From Pirellulales bacterium (GTDB lineage: Bacteria; Planctomycetota; Planctomycetia; Pirellulales; PALSA-1355), in contig JALHMI010000001.1 of NCBI GenBank assembly GCA_022844125.1, positions 370,581 to 434,580 of the forward strand: 64,000 bases of DNA, written 5' to 3'. Both the position numbers and the translations under genes were made by a program. The stretch's first letter is position 1, and each line of letters opens with the position of its first letter. The notes beneath the pieces are model-generated. The model searched no databases and was not told where the DNA came from. It worked only from the letters and a program-made list of their open reading frames with translations. Of the stretch, positions 1-64,000 are shown one piece after another.

Positions 1-87
1 CCCTGACGCTGCCCTTTATCCCTGACGCTGCCCTTTATCCCTGACGCTGCCCTTTATCCCTGACGCTGCCCTTTATCCCTGACGCTG
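1..87. repeat. 19-bp tandem repeat, at least 4.6 copies
   Basis: The unit CCCTGACGCTGCCCTTTAT occurs four times without mismatch, at 1-19, 20-38, 39-57 and 58-76, and an 11-base partial copy follows at 77-87. The array is cut by the window edge, so its full length is unknown. Its right end overlaps the last codons and stop codon of rpmJ, so the unit looks like an expansion of the rpmJ 3' end into the spacer before the next gene (rpsM in the usual order). Confidence 0.95.
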
Positions 88-186
88 CTTGTGCCTGGGA
101 TTGCTGCAGACCACGAACACCACACCCCGGCGGCGGACGATCTTGCAATTCTCACAAATTCGCTTAACGCTGGCGCGGACTTTCAT
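73..186 (-). CDS. rpmJ: 50S ribosomal protein L36
   Basis: Encodes a 37-residue protein of the usual L36 length and sequence (starts [14 protein letters not shown], ends RHKQRQG). It has the family's zinc ligands: Cys11, Cys14, a third Cys near residue 27 and His32. L36 is a small zinc-binding component of the large ribosomal subunit. The ATG is at 184-186 and the stop codon lies inside the first full copy of the 19-bp tandem array. In many bacteria infA sits between map and rpmJ; the 207 bp between them here hold no infA-like frame, so infA must be elsewhere. Confidence 0.95.
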
Positions 187-242
187 GACTCGCTTTCAAC
201 TTGCCCCAACTGTCGGGAGCGGCTAATGGTCCAAAGCACTTG

Positions 243-272
243 AATATATCGCGGGACGCCCGCGAGGTACAA
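243..272 (-). promoter_or_regulatory. Possible promoter upstream of rpmJ
   Basis: On the minus strand TTGTAC is followed after 18 bp by TATATT. A perfect palindrome with 6-bp arms, CGCGGGACGCCCGCG at 250-264, fills most of the spacer. It would start a transcript about 50 nt before rpmJ, in the gap where infA is usually found. The -35 match is poor, so this is tentative. Confidence 0.3.
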
Positions 273-393
273 GGCCCCTGGGGCGAAGAAAATATGTCTC
301 TGGCACGCGGCTTTGACCGGACCCAACGGGGAGCGGTCGCAAGCGGCGTTTTTGCCGGTTTTCTCGGTCGTGGGCGGCACTTTTTCGGAGCCG

Positions 394-1188
394 CTAGCTG
401 GGAATCTCCTCGCCTTCGCGAGGCGCCCCGGTCAGCACCCAGGGGCCGTTTTCCGTAATGGCGATCGTATGTTCGAAATGGGCGCTGGGTTTCGCGTCTT
501 GAGTAGCCTGAGTCCAGTAGTCCGGCAGACTTTTGACGTGCTTTGAGCCCATGTTGACCATCGGTTCGACAGCAATCACGAGCCCCGGTTCGAGCGCAAA
601 ATCGCCGTTCCGCCGCAACTGGGCACTGACAAAATTGGGGACCTGGGGATCTTCGTGCATCTCCCGGCCGATTCCATGGCCCACGAAGCTCTCAACCACC
701 GAAAAGCCGGCGTCGCGAACATATGTGCCCATTTCTGAGGCCACTTCGCTCCAGCGACTGCGTTTGCCCATCAGGTCAATGGCCAGTTGCAGCACCCCAT
801 CCGTCACGTCCAACAGGCGTTGCACTTCCGGCTCGATTTGGCCGACCGGTCGGGTGATCGCCGAGTCGCCACACCAGCCCTCGTATTTGCAGCCGGTGTC
901 GATGCTGACCACGTCCCCCTCGCGCAATACGCGCTTCCCGGGAATTCCGTGCACCACTTCGTCGTTGACCGAGATGCAGCAGACCGCGGGAAACGGGACT
1001 TTGCCGGGCACCCCCTTAAACAGCGGAATGGCGCGATGGGCTTCAAAGAACTCCTCGACCGCGGCGTCAATCTCTCCGGTGGTGGCGCCGGGCTTCACCA
1101 GTTCCGCAGCAACCTGGTGCGCCTTCCAGACGAGCAAGCCCGCCTTCCGCATTTGACTGATTTCACGCTGTGAACGCAGGATGTGCAC
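394..1188 (-). CDS. map: Methionine aminopeptidase, type I
   Basis: Removes the initiator methionine from nascent proteins in the cytoplasm. The M24 pita-bread fold is recognisable, with the five metal ligands at Asp97, Asp108, His171, Glu208 and Glu239 (motifs SIDTG, CGDSA, GHGIG, AVEP, FEHT). I chose the GTG at 1186-1188, which gives 264 residues beginning MHILRSQREISQMRKAG, the family's normal start. An in-frame TTG at 1206 would add six residues, and it too has a purine-rich stretch upstream, so the start is not certain. It follows adk, as in many spc operons. Confidence 0.95.
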   Translation of the reverse strand: MHILRSQREISQMRKAGLLVWKAHQVAAELVKPGATTGEIDAAVEEFFEAHRAIPLFKGVPGKVPFPAVCCISVNDEVVHGIPGKRVLREGDVVSIDTGCKYEGWCGDSAITRPVGQIEPEVQRLLDVTDGVLQLAIDLMGKRSRWSEVASEMGTYVRDAGFSVVESFVGHGIGREMHEDPQVPNFVSAQLRRNGDFALEPGLVIAVEPMVNMGSKHVKSLPDYWTQATQDAKPSAHFEHTIAITENGPWVLTGAPREGEEIPS

Positions 1189-1311
1189 GCTCGGGTTCCC
1201 TTGCAATCGATTCTCTTCCGAAGCGGCTTACACCGCCCCAGGCTCGGGGCCTCGCCCGACACTCGCTTACCGCGGCGCCGCTGGCCCCTTTCAATATGCT
1301 ATGCCGCCGCT

Positions 1312-1878
1312 CTACAGAGCAACTCTGTCTTTATCGATGACGGCTTTGACTCGCTGGAACACCTCGTCCGGCGTACCCTGGCCATCCACCGTGCGGAGCA
1401 GGTTCCGCCGGCTGTAATACTCCGACAACGGCGCGGTCTGGCGCTCGTACTCTTCCAGACGACGACGAACAATTTCCGGCTGATCGTCTTTGCGGCCCCG
1501 AGCCGCCAGTCGCCGAATTAGCTCATCAGCGTCGGCCGTCAGCTCCAGCACCAGGTCGAGCGGCGTGCCGCGTGAGCCCAGAATCTGGTCGAGCGTTTCG
1601 GCCTGACCCAGCGTGCGCGGAAAACCGTCCAGCAGGTAACCTCGCTTACAGTCTTCGGCCATGAGCCGATCTGTCACCAGATTGAGCATCAGCTCGTCAG
1701 GCACGAGCTCTCCCGAATCCATGTAGCGATCGGCCTGTTTGCCGAGCTCTGTTTGCTCGGCACAGGCGATGCGCAGCATCTCGCCGGTGGAGAGATGGAT
1801 GATGCCCAGATGGCGAACCAGCCGCTCAGACTGAGTACCTTTTCCGACGCCGGGCGGACCGATGAAAACTAACCGCAT
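1312..1878 (-). CDS. adk: Adenylate kinase
   Basis: Interconverts ATP plus AMP with two ADP. The N-terminal P-loop GPPGVGKGTQ, the AMP-binding segment around LSTGEMLR and the GFPRT motif are clear. At 188 residues it is shorter than E. coli Adk (214). The stretch after LAARGRKDDQPE shows a short lid rather than the long or zinc-bearing lid. The ATG at 1876-1878 gives the canonical MRLVFIGPPG start; an upstream in-frame extension to 1911 looks non-coding. It lies between secY and map, the conserved spc-operon position. Confidence 0.95.
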   Translation of the reverse strand: MRLVFIGPPGVGKGTQSERLVRHLGIIHLSTGEMLRIACAEQTELGKQADRYMDSGELVPDELMLNLVTDRLMAEDCKRGYLLDGFPRTLGQAETLDQILGSRGTPLDLVLELTADADELIRRLAARGRKDDQPEIVRRRLEEYERQTAPLSEYYSRRNLLRTVDGQGTPDEVFQRVKAVIDKDRVAL

Positions 1879-1942
1879 GGTGTCTCGTCTTTCCCGCCCA
1901 GTGCACGGCATGCACCTCCTGTCATGCCGCGCGGAAGCATCT

Positions 1943-3283
<1,341 letters not shown>

Positions 3284-3437
3284 GGCGAATGGTCCGTCCT
3301 TCGTGGAGCCACCAGCGGCACCGCCGGCGGCGCATGGCCGTTGGGTCTTAGGTTGCTCGTCCTGGAGAGGGCAAGCGGAATTGCGATGCGCGAATTAGAA
3401 CGATCCTCGCCGTCCGACTCAAGGGCGGAAAGAGTGG

Positions 3438-3932
3438 CTACTTGCCCGCGGCCTTGCGGCTTTTGGCCGGCCGAGGGGCTACTTTCTTGGGGATCACGTT
3501 CACTTCGCCTCCGGCCTTTTGAATCTTCTCAAGAGCCGAGGCACTGAAGCGGTGGGCCGTAATCTTGAGCTTCTTGGTCAGCTCGCCGCCGCCCAGGATC
3601 TTCAGCTCGTCGTAACGTCCCTTGGCCAGGTCCTTCGCCTTCAGGCTATCCATGGTGACTTCTTCACCATCGGCAAAGGCGGCACTCAGGGCGCCCACGT
3701 TCACCGAGGCCACGGTCTTGCCGAATGCGTTATGGAATCCGCGCTTGGGGATGCGGCGAATGAGCGGGCTGGCACCACCTTCGAAGATCGCCGGTGCGCT
3801 CCAACCGGCCAACTGACCCTGGCCCTTGTGGCCGCGGCCGCTGGTCTTGCCGTGGCCGCTGCCCGGGCCGCGACCGATTCGCTTCTTCTTCTTGTGCTTG
3901 TGAATACCGCGATTGACTTCGGCCAGATTCAT
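3438..3932 (-). CDS. rplO: 50S ribosomal protein L15
   Basis: A late-assembly large-subunit protein of 164 residues, slightly longer than usual. The Gly/Lys/Arg-rich N-terminal segment (KKKKRIGRGPGSGHGKTSGRGHKGQ) and the C-terminal IPKK region are typical. Its ATG overlaps the rpsE stop codon by 4 bp (ATGA). This leaves no room for rpmD (L30), which normally lies between these two genes; L30 loss is known in several bacterial lineages. The two genes are therefore likely to be translationally coupled. Confidence 0.97.
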   Translation of the reverse strand: MNLAEVNRGIHKHKKKKRIGRGPGSGHGKTSGRGHKGQGQLAGWSAPAIFEGGASPLIRRIPKRGFHNAFGKTVASVNVGALSAAFADGEEVTMDSLKAKDLAKGRYDELKILGGGELTKKLKITAHRFSASALEKIQKAGGEVNVIPKKVAPRPAKSRKAAGK

Positions 3933-4414
3933 ACCAGCGAAACTCCCCGCAGACGCTCGATGTCCGAACGCGTGCGCAATTGCTTGAGGGCCTCGATCGA
4001 GGCTTTGACCAGATTGACCGGGTTATTCGAGCCGAAGCTCTTGGTCAGGATGTTGTGAATGCCAGCGGCTTCGCAAACCGCACGCACGGCGTCGCCGGCG
4101 ATCACGCCGGTACCGGCCGAGGCGGGAACCAGCACCACGCGGGCGGCGCCAAAGCGGCCTTCGACCTGGTGCGGAATGGTTCCCGCATCGAGCGAGATCT
4201 CGAACATGCTTCGCGAACCGTCCTTGACGGCCTTCTCCACGCTGGGCGGAACTTCATTGGCCTTGCCATAGCCCCAGCCGACCTTGCCACGACCGTTGCC
4301 GACCACGACCATGGCCGCGAAGCTGAAGCGGCGACCACCTTTGACCACCGCGGCGCACCGCTTGATCTTGATCACCTTGTCGATCAGTTCGCCGCGATTG
4401 CTGTTTTCTGCCAC
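3929..4414 (-). CDS. rpsE: 30S ribosomal protein S5
   Basis: A 161-residue small-subunit protein that contributes to decoding accuracy. The double-stranded-RNA-binding-like N-terminal fold (VVKGGRRFSFAAMVVVGNG) and the C-terminal S5 domain (GSNNPVNLVKA) are present. The start is GTG at 4412-4414, supported by GAGGAG six bases upstream. It overlaps rplO by 4 bp and lies about 150 bp downstream of rplR. Confidence 0.97.
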   Translation of the reverse strand: MAENSNRGELIDKVIKIKRCAAVVKGGRRFSFAAMVVVGNGRGKVGWGYGKANEVPPSVEKAVKDGSRSMFEISLDAGTIPHQVEGRFGAARVVLVPASAGTGVIAGDAVRAVCEAAGIHNILTKSFGSNNPVNLVKASIEALKQLRTRSDIERLRGVSLV

Positions 4415-4561
4415 CTGTCACTCCTCGAGCCCGCCGGGCTCGCGATGCTTCTCTTGCGTTTGTCGAAACGTGATTTTAATCGCTGCCGCCTGTCCAGGAA
4501 CGCCGCTGTTACGGTTCGTTCGCTAAATCCAGGGTCGGGCAGCCTGCTGTTTAGTACTCGC

Positions 4562-4930
4562 TTAAAAGTCCAAGCCGGCCTCGCGGGCGGCATTGGCCAG
4601 GGCGGCCACGCGGCCGTGATACTGATTCGAACCGCGGTCGAACGCGACCTGAGTCACGCCCGCCGCCTTGGCCCGCTCGGCAATCGCCTTACCGATGGCC
4701 GTCGCCGCGGCCACGTTGCCGCCGTACTTCAGTCCACCGAGGAGGTCCTTGTCGACCGTGCTGGCCGAGGCCAAGGTCCGGCCGCTGGCGTCGTCGATCA
4801 CCTGCGCGTACACGTGCTTGTGGCTGCGGAAAACCGACAACCGCGGACGTTCGGCGGTGCCGCGAACGCGTTTGCGAACCCGGTATGCCCGGCGCTGGCG
4901 CTGCTGTAATGTTGCTCGTTCGTGATTCAC
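4562..4930 (-). CDS. rplR: 50S ribosomal protein L18
   Basis: A 122-residue protein that binds 5S rRNA in the central protuberance. The pattern [20 protein letters not shown] is the family signature, and the C-terminal [23 protein letters not shown] is typical. The start codon is GTG at 4928-4930 ([10 protein letters not shown]). It lies between rplF and rpsE, as in the standard spc order. Confidence 0.96.
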
Positions 4931-5042
4931 TGTTTGTTTCTCGCTTCAAAACGACCAAAGGGCATCGAACGACGAGATTGGCCGCTCGTTCATCCTCAAG
5001 CCTTCTGACTTTATCCTTCCCAACTACTTCGCCGACGCATGA

Positions 5043-5588
5043 CTACTTTGTCATTGCCTTGCCGGCCTTGCGGCGGACGACTTCGCCGTCGTAGCGAATG
5101 CCCTTGCCTTTGTAAGGCTCCGGCTTGCGCACGGCCCGGGCTTCGGCGGCGAACTGGCCCACCAGCTGCTTGTCGCTTCCCTTGATGACGACGTGCGTCT
5201 GGTCCGGGCAGGTGACCGTGAGACCCGCGGGAATCGGCAGGTGCACTTCGTTTGCAAAGCCAACGCGCAGCTGCAGCATGCCTTTCTGCACGGCGGCCAG
5301 GTAACCGACGCCAACGATCTCGAGCTTCTTTTCGTAACCCTTCGTCACGCCTTCGACCATATTGCTGATCACGGCACGCGTCAGTCCGTGCAGGGCGCGG
5401 GACAGGCGGCTGTCATCCTTCCGTGCGATGACGACCTCCTTCTTGTCGGCGTCGACGGCAACGGACACTTCGGGACGCAGGTCCCAGTCGAGTTTGCCCA
5501 ACGGGCCTTCGACCGTGACTTTATCCGGCTTCACGTCGATCTTCACGTTCGACGGCAGCGGTACAGGTTGTTTTCCGATACGAGACAT
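5043..5588 (-). CDS. rplF: 50S ribosomal protein L6
   Basis: A 181-residue large-subunit protein near the factor-binding centre. Two L6 domains are visible, ending with the conserved EPYKGKGIRY segment. The ATG at 5586-5588 gives the canonical MSRIGKQPVPLP start, so I discard the 13-residue upstream extension. It follows rpsH by 45 bp. Confidence 0.97.
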   Translation of the reverse strand: MSRIGKQPVPLPSNVKIDVKPDKVTVEGPLGKLDWDLRPEVSVAVDADKKEVVIARKDDSRLSRALHGLTRAVISNMVEGVTKGYEKKLEIVGVGYLAAVQKGMLQLRVGFANEVHLPIPAGLTVTCPDQTHVVIKGSDKQLVGQFAAEARAVRKPEPYKGKGIRYDGEVVRRKAGKAMTK

Positions 5589-5633
5589 GGCTGAATCACC
5601 TTGTGGCCGCGCTCTTGAAGCCGGCATGCTTGT

Positions 5634-6029
5634 TTACCACAGTTCGCAGAGCACTTCGCCGCCCAGGTTTCGCTGGCGGGCTTCGCGGTCGCTGACCACG
5701 CCCCGGCTGGTGCTGATGATCGAAATGCCGAGTCCATTCAGCACCGGACGCAGTCCGGTGGCATGACGGTAGACGCGGCGACCCGGCTTGCTGACGCGCT
5801 TAATGTGACGAATCACACGCTCACCATTGGGGCCGTACTTCAATTCCAGGCGCAACTCGGGCACCGGCTCACCAGAGACTTCTTCATAGCCCCAGATGTA
5901 GCCCTCGCGCTTGAGCACCTCGGCGAGTCCGCGCTTCACCTTCGACAGCGGCATCGTTACGCTGGTCTTTTCCACGCGCACCGCATTGCGGATGCGGGTG
6001 AGCATATCGGCGATGGGGTCGGTCATCAT
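5634..6029 (-). CDS. rpsH: 30S ribosomal protein S8
   Basis: A 131-residue primary 16S rRNA-binding protein of the 30S platform. It starts MMTDPIADMLTRIRNA and contains the C-terminal signature GLGISIISTSRGVVSDREAR. Two adjacent ATG codons (6027-6029 and 6024-6026) could start it. In E. coli S8 represses the spc operon; no matching target was found here. Confidence 0.97.
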   Translation of the reverse strand: MMTDPIADMLTRIRNAVRVEKTSVTMPLSKVKRGLAEVLKREGYIWGYEEVSGEPVPELRLELKYGPNGERVIRHIKRVSKPGRRVYRHATGLRPVLNGLGISIISTSRGVVSDREARQRNLGGEVLCELW

Positions 6030-6047
6030 GTTAGCTAAATTCCCCTA

Positions 6048-6233
6048 TTACCAACTCGCCTTTTTGACGCCGGGAATCAAGCCTTCGTCGGCTAATTTCC
6101 GGAAGCAGATTCGGCAGATTCCAAACTTGCGATACACGGCCCGCGGACGCCCACAAATCTTGCACCGCCGCACGAGACGGCTGCTGTACTTGGGGGTTTC
6201 CTTGGCCTTGGCAATCTTCGATTTACTTGCCAT
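6048..6233 (-). CDS. rpsN: 30S ribosomal protein S14, zinc-binding form
   Basis: A 61-residue short S14 of the C+ (zinc-binding) type. Four cysteines in two CxxC pairs, at 24/27 and 40/43, form the zinc site. It acts in the 30S head. Only 18 bp separate it from the following rpsH. The zinc-independent 100-residue type is not in this window. Confidence 0.97.
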
Positions 6234-6314
6234 GCACGTTTCCTACTGGATTCGATTACGACGTTGTTCGCTACGGTCCGGCAGCACACGGGCTGCCACT
6301 TTGATTCAACTGGT

Positions 6315-6959
6315 TCAGGCGGCGCCCACGGCTGTTTTCTTCCCGCCGCTGTCGGCGGTTTCGTCCGTCTTGAACGGCATTCCGAAGGCCTTCAGCATCT
6401 CGCGCGACTCGTCATCGCTCTTGGTGCCTCCGACCACGAAGGTCACGTTCATGCCTTGCGGTCGCACAAACTTGTCAGGATTGAGCTCCGGGAACACGAG
6501 CTGTTCGGTGAGACCCAGGCTGTAGTTGCCGTTGCCGTCGAACGCCTTCGGATTCAGTCCGCGAAAGTCGCGCACTCGCGGCAAAGCCAGCGAGATCAAC
6601 CGATCCAGGAACTCGTACATCCGCGGTCCGCGAATCGTGACCTTGGCGCCAATCGGCAGGTTCTCGCGGAGCTTGAAGTTGGCGATCGCTTTGCGGCTCT
6701 TGGTAACCAGGGCCTTTTGACCCGTGATCTGCGAGAGCGCCGCGGCGGCCTCTTCAATGTGTTTCTTTTCGCTGATCGCGCTTCCGACGCCCATGCTCAC
6801 AACGATCTTCTCGAGCTTGGGCAGAGCATGGGGATTCGAGCGACCGAGCGTCTTGGCGAGCGCCGGAAGAATCTCCTTCTGGTACCGCTCCCAAAGGCGC
6901 GGCGGAACGGCCTGAGCCTGTTCGCCGGCGGCTTCTGCAGCTTTTGTTTTCTTGGCCAT
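6315..6959 (-). CDS. rplE: 50S ribosomal protein L5
   Basis: A 5S rRNA-binding protein. At 214 residues it is longer than the usual 179, because of an Ala/Gln-rich N-terminal tail of about 18 residues and a C-terminal tail of about 20 residues. The core contains RLWERYQKEI, KLEKIVVSMGVG and the conserved IRGPRMYEFLDRL and RDFRGLNPKAFDG motifs. The ATG is at 6957-6959. It lies between rplX and rpsN. Confidence 0.96.
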   Translation of the reverse strand: MAKKTKAAEAAGEQAQAVPPRLWERYQKEILPALAKTLGRSNPHALPKLEKIVVSMGVGSAISEKKHIEEAAAALSQITGQKALVTKSRKAIANFKLRENLPIGAKVTIRGPRMYEFLDRLISLALPRVRDFRGLNPKAFDGNGNYSLGLTEQLVFPELNPDKFVRPQGMNVTFVVGGTKSDDESREMLKAFGMPFKTDETADSGGKKTAVGAA

Positions 6960-7011
6960 GGTTACTATCGCTTACGTTGACTGACTTGCGGTTGGATTGC
7001 TTGCGGATGGC

Positions 7012-7356
7012 TTACTTGTGGGCGTGCGACTTGTGGGCCGGCGCGATTACGCCGATCGCCGAACCGCACTTCTTGCAGAACCGCTCTTTTCCGCCGTCGT
7101 CCTTGAAGCGCGCCCCGGTCCGCGTCGGCTGGTTGCACGACGTGCACACCAGGAGCACGTTCGACAGGCTGATCGGCATCTCCTTCGAAAGCCGGCCACC
7201 CTGGGGATTCTTCTGGCTGCGGCGGATATGCCGATAGACGCGATTCACGCCTTCGACGATCACGCGATTCTCGTCACGCAGCACCTTCAACACTCGGCCG
7301 CGGACTTTGTCCTCGCCAGAGATGACCTGCACGATGTCGTCTACTTTGATGTGCAT
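7012..7356 (-). CDS. rplX: 50S ribosomal protein L24
   Basis: A 114-residue assembly initiator of the large subunit, with the KOW motif near the N-terminus (VISGEDKVRGRVLKVL). The C-terminal half carries CTSC and CKKC pairs that probably form a zinc ribbon, as in many bacterial L24 proteins. The start overlaps the rplN stop codon by one base (TGATG), which implies translational coupling. Confidence 0.97.
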   Translation of the reverse strand: MHIKVDDIVQVISGEDKVRGRVLKVLRDENRVIVEGVNRVYRHIRRSQKNPQGGRLSKEMPISLSNVLLVCTSCNQPTRTGARFKDDGGKERFCKKCGSAIGVIAPAHKSHAHK

Positions 7357-7724
7357 CAGACCACCTCGCTCGCGAGGCTCACAATTTTCATAAAGTTGCG
7401 ATCACGCAGTTCACGGGCCACGGCGCCAAAGATGCGCGTGCCACGCGGGTTGCGATCGTTATCAATAATCACAATGGCGTTATTGTCGAAACGCACATAG
7501 CTCCCGTCGGCCCGGCGAGTGGGTTTCCTGCAGCGGACGATCACTCCCTTGACGACGCTCTTCTTCTTGACGTCGCTACCGGGAATCACCGACTTCACGC
7601 TGCAGATGATCACGTCGCCCAGCCCGGCGGTCCGCCGGTGAGTGCCGCCGAGCACCTTGATACACATGACCTCTTTGGCCCCTGTGTTGTCGGCGACGCT
7701 CAACCTGGTCTGCATCTGGATCAT
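7356..7724 (-). CDS. rplN: 50S ribosomal protein L14
   Basis: A 122-residue beta-barrel protein at the subunit interface. The start [19 protein letters not shown] and the central [22 protein letters not shown] segment are diagnostic. It opens the segment corresponding to the classic spc operon, but here it directly continues the S10 segment with a gap of about 90 bp after rpsQ. No separate promoter was evident. Confidence 0.98.
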
Positions 7725-7816
7725 GGCTGGTCTTACCTGTCTTGCACTTGCTCTCTCGTCACACCGACTCGGCCTGGCAGCCGACCGCGGCGGACACGTG
7801 TTTCTGGTTCAGAACC

Positions 7817-8122
7817 CTAGGCGAGTTCGTCTTCTCCGTCACGTCGGTGGGCCGCCTTCATCGCGGCGATATCGACCAACTGGCTCTTGCTCACCACGCG
7901 GACCAACTCCCAACGCTTTGTCTTGCTGCGCGGACGCGATTCGCGAATCTCGACCGTGTCACCCAGGTGACACTCTTCGGCCTCATCGTGGACGTGGCAC
8001 ACCGTCTTGCGGTGCATGATCTTGCCGTACTTCGGATGGCGAACCAGTCGCGGGATCTCCACGCGGCGGGTCTTGGCCACCTTGTCGCTCGTCACGACGC
8101 CAATCGAAACTTGTTTCGGCAT
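7817..8122 (-). CDS. rpsQ: 30S ribosomal protein S17
   Basis: A 101-residue primary 16S rRNA-binding protein with an OB fold ([46 protein letters not shown]). It is longer than the usual 80-90 residues because of a charged C-terminal tail ([14 protein letters not shown]). It follows rpmC by 15 bp. Confidence 0.97.
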
Positions 8123-8137
8123 GTCTGGTGCTCTCGC

Positions 8138-8347
8138 TTACTTGGCAGCGGCGGCCTTACCGACCCGCTGTGTCTGAATGGTCTTGCAACGGGCAATCAA
8201 CTGACGCGCCTTCCGCAGTTCGCTCGGCGCATCGAGCTTCTCGGTCTGCTGCTGAATCCGCATCTTGAACAGGCTTTCCGTTGCTTCTTTGAGCGTGAGC
8301 GAAAGTTGCTCGTCGCTCATCTCGCGTAGTTCGCTGGCCTTCGTCAT
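8138..8347 (-). CDS. rpmC: 50S ribosomal protein L29
   Basis: A 69-residue two-helix protein near the exit-tunnel rim that forms part of the docking surface for SRP and trigger factor. The N-terminus MTKASELREMSDEQL and the central LFKMRIQQQTEKLD are typical. It lies between rplP and rpsQ. Confidence 0.96.
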   Translation of the reverse strand: MTKASELREMSDEQLSLTLKEATESLFKMRIQQQTEKLDAPSELRKARQLIARCKTIQTQRVGKAAAAK

Positions 8348-8412
8348 GACTCTTCAATCCAACTCGTTGTTCTTGATCCTGCTCAAGCACTCAACCGCCC
8401 GACGCCGAATGC

Positions 8413-8829
8413 CTAGACCGCCCGCCGACGCACGAAGCGCACTCGCACCGGCATCTTGTGGGCCAGTCGCGAAAAGCACATCCGGGCCGCTTCCTCGCTC
8501 ACGCCGCCGATTTCGTACAGCACGGTGCCAGGTCGCACGACGGCGGCCCAGAATTCCGGCTCACCCTTACCCTTACCCATCCGGGTTTCGAGCGGGATGC
8601 TGGTGATCGACTTATGCGGGAAGACGCGGATATATAGCCGCCCCTCGCTGCGCAAGTACTGCGAAGCGGCGACGCGGCCGGCCTCAATCGTCTGGGCGCT
8701 GACCCAACCACCTTGCGTGGCTTGCAGGCCGAAGTCGCCGAAGACGACGCGGTTACCCCGCGTGGCCTTACCTTTTATACGTCCTCTTTGGCTTTTTCGG
8801 TGCTTGACCCTCTTGGGCATCAACGCCAT
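8413..8829 (-). CDS. rplP: 50S ribosomal protein L16
   Basis: A 138-residue protein that contacts the A-site tRNA and is needed for late 50S assembly. It starts MALMPKRVKHRKSQRGRIKG. I used the ATG at 8827-8829; a second ATG at 8818-8820 is possible. Either start lies inside the 3' end of rpsC, an overlap of 62 or 53 bp in a different frame. The upstream in-frame extension to 8877 has no L16 similarity. Confidence 0.95.
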   Translation of the reverse strand: MALMPKRVKHRKSQRGRIKGKATRGNRVVFGDFGLQATQGGWVSAQTIEAGRVAASQYLRSEGRLYIRVFPHKSITSIPLETRMGKGKGEPEFWAAVVRPGTVLYEIGGVSEEAARMCFSRLAHKMPVRVRFVRRRAV

Positions 8830-9466
8830 CGGTCTCGTCCTCGTGATACATGCCTTGGTTGACCCACACCTGGACACCGATGTGCCCCTGGGGCGTCATG
8901 GCCTCAGTGAATCCGTAATCGATCTTGGCCCGCAGCGTGGAGAGCGGCAGCGAACCGGCATTGGCCTTTTCGCAACGCGCCATTTCCGAACCGCCGAGCC
9001 GACCTGAAAGCTGAATCTTGATTCCCTTCGCGCCGGCTTCCATCGTGGTTTCCATCGCCCGCTTCATGCAGCGGCGGAAACTGGCCCGCTTGGCGAGCTG
9101 CTCCGAGATGTCCTCCGCCACGAGCTGGGCGTAAATCTCCGGTCGCGAAATCTCCTCAATCTTGATGTTGATCCTGCGGCCGATCAGGTTCTGCAACTCT
9201 TCCTGCAGACGCTCGACCTCTTGACCCTTGCGACCGATGATGATGCCCGGACGCGCGGTGAACAGGATGACCTTCACTTCGTCCCGGGTGCGCTCGATCT
9301 CGATCTTCGGAATGCCGGCGAACTTGTACTTGTCTTTGACGAACTTGCGGAGCTTGCGATCTTCGAGCAGCAGGTTCGAAAACTCCTGCTTCGAGGCATA
9401 CCAGCGGCTTTTCCAGCCGACCATGATGCCCGTCCGAAAGCCGGTTGGATTGACTTTTTGACCCAT
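8768..9466 (-). CDS. rpsC: 30S ribosomal protein S3
   Basis: A 232-residue protein at the mRNA entry channel with a KH domain (GRKGQEVERLQEELQ around the GxxG loop) and a C-terminal S3 domain (IQLSGRLGGSEMAR). The ATG at 9464-9466 gives the canonical MGQKVNPTGFR start. The last 20 or so residues (DAQEGQAPKKPKRTYKR) are encoded by DNA that also encodes the start of L16. Confidence 0.97.
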   Translation of the reverse strand: MGQKVNPTGFRTGIMVGWKSRWYASKQEFSNLLLEDRKLRKFVKDKYKFAGIPKIEIERTRDEVKVILFTARPGIIIGRKGQEVERLQEELQNLIGRRINIKIEEISRPEIYAQLVAEDISEQLAKRASFRRCMKRAMETTMEAGAKGIKIQLSGRLGGSEMARCEKANAGSLPLSTLRAKIDYGFTEAMTPQGHIGVQVWVNQGMYHEDETDGVDAQEGQAPKKPKRTYKR

Positions 9467-9550
9467 TGCTGTGCTCTCGTTTCCGCGCTGTTGGTCCACG
9501 ATGTCCGCGAACCGACTGAACTGTTTTGACTGACTTCGAACTGTCTTGAC

Positions 9551-9889
9551 TTACTTCGAAACGGTGTCCACCGAAACGTGAATGTGCGCCATCCGCCGCT
9601 TGATCATGAACGCCATGCCACGGGCCCGCGGACGAATCCGCTTGAACATCGGGCCGCCGTCCACGCGCGCGTCAACCACGACCAGGTCGCTGACGCTGGG
9701 CGCCCGCCGATCCTCGGCGTTGCCCAGCGCGCTCTTCAAGACCTTCTCGATCAGCCGCGCACCGCGCTGGGGCTGATACTTGAGCAGGTCGAGCGCCTCG
9801 TCGGCGTGCTTGCCGCGAATCAAGTCGGCCAGCGGCCGCACCTTGCGGGCACTGATCCGAGCGTATTTGTGAACGGCTGTGTAGGCCAT
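9551..9889 (-). CDS. rplV: 50S ribosomal protein L22
   Basis: A 112-residue protein whose beta-hairpin lines the exit tunnel, a macrolide-resistance site. The sequence KYARISARKVRPLADLIRGK and the hairpin segment FKRIRPRARGMAFMIKRR are family signatures. The ATG is at 9887-9889. It lies between rpsS and rpsC. Confidence 0.97.
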   Translation of the reverse strand: MAYTAVHKYARISARKVRPLADLIRGKHADEALDLLKYQPQRGARLIEKVLKSALGNAEDRRAPSVSDLVVVDARVDGGPMFKRIRPRARGMAFMIKRRMAHIHVSVDTVSK

Positions 9890-9964
9890 TGCTTCGTTCT
9901 CTCTCGTTTGAATAGCACCGTCGGCAGCTTCTTAACCGACTGCCCGCGAGCTCCACGTCAACTG

Positions 9965-10237
9965 TTACTTCTTGCCGCCCTTGCCGCCGTGTCCGCGGAA
10001 GGTTCGCGTGGGAGCGAACTCACCCAGCTTGTGCCCCACCATGTCTTCGGTGACGAACACCTTGATATGCAACTTGCCGTTGTGAACCATGAAAGTGTGG
10101 CCGACGAACTCCGGCACGATCGTGCAGGCGCGGGCCCAGGTCTTGATCGGTTCTTTGCGGCCGTCGCTGGTCATCCGCTCGACCTTGGCGAACAGCTTCG
10201 GATTGACGAACGGACCTTTCTTTAACGATCTTCCCAT
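9965..10237 (-). CDS. rpsS: 30S ribosomal protein S19
   Basis: A 90-residue protein of the 30S head that contacts the A-site finger and 5S region. The start [15 protein letters not shown] and [18 protein letters not shown] are diagnostic. It follows rplB by about 53 bp. Confidence 0.98.
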
Positions 10238-10290
10238 GACAACTGCCTGTACTTGCGGATGGTTCTTTCGCGGACGCGTGAATCTCTGGT

Positions 10291-11148
10291 TTACTTAATC
10301 TTCAACTGGCCATAGCGACGCGAGCGGCGGCGACGCACGATCGCGGCATTCGACGGCTTGCGACGCTTGCGGGTCGAACCGCCCTTGGCCGGCTTGCCCT
10401 CGGGGCTCACGGGGTTGCGGCCGCCCTTGGTGCGACCTTCACCACCACCGTGTGGATGGTCCGTCGGGTTCATCGCCGTACCGCGAACGTGCGGGCGAAT
10501 TCCCTTCCAACGATTACGGCCGGCCTTGCCGATTACAATCGCGTCGTGTTCCGAGTTGCCGATCGCGCCGACCGTGGCCCGACAGGCCGCCGGCACGCGA
10601 CGAATTTCACCGCTCGGCAAGTTGATCTGCGCCCAGTCGGCCTCGCGAGCTGCCAGCGTCGCGCTGGTGCCGGCCGAACGGCAGAGCACGCCACCGCGAC
10701 CGGGCTGCAACTCGACGTTGTGAATCGCCATGCCCAGCGGGATGCTCTTCAGCGGCAGGGCATTGCCCACCGTCGGCGGAGCATCGGGGCCACTCATGAT
10801 CTCATCGCCCCGACTCAGGCCGGCCGGCGCCAGGATGTAGCGCTTCTCGCCGTCCACATAGTGGAGCAGGGCAATCCGAGCACTGCGATTCGGATCGTAC
10901 TCAATACTGAACACCTTCGCCGGAACACCGTCCTTGTTTCGACGGAAGTCAATCAAGCGATAGCGCTGCTTGTGACCGCCGCCGCGATGCCGGGCAGTAA
11001 TCTTGCCCTGGTTGTTACGACCGCCGGTCTTCTTTTTCGGAACGAGCAGACTCTTCTGCGGCTTCGCACCCTTGGTCAGGTCTGCGAAATCGCTGACCGT
11101 CGCGCCGCGGCGGCCCGGAGTCGTCGGTTTGTATCGTCGAATACCCAT
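10291..11148 (-). CDS. rplB: 50S ribosomal protein L2
   Basis: A 285-residue core 23S rRNA-binding protein at the subunit interface, near the peptidyl transferase centre. The C-terminal motif [18 protein letters not shown] includes the conserved histidine region, and [20 protein letters not shown] is seen near the N-terminus. The ATG is at 11146-11148. Confidence 0.98.
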
Positions 11149-11251
11149 TGCTGACCCGTCTTTCCTTCAAGCGGCCTGGGCGACTTCGGCCCCCGCCACT
11201 CGCTTGCTTGTACCGCCGGCCTTCACAGCCAACGCAACGCAGTACCGTCGA

Positions 11252-11566
11252 TTAAAAGAAGTCGATCCGATCTTCGCTGTGCAGCTTGACGATTGCCTTC
11301 TTCCAGTCGCGCGTCTGGCCAGAGCTGAACCGCGTGCGACGCGGCTTGCCCTTGCGATTCTGCGTGTGCACGCGCAGCACCCGCACATTGAACAACTGCT
11401 CGACAGCCTTGCGCACGTCGTCCTTGGTCGCCAGGCGGCTGACTTCGAACGCATAGGCGTTGTAACGCGTCGAGCGATGCATGCCCTTCTCAGTGACCAG
11501 CGGACGCATGATCACCTGGTGAGGCGCCAGAAGCGGTTCGCTGGTTGTGGTGGTATCGGTGGACAT
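11252..11566 (-). CDS. rplW: 50S ribosomal protein L23
   Basis: A 104-residue protein at the exit of the polypeptide tunnel, the docking site for trigger factor and SRP. The stretch IMRPLVTEKGMHRSTRYNAY is the family signature, and VRVLRVHTQNRKGKPRR follows. It has a Thr/Ser-rich N-terminal tail (MSTDTTTTSEP). It lies between rplD and rplB. Confidence 0.96.
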   Translation of the reverse strand: MSTDTTTTSEPLLAPHQVIMRPLVTEKGMHRSTRYNAYAFEVSRLATKDDVRKAVEQLFNVRVLRVHTQNRKGKPRRTRFSSGQTRDWKKAIVKLHSEDRIDFF

Positions 11567-11598
11567 ATCCGCTGAATTCCTGCCGCTAATTCCTGGTA

Positions 11599-12270
11599 CT
11601 ACTTCTTCGCCGCCTTCGCGTCAGCCTTCTCGCCGCCCGACTTTTCGCCGGCAGCAGACCGCACCGCCTCAATGGCAGCCTTGGTCATCAGCACGCGACT
11701 GGGCTGCAAAAGCACGAGGGCATTCAACCCGCCGACCGGCGAGATCGAAACCCGCTCGATATTGCGAACACTCTTGTACACATTCACGTCATGAGCCGCG
11801 GTCGCCACCAGCAATCGCTTGCCAGTGAGATTCAGGGCCTTGATGATCGTGGCCATATCCTTGGTCTTGGGCGCGTCGAACTTCAGGTCGTCGATCAGCG
11901 TCACTTCGCCGTCTCGCAACTTGGCGGCCAGGGCCATCCGCGTCGCAAGCTGCAGCGCCTTGCGCGGCAGGCGATAGACCCAATCTCGCGGACGCTTGGC
12001 AAAGATGTGACCGCCGCCGACCCGAATACCGCTCCGCCGCGAACCGGCACGAGCATTGCCCGTGCCCTTCTGGCGATACATTTTCTTGGTCGAGCCGGCG
12101 ACTTCAGCGCGGCTCTTGGTCCGCGCGGTGCCAAGCCGCAGATTCGACTGATACATGACCACGGCATCGTGCAACAACTGCTTATTGATGCGCGGAGCGA
12201 GGTCCGTGGGGTCAATGTCGTAACTCCCCACCGACTTTCCGCTACGGTCATAAACGGTCAAACTTGCCAT
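11599..12270 (-). CDS. rplD: 50S ribosomal protein L4
   Basis: A 223-residue protein whose loop reaches the exit tunnel (KKMYRQKGTGNARAGSRRSG). The ATG at 12268-12270 gives MASLTVYDRSGKSVG. The C-terminus is Lys/Ala-rich. In E. coli L4 represses the S10 operon by transcription attenuation and translation inhibition in the leader. The hairpin and terminator structure upstream of rpsJ (13531-13608) makes a similar role possible here. Confidence 0.96.
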   Translation of the reverse strand: MASLTVYDRSGKSVGSYDIDPTDLAPRINKQLLHDAVVMYQSNLRLGTARTKSRAEVAGSTKKMYRQKGTGNARAGSRRSGIRVGGGHIFAKRPRDWVYRLPRKALQLATRMALAAKLRDGEVTLIDDLKFDAPKTKDMATIIKALNLTGKRLLVATAAHDVNVYKSVRNIERVSISPVGGLNALVLLQPSRVLMTKAAIEAVRSAAGEKSGGEKADAKAAKK

Positions 12271-12335
12271 CGCTGCATTTCCCTGACTGGTCCACGCGAT
12301 TCGTCGGCCTGGCGGCTCGACCATCGCCTAGCCGC

Positions 12336-13022
12336 TTACAACTTGTTGGTTTCCTTGATCATCACGTAGCCGCCACGCGGCCCAGGCACGGCACCCCGCA
12401 CGAGCAGCAGATTCTTCTCGGCATCGACACCCACCACCATGATATTTCGCATCGTGGAGCGCTCGTTGCCGTAGCGACCAGCCATCCGGCGACCCTTAGG
12501 CACGTGGCCCGGGAACTGGCTCTGGCCGATCGAACCGGCGTGACGATGCACCTTCTTGACGCCGTGCGTGGCCCGCTGCCCATGGAAGTTGTGCCGCACC
12601 ATGACGCCCGCGGTGCCGCGACCTTTGGTGGTGCCGACAATATCGACTCGCTTTACTTCAGCGAACTGGGTGACATCGAGCGTCTGGCCGACTTCGACGC
12701 CATCGGCGGCGCCGCGGAATTCGCGAATGAACCGCTGGGGCTCGCACCCCGCCTTCGAGAGAGGCTCGCCGCCGGACTTGGCCCGGGCCTTCGAGCGTTT
12801 GCTGTCGAGCTTGGCAACATGACCACGAACACTGCGAGCGGCGAGTCGGCGGGGCATGTCGCCGAAGCCCACCTGGACGGCTTCATAGCCATCGCGGTCC
12901 TTCGTGCGAACCTGCAACACATGGCAGGGACCGGCTTCAATCACGGTCACCGGCACCACGTTGCCGCTGTCATCAAACAATTGAGTCATCCCGACCTTGC
13001 GGCCGAGCAATCCTATAGCCAT
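12336..13022 (-). CDS. rplC: 50S ribosomal protein L3
   Basis: A 228-residue early-assembly protein near the peptidyl transferase centre. GLLGRKVGMTQLFDDSG is the N-terminal signature, and the central loop has RHNFHGQRATHGVKK and GSIGQSQFPGHVPKGRRMAG. The ATG is at 13020-13022. It is the second gene of the S10 operon. Confidence 0.98.
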   Translation of the reverse strand: MAIGLLGRKVGMTQLFDDSGNVVPVTVIEAGPCHVLQVRTKDRDGYEAVQVGFGDMPRRLAARSVRGHVAKLDSKRSKARAKSGGEPLSKAGCEPQRFIREFRGAADGVEVGQTLDVTQFAEVKRVDIVGTTKGRGTAGVMVRHNFHGQRATHGVKKVHRHAGSIGQSQFPGHVPKGRRMAGRYGNERSTMRNIMVVGVDAEKNLLLVRGAVPGPRGGYVMIKETNKL

Positions 13023-13179
13023 CGCAGTGATTTCCTATGGTCTGTTGCCGGCAAGTAGTCGGAGCCGAGGTCGGCCACGCTTTACCCGCCGAGCTTCCAG
13101 GGCATAGAAGCCTTCTGAAAGTTGCCTGAGCGGCCTGAAAATCGAAGACCGCCAGTGTTACATATCCGCCCGATAATTT

Positions 13180-13509
13180 CTAGTGCCGGCTCGAAGCCTT
13201 GATCTTGATATCCACGCCTGCCGGCAAACTCAGCTTATTAAGAGCCTCGATCGTCTTGGCCGTGGCCTGCACGATGTCGATCAGCCGCTTGTGCGTGCGG
13301 ATCTCGAACTGCTGGCGGGCCTTGCGATCGATATGGGGACTCGACAACACGGTGTATCGCTCGATCCGCGTCGGCAGCGGAATCGGCCCATGCACCTCGC
13401 TATTGGTGCGCTTGGCCGTGTCCACGATTTCCGCGGCGCTCTGATCGAGCACCGAGTGATCGTAGGCTTCCATCCGGATGCGAATGATTTCTTGCGTGTG
13501 ACCAGCCAC
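13180..13509 (-). CDS. rpsJ: 30S ribosomal protein S10 (NusE)
   Basis: A 109-residue protein of the 30S head that, as NusE, also joins antitermination complexes with NusB and NusG. The signature is [20 protein letters not shown], followed by [14 protein letters not shown] chose GTG at 13507-13509 ([17 protein letters not shown]), with GGGAG eight bases upstream. An in-frame extension to 13599 runs through the leader terminator hairpin and is not plausible. It is the first gene of the S10 operon. Confidence 0.95.
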
Positions 13510-13530
13510 CAAACAAACTCCCGTCTCGTA

Positions 13531-13560
13531 TAAAAAGGCCCTCGAAGCTGCCGAGGGCCC
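13531..13560 (-). terminator. Intrinsic-terminator hairpin in the S10 leader (attenuator candidate)
   Basis: On the minus strand CGAGGGCC and GGCCCTCG arms form a perfect 8-bp stem (13537-13544 with 13552-13559) with a 7-nt loop, followed at once by five U and then AU. The structure sits between the S10 promoter (13615-13643) and the rpsJ start (13507-13509), only about 22 nt before the start codon. The U-run lies on the leader side only. An upstream hairpin with GTTTCC/GGAAAC ends (about 13568-13608) precedes it. Confidence 0.8.
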
Positions 13561-13614
13561 TAGAGCATTGTTTCCAGCCCACCGCTGGCCTTTGGCCAAC
13601 TGGGGAAACCTCGA

Positions 13615-13643
13615 ATATTACGAATTGCAGGCAAGGGTGTCAA
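13615..13643 (-). promoter_or_regulatory. S10 operon promoter
   Basis: On the minus strand TTGACA (13638-13643) and TAATAT (13615-13620) are separated by exactly 17 bp, close to the sigma-70 consensus. The predicted start is near 13608, giving a leader of about 100 nt. That leader holds two hairpins, the second being an intrinsic terminator. The region between rpsJ and vapB (13510-13838) contains no gene. Confidence 0.85.
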
Positions 13644-13778
13644 CCGCTTTTGCAAACCCGTGACCAAGTCCCCAACCTTTTTCGTTACTTGACGTTAAAG
13701 CGGCCGGATTGCGGGAGATTTGCGGCCGCGATTTACCCCTCCCCAGAGACCACGGGCCGCAGCCGGGCAACAACCCGC

Positions 13779-13807
13779 TTGCCGGCCCCCTCTTATGACT
13801 GTAGACT
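13779..13807 (+). promoter_or_regulatory. Probable vapBC promoter
   Basis: TTGCCG (13779-13784) is followed after 17 bp by TAGACT (13802-13807), each a 4/6 match to consensus. The -10 element overlaps the first of two palindromes at 13804-13822, so repressor binding there would block transcription. Confidence 0.5.
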
Positions 13808-13822
13808 AGTCTAAGACTAGTC
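13804..13822 (+). promoter_or_regulatory. Twin palindromic operator of vapBC
   Basis: The self-complementary octamer GACTAGTC occurs at 13804-13811 and again at 13815-13822. The copies are 11 bp apart centre to centre, one helical turn. They overlap the likely -10 and transcription start of vapBC. Paired palindromes of this kind are typical targets for autoregulation by antitoxin-toxin complexes. Confidence 0.7.
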
Positions 13823-13838
13823 GAAATTGGAGCCGACC

Positions 13839-14111
13839 ATGGCCACCCTACCTAAGCCCTCGGAAGCGAAGAAAACCGTCGGCGCATACGAAGCAAAGAC
13901 GCACTTCTCGCAGCTGCTCGATCGCGCGGCCGCCGGCGAAGAGATCACGATCACCAAGCACGGCCACCCCGTGGCGAAGCTGGTGCCGATTCAACCTGGC
14001 AAGACCGTCGAATCTCGTCGAGCGGCGATTGAGAAGTGGAAGGAGCGTTCGAAGGGGCTATCGCTGGGTGGATTGAAGATTCGCGACCTGATTGAGGAAG
14101 GCCGGCGATGA
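13839..14111 (+). CDS. vapB: Antitoxin, Phd/YefM family
   Basis: A 90-residue antitoxin. The N-terminal DNA-binding domain has the Phd/YefM pattern VGAYEAKTHFSQLLDRAAAG followed by ITITKHGHPVAKLVPI. The C-terminal part (IEKWKERSKGLSLGGLKIRDLIEEGRR) is the expected toxin-wrapping region. I use the ATG at 13839; a TTG four codons upstream is less likely. It overlaps vapC by 4 bp, which fits coupled translation of antitoxin and toxin. It should neutralise VapC and repress its own promoter. Confidence 0.9.
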   Translation: MATLPKPSEAKKTVGAYEAKTHFSQLLDRAAAGEEITITKHGHPVAKLVPIQPGKTVESRRAAIEKWKERSKGLSLGGLKIRDLIEEGRR

Positions 14112-14527
14112 CTTCTCCGTTCATCGCAGACGCCTCGATCACGCTGGCCTGGTGCTTCCTGGACGAGGCAACTCCGTCCACCAAGAGACTGTTTGAGCAA
14201 GCCGCCGATCTCTCGATCCTGGTTCCGGATTTCTGGCAGTTGGAGATTGCCAACGCCCTGTATGTCGCAGAACGAAAGGGCCGCATTGACATTGCCAGAT
14301 CGCAGGACTTCCTCGAACTCTTGGCGAGCCTTGAAATCCAATATGATGCCCAAGGCCTTCCGCGGGCCTTCGAGTATCTGTTGCCACTTTCGCGTACGCA
14401 CGGTTTAACCGCGTACGATGCCACGTACCTCGATCTTGCCCTGCGCACCGAATTGCCGCTGGCCACGCTCGACGATCCGCTGCGAAAAGCGGCCAAGAAA
14501 GCAGGCGTCACACTGCTGGGCAAATGA
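14108..14527 (+). CDS. vapC: PIN-domain ribonuclease toxin VapC
   Basis: A 139-residue PIN-domain protein. The acidic catalytic residues are all visible: Asp8 (IADAS), Glu46 (QLEIANAL), Asp104 (TAYDATYLDLA) and Asp122/123. VapC toxins cleave RNA, often initiator tRNA or 23S rRNA, and are held inactive by the partner antitoxin. The cassette lies opposite to and between fusA and rpsJ; its stop codon is 28 bp from the fusA stop codon, so the two genes converge. All catalytic residues are intact, so it is probably functional. Confidence 0.93.
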   Translation: MTSPFIADASITLAWCFLDEATPSTKRLFEQAADLSILVPDFWQLEIANALYVAERKGRIDIARSQDFLELLASLEIQYDAQGLPRAFEYLLPLSRTHGLTAYDATYLDLALRTELPLATLDDPLRKAAKKAGVTLLGK

Positions 14528-14554
14528 CGATTCGACTGTCGGCGATCGCGGGCG

Positions 14555-16627
<2,073 letters not shown>

Positions 16628-16824
16628 GAAATATGCGTCCCGAAAAGTGCGGCGCGAATCGCGCTGAGATGCGTCCGTGCGCCGGCGCGGCCTGAAATCG
16701 CCGCAACTGGTCTCTTGTTCGCCGTTCGCCCCTATTGTTCCCGAGTCGCCTGCGCAGAGCAACGCCGCGCGGCTTCGGGAGGTTTCCCAAGGCGGCACGG
16801 CGTGCGAATTTCTGCGGCAGAAAG

Positions 16825-17295
16825 CTACCAGGCGAAGTGGGCGAAAGCCTTGTTCGCGTCGGCCATGCGGTGCACGTTTTCGCGACGGCTGATCGCTGTG
16901 CCCTCACGCTTGTACGCGGCGACCAGCTCTTCGGCCAGCTTCTCGTGCGTGGCCTTGCCTTTGCGCTCGCGAACGGCCATCAGAATCCAGCGGATGGCGA
17001 GCGATTGCTGACGCTGGCGATTCACCTGCATCGGCACCTGGTAAGCGGCACCACCGACGCGCTTCGAGCGAACTTCGATGGCCGGCTTGACGTTCTCGAC
17101 GGCCTGCGTGAAGACCTCGATCGGCTCGGCATCGCCAATCTTCTTGCCGATGATTTCCAGCGCGTCGTAGAACACCTTTTGCGCGGTAGCCTTCTTACCG
17201 TCGTACATCAGGCAATTGACGAACTTGCTGGCCAGCATCGAGTCATGCCGGGGATCCGGCGCTAGTTGCTTGCGGCTGGCGGTGATGCGACCCAT
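16825..17295 (-). CDS. rpsG: 30S ribosomal protein S7
   Basis: A 156-residue primary 16S rRNA-binding protein of the 30S head, near the E site. The signature [24 protein letters not shown] is split by normal positions, and the C-terminal [25 protein letters not shown] is typical. In E. coli S7 represses the str operon from the rpsL-rpsG spacer. The spacer here (about 72 bp) is short and no equivalent structure was identified. Confidence 0.97.
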
Positions 17296-17367
17296 GGCTT
17301 ACTTGCTTCCGTCTACTGGTTTTGGCTGACTTGGTTGTTCGATGGAGTGCTGTCGGACGTCGTAAAA

Positions 17368-17736
17368 CTACGACTTCTTGGCACCGTACAGGCTGCGCGA
17401 CTGCTTACGGCCGCTGACGCCCAGCGTGTCGAGCGCACCGCGGACAATGTGGTAACGCACGCCCGGCAGATCGCGAACGCGACCGCCACGCACGAGCACA
17501 ATCGAGTGCTCCTGCAGGGTGTGACCTTCGCCCGGAATGTATACGGTCACTTCCTTGCCGTTCGAGAGCCGCACGCGGGCGATCTTCCGCATGGCCGAGT
17601 TCGGCTTCTTGGGGGTCATGGTCTTGACCTGCAAGCACACGCCCCGGCGCTGCGGGCACTTGTCGAGCACGGGCGACTTGCTGAATTTCCGCGGGGCCTT
17701 GCGGCGCTTCCGCACAAGTTGGTTGATCGTCGGCAT
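17368..17736 (-). CDS. rpsL: 30S ribosomal protein S12
   Basis: A 122-residue decoding-centre protein and the classical streptomycin-resistance locus. [17 protein letters not shown] starts it, and [14 protein letters not shown] carries the lysine whose change gives resistance in other bacteria; it is wild-type here. The loop [19 protein letters not shown] is conserved. First gene of the str operon, about 48 nt downstream of the predicted transcription start. Confidence 0.98.
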
Positions 17737-17778
17737 TTAAGGACCGTTTATTCCACTACTGGCCAGGACTTTAAGGAT

Positions 17779-17818
17779 GGTGAATCCTCCAATTTAGCGA
17801 TTCACCGGAAGGTGTCAA
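17779..17818 (-). promoter_or_regulatory. str operon promoter with an overlapping palindrome
   Basis: On the minus strand TTGACA (17813-17818), a 16-bp spacer and TAAATT (17791-17796) form a good sigma-70 type promoter for rpsL-rpsG-fusA. A perfect inverted repeat, GGTGAATC at 17779-17786 and GATTCACC at 17799-17806, brackets the -10 element and the likely start site near 17784. This could be an operator or, in the RNA, only half a hairpin, because the upstream arm lies in the promoter spacer. Confidence 0.75.
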
Positions 17819-17889
17819 GCGGGGCTTTTGGTCGTTGTAGGCCTCAAAAAGGGGCTTGGAATCTCCGGTTGCGAAGGCCGAGGGGCCCC

Positions 17890-18405
17890 CTAGACGCTCA
17901 CAGTCACTTGGCGACAACTCTGTGCATAGCCCAGCGCTCGCTTAACGGTTGGAGGAATCCGGCTGCTCGCTATGGCAAAGGCCAGCTCGATCAGCCCTCG
18001 CTCGCCGTATCGCTGGCGCAGCGTCTCGCGCAGGTCCCCTTCGTCGCCAGCGGAGGTGACGATCGAACGCGTAAAGTGGTACACGTCGACGAGTTCCGGA
18101 GGGAACAGATCTAGACTGCCGTCCAGCACCGCCTGAATGAGGTCGCGATCGACGCCGCTCTGTCGAGCCTGGTTGACGCCAATCTGCAAGCAAGGACCGC
18201 AGTCCTCGTACTGCAAGGTAGCAATCAGAGCCGTGAACCACGCTTCCTTTGGTAACACCTTGCGACTATTGGCCAGCGGCATGATCGCCGCGAACCGGAA
18301 GAAGGCTGTCGGAGAGACATCCAGAACATGGCGGATGTAGTCGATCGATACGCCAAGCTTCTTTTCTTCGGCATCGAGCTTTCGGCGGATGAACCAGCGA
18401 AGCAT
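17890..18405 (-). CDS. Carboxymuconolactone decarboxylase/AhpD-like protein
   Basis: A 171-residue, mostly helical protein. The segment YEDCGPCLQIGVNQA carries the E-x-CGPC redox pair typical of the AhpD/CMD-like fold, although the histidine often found after the second Cys is absent. Members reduce peroxidase partners or act as decarboxylases, so the substrate is unknown. The ATG at 18403-18405 (MLRWFIRRKLDAEEKKLG) is better than an extension to 18495. It lies between the Tm-1-like gene and the str promoter on the same strand, so it may be co-transcribed with the former. Confidence 0.75.
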   Translation of the reverse strand: MLRWFIRRKLDAEEKKLGVSIDYIRHVLDVSPTAFFRFAAIMPLANSRKVLPKEAWFTALIATLQYEDCGPCLQIGVNQARQSGVDRDLIQAVLDGSLDLFPPELVDVYHFTRSIVTSAGDEGDLRETLRQRYGERGLIELAFAIASSRIPPTVKRALGYAQSCRQVTVSV

Positions 18406-18497
18406 GGCAAACCTCGAGCGATACTTGAAGTCGCGGGACTTGTTCCTGCAAATTCTAGCGGCGCAAGTCCCCGGTCCACAAACATGGATCCGCAACT

Positions 18498-19736
18498 CTA
18501 GAGCAGATTCTGACGCGAACCGATCAGCGCAAGCAGCTTCTCGGCGGCGGCCGTGGCGAATTCGGGATCGTTAATGTGCTGGGGAAGCTCGACAAGTTCG
18601 ATGTTACCTCGATGCTGGCGAACCGCATCAAATAACACCTCGCGAGCTGCCGGATCGTCAAACGGCTGCCCGGGGCGGTCGATGGCCGAAACGCCAGCCA
18701 GCGGTAGCAGGATTGCAGTCGGGCCGGTTGCTGCCGCGGCTTTCGTGGCCAGGTCGCGGCCGATGCGGGCGTTCTCCTCTGGCGTCGTCCGGACCAGCGT
18801 CACGTTCGGATTATGCTGATAGATCAGCCGCTCGCGGAACTCGACCGGCAGTGTATCGACGGCGTGAAAGTTGATCATGTCCGTCGCGCCCACCGAGATT
18901 ACCTGGGGGATGCCCTTCCGGCCGGCAGCCGTCAACCGATGCGGACCGGCCGAAAGCACGCCGCCGCAGAGCTCATCGACCAGTTCGGTGGTCGTGATGT
19001 CCAGCACACCGGCAATCGCGCCGTCATCGATCAGCGACTCCATCGCCTCGCCGCCACTCCCCGTGGCATGGAACACGAGCACTTCGTAGCCGGCCGCTTC
19101 CAGAATCGCCCGGGCGCGCTCGACGCAGGGCGTGGTCACGCCAAACATCGTGGCTGCAACGATCGGCTTGTCGTCGCGCTCCTGCCGAGCGGCCGCGGCC
19201 CGCACCATGCCGGCCATCGCGCCAGCCGCGTTCGTAAACACCGCCCGGCTGATCCGATTCAAACCCGAGATGTCGACGATCGGGTTGAACATGGCGATGT
19301 CCTTATGGCGCACGAATGGGCGAGTGTTGCCCGAGGCCATTGTGCTGACCATTACCTTCGGCACACCCAAGGGCAGGGCCCGCATCGCCGTGGTGCCGAT
19401 CGTGGTGCCGGCCGAACCGCCGATGGCCAACACGCCGGACACAAGTCCGCGTGCATGATGCTCGCACACCAGACTGGCGGCGCCTGCTGCCGCCCAGGTG
19501 ACTGCCTCGCCCCGATCAGCTCGGCTTTGAATTTGTTCCAGCGAGGTTCCCGCCTGACGAAAAACATCCTCGCGCGAGATGTCCGCAAGAATCGCGGGTG
19601 CACCGAGTGAGCCGACGTCGACCAAGCGCACCGGCACGCCGGCTTCGGTGATCCTGTCGCGCAGGAACGCGGCTTCGGCGCCTTTGGTGTCGAGCGTGGC
19701 CAGAAGGTAAACGGCGGGCATCGTTTCGTACTTCAT
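18498..19736 (-). CDS. Tm-1-like ATP-binding domain protein (UPF0261)
   Basis: A 412-residue protein of the UPF0261/Tm-1-like family. Features include the start VYLLATLDTKGAEAAFLRD, the glycine-rich GVLAIGGSAGTTIGTTAMR stretch of the nucleotide-binding N-terminal half, and the C-terminal TIM-barrel-like half (HATGSGGEAMESLIDDG, DITTTELVDELCGG). Plant Tm-1 inhibits tomato mosaic virus replication, but the bacterial function is unknown. I use ATG 19734-19736; another ATG at 19719-19721 is possible and neither has a clear ribosome-binding site. Confidence 0.8.
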   Translation of the reverse strand: MKYETMPAVYLLATLDTKGAEAAFLRDRITEAGVPVRLVDVGSLGAPAILADISREDVFRQAGTSLEQIQSRADRGEAVTWAAAGAASLVCEHHARGLVSGVLAIGGSAGTTIGTTAMRALPLGVPKVMVSTMASGNTRPFVRHKDIAMFNPIVDISGLNRISRAVFTNAAGAMAGMVRAAAARQERDDKPIVAATMFGVTTPCVERARAILEAAGYEVLVFHATGSGGEAMESLIDDGAIAGVLDITTTELVDELCGGVLSAGPHRLTAAGRKGIPQVISVGATDMINFHAVDTLPVEFRERLIYQHNPNVTLVRTTPEENARIGRDLATKAAAATGPTAILLPLAGVSAIDRPGQPFDDPAAREVLFDAVRQHRGNIELVELPQHINDPEFATAAAEKLLALIGSRQNLL

Positions 19737-19870
19737 GACGTGCGAAGCGGCTCGTTCCGCTGGCAAGGGGTCTCGGGGCGGCTTTTGAGTCTGGCAGCAT
19801 AGCGGATATCCCCAGGGTCAGGAAAATCCAGGGCAATCCAATGCCATCGGGCGTTAAACTGACGGCTCGG

Positions 19871-20218
19871 ATGGCGACTACGCCAAAGCCTCACAACTTG
19901 GGCAACCACGTGGCCGAGAATCCCTACGAAAGCACGCAGCGGAATCGCGGCCGTCTGTCGCAAGGCCGTTCTCCGGCCACGAACATTTTGCGGTCGATGC
20001 TTTTCGGCGCGAGCACCATCTCGCTGATGTTTGCGCTCCTGATGCTGGGAATGATCCGCCTCGGCGATCGAGGCCCACTCGAGCGCTATTCGCCGGCCTC
20101 GCTGCTGGGCGGAGCCGCAGCGTTCGGGGCCACGGTCGGTGTCGTGGTGGGCGCGATCGCAGGCGTCAGTCGGTGGTGGGTCAGTCGAGTCTTCTTCGAC
20201 AAGTACCTCGACGAATGA
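19871..20218 (+). CDS. Small two-pass membrane protein with an NPYES motif
   Basis: Encodes about 115 residues, with hydrophobic segments at roughly residues 42-62 (MLFGASTISLMFALLMLGMI) and 77-100 (GGAAAFGATVGVVVGAIAG). The N-terminal AENPYEST motif resembles the NPY-x-S signature that starts many small planctomycetal membrane proteins. This favours a GTG start at 19910 giving 102 residues. ATG 19871 and ATG 19841 are also in frame; none has a strong ribosome-binding site. It converges with rpoC, whose terminator hairpin begins at its stop codon. The function is unknown. Confidence 0.55.
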   Translation: MATTPKPHNLGNHVAENPYESTQRNRGRLSQGRSPATNILRSMLFGASTISLMFALLMLGMIRLGDRGPLERYSPASLLGGAAAFGATVGVVVGAIAGVSRWWVSRVFFDKYLDE

Positions 20219-20253
20219 AAAACGCGGCCCGACTGAAACCAGCCGGGCCGCGT
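20217..20253 (-). terminator. Intrinsic terminator after rpoC
   Basis: Arms CGCGGCCCG (20223-20231) and CGGGCCGCG (20244-20252) form a 9-bp GC-only stem with a 12-nt loop. On the minus strand the stem is followed by five U. It lies about 35 nt past the rpoC stop codon and ends the tuf-to-rpoC transcription unit. Confidence 0.9.
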
Positions 20254-20287
20254 GTGTTCAACTACCAGACGTTGTTGCCAGCAGCAA

Positions 20288-23200
20288 CTATTCGCCGCCC
20301 TCCGGCTCGCCTTCGCCGAGCAGGGCCTCCAGCGAATTGGAAGCCGGCTTCGGCGGTCCGCCGTTCTGCTGGCCATCGCTCGGTGCCGCACCCTCGGCGC
20401 CATCGAGCAGCGGGAAGCTGCGGGCCAGGACGTCCTCTTTCTGAGCTTGCAAGGCTTCGAGGGCTTGCGGGCGGATGCGAACTTCCGAGTCTTGGAACAT
20501 CTTGAAGCCCGTGCCTGCCGGAACCAAGTGGCCCAGAATCACGTTCTCTTTGAGGCCCACCAGGTTGTCGACCTTGCCGGCCAGAGCCGCCTCGGTGAGC
20601 ACCTTGGTGGTTTCCTGGAAGCTCGCGGCCGAGATGAAGCTGGAGCTTTGAACCGAGGCCTTGGTGATACCCAACAGTTGCGTGCTGGCCGTCGCCGGCT
20701 TGGGCTTAACACCCTTGCACACGTCGCCTCCGAGCGCTTCGATCTGGGCGTTCACCTGCTCCAGCGCGTCCTTGGGCACGATCGTGCCTTCGGCGAAGTC
20801 GCTGTCGCCCTTGTGCGAGATCTTCGTGCACTTCACCAGATCCTGGTTGGCCTGGCGGAACTCGAACTTGTCGAGCACGCTGCCGGGCAGCAGGTTCGTG
20901 TCGCCCGGGGTTTCGATCTTCACCTTCCGCAGCATCTGCGCGACGATGATCTCGATGTGCTTGTCGTCGATTTCCACCCGCTGGCTGCGATACACGTTCT
21001 GAATTTCGCGGACCAGGTACTGCTGCACGGCTTCTTCGCCGCTGATCCGCAGGATGTCGTGCGGCACCAGCGGACCATCGACCAAAGCTTCGCCCGCCCG
21101 CACGAAGTCGCCGGCGTGCACCCGCAAGTGCTTGCCGTGCGTGACCAGGTGCTCGCGTTCGATGCCGCTTTCGCTGCGGACGATGATCGTCCGCTTGCCG
21201 CGGCGCTTTTCGCCGAGCAGTTCCACGGTGCCGTCGATCTCGGCGATGACCGCCGGTTCCTTCGGCTTGCGAGCTTCGAAGATTTCCGTCACACGCGGCA
21301 GACCACCGGTGATGTCCTGCGTACCGGAAACTTCGCGCGGCGTCTTGGCAAGCAAGGTGCCGGCGTTGATCTGCGTGCCTTCGGCCACTTCGATATTGGC
21401 TCTTTCCGGCAGGTAGTAGAAGTCGAGAATCTTGCCGCTCGCGTCTTCCAGCACGACCTGCGGATGCAGATCGCCCTTGTGCTCCATGATGATCCGGCGC
21501 TGGTGACCCGAGGGGTCCTTCTCCAGACGCATCGTTTCGCCCTGGATGATGTCTTCGTAGCGAACCTTACCACCGACTTCGGCCAGAATGGGAATACTGT
21601 GCGGATCCCACTGGCAAAGGATGGCGCCAGCCTTGACCTCTTCGTTCTCTTGAACGAGCAGGTTCGAGCCAGCAGGCACTTCGTATTTCTCCAGCTCGCG
21701 ACCACGCGGGTCGAGCACCAGGATTTCGCCGTTTCGGGTGAGCACGATGTGCTGGCCTTCGTCGTTCTTCACGACCTTGAGTCGCGTGTACCTGACGACA
21801 CCACCCTTCTTGGCGCGGATTTCGCTTTCTTCCACGGCACGAGCGGCCGTTCCACCGATGTGGAACGTACGCATCGTGAGCTGTGTGCCCGGCTCGCCGA
21901 TGCTCTGGGCGCCGATGATGCCGACGGCCATGCCCTCTTCGACCATCGAACCGGTCGAGAGATCCATGCCGTAGCAGCGGCGGCAGATACCCAGCGCCGC
22001 GTCGCAGGTCATCGGGCTGCGTACCTGAATTCGCTCCAGGCCGAGCTCTTCGATCCGGCGGGCGATCGAGTTGGTGATCATCTCGCTTTCGCGGACGATC
22101 ACTTCGTCGGTAATCGGGTTGACAATGTTGGCCCGGCTCACGCGGCCGCGAATCGAGTCGGCCAGCCGCACCTCGACCTTCTCACCACGGTAAATGACGC
22201 CCTTGGTAATACCCTGGGTCGTACCGCAGTCTTCCATCGTGATCACGACGTTCTGCGCCACGTCGGCCAGCTTACGCGTCAGGTAACCCGAGTCGGCCGT
22301 CTTGAGAGCCGTATCGGCCAGTCCCTTGCGGGCACCGTGCGTCGAGCTGAAGTACTCGAGCACGGAGAGGCCTTCACGGAAGTTGGCCTTGATTGGCGTT
22401 TCGATAATCTTGCCCGACGGCTTGGCCATCAAACCACGCATGCCGGCCAACTGGCGAATCTGTTCGACGCCGCCTCGGGCACCGGAGTGCGCCATCAGGT
22501 AGATCGGATTCACGTAACCCGGTCGGCGATAGTCGTTCTCCAGTTCGGTCATCATCTCGCGAGTGATGCGTTCGCGGGCGTGCGTCCAGGCGTCGAGCAC
22601 CTGGTTGTAACGCTCGCCTTCGGTGATGATGCCGCGCTGATAGAGCTTGTGAATCTTGAGCACGCTCTTTTCGGCGTCGGAGATGATGTGCGCCTTGGTG
22701 GGCGGCGTGATCAGATCGTCCGTGGCGAACGACAGACCGCTGTGCGTGCTTTCGCGGAAGCCCAGGCGGTTCATGTCATCGAGAAGGTCGATCGTCTTGC
22801 GGCGACCGAGGATCTGGTAGCAGTCCGAGATCACCTTGGCCAATTCGCTTGAACGCATGGCCAGGTTGTAGAACGGCATGCCCGGCGGCAGCATCATGTT
22901 GAAAATCACGCGGCCGACCGCGGTCTCGATCAGCTCGCCATTCTTCGGCTCGCCTTCGCTTTTCACGTGCCGATCCGGCGGCAGCTTGACCTTGATGCGG
23001 GCGTGCGTATCGACCACGCCGAGCGAGTAGGCGAGCAGCACTTCTTCCAGCGAGCTGAAGATCATGCCTTCGCCCTTACGTCCCGGCAGCGAGATCGAGA
23101 CGTAGTAGCAACCCATAACCACGTCCTGCGACGGGCTGATAATCGGCGCGCCGTTGGCCGGGCTGAAGATGTTGTTCGTCGACATCATCAGCGTGTGGGC

Positions 23201-24631
23201 TTCAACCTGGGCCTCGATCGAGAGCGGCAGATGGACGGCCATCTGGTCACCGTCGAAGTCGGCGTTGAAGCCTTTGCACACCAGCGGATGCAGACGAATG
23301 GCGTTGCCTTCCACGAGCGTCGGCTCAAAGGCCTGGATGCCCATGCGGTGCAGCGTCGGAGCACGATTCAACAGCACGGGGTGATTGCGGATCACCTCTT
23401 CGAGGATATCCCACACCTCTTCGTCCTTGCGCTCAAGCATCTTCTTGGCGCTCTTGATCGTGTCCGCGTGACCGAGATCTTTCAGCCGGCGAATGATGAA
23501 CGGCTGGAACAGCTCGAGCGCGATCTTCTTCGGCAGGCCGCACTCGTGCAGACGCAGGTGCGGGCCGACCACGATCACGCTGCGGGCCGAGTAGTCCACG
23601 CGCTTGCCGAGCAGGTTTTCGCGGAACCGGCCCTGCTTGCCCTTGATCATGTCGGTCAGCGACTTGAGCGGGCGATTGCTGGAACCAAGCACCGGACGCT
23701 TGCAGCGGTTGTTGTCGAACAGCGCGTCGACCGACTGCTGCAGCATCCGCTTTTCGTTGCGGATGATGACTTCCGGCGCATTCAGATCGACCAGCTTCTT
23801 GAGCCGGTTGTTGCGGTTGATAATGCGGCGATACAAGTCGTTCAAATCGCTCGTGGCAAAGTTGCCCGAGTCCAGCAGCACCAGCGGACGCAGGTCCGGC
23901 GGAATCACTGGAATCACGTCCAGCACCATCCACTCGGGCTTGTTGTCCGAGTCGCGAATGGCTTCGACAATCTTCAGCCGGTTGATCAGGTCCTTGGCCT
24001 TTTGCTTCGAGCCGGTCTCGGTGAGCTCGGTGCGGAGGTCCTTCGAAAGCTGCACGAGGTCCAGGTCCATGAGCAACTTGCGAACCGCCTCGGCGCCCAT
24101 GTCGGCGTCGAAGGTGCCGTCGCCGTATTGCTCGCGGGCCGAGCGGTATTCTTCTTCTGTCAGCAGTTGCTGCTTCTTGAGGCCCGTGTGCTTGGGATCG
24201 GTGACGACGTAGTCCTGGAAATAGATGACCTTTTCCAGGCTGGTGGTCTTCATCGAGAGCAGGTTGCCCAAGCGGCTGGGCATGGCTTTGAAGAACCAGA
24301 TGTGCACGACCGGAGCGGCCAGTTCGATGTGACCCATGCGCTTGCGGCGCACGCGGCTGTGCGTGACTTTCACGCCGCAGCGGTCGCAGATCATGCCCTT
24401 GTACTTCATGCCCCGGTACTTGCCGCAGGCGCATTCCCAGTCCTTTTCAGGTCCGAAAATGCGCTCGCAGAACAGGCCGTCCTTTTCGGGGCGGTAAGTC
24501 CGATAATTGATCGTTTCGGGCTTCTTGACCTCGCCAAACGACCAGCTACGAATGTCGTGCGGTCGGGCCAGGCTGATCTTCACCGACGTGTAGTCGTTGA
24601 TGCGATCGTAGGAGCTTTCGCCGGTACTCAC
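20288..24631 (-). CDS. rpoC: RNA polymerase beta-prime subunit
   Basis: A 1447-residue catalytic subunit. The N-terminal zinc site ([21 protein letters not shown] split over residues about 69-90) and the invariant active-site motif [15 protein letters not shown], with its three Mg-binding aspartates, are intact. The second zinc cluster appears as [13 protein letters not shown]. The start is GTG at 24629-24631, behind GGGAGGG. The C-terminal tail is acidic and Gly-rich ([10 protein letters not shown]). It is the last gene of the beta operon and is followed by a strong terminator. Confidence 0.98.
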
Positions 24632-24668
24632 AGAATGCCCTCCCTATGAAAAGGACGACAGAGCGGGT

Positions 24669-24752
24669 GGCTGAAGTCAGAAGGCTGCAGGATGAATGGA
24701 AAAGGTTCGACCGTCCTTTTCATCCTTCTGCCCTCTGACTTCTGCCTCAGCG
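24669..24752. repeat. Long imperfect inverted repeat between rpoB and rpoC
   Basis: The left arm (about 24669-24705) and right arm (about 24712-24752) are imperfect reverse complements, sharing blocks such as CAGAAGG/CCTTCTG, GAAGTCAG/CTGACTTC and GAAAAGG/CCTTTTC. The element fills most of the 169-bp rpoB-rpoC gap and would form a long mRNA hairpin. The right arm is made of repeated CTTCTG/CTCTGACTTCTG words. There is no U-run, so it is not a simple terminator. Confidence 0.8.
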
Positions 24753-24800
24753 GTCTGTCTGTTTCCCTCAATCTTCTATCCGAATCGAACACCCGCCGCG

Positions 24801-28511
<3,711 letters not shown>

Positions 28512-28924
28512 GTGGGGCTCCTAACTCTTGCTGTAATCCTGAAGCGCTGAGAACCTAATGCCGGGCCGCAAGCTCACCACGCGGCTCCGCGCAGCGACAC
28601 ACACCGAAGCGCACTTGTCGGCGCGCAATCCGAGCGCGGCTGCAATTTCAAACTCGCGCACACGAGATACGAAACGGGTCAAGCGGGTTACCGGGCAGGT
28701 GGGTCGTCGCTGGTTGCCGCCGCAATGCCCTTCACGCGAAGGACATTCCCGCGGCGTTGCTTCGCTGAACGCCACCGCCCAAGGGAAACTTCGTCCCGAG
28801 GCCACGGCGCCAGCGAACTGGCTACTCCAACGCGAGCCGGGATACGCACCTCCACGGGCGGCGTGCGGAGGCAACGCCGCCGTGGCGACTTCCAGGCTCG
28901 TGGTGACACGCACTACATGGCTCA
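28512..28924 (-). other. Structured rplL-rpoB spacer, no gene
   Basis: This 413-bp stretch shows no convincing gene on either strand; the open frames that cross it are not recognisable and lack good starts. On the transcribed strand it folds into hairpins. The strongest is at 28852-28885, a stem of about 12 bp with one bulge (CCACGG and CGCCGCCGTGG parts), about 40 nt after the rplL stop codon. Smaller ones lie near 28726-28745 and 28753-28773. No U-run follows. In E. coli the same spacer carries an attenuator and an RNase III processing hairpin. Confidence 0.6.
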
Positions 28925-29341
28925 CTACTTGATCGAAACCGTCGCGCCGGCTTCTTCCAGTTCCTTCTTGATCTTTTCGGCCTCTTCCTTCGAGACGCCT
29001 TCCTTGACCTTGCTCGGAACGCCTTCGACCAGGTCTTTGGCTTCCTTCAGGCCCAGGTTGGTGATCGTGCGGACAACCTTGATCACGCCGATCTTCTTGT
29101 CGCCGAAACCTTCGAGCACGACGTTGAACTCGGTCTGAACTTCAGCGGCAGCACCGCCGCCACCACCGTCGCCACTCGGAGCGGCCATCATCACCGCGCC
29201 GCCCGCGGCCGGCTTGATGCCGTGAACTTCCTCGAGATAGTCGCTCAATTCCTTGGCCTGCTTCAGCGTCAGTTCGACGATCTTGTCGCCGAGCTCTTTC
29301 GCGGACGCCGAGAATTCACGCTCTTGAACATCAGTTGCCAT
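28925..29341 (-). CDS. rplL: 50S ribosomal protein L7/L12
   Basis: A 138-residue stalk protein present in several copies per ribosome that recruits the translational GTPases. The N-terminal dimerisation domain, a Gly/Ala-rich hinge ([13 protein letters not shown]) and the C-terminal factor-binding domain ([34 protein letters not shown]) appear in order. It is longer than the usual 120 residues because of a longer N-terminus. The ATG is at 29339-29341. Confidence 0.97.
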
Positions 29342-29480
29342 CGCGCTAATTTCCTTTCACATACTACCCGGGCCGGCAAATCTGCCTGCTCACCGCACCC
29401 GGCTGGGTCGAAACTTCTGGTCCAAAAATACGGCTTCGCGTTCGCCGCTCACGCGAGCGGCGCCGCGCTGTTTTCACTCG

Positions 29481-30101
29481 TTACGCACTCGCCTCGGGAG
29501 CCGCCTCGGCCGATGCTTCGGCCGCAGCCGCATCGCCCGCGGGAGCACCGCCACCGGCACCCTCGCCGCTGGCCGCGGCTTCGTCGTCGCCTTCGGCTTT
29601 CTGCTTGATCTGGCTCGCCAAAGCGCCGCCAACGCTGGTAAGCTGCGAGGCGAGCATGGCGCCCGGAGCGAGAATCTGCCCCAGCAGGATGCTGAGCTGT
29701 TCCTCGCGGCTGGGCCACTTGCTCACCTGGGCCACTTCTTCGGGGCGGAGGGGCTGTCCGCCCATCACGCCGCCGCGGGCCGTGAACTTATCGAATTCCT
29801 TGACGGCGGCCAGCCGCACGACTTCCTTGGCCAGGGCGACGATATCCGATGCTCCCCAGACCATGGCCAGCGTGCCGTCCGAGCCTTCAAAGGCCGGTGC
29901 CAGCTCGGTGCCCTCGGTCGCCCGGCGGGCCAGGCTGTTCTTGATCACCATCAGCTTGATGTTTTTTTCGCGGAGTTGCTTCCGCAGCGAACTGGTGTCG
30001 TTGGCACTCATGCCAACCACATTCACCAGCAGCAAATCCTGTACGCCGTTCAGCTCGCGCTTGAGTTGATCGGTGATCAGGTCCTTGACGAATTTGCTCA
30101 T
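29481..30101 (-). CDS. rplJ: 50S ribosomal protein L10
   Basis: A 206-residue stalk-base protein that binds 23S rRNA and several L12 dimers. The N-terminal domain (DLLLVNVVGMSANDTSSLRKQLREK, VIKNSLARRA) is typical. After about residue 170 there is an Ala/Gly/Glu-rich tail of about 35 residues, absent from most L10 proteins. The ATG is at 30099-30101. A hairpin at 30121-30158 in its leader is a candidate autogenous control site. Confidence 0.96.
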   Translation of the reverse strand: MSKFVKDLITDQLKRELNGVQDLLLVNVVGMSANDTSSLRKQLREKNIKLMVIKNSLARRATEGTELAPAFEGSDGTLAMVWGASDIVALAKEVVRLAAVKEFDKFTARGGVMGGQPLRPEEVAQVSKWPSREEQLSILLGQILAPGAMLASQLTSVGGALASQIKQKAEGDDEAAASGEGAGGGAPAGDAAAAEASAEAAPEASA

Positions 30102-30120
30102 GATTAAGTGCCTTGTTGGG

Positions 30121-30158
30121 CTCCACTCGCCCTAACGCTTCAGGCGGAGACGGTGGAG
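30121..30158 (-). promoter_or_regulatory. Candidate L10 leader hairpin
   Basis: On the minus strand CTCCAC and GTGGAG (the ends of 30121-30158) form a 6-bp stem enclosing an asymmetric internal loop and a second short CGCC/GGCG stem. It sits 20 nt before the rplJ start. Bacterial rplJ leaders commonly bind the L10-L12 complex through a kink-turn-like hairpin here; the match to that family is by position and shape only. Confidence 0.4.
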
Positions 30159-30232
30159 TTATTCGCTACTAATTCGCTCAAAATCTGTGTGTGTGTTCTT
30201 CCATCGCCAGCCCGACTGGATCGATCGCCGAC

Positions 30233-30916
30233 CTAGATCGACAACCGAACCGAGGGACTCATCGTGGCGCTCACCACGGCGCCCTTCACGTACTGTCCCT
30301 TCACGGCGTGCGGCTTGATCGACTGAATGTGATGCACGAACGAGTTGATGTTCTCGGCCAGCTTGGCGGCGTCGAAGCTCAACTTGCCCACGACGGCGTG
30401 CACATTGCCGCCGGCGTCCGCGCGAAACTCAACCTTACCGGCCTTGTACTCTTTCACGGTCTTGCCCACGTCCGGCGTGACCGTGCCCGCACGCGGCGAG
30501 GGCATCAACCCCCGCGGACCGAGCACGCGACCCAGGGGGCCGACGATGCCCATCATGTCCGGCGCCGCGATACAAGCGTCGAAATCCGTCCAGCCGTCCT
30601 TGATCTTCTTGGCCAGATCCTCGCCGCCAACTTCATCGGCGCCAGCCGCCTTCGCGACCTCGGCCATGTCGCCCTTGGCGAACACCACGACCCGCAGCGT
30701 CTTGCCGATGCCGTTGGGCAACACAATCGAGCCGCGGACCATCTGGTCCGCCTGCTTGGCGTCAATGCCCAGGCGGATCGCCACGTCGACCGACTGATCG
30801 AACTTGGTGTTGTTGTACTGCTTCAGAATCGCCACCGCCTCGTCAACAGACTGCGGGGTCTTGCCGGGATGCTTCGCGATCAGGGGCTTAAGCCGCTTCG
30901 ATACTTTGGTGGTCAT
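30233..30916 (-). CDS. rplA: 50S ribosomal protein L1
   Basis: A 227-residue protein of the mobile L1 stalk, which helps move deacylated tRNA out of the E site. The typical [39 protein letters not shown] and [19 protein letters not shown] segments are present. In other bacteria L1 represses rplK-rplA translation. The ATG is at 30914-30916. Confidence 0.97.
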
Positions 30917-31057
30917 GGCACTTCTTGCTGGTTGGTTCGGTATGTCGCTTGGCCGCCGCTAACTTTTCGATTTGCTGGCCGGGCGGGCGGATCGCAATTC
31001 AATCGCGGCGGTAAATCAATCTGTGCGGTGTTTCAGGTCTGCGGTGCTTCAGGTTTC

Positions 31058-31483
31058 TCAGTCGGTTACGTCCAGACCCATGCTGCGGGCAGTGCCCTCA
31101 ACCATTCGGGCGGCATGCTCCGCATCGCGAGCGTTCAGGTCCGCTTGCTTCAGCTTCACAATGTCCGCGATCTGGGCACGGGTCACCTTGCCCACTTTGT
31201 CCTTGTTCGGCACGCCCGAACCCTTGGCGATGCTGGCGGCCTTCTTCAGCAGCGCGGCGGCCGGGGGACTCTTGGTGATGAATTCGAACGAGCGGTCGTT
31301 GTATACGGTGACCACGACCGGAATCGGCATGCCGCCAGCTTCCTTGGTCCGCTCGTTGAACTGCGAGACGAACTGGCCGAGGTTGATGCCGTACTTGCCG
31401 AGCGAGGTACCGACCGGCGGGGCGGGGGTCGCCTGGCCGCCGGGAACTTGAAACTTCGCCTGTCCTACGAGTTGCTTTGCCAT
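31058..31483 (-). CDS. rplK: 50S ribosomal protein L11
   Basis: A 141-residue protein of the GTPase-associated centre (thiostrepton site). The proline-rich N-terminal domain (KFQVPGGQATPAPPVGTSLGKYGIN) and the C-terminal RNA-binding domain (KVTRAQIADIVKLKQADLNA, GTARSMGLDV) are clear. The ATG is at 31481-31483. The spacer to nusG contains an inverted repeat. Confidence 0.98.
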   Translation of the reverse strand: MAKQLVGQAKFQVPGGQATPAPPVGTSLGKYGINLGQFVSQFNERTKEAGGMPIPVVVTVYNDRSFEFITKSPPAAALLKKAASIAKGSGVPNKDKVGKVTRAQIADIVKLKQADLNARDAEHAARMVEGTARSMGLDVTD

Positions 31484-31488
31484 TGCTA

Positions 31489-31580
31489 ATGTTCGGTGGT
31501 TAGTGGTCGGTGGCTACTTTTTGACGATGCGGGCCGCGGTCGGTCAGCGACTAGCCACTAGTCACTGACCACTAGCCACT
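31489..31580. repeat. Imperfect inverted repeat between nusG and rplK
   Basis: The left part (about 31494-31515) is built from GTGGTTAGTGGTCGGTGGC words, and the right part (about 31549-31577) from the complementary TAGCCACTAGTCACTGACC words. The arms pair imperfectly. It occupies the whole nusG-rplK gap. It has the same architecture as the elements at 24669-24752 and 53952-54056 but a different sequence. Confidence 0.7.
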
Positions 31581-31582
31581 TC

Positions 31583-32464
31583 CTAAATGGATTCAATCTG
31601 CCAGTATTCCAGTTCGACGGGCGTCGAGCGGCCGAAGATGTTGATCATCACCGTGACGCGGCCGCTGGCCTCGTCGATGGAATCCACCTCGCCCTCGAAA
31701 TTCTCGAACGTCCCTTCGTTGATCTTCACCCGATCGCTGACGTTGAAGCTGATTTTGAGCTTCGGCGCTTCGTCGGTTTTCTCTTCCTGCTTGGCGACGA
31801 TCTTGGCCACTTCGTGCGGCAGCATCGGCGTGGGCTTGCCAGCCGAGCCGGTGAAGTCGCCGATGCCCGGCGTCTCGCGCACCAGGAACCAGGTCTCGTC
31901 GTTGATTTCCATGTGGGCCACGATGTAGCCCGGGTACAGCTTGCGTTTGACGACTCGCTTCTTGCCGCCTTTGAACTCGGAAACCATCTCGGTCGGCACG
32001 ATGATCTCGCCGAAATAGCGATCAAGCCCGGCGACCTTCACGCGGCGCTGCAGGCTTTCGCGAATCGAATCCTCGCGGTTGCTCTGCACCTTGAGGATGT
32101 ACCACCGCAGTTCCGGCTCTTCGTTGCCGACCGGCGTTTCCTCGATCGGCCCGCGCGGTTCGACTTCTTCCTCCACGATCGGACCGTCGTCGTCCGGTCC
32201 CTCGTCGTCCGCTTCGGCGGCGTCGCCGACCTCCGCATCCTCCGCCTTGGCTTGCAGCGCGGTTTCATCCTCGTAGCCGGACGCTCCGGCGTCACCCAAG
32301 GGAGGCGTAACCGTTTCGGCCGGCGGCTCCTGGCGGACCGTCTCGGGCGCCGTATCGTCCGGCGGCAGGGCGACGCCGCCCGCGGCGCGCGGCTCTTCGA
32401 CAGGAGCTCCTTCTGTAAGGGGCTCGTCGTGCGTCTGGCTCGAATTGTGAGGTTGCTCTGTCAC
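31583..32464 (-). CDS. nusG: Transcription termination/antitermination factor NusG with a long acidic N-terminus
   Basis: A 293-residue NusG. Residues from about 118 form the NGN domain ([40 protein letters not shown]) and the C-terminus the KOW domain ([19 protein letters not shown]). The first 117 residues are an acidic, Pro/Glu/Asp-rich, probably disordered extension that E. coli NusG (181 residues) lacks. It links RNA polymerase to Rho or to S10 on the ribosome. The start is GTG at 32462-32464; no closer start codon lies between it and the NGN domain. Confidence 0.95.
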
Positions 32465-32542
32465 TTCAAACTTACCTGCACTTCAAACTTGCCTGCACTT
32501 CAGACGTCACGTCGCCCGTAACGATCTCGACACCAGACGCCA

Positions 32543-33025
32543 TCACTCGACGGGAGTGGGGGCGCCACCTTGGACCACACCCAGCAGCGACAACAACTGC
32601 CGCCAGAAGATGTCGTAACCAAACAGAATCAAAGCCATCACCACGATCAGCAGGATCACCACGATCGAGCTGCGAATAAGCTCCTGTCGCGTCGGCCACG
32701 AGACCTTGTTCATCTCGGCTTCGACCGCGATCAGAAAATCGGCGAAGCTCGGGATGTTCACCAGCCGAAACGAAATCCAGATTCCCACCAGCCCCAGCGC
32801 GCCCGGCAAACCGAAGCGCAGCAAATGCTCGCCATTTCCACCGAGACCCGGCAATCGCCAGTTGATGGCCGTGACGCTCAACCGCCAGGCCGCAACCAAC
32901 ACAAACAACGCCAGCACGGCGAACGTGGCCTGCCGGGCCACGCGTCCTTGACTGCGCTTGTAAATGCCGAGCTGAAACAGTTCCCGAAAAAACAGGCTCA
33001 GCGGGGCGTCTTTTTCCTTCGCCAT
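32543..33025 (-). CDS. secE: Preprotein translocase subunit SecE
   Basis: A 160-residue SecE with three predicted membrane segments; the conserved C-terminal part (EAEMNKVSWPTRQELIRSSIVV) is the amphipathic helix plus the essential helix of the family. E. coli also has three segments, while many bacteria have only one. It clamps SecY in the translocon. The ATG at 33023-33025 gives MAKEKDAPLSLFFRELF; an extension to 33094 is unlikely. It lies directly before nusG. Confidence 0.94.
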   Translation of the reverse strand: MAKEKDAPLSLFFRELFQLGIYKRSQGRVARQATFAVLALFVLVAAWRLSVTAINWRLPGLGGNGEHLLRFGLPGALGLVGIWISFRLVNIPSFADFLIAVEAEMNKVSWPTRQELIRSSIVVILLIVVMALILFGYDIFWRQLLSLLGVVQGGAPTPVE

Positions 33026-33191
33026 GACGTTGCTCGTGCGTGGCCGGCTGCGGTTAGTCCTAGCGCCCGACCTCTTGCCCGGCGCTCCAGTCAATCAATG
33101 CTTGCCGAATATCAGCGACGACTCTTCAGGCCCGAAAACAAGCCGGCCGCGTTAGCGGAAACGCAACTCGCAAGCGGAGCCAAATGAATGG

Positions 33192-33264
33192 CAGGGGCGG
33201 CGGGAATTGAACTCGCAACCTCTGGTTTTGGAGACCAGCGCTCTGCCAATTGAGCTACACCCCT
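33192..33264 (-). tRNA. trnW: tRNA-Trp (CCA anticodon)
   Basis: A 73-nt cloverleaf. The acceptor AGGGGTG pairs with CGCCCCT, the anticodon stem CTGGT/ACCAG holds loop CTCCAAA with CCA, and the T-arm contains GTTCAATTC. The 3' CCA is not encoded. It lies between tuf and secE, an arrangement also seen in other phyla. Confidence 0.97.
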
Positions 33265-33327
33265 GTAAAGCCGGCCGCGGCGGCGAGCTGATTCCCGCCG
33301 CCGCGGCTTGGGCCTTGAATTCACTAT

Positions 33328-34527
<1,200 letters not shown>

Positions 34528-34609
34528 TCTTTCTCCCTGATCTTTCTAACGACAAAGTGTGTGTGTTTATGAACTGAGTTAGCTAGTCGATTCAGATCTC
34601 AAATTTCAA

Positions 34610-34682
34610 AGCTGCTGAGGGGACTCGAACCCTTGACCTCGTCCTTACCAAGGACGTGCTCTACCAACTGAGCTACAGCAGC
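34610..34682 (-). tRNA. trnT: tRNA-Thr (GGT anticodon)
   Basis: The acceptor GCTGCTG/CAGCAGC is perfectly paired, the D-arm is GCTCAGTTGGTAGAGC, the anticodon stem CGTCC/GGACG holds loop TTGGTAA with GGT, and the T-arm has GGTTCGAGTCC. It lies immediately upstream of tuf in the same orientation, as thrT lies before tufB in E. coli. Confidence 0.97.
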
Positions 34683-34784
34683 CCGACTTAACGCTTGCTT
34701 CCCCCAACCTCGCGTTTTTCAGCGGACACCTGCCGCTGCACTCCACGAGCTGCCGTTGATTTTCTTGGGACTCCCACAGGCAAA

Positions 34785-34855
34785 AGCGGGTGAAGGGAAT
34801 CGAACCCTCGTCTTTAGCTTGGAAGGCTATGGCTCTACCATTGAGCTACACCCGC
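34785..34855 (-). tRNA. trnG: tRNA-Gly (TCC anticodon)
   Basis: The acceptor GCGGGTG/CACCCGC is perfect and the anticodon loop CTTCCAA contains TCC. The variable loop is only 4 nt, so the body is 71 nt including the discriminator. One A-A mismatch closes the anticodon stem. It occupies the position of glyT in the E. coli thrU-tyrU-glyT-thrT cluster. Confidence 0.95.
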
Positions 34856-34929
34856 ATGTTCGCGCCAACCGCGCTCAACCACGGATAGCGACTCTCCTCG
34901 AACCCACCCTGGGATCCACCACCTTTTCA

Positions 34930-34996
34930 CTGCACTGACTTTTGGCTGCAACTGACTTTTGGCCGCAACTGGCTTTTAGCTGCAACTGCCTCTTCG
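34930..34996. repeat. Imperfect 17-bp tandem repeat in the tRNA spacer
   Basis: Four diverged copies of a unit close to CTGCAACTGACTTTTGG follow each other at 34930-34945, 34946-34962, 34963-34979 and 34980-34996. A related piece occurs once more in the next spacer (near 35245). The copies lie in the precursor region between tRNA-Tyr and tRNA-Gly. Confidence 0.75.
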
Positions 34997-35081
34997 CCGT
35001 CCCGACAAGCACCCCCAACTTCCCACAAAACTTAAATCCACCTTCCGGCTGGCGATACCCCTCTCGCCAGACTCACGTTAA

Positions 35082-35163
35082 TGGGGGGTACAGGATTCGA
35101 ACCTGTGAAGGCATAGCCATCAGATTTACAGTCTGACCCCTTTGACCGCTCGGGAAACCCCCC
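35082..35163 (-). tRNA. trnY: tRNA-Tyr (GTA anticodon)
   Basis: A class II tRNA with a long variable arm. The acceptor GGGGGGT/ACCCCCC is perfect, the D-region CCCGAGCGGTCAAAGGG is typical of Tyr, the anticodon loop CTGTAAA contains GTA, and the T-arm is ACAGGTTCGAATCCTGT. The length is 82 nt with discriminator A. Confidence 0.96.
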
Positions 35164-35277
35164 GTGACATTCCTTGACCCGACAACCACTTCCCGCCGGG
35201 GGCGGGTGTTCCCGGAACCGCTCAACGCATCTCAACTGACTGACCGCAACTGCCTCGCTCCGCCTGCTTCGCTCTAG

Positions 35278-35350
35278 AGCTAGCGAAGGGACTTGAACCC
35301 CCAACCTGCTGATTACAAATCAGCTGCTCTGCCAATTGAGCTACGCTAGC
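35278..35350 (-). tRNA. trnT: tRNA-Thr (TGT anticodon)
   Basis: The acceptor GCTAGCG/CGCTAGC is perfect, the anticodon stem GCTGA/TCAGC holds loop TTTGTAA with TGT, and the T-arm is GGGGGTTCAAGTCCC. It is the first gene of the tRNA-tuf unit, with a promoter 70-100 bp upstream. It corresponds to thrU of E. coli. Confidence 0.97.
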
Positions 35351-35422
35351 CTGCTGCAATGCCGCGCGCATCGCGATTTGGCGAGACTAAAGGCCGACGC
35401 TCCGCCCCTACGAAAACCACTA

Positions 35423-35450
35423 AATATAGCGAACCTGCTGGCCCTTGCAA
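35423..35450 (-). promoter_or_regulatory. Promoter of the tRNA-tuf-secE-nusG unit
   Basis: On the minus strand TTGCAA (35445-35450) and TATATT (35423-35428) are 16 bp apart. The predicted start near 35416 is about 66 nt before the first tRNA. No other good promoter was seen between here and tuf, so the four tRNAs and tuf are probably one transcript. Confidence 0.65.
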
Positions 35451-35885
35451 GACGGCGTCAACCGCCACTTTGCCGGCTTTTCCGGCCTCGCGCCGGTAAC
35501 TGAACTTCAATCCCCCAAAGTCTCGCCGCCTGACGAAACTCACCGCCTGCCAAAACTTGCTGCCTGCCGAAAATTCTTACCACGCCTCGAAAATCAGCCC
35601 ATTCGACGATACCGCGAGCGCATAATTCCCGATGCATGGGAACATCGACTCCGGAAAACCAAGCCGGACGACTAAGAAAGGCCCCACAGGTCTCGCATCG
35701 CTTTGGCACCATTCGGCGTCGCTTGCGAGTGTTCGTGCAGCCGTCGACCGGCCTCCTTCTTGGGCTAGATCCCCTGGCTAGGGGCACCAATAAAAGCATC
35801 CCCGCAGGTCCAATTCGGGCCTGCGGGGTGCTGGATTTTCTACCGATCGCTAATCCTATGCTTTTCCCGGAACCGGGTCCAGGGG
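35451..35885. other. Intergenic region between the tRNA cluster and the sigma factor gene
   Basis: No gene is supported here. The only content recognised is the terminator at 35791-35832. A minus-strand frame at 35458-35799 (113 codons, with a CETC pair) is not recognisable and runs into the tRNA promoter region, so I do not call it. Confidence 0.6.
35791..35832 (-). terminator. Intrinsic terminator after the sigma factor gene
   Basis: CCCCGCAGG and CCTGCGGGG form a strong stem, with AGCA/TGCT extension, enclosing an 11-nt loop. On the minus strand it is followed by TTTTATT. It starts about 53 nt past the sigma factor stop codon. Confidence 0.88.
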
Positions 35886-37556
35886 TTACACGGGGCCCGG
35901 CGACTCGATTTTCTCTTCCTGCGCCGCAACGCGCAGCTTATTCAAAGCCCGAGCCTCGATCTGGCGGATTCGTTCCTTCGTAACTCCCATCTCGGCACCG
36001 ACTTCCTTCAGCGTCAGCGGCTCGTGACCGTGATCCAGCCCAAAGCGGCTGATGATGATCTTGGCCTCGCGCTCGTCGAGCCGTTCCAGGATCTTGCTAA
36101 TCTGGGACTCGCGCTGAGCCTGAGCCGACTCCTGCTCGTACTGATCGGTCCGCCGCTCCTCGGTCCCAGCGAACATCTCGCCGTGACTGGTGCGGAACCG
36201 GTCCTTATGCCGGTGCTCGTCCGGAATCGTCCGGGCGAAGTTCTTCATGATCGCCCAACTGGCGTACGTGCTGAACTTGTTGCCCCGCGCGAAGTCAAAT
36301 TTCTCGACCGCCCGGATCAGCGACATGTTGCCGTCGCTGACCAGCTCGAAGAAGTTGTCGCCGGTGCCGACATGCCGCTTGGCGATCGAAACCACCAGCC
36401 GCAGGTTGGCCCGCACGATCTGATTCTTGAGCGCAACGATCTGGTCGTACAATTTTTCGATTGCGTCCATGACCGAACTCTTCGCCTTGATCGGGTCGAG
36501 CGAGTCGCGGAGCTTGGCGGCCTTGTACTTCAAGTAGTTGAACTTGCGGAACAGGTGCGCCTCTTGCTCGCGTGTGAGCAGCGGCACTTCGTACAGGCTT
36601 GCCAGGTACGGAGGCAGTCCGCTCGGCAACCGCGTCTTCTTCGCGGGCGTCGGGTTCTCCGGCATCGGCGCCATGATTGTCTTCTCGGCCGTGGACCGAC
36701 CAAAGTACGGATTCGGGATGTAGTCGATTGGCAGTTCCATGATCCGCCGGGCGCGCATCTCGCTGATCACCCGATAGACGCTGGTCTTGGTGCGGTGAAA
36801 GCGCTTGGCGAGCGTTTCCACCGAGGCGCCTCGGCGATAGTGCTGGAAAATCTGCCGCTTGTCGTCGTCGTTCAGCGGACCCGAATGGTCCGGAAAGATC
36901 GCCAATTGCGGATGTTCCTGGTCAAATTGCTTCAAGGTGTATCGCACGGTTTCCACGCTTCTTCCCATTCTCGTTGCCACGCGTTTGGTGACATCTGCTA
37001 AAGATCCACCGGCCCGCGCCAGACGTCTGGCGCGTTCCACTATTTCACTACGTTCGTCGAGGGTCAGTTGGCTGAACTTGGCGCCGCGTTTTACGCGATC
37101 TTCGTTCTGCGACACGAAGCGCTCGACCGAGCTCTTCAAAAAACCCACGCGTTTGCGGCCGTCGAACACGAATCGGCGGCTGACCAGGCCCTGCTGGCGC
37201 CAGCGGCTGATCGTCTTGGTCGAGACCTTGAACATCTTGCTGAGCTCTTCCACCGTGAGCACGCGCTCGCCCGCGCCGGTTGCCGGCACGTCGGCCGAGT
37301 CAGACAGGTCTTCTACGAACAACAGCAAATCGTGCTCGGCGTCGCTGCCCGCCACTTTCGTGTTCGGGAACGAGTCCGGCCGGTAATCGGTAATCCGATA
37401 GCACAGGTATTCGTAGGTGTAAGTCCGTTCGTCTTCGAGTTCCGAGATCAGTCGTTCCGCTCGATCGACTTGCTCGATCTTTTTCTCGCGCGGAGCAAAT
37501 CGAACTTGCTGATCACGAAGCTGCCGAAGGATCGGACTGCGATAATCGGAATGCAT
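35886..37556 (-). CDS. Sigma-70 family factor with N-terminal helix-turn-helix segments
   Basis: A 556-residue protein. Residues about 98-150 resemble a MerR/excisionase-type helix-turn-helix (TVEELSKMFKVSTKTISRWR). Two more HTH-like segments follow near 184-212 and 243-270. The sigma part comes after: region 1.2-like (313-345), region 2 (376-448, with VSDGNMSLIRAVEKFDFARG) and region 4 (486-545, with TLKEVGAEMGVTKERIRQIE). Region 3 is reduced or missing. It directs RNA polymerase to promoters not known. The ATG at 37554-37556 has GAGGT eight bases upstream. An 8-bp palindrome lies 78-99 bp upstream. Confidence 0.88.
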   Translation of the reverse strand: MHSDYRSPILRQLRDQQVRFAPREKKIEQVDRAERLISELEDERTYTYEYLCYRITDYRPDSFPNTKVAGSDAEHDLLLFVEDLSDSADVPATGAGERVLTVEELSKMFKVSTKTISRWRQQGLVSRRFVFDGRKRVGFLKSSVERFVSQNEDRVKRGAKFSQLTLDERSEIVERARRLARAGGSLADVTKRVATRMGRSVETVRYTLKQFDQEHPQLAIFPDHSGPLNDDDKRQIFQHYRRGASVETLAKRFHRTKTSVYRVISEMRARRIMELPIDYIPNPYFGRSTAEKTIMAPMPENPTPAKKTRLPSGLPPYLASLYEVPLLTREQEAHLFRKFNYLKYKAAKLRDSLDPIKAKSSVMDAIEKLYDQIVALKNQIVRANLRLVVSIAKRHVGTGDNFFELVSDGNMSLIRAVEKFDFARGNKFSTYASWAIMKNFARTIPDEHRHKDRFRTSHGEMFAGTEERRTDQYEQESAQAQRESQISKILERLDEREAKIIISRFGLDHGHEPLTLKEVGAEMGVTKERIRQIEARALNKLRVAAQEEKIESPGPV

Positions 37557-37633
37557 GACAGGTACCTCGCTTGGTCCCGGCGGTTGTTCCGTGCGTCTCC
37601 AGCGCCCCGGCCGAGATCAGACTCCTAGGGTTG

Positions 37634-37655
37634 CACGTTCCGTCACTGGAACGTG
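37634..37655. promoter_or_regulatory. Palindrome upstream of the sigma factor gene
   Basis: CACGTTCC (37634-37641) and GGAACGTG (37648-37655) are perfect inverted repeats around a 6-bp centre. They lie 78-99 bp before the start codon. The arms include GGAAC, a word common in -35 elements of ECF-type promoters, so it may be an operator, a promoter part, or both. Confidence 0.55.
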
Positions 37656-37656
37656 A

Positions 37657-38299
37657 CATTTCTCAATCCAGACGAGACAAACATGACCCTGCAAAACCAT
37701 GACCTGCAAAACTCTGTCCAGACTCGAAAAAAACCTCACCAGCATCGCTGGCGTACTACTGGTTAGCTCGCTGGTCCTCGAACCATCTTGTTCGCAAAAG
37801 CCACTCGATCTACGAATCTGGCAGCCGCTGGTTCACCGGGCTGCGCGATCTGGCAAAACAATCGTTATGTGGAAGTGTCGGGTGGCTCGTCGCTCGTCAG
37901 GGCAGCAACTTTCCTGCCGCGTGGACTTTCTTACAAACCACCTTGTCTTGAAATGCACTTATCTATACGTATTTGGTCGCGCCAGGGTCGTCCGAAGTTC
38001 GCGCTCACCCTTAGGTTTCCGCAGAATCCCTCAAGGTTTAACCGACTTTTGCCGCCCCCTGCGCTCTTATAGCAAATATGTCTGATTCCAGCCCAGGCGG
38101 ATGTGCTAGCAGCCAGAATTCTGCGGCTGCTAGCAATCGCCCAGTTTCCCCGCGTTTCCCAGCCAACGGGCCATAAAAACACGGTGAATTGCCCCCTCGC
38201 TCCGCGACGATGAAGTCTGTTGACTACCCGACGCGTTCTGCGTAGGGCAAAGATCGCAAATTGCAAACCTCGTGCCGCACGTCTCTCGAGGGCCTCGGA
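37657..38299. other. Gene-free stretch between divergent genes, with a hairpin
   Basis: I see no gene in these 640 bp. A 10-bp perfect inverted repeat, GCTAGCAGCC and GGCTGCTAGC, at 38105-38134 has AGAATTCT in its loop and no U-run on either side. A direct repeat of ATGACC-TGCAAAAC occurs near 37682-37713. The region must contain the promoters of the sigma gene (minus) and of the 38300 gene (plus), but none was clear. Confidence 0.5.
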
Positions 38300-39679
38300 A
38301 TGGATTCCAACCGCACTGTCGCGCTCTTTTCGTTGCTGTTGCTCCTCTTGGGGGCTGCCAATCCGGCAGCAGCTGCCGCGCCAACTAGCGAGAAACACCT
38401 GCTTTCTGCCCAGCATCGCGCCGGAGAGCTCGCCCGAGTCCAAATCGCCCTGCAGGTCGGCGGCGACCTGAAGCTGGTCGACAACCAGGGCAAGCCCAGC
38501 GAGCTGCCCATGAGCGTTGTGGCCAACCTGGCTTACGACGAAGCACTCCTGGCCGTCGCGCCGGACGGAAAGCCCATCCGCAGCGCCCGCTATTACGACG
38601 ACGTGCGGGCGGTAATCAAGATTGCCAAAGGGGGCGAAAAACCTTCGATCGACAGTGCCCGCCGGCTGATCCTGGCCGAGCGCAAGCCCGACGAGGCTGC
38701 GCAGCTCTATTGCCCCACGTCGCCGCTGAAGCGCGAAGAGCTCGACCTGCTCGATGTGCCCGGTAATAGCCTGGTGTTCGACGACCTGCTGCCGAGCGAG
38801 CCGGTGGCCAAGGGGGAGTCCTGGAAAGTCTCCGACAAGGCGCTCGCCGCGCTGCTGTCGCTCGACGCCGTGAGCTGGTGCGACGCGAGCGGACTCCTGG
38901 GAGATATCACGGCCGAGGGAATCGCCGACATCGCCGTGGGGGGCACCGCCAATGCGGCGGTGGCCGGCATCAGCACCGAGATCGAGCTGAAAATTAAAAT
39001 CAAGTTCGATACGAAAGCTCGGCAGATTCGCCAATTTGCGATGCTGCTGAAGGAAAACCGCGCCGTGGGCCATATCGGCCCAGGGCTCGACACCGTGGCT
39101 AAGGTGATCATCCAAGTCACCCCGATCCCGCACTCGCAGCATCTCACGGCGGCCGTGCTCCAGGATCTCCCCACTGAGGCGCCTGCCGAAGTGTTGGCGC
39201 TCGGCTACGAGCCGCTCGGCCGCCAATACCGGATGCAGTACGACCGCCGCTGGTTCGTGACCGAAGACGAGCCCAAGCTGACGGTGCTGCGCCTGGTCGA
39301 TCGCGGCGAGTTGGTCGCCCAATGCAACATCTCGCCGCTGCCGAAGCTGGAAAAACCGATCCCGCTGGCTGAGTACCAGCGCGACGTCGAACGCTCGCTG
39401 GGCAAGAACTTCGGCAAGTTCGTCTCGGCCGGCCAGACGATCAACGAGGCCGGCTATGCCGTGTTCCGCGTCGTCGTTCACGGCGAAGTCGGCGGCCTGC
39501 CGATCGAGTGGATCTACTACCTCATGCAGGATCGCTCGGGCAAGCGTGTCTCGCTAGCCTTCACGCTCGAGCAAAGCCTCTCCGAGCGGTTTGCCGAAAC
39601 CGATCGGGCGTTGGTCTCGACCATCACGCTGACCGATCCCCCGGCGCCGACCGCGGCCAAGCCGGTGGAGAAGAAGTAG
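38300..39679 (+). CDS. Secreted protein of unknown function
   Basis: A 459-residue protein with a clear signal peptide (NRTVALFSLLLLLLGAANPA, then AAAAAP as a cleavage region). The rest is soluble, with beta-rich segments, and I recognise no family. The stretch PTSPLKREELDLLDVPGNSL and the later RQYRMQYDRRWFVTEDEPKL are typical of planctomycetal secreted proteins I cannot name. I use the ATG at 38300, which puts the hydrophobic segment at the N-terminus; an in-frame start at 38261 would add 13 unrelated residues. Gene order suggests an independent unit. Confidence 0.75.
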   Translation: MDSNRTVALFSLLLLLLGAANPAAAAAPTSEKHLLSAQHRAGELARVQIALQVGGDLKLVDNQGKPSELPMSVVANLAYDEALLAVAPDGKPIRSARYYDDVRAVIKIAKGGEKPSIDSARRLILAERKPDEAAQLYCPTSPLKREELDLLDVPGNSLVFDDLLPSEPVAKGESWKVSDKALAALLSLDAVSWCDASGLLGDITAEGIADIAVGGTANAAVAGISTEIELKIKIKFDTKARQIRQFAMLLKENRAVGHIGPGLDTVAKVIIQVTPIPHSQHLTAAVLQDLPTEAPAEVLALGYEPLGRQYRMQYDRRWFVTEDEPKLTVLRLVDRGELVAQCNISPLPKLEKPIPLAEYQRDVERSLGKNFGKFVSAGQTINEAGYAVFRVVVHGEVGGLPIEWIYYLMQDRSGKRVSLAFTLEQSLSERFAETDRALVSTITLTDPPAPTAAKPVEKK

Positions 39680-39715
39680 GCGCGATTCCTGTTGCCAATG
39701 CCTATACTCATAGGC

Positions 39716-39955
39716 ATGGCCATTTACACGCGATTTTACTGGTGGGTGCTTGCGATTTACATCGCCGCCGGCTCGGTGCTGTATCCGCTATTCGTCGCGT
39801 ATGTGTCCTCAATGCCACCGCGTCGTGAAGCGCTCGGTGACGCTGGATATGAGACTGCCTGGCGGACCATTGTCGTCGGCGGGGCAGGCATGGAAGCAAT
39901 CTTCTATCTCATCCCCTGGGGGCTGGCCCGACTTCAGGCGCGGCTTAAGGGTTGA
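39716..39955 (+). CDS. Small two-pass membrane protein
   Basis: Encodes 79 residues from the ATG at 39716 (other in-frame starts: ATG 39698, TTG 39692). Two hydrophobic segments can be seen: WWVLAIYIAAGSVLYPLFVA and VVGGAGMEAIFYLIPWGLA. No family was recognised and no strong ribosome-binding site is present. It lies 36 bp after the previous gene and 67 bp before the DUF3891 gene on the same strand. Confidence 0.5.
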   Translation: MAIYTRFYWWVLAIYIAAGSVLYPLFVAYVSSMPPRREALGDAGYETAWRTIVVGGAGMEAIFYLIPWGLARLQARLKG

Positions 39956-40022
39956 GCGAGCCGGTTTCAAAGCGACTGGCCGTCGCTGCATTCCGCCACC
40001 GACCGAGCGAGTGAGGTACCCC

Positions 40023-40802
40023 ATGATTCGCCGCGATGTTCCCTCCCGTGATAGTGTGCCGGCCGCCTGGGTGCTGATCCATCAGATCGATCACGCCCAC
40101 CTGGCGTTCGAACTCGCACAGCACTGGGGCGCAGGGCCGTTCAGGCCGCTCCAACCGCGCAAGGAATTGCTCTGGGCCTGTGCTCATCACGACGATGGCT
40201 GGCGCGAGTGGGACGCACGCCCTCAGGTCGATCCGGCCAGCGGCGTTCCCCGGCAGTTCCTCGAGATGCAGCCGGCCGAGACCCGCGATATTTGGAGGAA
40301 GTCAATCGACGCCGCGGCAGGGCAGGGGCCCATGGAAGGCTACCTGGTCGCCGGGCACTTCTGCCGCCTCGGCCGCCGGGCGACGCACGACAAGCAGAGC
40401 GACCCGCAGTGGCGACCGTTCCTAGAGTTTCTCGACGAATACGAAGCTCGCGCCCGCGACTGGCTGGCCCAGTGGCAACTGGGGCAAGAGCAAGAGCGGA
40501 CCCTCGCCGTAGCCGCGCAAGCTCTCGACCAGCTCCAGTTCTTCGATACGTTCAGCCTCTGGTTCTGCTGCTCGGAATCGACCGAGCGCGAAACGGTGGA
40601 GACGCCCGCGGGGATCGACCTCGAACTCAGCCCGCGCGGCGCTTCGCAGATCCGGCTGTCGCCGTGGCCGCTAACGGTCGATATGCTGGAGCTCTCGGTA
40701 CCGGGGCGGCTGGTGGAGGCGCTAAAGTACGCCGATGCCGACGAACTGGCCGCCACGCCATCGCAATCCATCACGCTTCGCTGGCGCCTTTCGCCAGCGT
40801 AA
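40023..40802 (+). CDS. DUF3891 family protein
   Basis: A 259-residue protein that fits DUF3891: an early WVLIHQIDHAHLAFELAQHWG, then ACAHHDDGWREWD and LVAGHFCRLGR. The clustered His and Asp residues (HHDD) look like a metal site, but the function of the family is unknown. The ATG at 40023 gives MIRRDVPSRDSVPAAW; the frame is open further upstream (to 39750) but overlaps the small membrane gene and is not convincing. A thioesterase-like gene follows 26 bp later. Confidence 0.8.
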   Translation: MIRRDVPSRDSVPAAWVLIHQIDHAHLAFELAQHWGAGPFRPLQPRKELLWACAHHDDGWREWDARPQVDPASGVPRQFLEMQPAETRDIWRKSIDAAAGQGPMEGYLVAGHFCRLGRRATHDKQSDPQWRPFLEFLDEYEARARDWLAQWQLGQEQERTLAVAAQALDQLQFFDTFSLWFCCSESTERETVETPAGIDLELSPRGASQIRLSPWPLTVDMLELSVPGRLVEALKYADADELAATPSQSITLRWRLSPA

Positions 40803-40828
40803 AGAGCCTCTAGGAGTTCCAACCGACT

Positions 40829-41239
40829 GTGAGTGCAACCGCCAACATCCCTGCCGGCCTCGAAGGGCAGGAAACCGTCGTCGTCACCCGCGAGATCACG
40901 GTCGCGCACTATCACCCGGAAATGCCCGAGGTCTACGGCACACCGTTTCTGATCTACCTGATGGAAGTGGCCGCGACGAACGCAATCCAGCCGTATCTCC
41001 CGCCGGGTTGCACCTCGGTGGGCACGGTCGTAAACGTCAAGCACCTGGCTGCCACGCCCGTCGGCCGAACCGTCATCGCCAAGGCCAAGGTCGAGTCGAT
41101 GACCGACAAAACCGTGACGTTTGCGGTCGAGAGCCATGACGGGCACGAGCTGATCGGCTCCGGCACGCACACCCGCGCGGTGATCGACGTCGAGCGATTC
41201 AACCGCCAGCTTGAGTTCAAGCGTTCGCTGGCCAAGTGA
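40829..41239 (+). CDS. Hotdog-fold thioesterase, FlK-like
   Basis: A 136-residue single hotdog domain. The segments HYHPEMPEVYGTPFLIYLME, VNVKHLAATPVGRTVIAKAK and GSGTHTRAVID match the FlK (fluoroacetyl-CoA thioesterase) type family of acyl-CoA hydrolases, with a Glu in LMEVA and a His in GTHTR. The actual substrate is unknown. The start is GTG at 40829, with AGGAG about 13 bp upstream. A bidirectional terminator follows its stop. Confidence 0.8.
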   Translation: MSATANIPAGLEGQETVVVTREITVAHYHPEMPEVYGTPFLIYLMEVAATNAIQPYLPPGCTSVGTVVNVKHLAATPVGRTVIAKAKVESMTDKTVTFAVESHDGHELIGSGTHTRAVIDVERFNRQLEFKRSLAK

Positions 41240-41272
41240 GCGTTCCGGTGTTGAACGGCAATCTCGCGCAAC

Positions 41273-41303
41273 AAAAAACCCCCGGCCGAAATCGGGGGTT
41301 TTT
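41273..41303. terminator. Bidirectional intrinsic terminator
   Basis: AAAAACCCCCG and CGGGGGTTTTT form a stem with a loop of 8 nt. It has a U-run on both strands. It serves the converging thioesterase gene (plus) and Cys-rich protein gene (minus). Confidence 0.92.
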
Positions 41304-41330
41304 AAGTTGCTTGGTCTCGCTCGCGGCAAG

Positions 41331-42266
41331 CTAGCGGATGCCCGCGTTGGCCCGGGCCTGTTCGACCCACAGCCGGGCGCGACCCTGGACGCGTTCCATC
41401 CGCTTGCCCCAGCCGGCAATCGGCTTCTCACGTTCCATGTCGACGGCCTGGGCGAGCCAGTCGTTGGCGGCCTCGGCGCCTTGCAGATTGAACATCGCCA
41501 GCGCGCGGTAGTAGGCATACAGAGCGTTCCGCGGCTCGGCGTTGACCGCGGCCTCAAAACCTTCGAGCGCGGCCGTCATGTCACCGTCCCGGTAGGAACG
41601 CATGCCACGGTTGAACTCGTCGACACCTTCACCCTGCGGTTCCGTGTTCGAGGTCAGCCGGAAGGGGCTGCGCTGAATGCCGGTCGAAGCATCCGGCTCC
41701 GGGCTAGGGGGGGCTTCATGGTTGAGCTTCGGAGCGTTCTCGGCGGGGCCATCATACAGAATCTTCTCATCGCCGCTCTGGAACGACCCGCCGCTTGGAG
41801 CACTCGACGTGCTCGAACCGGCGTCACAGTTGCCGCCCACGCAGCCACTGTCACAGCCGCTGCCACCGCAGCTCAGCGAGGCACACGATCCGCCGCAGTA
41901 GCCGTAGCCGCAGGCCGCGCTACCGCAGCACCGCGAACCACACAGGCCGTAGCCCACGCCGCAACCGAGTCCGGCGAAGTGCTTCCAGCCACGATGGCAC
42001 AGTCCCAGGCCGCAGTGCCGTTTTACGCCGCACTGCACGCGCCCGTCGTAGCAGCCCGCCCAGGGACCGCAGTACTTCGGATAGCTCCAGACGCAAGGGA
42101 ACGTGTAAGGCGGCGGGCATGGCGCGCCGCAGTAACCGTACGAGTATTGTCCCGGATAGTAATTGATGCAGCGGGCGCGGATCACATGGTGAAAAGCCTG
42201 GGCCTGCTGGGCCGCGCCGAGCAGTGCGCCGCCGGCGATCACGATTGCCAAAAGCACCCTGCGCAT
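41331..42266 (-). CDS. Secreted Cys/Gly/Tyr-rich protein with a TPR-like C-terminus
   Basis: A 311-residue protein with a signal peptide (RRVLLAIVIAGGALLGAAQQ then AQA-F). Residues about 30-155 contain some 20 cysteines, many in C-G-x-C or CC patterns with Gly and Tyr. A Ser/Pro linker follows, and the C-terminal 100 residues (GVDEFNRGMRSYRDGDMTAA, AALEGFEAAVNAEPRNALYA) look like a pair of TPR-type helices. No family was recognised. The cysteines may form disulfides or bind metal in the cell envelope. The ATG is at 42264-42266. Confidence 0.8.
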   Translation of the reverse strand: MRRVLLAIVIAGGALLGAAQQAQAFHHVIRARCINYYPGQYSYGYCGAPCPPPYTFPCVWSYPKYCGPWAGCYDGRVQCGVKRHCGLGLCHRGWKHFAGLGCGVGYGLCGSRCCGSAACGYGYCGGSCASLSCGGSGCDSGCVGGNCDAGSSTSSAPSGGSFQSGDEKILYDGPAENAPKLNHEAPPSPEPDASTGIQRSPFRLTSNTEPQGEGVDEFNRGMRSYRDGDMTAALEGFEAAVNAEPRNALYAYYRALAMFNLQGAEAANDWLAQAVDMEREKPIAGWGKRMERVQGRARLWVEQARANAGIR

Positions 42267-42459
42267 AGTTGGGGCTCCGTACGAAGAGTTGGATCGGACA
42301 CTCCTCGTCGGTATCGACGGGCCGCAGGCGAGTGTGAAGCAGCGCGCTCAAGATTCGCGATCTGCCGGGAAATCACGAAAAACCGCACGTGCCGCCTGTA
42401 GCGATTAGCGCGAAGAGAGGCCCGCTAGCGGACGGCGGAATCGGCGGCGCGACAATCCT

Positions 42460-42489
42460 GGCAACCCCCGGCTTTGCCGGTGGGGTGCC
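42460..42489. other. Hairpin after the J-like protein gene
   Basis: GGCAACCCCCGGC and GCCGGTGGGGTGCC pair as a nearly perfect stem around a TTT loop. It lies just past the stop of the 42505-43518 gene. There is no U-run, so it may be a stability or processing element rather than a terminator. Confidence 0.4.
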
Positions 42490-42504
42490 GCGAAGTGCCG
42501 AGCG

Positions 42505-43518
42505 TCAACGCGACTTCACCTTCCAGGTGATCGCCCCAGCAATGGCGGCAACTGTAATCGCGATCGCCGCCGAAGCGCCGAAGCCCATCCCGACGCCCCA
42601 CTTCAGCACGTTGGTTAAAACCATGCCGGTGCCGAAAAAGGCGATCATCGCCAGTTGCTGCCGCTCCTTCTTATCCTCTTCGGTCATCGGACCTGAGGGT
42701 TTGGCCGCGGCGGCAGGTGCTGCGGCAGCAGGCGCAGGAGCGGCGCCGGCCACGGGAGTCGGCGCGGCAGCCGCCGGTGGCGGAGCCGGGGCCGAGGCAT
42801 CCTTCGGCACGTACTTGGCAATCACCTCGTTTACGTTTCGCGGCGTGCACAGCACCGATCGCACCGGCATGCTGAACCTAAGCCGCAGTTCCTCCTCGAC
42901 ATTGGGGTCGATCGGATTCGGCGAGGCCATCAGCAACTCGTTGTTGTCGATCATCACCGGCACGCAGGAATGCGTCCGCGCGATATGCGCCGGAATGCTC
43001 GCCACAAGCTGCGGGTCGATCGGCATGTCCGTCAGGTCGAGATACGGCAGGCCAATCGACTCGGCATAGGCGGGCAGCACCTCTTCGTACTTGGCGATCT
43101 TCTGCTGCACGAGCGCGTCGCGCACGTCGACGCCCACCGCCTTCGAAAAGTTCCGCGCCTTGTCGAGCTGGGCCTGATCGACCAGCTTGCTGGCCAGCAG
43201 AATCTGCTCGAAGTTACGCCCCTTGGCGCCGCCCGAGGCGTCCTTACGCCCCAGCGTCGCGTCATATTCGGTCTTCCGCTGCTTGTCCGTCAGGCAGAGC
43301 ATCGCCCGGGCCAGCTCGTTGAGCAGGTCCTGCGATTGCTTGGCGAACTCACCGGCCGCAAACTTGCGGACGTGCGAGTTCATCGCCTTGTAATGTTCGC
43401 GGATCTTGGCCGTGTTGTCCTCGAACTGCTTGACCCTCAGCAACTGGTAGTAGTTGAGCGGCCGAGCGGTGTCGGTGATCTTGAGCCAGTCGCGATAAAC
43501 GTCGAGGGTCTTAGTCAT
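42505..43518 (-). CDS. Membrane-anchored J-like protein with a GspE/MshEN-type domain
   Basis: A 337-residue protein. Residues about 20-95 resemble a J domain (NYYQLLRVKQF, then YKAMNSHVRKF, then LARAMLCLTDKQRKTEYDAT), but the HPD motif between helices II and III is absent. Residues about 100-240 match the N-terminal domain of type II secretion ATPases (ILLASKLVDQAQLDKARNFS, AYAESIGLPYLDLTDMPID), without the RLG motif that binds c-di-GMP. A Pro/Ala-rich linker and two C-terminal hydrophobic segments follow. It ends 44 bp before the next gene start, and an Hsp70 gene lies just upstream, so the two are probably an operon. Confidence 0.82.
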   Translation of the reverse strand: MTKTLDVYRDWLKITDTARPLNYYQLLRVKQFEDNTAKIREHYKAMNSHVRKFAAGEFAKQSQDLLNELARAMLCLTDKQRKTEYDATLGRKDASGGAKGRNFEQILLASKLVDQAQLDKARNFSKAVGVDVRDALVQQKIAKYEEVLPAYAESIGLPYLDLTDMPIDPQLVASIPAHIARTHSCVPVMIDNNELLMASPNPIDPNVEEELRLRFSMPVRSVLCTPRNVNEVIAKYVPKDASAPAPPPAAAAPTPVAGAAPAPAAAAPAAAAKPSGPMTEEDKKERQQLAMIAFFGTGMVLTNVLKWGVGMGFGASAAIAITVAAIAGAITWKVKSR

Positions 43519-43562
43519 TTGTCTCGTGATTCAAGGATGATGGCGGCTGACTGCACCCTTTT

Positions 43563-45137
43563 TTAATCAACCTTGTATTTCTCGGCCAGGGAGGTGTAGA
43601 CGCCAAGCTGCCCCTCGTCGAGGCCGCCCTTGCGTTCGATTTCAATCTCGGCCTCTGTGCCGCCGGTCTTGTCCTTCGCCCGCACGCGCACCCGGCCGCT
43701 CGCGTCGAAAGCATAGGTCACCTCGATCGGCGAGCCCTTGGGCAGGTCTTTCGGCAGGCCCGTGATCCGGCAATTGCCCACCAAAGAGCAGGCGGCCGGA
43801 TCGGGAGCGTCGCCTTCGATGACCTTCACCGTCACGCGCTGCTGGTTGGGTTCGCTCGTGGCGAACGTCCGGCTCACCTCGACCGGCAGGCGGCTGTTGC
43901 GGGGAATCATCACGTGATTGATCGACTTTCCGGTCTTGGGATTGCGCGCCTGGACCCCCAGCCCGTGGCTGTTTACGTTGTCCTGCTTCACGTTGGCCAG
44001 CAGCTTGCGAATGCGTTCGGCCATCCCGCTCGATTCACCGCGGAACTTGGCTTCCAGAATCGCCGCGTGAATTGCCGCTCCCTGGGCCACGGCCGTGTGC
44101 GGCGACAGCCCGGCAAACGGCTCCTTGCCGGTCATCTCGCGCAGAGTTTGCACCACCCGCGGCATCAGCGTCGAACCGCCCACCAGCACGATCGCGTCGA
44201 CCTCCTCGGGCTTGAGGCCGGCCTCCTCGATTACCAACTGCGTCGTGTCGATCGTCCGCTGCAGCAGGTCGCCCGTGATGTCCTCGAACTGCGCGCGGCT
44301 GATCGGCACGTTCAGGCTTTTGCCTTCCAGACGTACCGAGACGGTCGCCCGATCGCCGGTCGAGAGGGCGATCTTGGCCTGGTCCGAGTCGTGCCGCAAA
44401 AGGTGCAGCGCGGCTGGATACTTGCGCGGATCGATGCCGTGCTTGGCTTCGAATTCCTGCGAAACGTAGTCCACAATCCGATCATTCCAATCGATGCCGC
44501 CCAGGTGGACGTCTCCATCCGTGGCCAGCACCTGAAAGTGGCTGGGGGTGTAGCGCACCACGGTAACGTCGAAAGTGCCGCCGCCCAGGTCGTAAACCAG
44601 CGCGGAGTGCGGCTTCTGATCGGCCGTCATGCTTCCCAACTCGCCTCGCGTCCAGGCGTAGGTTAGCGTCGCCGCCGTCGGCTCGTTGATGATGTCGATC
44701 ACGTTCAATCCCGCGATCGCGCCGGCATCCTGCGTGGCTTTGCGGCGGGCGTCGTTAAAGTAGTACGGCACCGTGATCACGGCGTTGCCGATCTTGCCGA
44801 TCCGCTTTTCCGCGTCCTGCCTGAGCTTCTTCAGGATCAGCGCCGAGAGAAATTCCGGCGTGATCTCGCGGCCGTCGAACGTGCGCTTGAAGTCGATGTT
44901 GCCCATGTGCCGCTTGACGCGTTCGACCACATGGTCGGGATCTTCCATCGCGGCCCGCTGCTTGTTCGGACCCACGACCACGTGCCCCGACTCGGCCAGC
45001 AGAATCAGGCTCGGCGTTTCAACGTCGTCGTCCTCGTTCTCGATCGGGATCGGGTTGCCTTCTTCGTCCAGATGCGCGACGGTGGAGAACGTGGTACCGA
45101 GATCGATACCCACGGTGTGGCCGGGTTTGAATTCCAT
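43563..45137 (-). CDS. Short Hsp70-family chaperone without the alpha-helical lid
   Basis: A 524-residue Hsp70. Its ATPase motifs are intact: GIDLGTTFSTVA near the N-terminus, INEPTAATLTYA, VYDLGGGTFDVTVV and IVLVGGSTLMPRV. The substrate-binding beta domain (GVQARNPKTGKSINHVMIPR to about residue 505) is present, but DnaK is about 110 residues longer, so the helical lid is missing. This suggests weak or dedicated client binding. The ATG is at 45135-45137. The following gene encodes a J-like protein and the pair is likely to work together. Confidence 0.93.
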   Translation of the reverse strand: MEFKPGHTVGIDLGTTFSTVAHLDEEGNPIPIENEDDDVETPSLILLAESGHVVVGPNKQRAAMEDPDHVVERVKRHMGNIDFKRTFDGREITPEFLSALILKKLRQDAEKRIGKIGNAVITVPYYFNDARRKATQDAGAIAGLNVIDIINEPTAATLTYAWTRGELGSMTADQKPHSALVYDLGGGTFDVTVVRYTPSHFQVLATDGDVHLGGIDWNDRIVDYVSQEFEAKHGIDPRKYPAALHLLRHDSDQAKIALSTGDRATVSVRLEGKSLNVPISRAQFEDITGDLLQRTIDTTQLVIEEAGLKPEEVDAIVLVGGSTLMPRVVQTLREMTGKEPFAGLSPHTAVAQGAAIHAAILEAKFRGESSGMAERIRKLLANVKQDNVNSHGLGVQARNPKTGKSINHVMIPRNSRLPVEVSRTFATSEPNQQRVTVKVIEGDAPDPAACSLVGNCRITGLPKDLPKGSPIEVTYAFDASGRVRVRAKDKTGGTEAEIEIERKGGLDEGQLGVYTSLAEKYKVD

Positions 45138-45209
45138 AGCTGCCGATTCGAAGCGAGTGGTTGGGGAGCTGGGCCCTCTCAGACCTCCTTAAGGCGATTG
45201 CCCATCCCG

Positions 45210-45238
45210 ATTTTCGACCCCAGCCGCGTGTGCGTCAA
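45210..45238 (-). promoter_or_regulatory. Promoter of the Hsp70/J-like operon
   Basis: On the minus strand TTGACG (45233-45238) and GAAAAT (45210-45215) are 17 bp apart, 65-75 bp before the Hsp70 start. The -10 match is moderate. No CIRCE element (GCACTC palindrome) was seen, so control by HrcA is not supported. Confidence 0.5.
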
Positions 45239-45283
45239 CTAGCGGCGTCCGCGGGCGCGCATCGCCACCACTTGATTCACCAA

Positions 45284-45312
45284 CAAAAAGCCCGGGGAAT
45301 ACGTTCCCCGGG
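45284..45312 (-). terminator. Intrinsic terminator after the 45356 gene
   Basis: CCCGGGGAA and TTCCCCGGG form a 9-bp stem around TACG. On the minus strand it is followed by TTTTTGTT. It lies 44 nt past the stop codon of the basic protein gene. Confidence 0.88.
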
Positions 45313-45355
45313 ACCTTGATCTGCCGCGCAGATTGGGTGGCGAACGCGCTTCGCG

Positions 45356-45673
45356 CTACTCTTCGATGACTTCTTTCACCGGCTGCACGAAGTGCGGGCT
45401 CTTGGCCGAGGTCGAGAGCTCTTCGGCCTTCTTCAGGGCCTGCTTGCGCTGGCTGTACTCGAACAGGGCAACCCGCTTCATCGACTGATTGAACACTCCC
45501 CAGAAGGCCTTCAGGCGGACTTCCTTGGCGACCTTGGCGCGGCTCTTGCGTTTGACGGGCTTCTTCGCGCCGTCGGCATCCTTCTCAGCAGCTTTCTTTT
45601 TCGTCTTGCCGGCGCGTTCAGCGGCGTCGGACTCTTCTCGTAATTCCTTGCGATTAAGGACTTTACGGGCCAT
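45356..45673 (-). CDS. Small basic protein of unknown function
   Basis: A 105-residue protein. The first half is very rich in Lys, Arg, Ala and Glu (RKVLNRKELREESDAAERAG, then KKPVKRKSRAKVAKE). The second half (LKAFWGVFNQSMKRVALFEY) resembles a conserved core, probably helical. I recognise no family, but the composition and compact core suggest a nucleic-acid-associated protein. The ATG is at 45671-45673. A terminator follows. Confidence 0.65.
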   Translation of the reverse strand: MARKVLNRKELREESDAAERAGKTKKKAAEKDADGAKKPVKRKSRAKVAKEVRLKAFWGVFNQSMKRVALFEYSQRKQALKKAEELSTSAKSPHFVQPVKEVIEE

Positions 45674-45804
45674 ATTAGCGACTTTCCAAGAAGGGGTGCG
45701 ATAGCGCCGCCTACGGGCACTTTGCGCGAACGCGCCGGGCGGCTAAACACCCATCATAACGCATTTTCCGCCCCGCGACTAGCACAGCCCGATGCCGGAC
45801 GGTC

Positions 45805-46134
45805 TCAGCCGGTTGGCTCTTCCGCGATCGGCGTTGCGCCAGGCGGAGGCGTGCCCCCGCCTGCCTTCACATACTGCGTGCGGCCGCGGGCATACTCCGC
45901 CGCAGATGGCTCGGCGTCACTAGCCGCTGTCACCGCCGCCGCTTCTCCCTGGTACTCGTCGAACAGCCGCCGCAGGGTCTTCCGGCACCAGCCGCAGCCG
46001 GTACCCGCGCCAAAGCAATCGGCCAGTTGCCCTGGCCGCTGCGGCTTCTTCACGCGGAGGTAATTGATCACCTTCCGCTTGGTCACGTGGAAGCACAGGC
46101 ACAGTTCGTCGTCGAGTTCCACTTTGTTTTGCAC
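45805..46134 (-). CDS. BFD-like [2Fe-2S]-binding protein
   Basis: A 109-residue protein whose N-terminal 60 residues are a BFD-type domain: LCLCFHVTKRKVINYLR supplies CxC and GTGCGWCRKTLRRLFD the CxxC. The C-terminal 45 residues are a Gly/Pro/Ala tail. In E. coli such a domain (Bfd) reduces iron in bacterioferritin; no bacterioferritin gene is nearby. The start is GTG at 46132-46134. It follows the M20 peptidase by 17 bp on the same strand. Confidence 0.8.
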   Translation of the reverse strand: MQNKVELDDELCLCFHVTKRKVINYLRVKKPQRPGQLADCFGAGTGCGWCRKTLRRLFDEYQGEAAAVTAASDAEPSAAEYARGRTQYVKAGGGTPPPGATPIAEEPTG

Positions 46135-46151
46135 TCAACTTACGGAAGTCG

Positions 46152-47381
46152 TTACTCGGTGCCGGTCGCCAGCTGCAAACCGATCTGGCAGGCGTCTTCG
46201 AACGCCGCCAGGTCCAGCCGTTCGCTGGTCGTATGGATATGCATCTGGCCACAGCCGAGCGTGACGGTGGGAATGCCGTGGGCCGTCATCCAGTTGGCGT
46301 CGAGCCCGCCATTGCTGATCGCGCGGAGCGGCGTCAGTCCAACCGCGCGCACGGCGTCCTCGGCGGCCAGCAGGCTGGGATCGTTGTCCGGCAGGCGGAA
46401 AGCTTCGTAGTCATTGTGCCCCGCAAAGCGGACCGAGCCGGTCTTGCCATCGGCCGAGCGAACCTTGCCCACCGCGTCGCGGAAGGCCTTTTCGATTTCC
46501 CTGACGATCACCTTGCGGAAGGCCGGGCCGTGGCTGCGGGCTTCGGCCTTGAGCACCACGTGATCGGTGACGACATTGGTCGCCGCGCCGCCGTGAATCA
46601 CGCCGACGTTGCTCGTGCCCTGGCGACCATTCTTCTCGATCAGCCCGTGCCAGCCGTTTTCGACCAGCGAGGCGATCGCCAGCGAAGCAATCGCGATCGC
46701 GCTGATCCCTTGTTCGGGCGCTCCGCCGGCGTGGGCTGCGAGCCCCTGGATGTCGATCTGCATGCGGTACCCGCCGGTCGCGCCGATGGTGAGCTTCTCG
46801 GCGGCCCCACCGTCAAAGTTGAACGCCAGTTTCGGTTTCCCCAGCAGCGACGTTTGCAGACAGCGAGCACCTTGCAGGCCGACTTCCTCCTGAATGGCCC
46901 ACAGCAGCGTGAGCGGCGGATGGGGCAATCCGCGCGAGACGATCTCGAGCACCGACCACAACACAACGGCCACGCCGGCTCGATCGTCGGCGCCGAGGCC
47001 TGTTTTCGGATCGGCGGAGCGGACAAAGCCTCCGACACGTTTGGGCTTTGAGCCGACGCAGATCGGCACCGTGTCCATGTGGGCCATCAGCAGCCGGCGT
47101 GGAGCCTTGATCGTGCCGGGCAACTGTACGATCAGGTTGCCAATCTCGCCGGCGAACGGTGTCTTCTTGTGCGCGTTGTCGTGGCGAATCGCACTGGCGG
47201 ACACACCGGCGGCGGTCAATTTCTGCGTGATGCAACTGGCAACGGCGGTTTCATTACCGCTCGCGCCGGGAATCGCCATCAGCTCCATCACCAGGTCGAT
47301 CGCCCGGGCGCGGTCGAACCCGACGACTTTCAGCGCGGGCTTTCCGCTCTTGGCACGAGCCTTGACTACTGTTTTCGCCAT
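46152..47381 (-). CDS. M20-family aminopeptidase, PepT-like
   Basis: A 409-residue zinc peptidase. The ligands and catalytic residues are visible: HMDTV (His and catalytic Asp), GADDRAG (bridging Asp), QEEVG (catalytic Glu and ligand), the FNFDGG ligand and a C-terminal HTTSER. The domain order and sequence fit a tripeptide aminopeptidase. The first 20 residues are basic (AKTVVKARAKSGKPALK), which is unusual. It is probably cytoplasmic. The BFD-like gene follows it, and no regulation was apparent. Confidence 0.88.
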   Translation of the reverse strand: MAKTVVKARAKSGKPALKVVGFDRARAIDLVMELMAIPGASGNETAVASCITQKLTAAGVSASAIRHDNAHKKTPFAGEIGNLIVQLPGTIKAPRRLLMAHMDTVPICVGSKPKRVGGFVRSADPKTGLGADDRAGVAVVLWSVLEIVSRGLPHPPLTLLWAIQEEVGLQGARCLQTSLLGKPKLAFNFDGGAAEKLTIGATGGYRMQIDIQGLAAHAGGAPEQGISAIAIASLAIASLVENGWHGLIEKNGRQGTSNVGVIHGGAATNVVTDHVVLKAEARSHGPAFRKVIVREIEKAFRDAVGKVRSADGKTGSVRFAGHNDYEAFRLPDNDPSLLAAEDAVRAVGLTPLRAISNGGLDANWMTAHGIPTVTLGCGQMHIHTTSERLDLAAFEDACQIGLQLATGTE

Positions 47382-47492
47382 CTTGTTGACTCCCGACCCC
47401 CGTGGAACCCGTCCGCCAATACTCTTATCCTAGGTGATTCGCCCTGCCGAAGTCAGGGCGGGAGATTCAACTAGGGCAGAGGACCACGACCG

Positions 47493-47981
47493 ATGCGTTT
47501 CTTTCTGGCGGGCATCATGCAAGGCTCGCACCTGGCGCTGACGCTGCACCATCAGGGCTATCGCGGCCAGCTGCGCTTGCTGCTGGAGCGGCATTTTCCC
47601 GCCGCGGAAGTGTACGACCCGCTGTCCGACCACGCCGATTCGCTCAGCTACGATGAAAACCGCGGCCGGGGCGTGTTCTTCCATCACTGCGACCTGTGCC
47701 GCCAGGTGGACGTAGTGCTGGCTTTCGTTCCCGAAGCTTCGATGGGCACCGCGATCGAAATGTGGGAAGCCCACACCCACGGCCGCGTCGTGGTTACGGT
47801 CAGCCCGCTGGTGCACAACTGGGTCGTGAAGTTCCTCAGCGACGTGCATTACAAGGACGTCGAGGCGCTCGAAGCGGAGCTCGCCAGCGGAGAACTTGCC
47901 GAGCGGATTCACGCGGCGCAGCAAGCAAAAGCCAATCAGCAAACCAAACACCCCGGGAAAGCATTCCCGGGGCTTGATTGA
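47493..47981 (+). CDS. Nucleoside 2-deoxyribosyltransferase-like protein
   Basis: A 162-residue protein with a Rossmann-like pattern. The segment VDVVLAFVPEASMGTAIEMW includes the SMGTA-E motif of nucleoside 2-deoxyribosyltransferase-like proteins, where the Glu is the catalytic nucleophile. The C-terminal 30 residues are helical and Gln/Ala-rich. The substrate is unknown, and a conserved neighbour was not identified. The ATG is at 47493. It diverges from the peptidase gene, and its 3' end carries a hairpin. Confidence 0.6.
   Translation: MRFFLAGIMQGSHLALTLHHQGYRGQLRLLLERHFPAAEVYDPLSDHADSLSYDENRGRGVFFHHCDLCRQVDVVLAFVPEASMGTAIEMWEAHTHGRVVVTVSPLVHNWVVKFLSDVHYKDVEALEAELASGELAERIHAAQQAKANQQTKHPGKAFPGLD
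47950..47971. terminator. Possible terminator hairpin between convergent genes
   Basis: CCCCGGGAA and TTCCCGGGG form a perfect 9-bp stem around AGCA. It lies inside the last codons of the NDT-like gene. On the minus strand GTGTTTGG follows, a weak U-run; on the plus strand there is none. The stem closely resembles the one at 45291-45312. Confidence 0.5.
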
Positions 47982-48012
47982 GCTCGCCGTAAATCCGCGC
48001 GAAGCGGGTCTC

Positions 48013-48702
48013 TTAGCGCATCGAGTCGATCACGCCGCGGGCTTGTTCTTCGGTAAAGTCCTCGGCGTCGAGTTGCATGAAGAGCATCGCCGGCCCCCCC
48101 TTGCCATCGAATGCGCCATTGGCCTGCCAGACTTCGCGGCCGTCATTCCGTTTGCCCTTGCCGAACGTGAACTGCGCGGGGCTGCCGTTCACCTCGTGCT
48201 CGATGATCTCCTCGGAGTCGAGCTTAACTTCCTCCCACTCCTTGCGGCCGGACTGCTGCATCTGGGCTTCGAACTGGGCCTTCAGCGCCCCTCGATCGCC
48301 AAAGCTGTCGCTCATCTGAAACATCACCAGCACGCTGTCTGGGTTCTCCCCCTTGGGCGTGCTGCCGTCGCGCTTGTGGGCATAGACCACCATCGCCATC
48401 GCCTTCTGATTGGTGAATGGGATGGTGAAATCCATCGAGAACACCGGCGCAAGTGGCTCGGGAATTTCAATCTCCACGATACCCGTGGCCACCGCCGCGA
48501 TCTGCTGCGGGTCCTCGCTGATCGCCTCCTGCATGGTGCGGCCAAAGAAGTAGCCGCCGACCATCATGCCGCCGCAACACAGCAGCACGAGTACGCCGCA
48601 GCCGATGCCCAGGCCCAGGAGCACCTTGGTGCCTGTGCTCATGCCCGGCCGGAAGTTTTCGGGACTGTCGTAGGGGTTCATCGGCGGGGGCGTCGTCGAC
48701 AT
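48013..48702 (-). CDS. Single-pass membrane protein with an NPYDSP motif
   Basis: A 229-residue protein with one hydrophobic segment near residues 25-50 (TKVLLGLGIGCGVLVLLCCG). The N-terminal NPYDSPENF matches a motif common in planctomycetal membrane proteins. The rest is an extracytoplasmic domain without a recognised family. I use the ATG at 48700-48702, which has AAGGA eight bases upstream; a GTG two codons earlier is possible. The function is unknown. Confidence 0.7.
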   Translation of the reverse strand: MSTTPPPMNPYDSPENFRPGMSTGTKVLLGLGIGCGVLVLLCCGGMMVGGYFFGRTMQEAISEDPQQIAAVATGIVEIEIPEPLAPVFSMDFTIPFTNQKAMAMVVYAHKRDGSTPKGENPDSVLVMFQMSDSFGDRGALKAQFEAQMQQSGRKEWEEVKLDSEEIIEHEVNGSPAQFTFGKGKRNDGREVWQANGAFDGKGGPAMLFMQLDAEDFTEEQARGVIDSMR

Positions 48703-48952
48703 GCTCACATTCCTTGGGCGAAAAAAGGCAAACTACCCGTCGACAGACCCGCGACGTGCGGCGTCACGACGAGTGCGAAGCGTGGGGCGCATTGTGGGGG
48801 TGCCAGGCGAAACTGTCAATTTCAGCAGCCGCGAGATGAGGTTGCGGATCGGCTGACCAAGGCGGCTCGACAGCCCGACTGTGCCGCGGCGTATAATCCA
48901 GCTGCCAGTTTTTACGCTGCCACCTGCCACGATTTTGTCCCGACTCCAATTC

Positions 48953-50005
48953 ATGACGCACTTGCTCGATCCCGCCGCCGCGAATCTCACCGAGTGGTTG
49001 GCCACCCAAGGCCAGCCCGGCTATCGGGCCGCGCAGGTCCGCCGCTGGTTATTCGCCGGCCGGGCTCCCAGCTTTGCCGAAATGAGCGATTTGCCAACCG
49101 CCCTGCGGGAAAAGCTGGCCGCCGACTACCAGATCTGGACCACCACGGTCCCGCTCCACAAACAGACCGGCGATGGCACCGAGAAGCTGCTCATCGGGCT
49201 GGCCGATGGCGAGCAGATCGAATGCGTCTTGCTCCGCGACGGCACGCGCCGCACGATCTGCATCAGCAGCCAGGTCGGCTGCGCCATGGGCTGCGTCTTC
49301 TGTGCCAGCGGCCTGGCGGGCGTCGCACGCAACCTCACCAGCGGAGAGATCATCGAGCAGATGCTGCGGCTCGATCGACTGCTGCCGGCCGACGAGCGGC
49401 TCAGCCATATTGTGGTGATGGGTATGGGCGAGCCACTGGCAAATCTCGATCGGCTGCTCCCCGCGCTGGAAGCGGCCAGCAGTGCCGATGGATTGGGCAT
49501 CAGCCCGCGCCGGATCACGATCTCGACCGTCGGCCTGCCGCGGGCGATTCATCGCCTGGCCGACGCCAACAGCCGCTACAACCTGGCCGTCTCGCTGCAC
49601 GCGCCCGACGACGAACTGCGCCACAAACTCGTGAAGGTCAGCCAGAACATTCCGCTGGTCGAGATCCTCGCCGCAGCCGATCGGTACTTCGAAACGTCCG
49701 GCCGGCGGCTGACGTTCGAGTACGTGCTCCTGGCCGGACTCAACGACCACGAGCAGCACGCCCGCCGGCTGGCAAAACTCTTACGCGGGCGAACGGCGCT
49801 GGTGAACCTGATCCCCTACAACCCCGTGGCCGGGTTGCCCTACCAAACCCCCTCGCCCACATCGGTCCGGCAATTTGTCGACACCCTCCGCGGCGGAGGC
49901 CTGAACGTTCAGGTCCGCGAGCGCAAGGGAGATCGGATCGACGCCGCCTGCGGCCAGCTTCGCCGCGCAAATGCTGAGCCGCGCGTGGTTTCGCTGGCGA
50001 AGTAG
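48953..50005 (+). CDS. rlmN: 23S rRNA/tRNA adenine-C2 methyltransferase RlmN
   Basis: A 350-residue radical-SAM enzyme that methylates A2503 of 23S rRNA and A37 of some tRNAs. The cluster motif CAMGCVFC, the GMGEPLANLD motif and the C-terminal Cys in DAACGQLR (the methyl-accepting thiolate) are visible. The ATG at 48953 gives MTHLLDPAAANLTEW; an in-frame start at 48881 would add 24 unrelated residues. It is separated from its neighbours by long spacers, so it is likely to be monocistronic. Confidence 0.94.
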   Translation: MTHLLDPAAANLTEWLATQGQPGYRAAQVRRWLFAGRAPSFAEMSDLPTALREKLAADYQIWTTTVPLHKQTGDGTEKLLIGLADGEQIECVLLRDGTRRTICISSQVGCAMGCVFCASGLAGVARNLTSGEIIEQMLRLDRLLPADERLSHIVVMGMGEPLANLDRLLPALEAASSADGLGISPRRITISTVGLPRAIHRLADANSRYNLAVSLHAPDDELRHKLVKVSQNIPLVEILAAADRYFETSGRRLTFEYVLLAGLNDHEQHARRLAKLLRGRTALVNLIPYNPVAGLPYQTPSPTSVRQFVDTLRGGGLNVQVRERKGDRIDAACGQLRRANAEPRVVSLAK

Positions 50006-50097
50006 ACTCGCTTCCCGGAGCCCTGAGCGGGACGATCCCAAAGGCCCGAACAAAGGTTGTTCGAAGATCCTATTGCGCAAAAAAACATGTAAAATTT

Positions 50098-50126
50098 TTG
50101 CTTTCGGCTTTTCCGCGTGCTAACAT
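50098..50126 (+). promoter_or_regulatory. Promoter upstream of the PEP-CTERM gene
   Basis: TTGCTT (50098-50103), a 17-bp spacer and TAACAT (50121-50126) lie in a 333-bp gap between rlmN and the PEP-CTERM gene. The resulting leader would be about 205 nt and has an AAGGAG at 50168 with no start codon behind it. Otherwise I see nothing gene-like in 50006-50338. Confidence 0.5.
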
Positions 50127-50338
50127 ACTGCCTCGTGCCCGACCCTCTTCGTACATCTTCCGTTTAAGGAGCAGCTAGCCCACATACGTTCTCCACAGAC
50201 CAACTCACAGAGAAGGGCCGCTCGCTCGGCCAGGCTCGATCGCGACTTAACTCGCACAAGAGCAAGACGGCGAGTGCCAGGCAGAGTTCATACGTGCCGC
50301 CTTGATTCGCCACTGGTCTAACCTTGGGAGAATGCACA

Positions 50339-51037
50339 ATGACGCTTGCTAGCAATCAACTCGCGCGCACAGCGCGAAACAACCTGCTGATTCTTGCAGT
50401 CGCCTGTCTCGCGTTGGCCGCGAGTGCCGACACCTTATTGGCGCGGGATCTGTTTCCGCCTCCCTGGCGCGGCGCGTTCCGCAGCACCTACTCCCACTGG
50501 GAGTTTCTTACGCCCTCGAGCGGCTTTCCGGATGGATTTCCGCCACCTGTCATTGGCGATGGCGGGGGCGTCCCCGAAATGGTCCCCGCCGGCGGTATCG
50601 TCTGGGATCCCGTCTTCAGTGGTTCCTGGATCGGCACCACCGGTGGCACTATGGAGTTTTACATCCCCAACTGGATCGACAACGAACCGTGGAAGGACAT
50701 CTACGTGCAGATCACGTATCAGCCCAATCCACAGTTCCCGCCGCCCACACTATCGAACATCGTATCGTTCCATCCGAACGGCACCGGGCCGGTTAACTTC
50801 CTCGGGGGGAACAGTATTCTGCTCGACCCGCAGAACAATCTCTGGCATCGCACTGAAGTGTGGCGATTGTTCCCGAATCCGTACTGGGAGCGGTTCAACA
50901 TCAACGTCTTTCCCGACATGGTGATCGACCAGGTCGTGATCGACACCTGGAGCGTGCCCGAACCGAGCAGCTTCGCACTGGCGGGCGTGGGTCTGGCCCT
51001 GGTGGGCTGGCGCGCCTGGCGGCGAAAACGCACCTGA
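50339..51037 (+). CDS. PEP-CTERM surface protein
   Basis: A 232-residue protein with an N-terminal signal segment (NLLILAVACLALAASADTLL) and a C-terminal sorting signal: VPEPSSFALAGVGLALVGW followed by RAWRRKRT. Exosortase removes such tails after export. The middle is Pro/Trp/Tyr-rich with no recognised domain. The ATG at 50339 is preceded by a purine-rich GGGAGAATGCAC. No exosortase gene is in this window. A terminator follows. Confidence 0.85.
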   Translation: MTLASNQLARTARNNLLILAVACLALAASADTLLARDLFPPPWRGAFRSTYSHWEFLTPSSGFPDGFPPPVIGDGGGVPEMVPAGGIVWDPVFSGSWIGTTGGTMEFYIPNWIDNEPWKDIYVQITYQPNPQFPPPTLSNIVSFHPNGTGPVNFLGGNSILLDPQNNLWHRTEVWRLFPNPYWERFNINVFPDMVIDQVVIDTWSVPEPSSFALAGVGLALVGWRAWRRKRT

Positions 51038-51074
51038 GGCAGTCACTGTAGGGACGCGACCACGCAGGTCGTAA

Positions 51075-51135
51075 AGCGCTGCGTATCAGCGGGGGGGGCA
51101 CCACTCCGTGCTGGTGCGCGGCGCTGTCTCTTTTT
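51075..51135 (+). terminator. Terminator after the PEP-CTERM gene
   Basis: AGCGC at 51075-51079 pairs with GCGCT near 51120-51125. A smaller CACCA/TGGTG stem sits inside, and CTCTTTTT follows. It overlaps the stop codon of the converging ThuA gene by 2 bp. Confidence 0.6.
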
Positions 51136-51883
51136 ACAGGGGTAACTTCAGCGTCCAGAGCACGCCCTGCTTCATGAGCTGGGCATACTCCGGCAAGTCC
51201 CAGTTGTCGTGAAAATGCAGGCCGCTGAACCCAAACGAGCGGCCTCCATCCGGGCGCTCCCAGGCCCAGGCCACGGTCTCCGGCTGTCCGTCAATCAGAG
51301 CCTGCATGACGGGCTGAACACCCTCCACAAGTTTGAGCCGATAGTAAAACTCGTCGCGCAGGTCGAAGGCCTTCAGTCCCGCTGCGATCGGATGCGCGGG
51401 AGTTGCTGGCCGCAACTCGCTACGCACCACCTGGTACTTGCGGTCCGGTCCGCCGTGACAGGCGCCAAACAGCTTCAGGAAGGGCTCGATCGGACCGACT
51501 TCACGCGTGCCCATGCCCCAGTGCAGCACCGACAGTCCGCCGCCGCGCGAGGCCAGCTTCGCGAGCGCTTCATAGCGCCGGGGATCGGCAGAGCACCACT
51601 TGGCCCCTTCGGAAACGAACAGCACCAGGCCGTCGCTGTTCTCGATGAGTTCCGGCCCATCGGTCCACGCGCCATCGGCGCGGACAACTTGAGTCTTCAC
51701 GCGCTGATCGGCCTCAAGCAGCTTGGCCAGCCGTTCGACGCCCGCCATGTATTCGTGCGTACCGGCAGGGTGATTGTCCGGACCCTGGCCCACGAGCAGC
51801 AGTCGCTTGGGCGCCTCCGCCCCGAATGTTTGGGTGACGGCCAGCAGCAACAGGACGATAAGTCCGAGGCGGACGAATTTCAT
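51134..51883 (-). CDS. Secreted ThuA-domain protein
   Basis: A 249-residue protein with a signal peptide (KFVRLGLIVLLLLAVTQTFG). The mature part follows the ThuA/trehalose-utilisation fold, a glutamine-amidotransferase-like alpha/beta domain: KRLLLVGQGPDNHPAGTHEY, then GGLSVLHWGMG, then a C-terminal TVAWAWERPDGGRSFGFSG. In planctomycetes such proteins are often exported and associated with carbohydrate degradation, though the activity is uncertain. The ATG is at 51881-51883. Confidence 0.8.
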   Translation of the reverse strand: MKFVRLGLIVLLLLAVTQTFGAEAPKRLLLVGQGPDNHPAGTHEYMAGVERLAKLLEADQRVKTQVVRADGAWTDGPELIENSDGLVLFVSEGAKWCSADPRRYEALAKLASRGGGLSVLHWGMGTREVGPIEPFLKLFGACHGGPDRKYQVVRSELRPATPAHPIAAGLKAFDLRDEFYYRLKLVEGVQPVMQALIDGQPETVAWAWERPDGGRSFGFSGLHFHDNWDLPEYAQLMKQGVLWTLKLPL

Positions 51884-51970
51884 GATTCGTTCCTCGCGGT
51901 TAGTAATCGCGACTGCCAGCGACGGTTCAAGGTCGCTGGCAGTCGATCAATCGCTTCTCGCCGGAAGTCG

Positions 51971-52927
51971 TTAGAAACCAGCGACCTTCGAGGCGTCGGT
52001 CTGTGCGCGGACGAACGCCAGATCGGTTTGGCTCAGCCGCGAGTAAGGAACCGTCGTGAACTTCCCGGTGTCCTTCAGCAGCCGCACGTGCGTCTTGCCA
52101 ACCACCACCAGGCGCGCCCGAACTTGGAACTCGCCCGTGTTATCTGACCACAACCGCATTCCGTCGGCCGCGTCGGTCTTCGGTTCGGCGGCCGCCATCG
52201 GACCGGTCGGTTCGCTGAACAGGTCTTCGACTTCCTTGCTGGGCTCGGCCGGCGTCGCCGGAGCTTCATTGGCCGCGGCCTTGTTACCGCTCGGGGCGTC
52301 CAGATCCTTGAACAGATCGTCGACCTCATCGGTCGGCTTGGCCGGGGCGGTTTCCGGCTCCTTGAACAGGTCTTCGACCTCGGCCGGCTCGGCGGGTTTC
52401 GTCTGCGGCTCGACCGGCGTCGTTTCCGGCTGGCTGAACAGGTCTTCCACCTCGGCCGAAGGGGCGGGGGCTGCAGGGGCCGGAGTGGGGGCCGGAGTCG
52501 GAGTGGGCCTCGTTGCCGGCGGCGTCACCGGCGCGGGCGCAGGCGTCGCCGGCGCCGGTTCGACAGGCGCTGGCGCGGGAGTCGGTTCAAACCGAGCCGG
52601 TTCCGGAGGCGCCGGCGGCATGTCGTCGTCCAGCGTCGGTTGCGGGGTTGATGGTTCGGTGCTCTCGATCGGCGCGGAGGGAACCTTGTCGGTCGTCACT
52701 TCGCAGCCCGCGCAATCGGCCGGCATGCTCGTCGAGCAGCCCGACTCTTCATAGACGACGCCACAATCGGCGGGACCGCAGCTCGATTCATAGCAACCCG
52801 AGCCATACACGGGGCCGCAATAGACCGGCTGGCAGTGTCCCCCATGGCGCCACCGAAAAGCGGAAGCCGAGTTGGCGACCATCATGACGGCCACGGCCCA
52901 AACGACGATTTTCTTTCCCTGCCGCAT
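51971..52927 (-). CDS. Secreted Cys- and Pro-rich protein with a C-terminal SHD1 domain
   Basis: A 318-residue protein. A signal peptide (KKIVVWAVAVMMVANSASAF) precedes a Cys-rich segment (about 10 Cys in 50 residues), then a Pro/Ala linker of about 140 residues holding four copies of an EVEDLF or EVDDLF repeat. The C-terminal 50 residues (LWSDNTGEFQVRARLVVVGK) match SHD1, a domain first described in yeast Sla1 and common in planctomycetes. The ATG is at 52925-52927. The structured RNA at 53157-53428 ends 230 bp upstream. Confidence 0.85.
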   Translation of the reverse strand: MRQGKKIVVWAVAVMMVANSASAFRWRHGGHCQPVYCGPVYGSGCYESSCGPADCGVVYEESGCSTSMPADCAGCEVTTDKVPSAPIESTEPSTPQPTLDDDMPPAPPEPARFEPTPAPAPVEPAPATPAPAPVTPPATRPTPTPAPTPAPAAPAPSAEVEDLFSQPETTPVEPQTKPAEPAEVEDLFKEPETAPAKPTDEVDDLFKDLDAPSGNKAAANEAPATPAEPSKEVEDLFSEPTGPMAAAEPKTDAADGMRLWSDNTGEFQVRARLVVVGKTHVRLLKDTGKFTTVPYSRLSQTDLAFVRAQTDASKVAGF

Positions 52928-53156
52928 CTGTTTGTCTCCTCGAACCGTCAGAAACGAGCTCGTTATCCCAAAATGAGCACTTATGCTAGCTTTGCCAGTT
53001 GCCCTTCGCAACTCTCTTGAGAGGAGTTTACATCGCGATTCGTGCGTCGGTGGATGCGAACAGCTTATGCCGGATGCTCCGATAGGTCCGGTGGCGCCGT
53101 GCTGGGCAATTCGGCTGCCGCACCCAGGTCGGATCTGGCCGGACGCCCCCAGGCGC

Positions 53157-53198
53157 AAAAGAAGAGCCGGCCGAAGTGTTTAGGGCTTCGACCGGCTC
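53157..53198 (-). terminator. Terminator of the structured RNA
   Basis: GAGCCGGTCGAAG (53186-53198) and CTTCGGCCGGCTC (53164-53176) form a 13-bp stem with one G-U-type mismatch and a 9-nt loop. It is followed by TTCTTTTG on the minus strand. Confidence 0.85.
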
Positions 53199-53292
53199 CA
53201 CTTAGAAAACGGGTTCAGAAACGTGGCTGTCTAACGCAGCCGAGCTCGAGGGGTGACCCATCGGCTCGGTCAGGCAGCCCGTCGGCTGCTCG

Positions 53293-53325
53293 TTAAACGA
53301 GCCACCTCTGTATACCACTAGACAT
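53293..53325 (-). CDS. 10-codon reading frame with a near-perfect ribosome-binding site
   Basis: ATG at 53323-53325 opens a frame MSSGIQRWLV ending in TAA. AAAGGAGGTGA lies 4 bp before the ATG (53330-53340), almost the full complement of the 16S rRNA tail. GGTGACCC (53327-53334) in this site is exactly complementary to GGGTCACC at 53252-53259 downstream, so the site can be masked. Translation is not proven. The peptide has no known relative; a leader or regulatory role is inferred. Confidence 0.45.
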   Translation of the reverse strand: MSSGIQRWLV

Positions 53326-53434
53326 AGGGTCACCTCCTTTCCAACCAAGGCCATCCCGCGGTTCCTGCCAGCCCTGACCGGCAGCGTCCCCGGGCCGTTG
53401 GTCCCGCCGGACCACGTTAGTCCAGCACGACTTC

Positions 53435-53464
53435 ATACTATTCAGCGGGCTTCGGCAAAATCAA
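53435..53464 (-). promoter_or_regulatory. Promoter of the structured RNA
   Basis: On the minus strand TTGATT (53459-53464), an 18-bp spacer and TAGTAT (53435-53440) fit a sigma-70 type promoter with 4/6 and 5/6 matches. Confidence 0.55.
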
Positions 53465-53665
53465 GAGCAGCCTAATCAGCCGCCCCGATTTTGCGCTAGC
53501 GCCCGCATCCGAGAGTGAAGAAAAAGACCGCCCTTCGGTGGAAAAGGTTCGCAGCGAAGGAACTCCTGCGCGTTTTCCGGCCCGACTGAAAGGCAGGCGA
53601 GCAGTCAGGGACAAGGGCGGTGTTACAATCTCGTTACGCCGCCCATAGTAGAAACCTCAAAGCGG

Positions 53666-53920
53666 ATGGAATCGGACTTGATCGACCCCATTCCCATTGA
53701 AACAGAGGCCATCGCCGAGGCTGTGCTGGATTCAGCGTTCGCGGTGCACCGGGCACTCGGCCCAGGTCTGCTTGTCGAGTTGAAGGCGGTAGAGAAACAT
53801 TTGCCGCTTTACGAGGCACAACTACTGACCTGTTTGAAACTGACAGGACACCGGATCGGCCTATTGATCAACTTCAACGTGCCGCTGCTGAAGGACGGTA
53901 TTGAGCGAGTGGTCCTGTAA
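53666..53920 (+). pseudogene. GxxExxY-family protein with an internal deletion
   Basis: An 84-codon frame. Its first part (ETEAIAEAVLDSAFAVHRAL, then GPGLL) and last part (VELKAVEKHLPLYEAQLL, then LLINFNVPLLKDGIERVVL) match the ends of GxxExxY proteins, which are about 125 residues long. The two are joined directly at GPGLL-VELK, so about 40-50 central residues including the GxxExxY motif itself are gone, in frame. The PD-(D/E)xK-like core is therefore incomplete and the product is probably inactive. The ATG is at 53666. Confidence 0.8.
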
Positions 53921-53951
53921 CGCACTCAAACTCCGGAGAGTGAAGTAACCA

Positions 53952-54056
53952 CAACGACACAACGACACGACGAAAAGACAAGAGCAATGACTTCTAACTA
54001 TGCGCATCTCGGATTTCGAACTTTTCCTGTTTCTTCGTCGTGTCGTTGTGTCGTTG
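53952..54056. repeat. Perfect 23-bp inverted repeat
   Basis: The arms 53952-53974 and 54034-54056 are perfect reverse complements, built from repeated ACGACACA words, and are separated by 59 bp. Short further pairing (AACC/GGTT outside, GAAAAG/CTTTTC inside) extends the stem with small bulges. It lies between the GxxExxY remnant and the end of the methyltransferase gene. Confidence 0.95.
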
Positions 54057-54120
54057 CGGTTCCCTTGCCTTTTCCTCGGACAGCTACGTCTTTACTCGTT
54101 CAGCATGGAACATTGAGGCT

Positions 54121-55392
54121 CTACACCACCCGGCAGATAAAGCACTTCAGGTACTCGCTCTCCAGGCAGGTCACGCTGGTCGGATGATCAGGCGCCGCGC
54201 CGCGGGTTTCCAGCACCTGAATCCCCCGCTTCGATTGCTCGGCCACGCCCAGCAGCAGGTGGAAAAAGTCCTCGCGCGTGACATGCCCCGAGCAACTGCA
54301 GGTAACCAGGATTCCGCCCGGCTCAAGGACATCGAGCGCCATCCGGTTGAGCTTGTGATAAGCCCGTAGCGCGTCGTCCAGCGAGCTGCGGCTGCGGGCG
54401 AACTTCGGCGGGTCGAGAATCACGGCCCCGAACCGCTCGCGGTTGACTTTCAGAGCATCGAGCGCCTTGAAGCAATCGGCCTCCTCGAACTTGGCCACCG
54501 TCACGCCGTTCAGCTCGGCGTTCGCTCGTGCCAAGGCGATTGCTTTGGCACTGGAATCGAAGCCGTAAATCTCGCGCGCGCCGCCATGCACGGCCCCGTT
54601 CAGACTGAACCCGCCGCTGTAGCAGAACATGTCCAAGACGCGGCGATCGCGCATGTAGCGGGCGGCAGCCAGTCGGTTTTCACGCTGGTCGATATAGAAG
54701 CCCGTCTTTTGTCCTTCGGCCAGGTCGATGCCGTAGCGGATACCGTTCTCGGTGATGAACGCGGGACCGCTCGGCGCTTCGCCCCAGTGGAGTCCATCGC
54801 GAAGCTGCACGCCCTCGGCGCTGGCGATCCCTTTCTCGGTGCGAATGAAGATGCCCCGCGGGTGAACGAGTTCTTTGAGCACTTCGATAATGCCATCCAG
54901 TCGCCGTTCGATCCCCAGGCCGGTCACCTGCACGCTCAGCCATTCGCCCAGCCGATCGACGACCAGGCCACTGAGCCCGTCCGCTTCGCTAAACACCAGT
55001 CGGCAAGCGCCGTCGCGCTTCTCGAGACCGAGAGTCTGTCGCAAGGCGACAGCCGTTTCCAACCGCCCGCGCCAGAAGGCATCGTCCAGCGCCTGGTGAA
55101 TGTCCCACGAGTACAGCCGCACACGAATCCGACTCTGGCTGTTGAAAATCCCTCGGGCGACGAACTTGCCTGTGTCGGTCATCAGATCGACTACATCACC
55201 ATCGGCCACTTCGCCCTGAATGTGATGGATGGCCGAATCGAGAACCCACGGATGACGGCCGTAGAAGGGACGCGCCTTGCGCGGCTTGAGGATCGCCTGA
55301 GCCGCAGCAAAGCCAACGGCCGTTTCCAGGGCGCCATCGGAGGCCAAGTCGGCCGCGGGGTCAGCGGTGGGGTCGGTCGTCGGTTCACTCAT
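54121..55392 (-). CDS. RlmI-like 23S rRNA cytosine methyltransferase
   Basis: A 423-residue class I SAM methyltransferase. An N-terminal PUA domain (ILKPRKARPFYGRHPWVLDS) is followed by the catalytic domain with RVLDMFCYSGGFSLNGAVHG (SAM site) and the LDPPKFARS motif, as in RlmI, which makes m5C1962 in E. coli 23S rRNA. CSCSGHV contains the likely catalytic Cys. The first 30 residues are Thr/Asp/Ala-rich and not part of the family. The ATG is at 55390-55392. Confidence 0.88.
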   Translation of the reverse strand: MSEPTTDPTADPAADLASDGALETAVGFAAAQAILKPRKARPFYGRHPWVLDSAIHHIQGEVADGDVVDLMTDTGKFVARGIFNSQSRIRVRLYSWDIHQALDDAFWRGRLETAVALRQTLGLEKRDGACRLVFSEADGLSGLVVDRLGEWLSVQVTGLGIERRLDGIIEVLKELVHPRGIFIRTEKGIASAEGVQLRDGLHWGEAPSGPAFITENGIRYGIDLAEGQKTGFYIDQRENRLAAARYMRDRRVLDMFCYSGGFSLNGAVHGGAREIYGFDSSAKAIALARANAELNGVTVAKFEEADCFKALDALKVNRERFGAVILDPPKFARSRSSLDDALRAYHKLNRMALDVLEPGGILVTCSCSGHVTREDFFHLLLGVAEQSKRGIQVLETRGAAPDHPTSVTCLESEYLKCFICRVV

Positions 55393-55591
55393 GGTCGGGC
55401 TGCCAATCTACAAAAGTCGCGGGAAGCGCAATCCTCAATCATCCGCCACACGCCGCTCCCTGTAAACTGCCGCAGGCCCGGCAAACGCGGATCCGCGCGA
55501 ATTCGACGCGAGTTTGCCCCCCTTGCCAGAGGAGCTTATTCTGAACCTGTCGATCTCTCGACCGTCCATGACCCAACGATAGGACCCCGTT

Positions 55592-56608
55592 ATGCTCCAC
55601 AGCCTGCTCGTGTCGCTCGTGATCCTGGCCGCGGTGGTTTCGCTCGTCCAGGCCGATCCGCCCAAGGTCGTGCTGGCAATCCATGGCGGCACGGCCGGCC
55701 CGCGCAGCGAGCTCTCGCCGGAGCTCGAAAAGCTGGTACGCGCCGACATGCAGCGTGCGCTGGAAGCGGGACATGTCGTGCTCAACAAGCCCGATGGCAC
55801 GGCGCTCGATGCAGTGGAAGCCGCCGTGCGCGTACTGGAAAACTCGCCGCACTTCAACGCCGGCAAGGGTTCGGTCTTCACGCACGAAGGTCAGATCGAG
55901 ATGGACGCCTCGATCATGGACGGCAGCAACCTGAAGGCCGGCGCCGTGGCCAGCGTCACCGTGATCAAAAATCCGATCACCGCCGCCCGAGCCGTGATGG
56001 ACAAAACCCGGCACGTGCTGCTCATCGGCCGCGGAGCCGAAGTGTTCGCCGCGAAGGCCGGGCTCGAAACGGTCGACCCGGCATACTTCTGGACCGAGCG
56101 CCGCTGGAATCAGATCAAGAAGATCTGGGAGCGCGAAGCGAAGGAGCGGGCGGAAGCAAAACAAGCCCGGGCTGATTCAGCGGCCGATGAGCCCTGGGGT
56201 ACCGTCGGCGCCGTGGCGCGCGACGCGCGCGGCAACCTGGCAGCGGCGACTTCCACCGGCGGCCGCACGAACAAAATGTACGGTCGCGTGGGCGACTCCC
56301 CGATCGTGGGCGCCGGCACCTATGCCGAGAACGGGGTGTGCGCGGTCTCTGGCACCGGCGAAGGGGAGTTCTTCATCCGCTACGCCGTCGGCCACGACAT
56401 CGCGACCCTGATGAAGTACAAGGGGCTTTCGCTCGACGCGGCGACCACCGAAGTCATCATCGGCAAGCTCCAGCCAGCCGGCGGCGAAGGGGGCGTGGTG
56501 AGCATCGATGCCGAGGGGAACTTCGCCGCGCCCTACAATACGCCCGGCCTCTATCGCGGTTACATCACGGCCGACGGCAAGTCGAAGGTGATGCTGTACG
56601 AGGATTGA
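55592..56608 (+). CDS. Secreted isoaspartyl peptidase / L-asparaginase
   Basis: A 338-residue Ntn-hydrolase with a signal peptide (LLVSLVILAAVVSLVQA). The glycine-rich N-terminal part (AIHGGTAG, NAGKGSVFT) leads to the self-cleavage site: Thr204 in EPWGTVGAVA becomes the nucleophile after autoprocessing. The C-terminal part has GTGEGEFFIRYAVGHDIATL. It releases L-Asp from isoaspartyl dipeptides. The signal peptide places it in the periplasm, unlike the cytoplasmic E. coli IaaA. The ATG is at 55592. Confidence 0.9.
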   Translation: MLHSLLVSLVILAAVVSLVQADPPKVVLAIHGGTAGPRSELSPELEKLVRADMQRALEAGHVVLNKPDGTALDAVEAAVRVLENSPHFNAGKGSVFTHEGQIEMDASIMDGSNLKAGAVASVTVIKNPITAARAVMDKTRHVLLIGRGAEVFAAKAGLETVDPAYFWTERRWNQIKKIWEREAKERAEAKQARADSAADEPWGTVGAVARDARGNLAAATSTGGRTNKMYGRVGDSPIVGAGTYAENGVCAVSGTGEGEFFIRYAVGHDIATLMKYKGLSLDAATTEVIIGKLQPAGGEGGVVSIDAEGNFAAPYNTPGLYRGYITADGKSKVMLYED

Positions 56609-56683
56609 AGCGGCTACCCTTGGCCGGTTTCGTCATCCCCGGCGAGCCGCCGGGTGAGTTTCTGGGGCCAACGCTGGCACCCA

Positions 56684-57199
56684 TCAATTCACCGTGCGAA
56701 CCTTGGCCGGACTTTCGGCCTCTTTGCCTTGCGGTTCTTCCGTTTGAGCTGCGAGTTTCGCCTGCTCTTCCGCCTGGGCGATTTTCTCGGCAAGCGCGTC
56801 CTGCAGTTCCTGGCTGTTCATGACAGCTGCGCATACACCGGCGCCGAGCCCAGCGAGAATCAACGTGCGGGGACTGATCTTGGCCAGAGCATAGGCGGCA
56901 ACCGCGCCACCACCCACCGCCGCGAGCAGCTTCGTGGCAGGCGTCCACTCGCTGAACTCTTCCACGGCCGATTGTACCGCGCGCGCCGGCCGATGATCAG
57001 CAATCGCCGAACGCATTTCCGCAGCGCAGCGCTGCGTCCGCTCTTCCAGGTCGTGCACCGAGCGATCAAATTCGTCTTTCGCCCGCCGGGTAAGATCATG
57101 GCACTTTTCGCTGATCCGCACGCGGCGAGCCTCGCCTTCTTCCGGATCCAGCAAGTACATCAATCCGGCTCCCAGGGCGGCGGCGGTGATCGGGTTCAT
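56684..57199 (-). CDS. Membrane-associated protein with a short hydrophobic N-terminus, stress-type
   Basis: A 171-residue protein. The N-terminal segment PITAAALGAGLMYLLDPEEG followed by EARRVRISEK resembles a motif of small stress-related proteins near BON- or CsbD-type genes. A charged helical region follows, then two hydrophobic stretches (LAAVGGGAVAAYALAKI, LILAGLGAGVCAAVM) and an Ala/Glu tail. The function is unknown. The ATG at 57197-57199 is preceded by AGGAAC. It diverges from the next gene. Confidence 0.6.
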   Translation of the reverse strand: MNPITAAALGAGLMYLLDPEEGEARRVRISEKCHDLTRRAKDEFDRSVHDLEERTQRCAAEMRSAIADHRPARAVQSAVEEFSEWTPATKLLAAVGGGAVAAYALAKISPRTLILAGLGAGVCAAVMNSQELQDALAEKIAQAEEQAKLAAQTEEPQGKEAESPAKVRTVN

Positions 57200-57403
57200 T
57201 GCTAGTTCCTCTCTATAAGTGAACGATTGCGAGCCGAAAATCGGCTGTTTCAGCTCGGGAGTAACAAGCGGCGTTGCCCCTGCAATTGCTGCGCCTCGCC
57301 CTCGGATTTCCCGACCTATGCCCGCTGGGCATATCGATTGCACGACATTGGCACGGCTGATTGAACCGAATCAGAACCTCGTCAATCCAATAGGGAGCTT
57401 ACG

Positions 57404-57637
57404 ATGTCCCGCTGCGAAGTTTGTGGCAACGATTACGATAAGGCCTTTGAAGTCGTCACTGATGGCGCGTCGCACACGTTCGATAGCTTCGAGTGTGCGA
57501 TCCATGCGCTCGCGCCCCAGTGCGACCACTGCGGTTGCCGCGTGATCGGCCATGGCGTCGAAGCCGATGGCGTGATTTTCTGTTGTGCTCACTGTGCCCA
57601 GCATGCAGGCGTCAGCGGGCTACGAGATCGCAGCTAA
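57404..57637 (+). CDS. Small Cys-rich, probably zinc-binding protein
   Basis: A 77-residue protein with CxxC pairs at the start (RCEVCGND), in the middle (QCDHCGCR) and near the end (CCAHCAQHAG), plus a Cys and His in FECAIH. It resembles a widespread family of small proteins of unknown function with zinc-ribbon or metallothionein character. The ATG is at 57404, behind AGGGAG. No more specific role can be given. Confidence 0.8.
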   Translation: MSRCEVCGNDYDKAFEVVTDGASHTFDSFECAIHALAPQCDHCGCRVIGHGVEADGVIFCCAHCAQHAGVSGLRDRS

Positions 57638-57751
57638 CGGCCCTGCCAAGACCTGCTTCATCTGCTCCGGGGTGTTTCGCCGCTGGCCACCCTGGCGGGT
57701 CGGCTACCGGCTCGCGCAAGCGGCCGCCGGCCGACTTTCCCCACGGAATGC

Positions 57752-57779
57752 TTGTATCAATAATAACTATTGATATATT
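57752..57779 (+). promoter_or_regulatory. Aquaporin-peroxidase operon promoter with a palindromic spacer
   Basis: TTGTAT (57752-57757) and TATATT (57774-57779) are 16 bp apart. A perfect inverted repeat, TATCAATA at 57755-57762 and TATTGATA at 57768-57775, centres on the spacer and overlaps both elements. The site is an AT-rich island in GC-rich DNA. A repressor of Fur/PerR or similar type is plausible but not shown. Confidence 0.55.
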
Positions 57780-57836
57780 CAACTCCCCGGCTTCGAAGGG
57801 CCGGTTAGTCATCCCTGGGACGAGGGTCTTTCCAAG

Positions 57837-58562
57837 ATGGATACCAAGGCTGCGCTGGCGGAGTTGATCGGCACGTTTACGCTCGTTTTCATTGGTGCCG
57901 GCGCGGGCGCCCTGGCATCTCCCGATTCTGCTGGCCTGGTGGCCGTGGCTTTCGCCCACGGTTTGGCCCTGATGGTCATCATTTATGCCTGGGGAAGTAT
58001 CTCGGGCGCGCACGTGAATCCGGCCGTTACGCTGGGCGTGCTCAGCACGGGGCGCATTTCGCTCCCCAAGGCAATCAGCTACTGGATCGCCCAGGCGCTA
58101 GGGGCAGTTGCCGCGGCCTATACGCTCGCCTGGTTCCTCGGTCCCGACTCGAGCCTCGGCGCCACGATTGGCAAACTTACGCCGGGAGTTGCGAACGCCG
58201 CCGAAGGCGCCAATGCCGCCAAGGTCATCGTGCTTGAAGGCATTCTTACCTTCTTCCTCGTAACGGCCGTATTCGCTTCGGGCATTCATGGGCGCAACGG
58301 CAACCTGGCGGGCATCGCCATCGGGCTGGTGCTCACGATGGATATTCTCTTCGGCGGTCCGCTGACCGGCGCGAGCATGAACCCCGCACGCACACTGGGC
58401 CCCGCCGTCGCGACGGGCGAACTCAACTACGTGTGGATGTACTTTGCAGGCCCTGCCGCCGGTGGGTTGCTGGCGGCTTTGTTGTATGACAAGTTTTTCT
58501 TGCCGAGTGCTGAATTGACCCCTCCGGTCGATGCAGCCGAAAAAGGCAAGCACAGGAGATAG
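57837..58562 (+). CDS. Aquaporin / MIP family channel
   Basis: A 241-residue protein with six membrane segments and two NPA boxes (HVNPAVTLG and SMNPARTLG). The second half-repeat is typical. The selectivity filter residues cannot be fixed by eye, so I do not decide between water and glycerol. Its stop is 6 bp before the cytochrome c peroxidase gene with AGGAG between, so the two are co-transcribed. This suggests a role in passing H2O2 or water across the inner membrane. The ATG is at 57837. Confidence 0.9.
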   Translation: MDTKAALAELIGTFTLVFIGAGAGALASPDSAGLVAVAFAHGLALMVIIYAWGSISGAHVNPAVTLGVLSTGRISLPKAISYWIAQALGAVAAAYTLAWFLGPDSSLGATIGKLTPGVANAAEGANAAKVIVLEGILTFFLVTAVFASGIHGRNGNLAGIAIGLVLTMDILFGGPLTGASMNPARTLGPAVATGELNYVWMYFAGPAAGGLLAALLYDKFFLPSAELTPPVDAAEKGKHRR

Positions 58563-58568
58563 CGCATC

Positions 58569-60119
58569 ATGAAATTCACTTCCAGTTGGATGGCCGTGCC
58601 CGGACTGCTGCTGGCCGGATTGATCGTGGCCACGGGCTGCGCCCAGCCGAAGAAGCCGGGCGAACCGGCGGCGAACTCGACCGAACCCGCCGCGGTGCTC
58701 GAGGAAGAAGCCGTCGTCGTCGAAGAGACGGCTCCGGACGAAGACATGCCGGCGGAAGCAAAGCCGGCCGAGACGACCGAAGCTCCGCCGACTCCGGAAG
58801 TGCCGGCGCCTGCTGAACCGGAAACGCCCGCCGAGCCCGAGAAGCCCGCCGAGCCCGCACCCGCGCCGGAAGAAGCCGCCCAAAGCGAGCCGATGCCGGA
58901 AGAAAAACCTGCCGCCGCAGTCGCTTCTGCCACACCGGCTGGCGAAGACGGTAAGCCGGCAGTCGCCGAAAGCGGCAAGGTCATCCTCGGCTCCGACGAG
59001 CTCTTCACCGGCATTCCTGGCGATGGTGAGAAGGTCACCGTCGAGGAGATCAAGGCCTGGCTCGACGATCCCAAGAATCACGAACCGCTCGATTTCGAAC
59101 TTCCCTTCGGCATGGCCAAGGGCGCCACTGAAATCAAGGGCGTCGACAAAAACCCGCTGACCCGGGCAAAGATCGAGCTCGGCCGGCAGCTCTATTTCGA
59201 CCCACGGCTCTCGGCCGATTTCTCGGTGAGCTGTGCTGACTGCCATCACCCGCAGGAAGGTTTCGCCAAGCACACGCAGTTCGGCGTCGGCATCAAGGGC
59301 CAGACCGGCGGACGCAATTCACCGGTGAGCTACAACCGCATTCTCAGCGACAAGCAGTTCTGGGACGGCCGCGCCGGTTCGCTCGAAGAGCAGGCCGTCG
59401 GTCCGATCGCCAACCCGATCGAAATGGGTAACACCCACGAAGCCTGCGTACTCTGCCTGCAGGGGGTCGAAGGCTACAAGCTGCAGTTCGACAAGATCTT
59501 CGGCCGGATGGACATCGAGGCCGTCGGCGAAGCGCTGGCCTCGTTCGAGCGAGCGATCGTCACCGGCCCCGCGCCGTTCGACTATGCCGAGGCCATGAAG
59601 CCGTTTGAGCAGCTCGATCCGGAAGACATTGAAGCCGACGAGGAATTGAAGGCCAGCTACGAGAAGGTCAAGGCAGGCGTCGATGCCAATCCGCTCAGCG
59701 ATGGCGCCAAGCGCGGCATGGAAATCTACTTCTCCGAAAAGGGAGGCTGCTCGGCCTGCCATGTCGGCGCGAACCTGACCGACGAGAAGTACCACAATAT
59801 CGGCGTCGGGATGGACAAGCCCGAGCCGGACGTGGGCCGCTTCGAAGTCACGAAGGACGAGAAGGACAAGGGAGCATTCAAGACGCCCACGATCCGCAAT
59901 GTTGCCTCCAGCGCCCCCTACATGCACGACGGCAGCCAGCAATCGCTGGAGGAAGTCGTCGAGTTCTATGCCAAGGGGGGCCATCCGAACCCACACCTGA
60001 GCGACAAGATCAAGAAGCTTGATCTGACCGAACAGGACAAAAAGGACCTGGTCGAGTTCATGAAGCAGGGCACGACCGGCACCTTCCCGAAGATCAATCC
60101 CAGCCGCCTGCCGGAATAG
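58569..60119 (+). CDS. Di-haem cytochrome c peroxidase lipoprotein
   Basis: A 516-residue protein. The signal peptide has a lipobox (VATGC, lipidated Cys24), followed by a Pro/Glu/Ala linker to about residue 130. The peroxidase domain carries two haem c sites (CADCH and CSACH) and an intervening HTQFGVGIKGQTGGRNSPVS segment. Cytochrome c peroxidases reduce H2O2 to water using electrons from small cytochromes; this one is tethered to the membrane outside the cytoplasm. It lies in an operon with an aquaporin. The ATG is at 58569. Confidence 0.92.
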   Translation: MKFTSSWMAVPGLLLAGLIVATGCAQPKKPGEPAANSTEPAAVLEEEAVVVEETAPDEDMPAEAKPAETTEAPPTPEVPAPAEPETPAEPEKPAEPAPAPEEAAQSEPMPEEKPAAAVASATPAGEDGKPAVAESGKVILGSDELFTGIPGDGEKVTVEEIKAWLDDPKNHEPLDFELPFGMAKGATEIKGVDKNPLTRAKIELGRQLYFDPRLSADFSVSCADCHHPQEGFAKHTQFGVGIKGQTGGRNSPVSYNRILSDKQFWDGRAGSLEEQAVGPIANPIEMGNTHEACVLCLQGVEGYKLQFDKIFGRMDIEAVGEALASFERAIVTGPAPFDYAEAMKPFEQLDPEDIEADEELKASYEKVKAGVDANPLSDGAKRGMEIYFSEKGGCSACHVGANLTDEKYHNIGVGMDKPEPDVGRFEVTKDEKDKGAFKTPTIRNVASSAPYMHDGSQQSLEEVVEFYAKGGHPNPHLSDKIKKLDLTEQDKKDLVEFMKQGTTGTFPKINPSRLPE

Positions 60120-60144
60120 CCTGGGACCGATCGAATTGACACGC

Positions 60145-60190
60145 GAGGGGCCACGGATCGCCAGGTGCGGTCAGTGGCCCCTCGCTTTTT
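60145..60190 (+). terminator. Intrinsic terminator after the peroxidase gene
   Basis: GAGGGGCCAC (60145-60154) and GTGGCCCCTC (60174-60183) form a perfect 10-bp stem with a 19-nt loop. GCTTTTT follows. Confidence 0.9.
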
Positions 60191-60319
60191 CCCGAGATTT
60201 CCCGAACGATATCAACCCTTGTTGAAATCTCCCCACCGCGCTAGGATTGCATGACGGGAGTGCCGTTCCGCACAGAACCAATCCTAACCGTGCTCTCACA
60301 GCACGCCTTGCCAGTCGCC

Positions 60320-60766
60320 ATGCCGCTCGAAGAAGACGAACTCTACCAGGAGCGGATCCTCGATTATTACGAGGAGCCGTATCATCGCGGCGCCTGTCCG
60401 GGCGCAACACATGCGCATGAAGAAGATAATCCGCTCTGCGGCGACGTGGTGCGCGTGGAACTGGCGATCGACGACGGCAAGATTTGCGATGCCTACTTCA
60501 GCGGCGACGGCTGCTGCATCAGCCAGGCTTCGGCCTCGATGCTGATCGAACAGATCTGCGGCCGCCGGCTCGACGAGGTGACCGCCTTCACCGGCGCGGA
60601 TATGCTCCGACTCTTCGGCGCCAAGCTGACGCCGAATCGCCAGAAATGCTGCCTGCTCTGCTGGCGTGCGCTGCAAGCGGCCATCTACTCGCCGATTGCC
60701 GTGGGCCCGGTCGAAACGGAAAGTGGCGAAAAGCCCGCAGGCGGATCTCATGACAACTGCCACTAA
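60320..60766 (+). CDS. sufU: Fe-S cluster assembly scaffold, SufU-like
   Basis: A 148-residue protein. The three scaffold cysteines lie in NPLCGDVV, GCCISQASASM and KCCLLCWRA; an Asp follows the first as in SufU. The helical segments are typical of IscU/SufU. SufU usually accepts sulfur from SufS or acts as a sulfur transferase to the SufBCD scaffold. The ATG at 60320 gives MPLEEDELYQERILDYY; an earlier in-frame start at 60251 is less likely. It overlaps sufS by 17 bp. sufBCD are not in this window. Confidence 0.85.
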   Translation: MPLEEDELYQERILDYYEEPYHRGACPGATHAHEEDNPLCGDVVRVELAIDDGKICDAYFSGDGCCISQASASMLIEQICGRRLDEVTAFTGADMLRLFGAKLTPNRQKCCLLCWRALQAAIYSPIAVGPVETESGEKPAGGSHDNCH

Positions 60767-62015
60767 AGACCAGCTCGACGTCGAGCGGATCCGCGCGGAC
60801 TTTCCAATTCTGGCGACGATCCTGCACGCCAAGGCTGGCACTGCCGGCGTGCCACTGGCCTACCTGGACAACGCTGCCACGACCCAGCGCCCCCGGCAGG
60901 TCGTGCAGTCGATGGTCGACGTCTATGAAAAGCACTACGCCAACGTCCATCGCGGCATCCACTGGCTCAGCGATCAGTCGACCGACCTGTTCGAAGAGGC
61001 ACGCGGCAAGGTCGCCGCGTTCATCGGCAGCGCGAGCACCGAGCAGGTGATCTTCACCCACGGCGCGACCGAGAGCATCAACCTCGTGGCCCGCAGTTGG
61101 GGCGACGCGAACCTGAAGTCGGGCGATGAGATCCTGCTCACCGAGATGGAGCACCACGCCAACATCGTCCCCTGGCAGCAGGCCGCCGCGCGGACTGGCG
61201 CCGTTGTGCGCTTCCTGCCGATCACCGATGACGGCCGGCTCACGCTCGATAAGTTTGACGAGTATCTCACGCCGCGCACGAAGCTGGTCGCGGTGGCCGC
61301 CGTCTCGAACGTCCTGGGCACGATCAACCCGGTGCAAGAGATTATCGCCCGAGCGCACGCCGCGGGCGCGCTCGTCATGGTCGACGCCGCGCAAAGCGTC
61401 CCCCACACGAAGACCGACGTCACGGCGCTCGATGCCGACTTTCTGGCCTTCTCCGGCCACAAGATGCTCGGCCCCACAGGCGTCGGCATCCTGTACGGCA
61501 AGCGCGAGCTCTTGGAAGCCATGCCGCCCTTCATGGGCGGCGGGAGCATGATCCGCCGCGTCACCACCAGCGGCTTTGAACCGGCCGAACTGCCCGCCCG
61601 GTTCGAAGCCGGCACGCCGCCAATCGTGCCCGCCATCGGCCTCGGCGCCGCAATCGGCTACCTGAACACGATCGGCATCGACGCCATCCACGAGCACGAG
61701 TTGCGCCTTACCCGCGTCGCTCACGAAGTGCTGACTGCCGTCGGCGGCGTCCGTTTTCTCGGCCCCGATCCCGAGCACAAGTCGGGCATCGTGAGCTTCA
61801 CGCTCGAAAAGGTGCACGCGCACGACATCGCGCAGCTTCTGGATCGGCAGGGGATCGCCGTCCGCGCGGGACATCACTGCGCGATGCCGCTCCACAAGCG
61901 GCTCGGCATCACGGCCAGCAGCCGGGCCAGCTTCTACTTCTACAACACCACCGAGGAAGTCGAACGCCTTGGCCGCGCGCTCGAGGAGATCAAGCGGATC
62001 TTTCGGCGGAAGTAG
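60750..62015 (+). CDS. sufS: Cysteine desulfurase SufS
   Basis: A 421-residue PLP enzyme that takes sulfur from cysteine. The PLP lysine lies in FSGHKMLGP, and the active-site Cys in RAGHHCAMPLHKRLG. Other class V motifs (HRGIHWLSDQSTDLFEEAR, DEILLTEMEHHANIVPWQ) are present. The ATG at 60750-60752 is inside the sufU 3' end; the upstream frame is not family-like. The overlap suggests coupled production of donor and acceptor. Confidence 0.93.
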   Translation: MTTATKDQLDVERIRADFPILATILHAKAGTAGVPLAYLDNAATTQRPRQVVQSMVDVYEKHYANVHRGIHWLSDQSTDLFEEARGKVAAFIGSASTEQVIFTHGATESINLVARSWGDANLKSGDEILLTEMEHHANIVPWQQAAARTGAVVRFLPITDDGRLTLDKFDEYLTPRTKLVAVAAVSNVLGTINPVQEIIARAHAAGALVMVDAAQSVPHTKTDVTALDADFLAFSGHKMLGPTGVGILYGKRELLEAMPPFMGGGSMIRRVTTSGFEPAELPARFEAGTPPIVPAIGLGAAIGYLNTIGIDAIHEHELRLTRVAHEVLTAVGGVRFLGPDPEHKSGIVSFTLEKVHAHDIAQLLDRQGIAVRAGHHCAMPLHKRLGITASSRASFYFYNTTEEVERLGRALEEIKRIFRRK

Positions 62016-62135
62016 CCATCGGGACTGCTCCCACCTCGCCGCCGACGGCCACGCAGGATATAATCCGGGCCTTTGGGCGGCGACCAACACCGGCCGCATT
62101 TCCCTCTCAGAATTCCAGCGACTGCGTGGCACATC

Positions 62136-63228
62136 ATGGATCGTGAACTAGTCGACCGGGCTCAGGCCATTCGCGAGCGGATCGTCCAACTACGAGACTC
62201 TCTTTGACTACGCTGCCAAGCAGCAGCAGTCGCAGGCCATCGAGCAGAAGATGGCCCAGCCCGGTTTCTGGGATAACCAGGAATCCGCCCAGGCCACGAT
62301 CGCCGAGTTGAAATCCCTCGGCGCGATCACCAAACCGCTCGAAGAAGCGATCAGCGCGGGTGATGACCTGGAAGTCCTGATCGAAATGGCCGGCGAAGAC
62401 CCCGCGCTCGAAGCCGACGTCACCGCCGAGGTCGAACGGCTCGCCGCGCTCGTCGAAGCGCTTGAGCTTAAGGGTCTCTTGAACGGGCCCTTCGACTCGA
62501 AGGGCGCGATCATGACCATCAACGCCCGTGATGGCGGCACCGACGCCAACGACTGGGCCGAGATGCTGCTGCGGATGTACATTCACTGGGCGCAGAAAAA
62601 CGACTATGAAGTCGAGATTCTCGATCGCCAGGAAGACATCGTGGCCGGTATCCAAAGCGCCGCGCTCGCCATCCGCGGCCCGATGGCCTACGGCTATCTG
62701 AAAGGCGAAACCGGCATGCACCGGCTGGTGCGAATCAGCCCCTTCAACGCCGAAGGCAAGCGGCAAACCAGCTTCGCGGCGGTTGACGTTTCGCCCGAGG
62801 TAAACGACTCGGTCGACATCGAGATTCGCGACGAAGACGTTCGCGAAGACGTGTTTCGCGCCAGCGGCGCCGGCGGCCAGCATGTCAACAAAACCTCGAG
62901 CGCGATCCGCCTCACGCACATGCCGAGCGGGATCGTCGTGCAGTGCCAGAACGAGCGCTCGCAGCACAAGAACCGGGCGACCGCGATCAAGATGCTGCGG
63001 GCCCGGCTCGCGCGGATGGAAGAGGAGAAGCGAGAAGCCGAACAGGCGGCGAAATATCAGGAAAAGGCCAAGACCGGCTTCGGTTCGCAGATTCGCAACT
63101 ACTTTTTACATCCCGATCAACGCGTGAAGGACGTTCGCACGGGCCATTACATGGGCAACTTCCAAAGCGTGCTCGACGGCAACATCGACGGTTTCTTGGA
63201 CGCGTACCTCCGCTGGCGCGCGTCGTAA
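62136..63228 (+). CDS. prfB: Peptide chain release factor 2, with programmed +1 frameshift
   Basis: Recognises UAA and UGA stop codons. The gene starts at ATG 62136; the first 23 codons run to CTT TGA at 62202-62207. Slipping +1 at CTTTGAC joins the frame to 62206-63228, giving about 363 residues. The tripeptide SPF (about 201-203) and the GGQ motif (about 246-248) are intact. The frameshift is autoregulatory in most bacteria: high RF2 terminates at the in-frame UGA. The usual purine-rich stimulator just upstream is weak here (GAGACT). Confidence 0.95.
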
Positions 63229-63245
63229 GGGAGGAACGATCTGGA

Positions 63246-63385
63246 TGCCACTGCTGGCTTGCCCAGCAGTGTTCGTCCGCCGGTCTTGGCTTGCACCCGG
63301 AAGCACCGGGTGGATGCCACACTTGAAGGATATGCGGCAAGGCAAGATTAAAGAAATAGCACTGCTGGGCAAGCCAGCAGTGGCA
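63246..63385. repeat. Pair of inverted REP-like hairpins
   Basis: Arms 63246-63271 and 63360-63385 are perfect 26-bp reverse complements. Each arm is itself a hairpin: CACTGCTGG and CCAGCAGTG around CTTGC. A third, unrelated hairpin CACCCGG/CCGGGTG (63293-63311) lies between them. This BIME-like architecture fits a dispersed repetitive element. Confidence 0.9.
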
Positions 63386-63449
63386 CACGAAAGGACCTCT
63401 ACAACTGAACGACACCCAGGACCGCATCCTCGAAGCCGGCGATCTCCGC

Positions 63450-63935
63450 GTGCACTTCACGTGGCAGCACGATCGCTTCGCGCACGAGATCAGCGTGCTG
63501 AAAGACGGCTCCTGGCAGCCCGCGTTAGCTTCCGTTGAAGGAACCCCGCACGACGACTGGCCAGCGAGCCCGCCGTTTCAGTCGCTGCACATCGAAGAGC
63601 GTGAGGACGGCCGGACGCTGGCTCTGCTGGTGGGCATGGCCGGCAAGAGCCATTGGTCGGCGAGCATCGAAATCGACGCCGAGGCCCATGCGGTCCTGTT
63701 TGATGTGGCTTGTCGCCTGCGCGAGCCTGCGGCCGGTCCGCTGGGTAGCACGTATCAGGGCCTGCCCCTGGCAGCCGACTCAAGCGCGCTCGCCGTCGAA
63801 CTGACGCATCGCTACGGCCCAGCCAGGCTTGAGCGGTCCGGCGAGCAGAGCGCGGTGCTGGCCGAGCCGCAGGGAGACGACTGCCCACAAACGGTCCGCT
63901 GGGACTATCGCCTGCGGCTTGCTCCCACCGCCTGA
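63450..63935 (+). CDS. Unrecognised protein after the REP-like element
   Basis: A 161-residue protein from the GTG at 63450 (MHFTWQHDRFAHEISVLKDG). The frame is open further upstream, and residues LNDTQDRILEAGDLR before it look protein-like; a CTG at 63405 with AGGA ten bases upstream could be the real start. The product is acidic, with no signal peptide, membrane segment or family I know. The repeat element ends 20 bp before that CTG. The window ends 65 bp after the stop. Confidence 0.55.
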   Translation: MHFTWQHDRFAHEISVLKDGSWQPALASVEGTPHDDWPASPPFQSLHIEEREDGRTLALLVGMAGKSHWSASIEIDAEAHAVLFDVACRLREPAAGPLGSTYQGLPLAADSSALAVELTHRYGPARLERSGEQSAVLAEPQGDDCPQTVRWDYRLRLAPTA

Positions 63936-64000
63936 CGGCTGCCCTGGCGAACTTGCACGGCACTCCGAGCTGTCCTAGTCAGTCCGCTGCGCGTTTGTTA

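Follow-up and report, generated by a model that had tools for sequence, protein, structure and literature searches.

A small RNA gene upstream of an SHD1 gene

The window, by which we mean the whole 64,000-nt stretch of DNA analyzed here, has a gene-free gap of about 740 bp between an 84-codon ORF (53666-53920, plus strand), which borders this gap and is perhaps a fragment or a pseudogene (presumably GxxExxY-like, from its look), and the gene for an SHD1 protein. The SHD1 ORF as listed (51971-53158, minus strand) opens at a TTG codon by the end of the terminator described below; the likelier start is an ATG near 52927. A sequence-only reading had placed in this gap, at 53157-53464 on the minus strand, a small structured transcript with a sigma-70 type promoter and a strong intrinsic terminator. 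Both the size of the gap and these coordinates proved correct, with the promoter at one end of the interval and the terminator T-tract at the other. The features of the locus are as follows:

53435-53464, minus strand: promoter, with -35 TTGATT (53464-53459), an 18-nt spacer and -10 TAGTAT (53440-53435); read from the sequence, conserved in relatives
53157-53428, minus strand: inferred transcript of about 270 nt, from promoter to terminator T-tract, supported by homologues
53405-53427, minus strand: 5' hairpin P1 with ACG in the loop; from folding, recurrent in relatives
53342-53404, minus strand: remainder of the 5' domain, with variable stem-loops lying between P1 and the Shine-Dalgarno (SD) sequence; from the MFE fold, sequence variable among relatives
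53327-53340, minus strand: extended SD, AAAGGAGGUGACCC, a complement of almost the entire 16S rRNA 3' tail
53293-53325, minus strand: mini-ORF ATG...TAA, predicted product MSSGIQRWLV*; start and stop conserved in all members tested (62/62 and 44/44)
53291-53305, minus strand: 5' strand of the long-range helix, formed by the ORF end and the stop codon; from covariation
53274-53289, minus strand: conserved hairpin GCAGCC-GACG-GGCUGC; near-invariant in close relatives, both-side changes in 5/6 pairs phylum-wide
53240-53269, minus strand: variable hairpin within the long-range helix; from the fold, different or missing in other members
53223-53236, minus strand: 3' strand of the long-range helix, CGTTAGACAGCCAC; from RNAalifold and covariation
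53157-53198, minus strand: intrinsic terminator, a GC-rich stem followed by TTCTTTT; from the fold and conservation in relatives

The transcript start is a candidate, placed from the position of the promoter. The promoter itself drew no call from a simple promoter scanner, because its 8/12 matches fall below the threshold of that program. Among the 91 relatives with a recognizable 5' hairpin, a promoter of the form TTG...A....T scoring at least 8/12 was found upstream of the hairpin in 70%, as compared to 6.6% in shuffled sequences, and the distance from promoter to hairpin loop was mostly 17-30 nt. Terminators (a stem of at least 7 bp followed by T4) were found downstream of the RNA in 70 of 103 members, against 1.3 expected from shuffles. 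Both signals are therefore not only present at the locus but kept in relatives. The RNA is predicted to fold with -146.6 kcal/mol (z = -4.88), and none of 100 dinucleotide shuffles was equally stable. The earlier description of six or more hairpins in series holds in part: there are about six stem-loops, but two of them sit inside the long-range helix.

Homologues occur throughout the Planctomycetota

A DNA search of relatives returned 17 clear homologues, all from the same order and with E values of 2e-5 or better (the best being 7.5e-59); the most conserved segment of the RNA is AAAGGAGGTGATCC - ATGTGTAGTGG..CCAGAGGTGGCTCGTCTGACGAG - CAGCCGACGGGCTG. A first covariance model (R1) gave 18 strong and about 26 weak matches in the order, and weak matches phylum-wide; on reading, most of the weak ones had the same plan and a few (L056, L068, L071) were junk. 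Since the first look scored only 8-12 candidates per genome, the lack of a match in many order and phylum genomes is not proof of absence. At E values up to 0.1, a second model (R2), built on 32 members, had matches in 101 genomes of the order (297 searched) and in 80 of the phylum (294 searched). Of 247 order genomes, 99 matched an exact, model-free pattern; the reversed-pattern control matched in 5 genomes or fewer, and roughly nine in ten of these order matches look like members, as judged from the printed matches. In the phylum-wide draw, the same pattern was matched in 23 of 294 genomes, part of these matches being members; the yield is partial because diverged members deviate from the pattern. 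From a scan of named genomes, at least 73 members were kept after reading among the 80 matches listed. Carriers named among them include Rhodopirellula rubra, R. maiorica, Bythopirellula polymerisocia and Thalassoglobus neptunius, whose genera are in culture. Homologues thus occur throughout the Pirellulales, and more diverged ones throughout the Planctomycetota. The RNA is usually single-copy; one genome (G180) has two identical copies of the core, on contigs C12 and C14 (probably L140 and L158).

In seven genomes outside the phylum the R2 model scored at most 18 bits, except for one match of 27 bits (L247), which reads as the reverse complement of a 16S 3' end. Those members whose sequence was read do not run on into 16S, and an antisense-to-16S artefact was rejected as their origin. 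A scan of IMG/VR for the RNA gave no match.

A long-range helix covaries

The ACG-loop hairpin, with a stem of at least 5 bp, was found upstream in 96 of 107 members, as compared to 28.6 in shuffles. In an alignment of 90 distinct sequences, the 22 pairs of the structural model were 88.1% formed and 17 of them showed changes on both sides; there were 227 cells with both-side changes where shuffles gave 73.4, and the pairs had a covariation score of 0.388, against 0.198 when shuffled and at most 0.060 with slid partners. This alignment was fitted to the model structure, so that these counts lean towards the model; the long-range helix was also recovered by RNAalifold on its own, on both alignments. 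The search for homologues and covariation that had been proposed as a check thus spoke for the RNA, with stems conserved in relatives and a strongly covarying long-range helix. A pairing between the SD and the ORF (helix 1) was without compensatory changes. A pseudoknot, AACGUGG/CCACGUU, is perfect in the window and in one other member (L002) but was seen in none of the others, and was discarded.

Judging from the conserved promoter and terminator and the covarying helix, the minus strand at 53157-53464 carries a real, stand-alone small RNA gene. Its origin by chance is excluded by conservation, covariation and the frame tests described below.

An extended Shine-Dalgarno sequence precedes a mini-ORF with conserved start and stop

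The 16S tail GGATCACCTCCTTTCT was taken from relatives, because the 16S gene of the window is mostly masked or incomplete. With this tail the SD can form 12 contiguous pairs and two more, in a duplex predicted at -24.5 kcal/mol, the most stable among the candidate sites scored within the 64-kb window. The pattern AAAGGAGGTGNYC has two matches in the whole genome, one of which is the SD of the RNA gene; the other (L253) lies inside a long open reading frame and was treated as a chance match. The Planctomycetes are one of the phyla with few SD genes (PMC5397173), and the strong SD of the RNA therefore stands out.

In the members tabulated, a start codon (ATG, GTG or TTG among members) lies 3-9 nt downstream of GGAGGTG; of two possible starts, we chose the one whose distance from GGAGGTG came closest to 5 nt. 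Members were collected with a search pattern free of start or stop demands, in which GGTGG and CGRCGGG are fixed. Read in the frame of the start codon, 62 of 62 unique members come to a stop at an equivalent position in the structure, as compared to 5 and 0 for the other two frames; the test was repeated with 44 further sequences, giving 44 of 44 against 3 and 1. The members are kin, so these counts are not independent events; yet both length (9-15 codons, varying by whole codons) and type of stop changed many times. Across both sets, start and stop were kept in 106 of 106 members tested. These counts argue that the start and stop codons of the mini-ORF are under selection, and its translation is predicted. 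The earlier view of a structured RNA is therefore retained as to its stand-alone structure, but not as to its being simply non-coding, since the extended SD and the mini-ORF are its most conserved part.

The stops in the first set (n = 62) were TAA (22), TGA (22) and TAG (18); all three being in use, sensing specific to one release factor is unlikely and was set aside. So was a sensor of a single amino acid, as no amino acid is universal among the mini-ORF peptides. Two further observations concern the reading frame. In one member (L150), a 1-nt deletion relative to close relatives shifts the frame, a TAA follows a few nucleotides on, and the place where the ORF ends is unchanged. Window-type members, the window itself excepted, carry ATGTGTAG in the start region, an overlapping GTG-TAG start-stop in another frame.

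Relationship to known RNAs and to neighboring genes

At the gathering thresholds of Rfam 15, no family was matched by the RNA in the window and relatives, where only tRNAs were found; this comparison had been named beforehand as one that might refute the reading. In line with the absence of tmRNA, SRP, RNase P and 6S signatures claimed earlier, ARAGORN made no tmRNA call and no Rfam model for 6S, SRP or RNase P matched. A permissive scan gave a single sub-threshold match, to the CC2171 sRNA of Alphaproteobacteria (RF01867), of 21.2 bits against a threshold of 75.

That the RNA is a divergent member of a described family, either CC2171 or the Rhodopirellula-1 motif, seems very unlikely to us. 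The best CC2171 match of the whole genome is indeed the RNA locus, and CC2171 is likewise a free-standing RNA with a terminator; moreover, CC2171-like loci also have GAAAGGAGGTGATCC and a short ORF, and in five of them GAAAGGAGGUGAUCC leads into a start codon and an ORF that is likewise short and is unannotated, where the window has GGAAAGGAGGUGACCC. The score, however, is far under the threshold, and the model of the planctomycete RNA gives CC2171-like loci 14-18 bits, a score roughly equalled by the best chance matches in unrelated genomes. The CC2171 ORF has 24-26 codons and opens MSHC..., whereas planctomycete ORFs open MSS, MCS or VEY, and CC2171-like loci pair it with an GACAAUGGA element before the terminator which was not seen in the planctomycete RNA. 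The fold is also different, with neither an ACG-loop 5' hairpin nor a CAGCCGRCGGGCUG hairpin seen in CC2171. The Rhodopirellula-1 motif, compared here by its description, was recorded from both Planctomycetes and Proteobacteria and is judged cis-regulatory and ambiguous as to its RNA status (Weinberg 2010, PMC2864571); occurrence in Planctomycetes is shared with our RNA, the cis-regulatory role and presence in Proteobacteria are not. Judged against Rfam 15 and the description of Rhodopirellula-1, the RNA gene appears to be previously uncatalogued. Scarcely credible is the other possibility, a leader or attenuator under translational control that acts on the downstream gene, here SHD1, even if a leader-peptide-like ORF with hairpins and a terminator after it has that appearance. 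About 0.2 kb separate the terminator from the SHD1 ATG, and in blastp comparisons of neighbors an SHD1 gene was downstream of the RNA in 3 of 20 and 4 of 93 loci, limited to the same family, with no neighbor gene family common to more than 9 of 93 loci. Downstream genes vary between families, and this lack of conserved synteny largely refutes a leader; of the two options left by the sequence-only reading, a free small RNA or an attenuating leader, the former stands.

SgrS and SR1 are dual-function or small-coding sRNAs. Like this class, which includes Pos19 of Rhodobacter (PMC5036791), the planctomycete RNA is a stand-alone sRNA carrying a small ORF, and conservation of both signals points to a promoter and a terminator of its own. 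It differs in its much shorter ORF, which is itself one strand of a conserved helix, its weakly conserved peptide, its extreme SD and its phylum-wide occurrence. Leader-peptide attenuators of the TnaC type have RNA helices ahead of a terminator and a short ORF whose translation competes with them; our RNA would do the same with its own short ORF, but it has no conserved downstream gene, and the type of its stop codon is free. By analogy it may also resemble 6S RNA and tmRNA, structured small RNAs acting on a core machine (polymerase or ribosome), to which it has no sequence or covariance-model match.

A model for ribosome engagement

The unusually strong SD and the selected start and stop suggest that the RNA probably engages the ribosome and is not plainly non-coding. 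We favor, and think probable, the view that this stand-alone, usually single-copy RNA gene of the Planctomycetota works by ribosome engagement, translation of the ORF and formation of the covarying helix being mutually exclusive. Transcription would run from the sigma-70-type promoter of the gene to its own terminator, as conservation of both supports. The SD, complementary in sequence to nearly the whole 16S 3' tail, would then recruit the 30S subunit, and a ribosome would start at ATG, GTG or TTG and end 9-15 codons on, at a fixed position of the fold. Because the helix, whose pairing is shown by covariation, takes one of its strands from the second half of the ORF, translation and folding should exclude each other. 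Ribosome traffic might thereby toggle the RNA between two states, and the supply of free ribosomes could be coupled either to some effect in trans or to how stable the RNA itself is; ribosome binding would in this way have a physiological effect. A more far-reaching version, possible but tentative, would make it a phylum-wide housekeeping RNA that captures the 30S subunit by full 16S-tail pairing, passes through an obligatory start-to-stop mini-cycle and reports ribosome availability or termination through the helix switch, the peptide being a by-product. We know of no RNA with such a logic of capture, mini-cycle and helix switch.

Two other accounts take up parts of the same evidence. The RNA could be a very small mRNA whose product, a micropeptide of 9-15 residues, is functional, the fold merely tuning translation; this would agree with the conserved start, stop and strong SD, and with the recurrence of [SR]Q(R)GG, in which Arg is encoded by CGA, CGG, AGA and AGG and the second Gly by all four Gly codons. 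The peptide, however, is weakly conserved and highly variable (MSSGIQRWLV, VEYVCTSRRGG.., LNDYHIRQWGGANR, MHQVRRWPR), the shared AGGTGG falls in differing frames between lineages, and RNA pairing covaries throughout the ORF. Moreover, GGTGG and CGRCGGG were set by the search pattern, so that conservation of the Gly-Gly codons is no evidence for a peptide, and we consider this account unlikely. Alternatively, the RNA could pair with the 16S tail and so titrate or park ribosomal subunits, much as 6S RNA does with RNA polymerase, translation being secondary. Its 16S complementarity does far exceed an ordinary SD, the site is the only real one of its kind in the genome, and the RNA is structured and usually single-copy; but in a pure decoy start and stop would both be dispensable, and their retention in every member tested makes this account quite unlikely.

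If the predicted engagement of the ribosome is real, it would give small RNAs a novel means of sensing or using translation, in a phylum of unusual cell biology and low SD use that appears to retain one near-complete complement of the 16S tail together with a selected mini-ORF. The mini-ORF also suggests that RNAs classed as non-coding be re-examined, CC2171 among them: with an extended SD and a short ORF, CC2171-like loci may work like the planctomycete RNA, and the CC2171 'sRNA' may encode a small protein or serve a dual function. Five such loci (L094-L098) lie on alphaproteobacterial plasmids, where GRAAGGAGGTGRTC is followed by the unannotated ORF of 24-26 codons (MSHC...).
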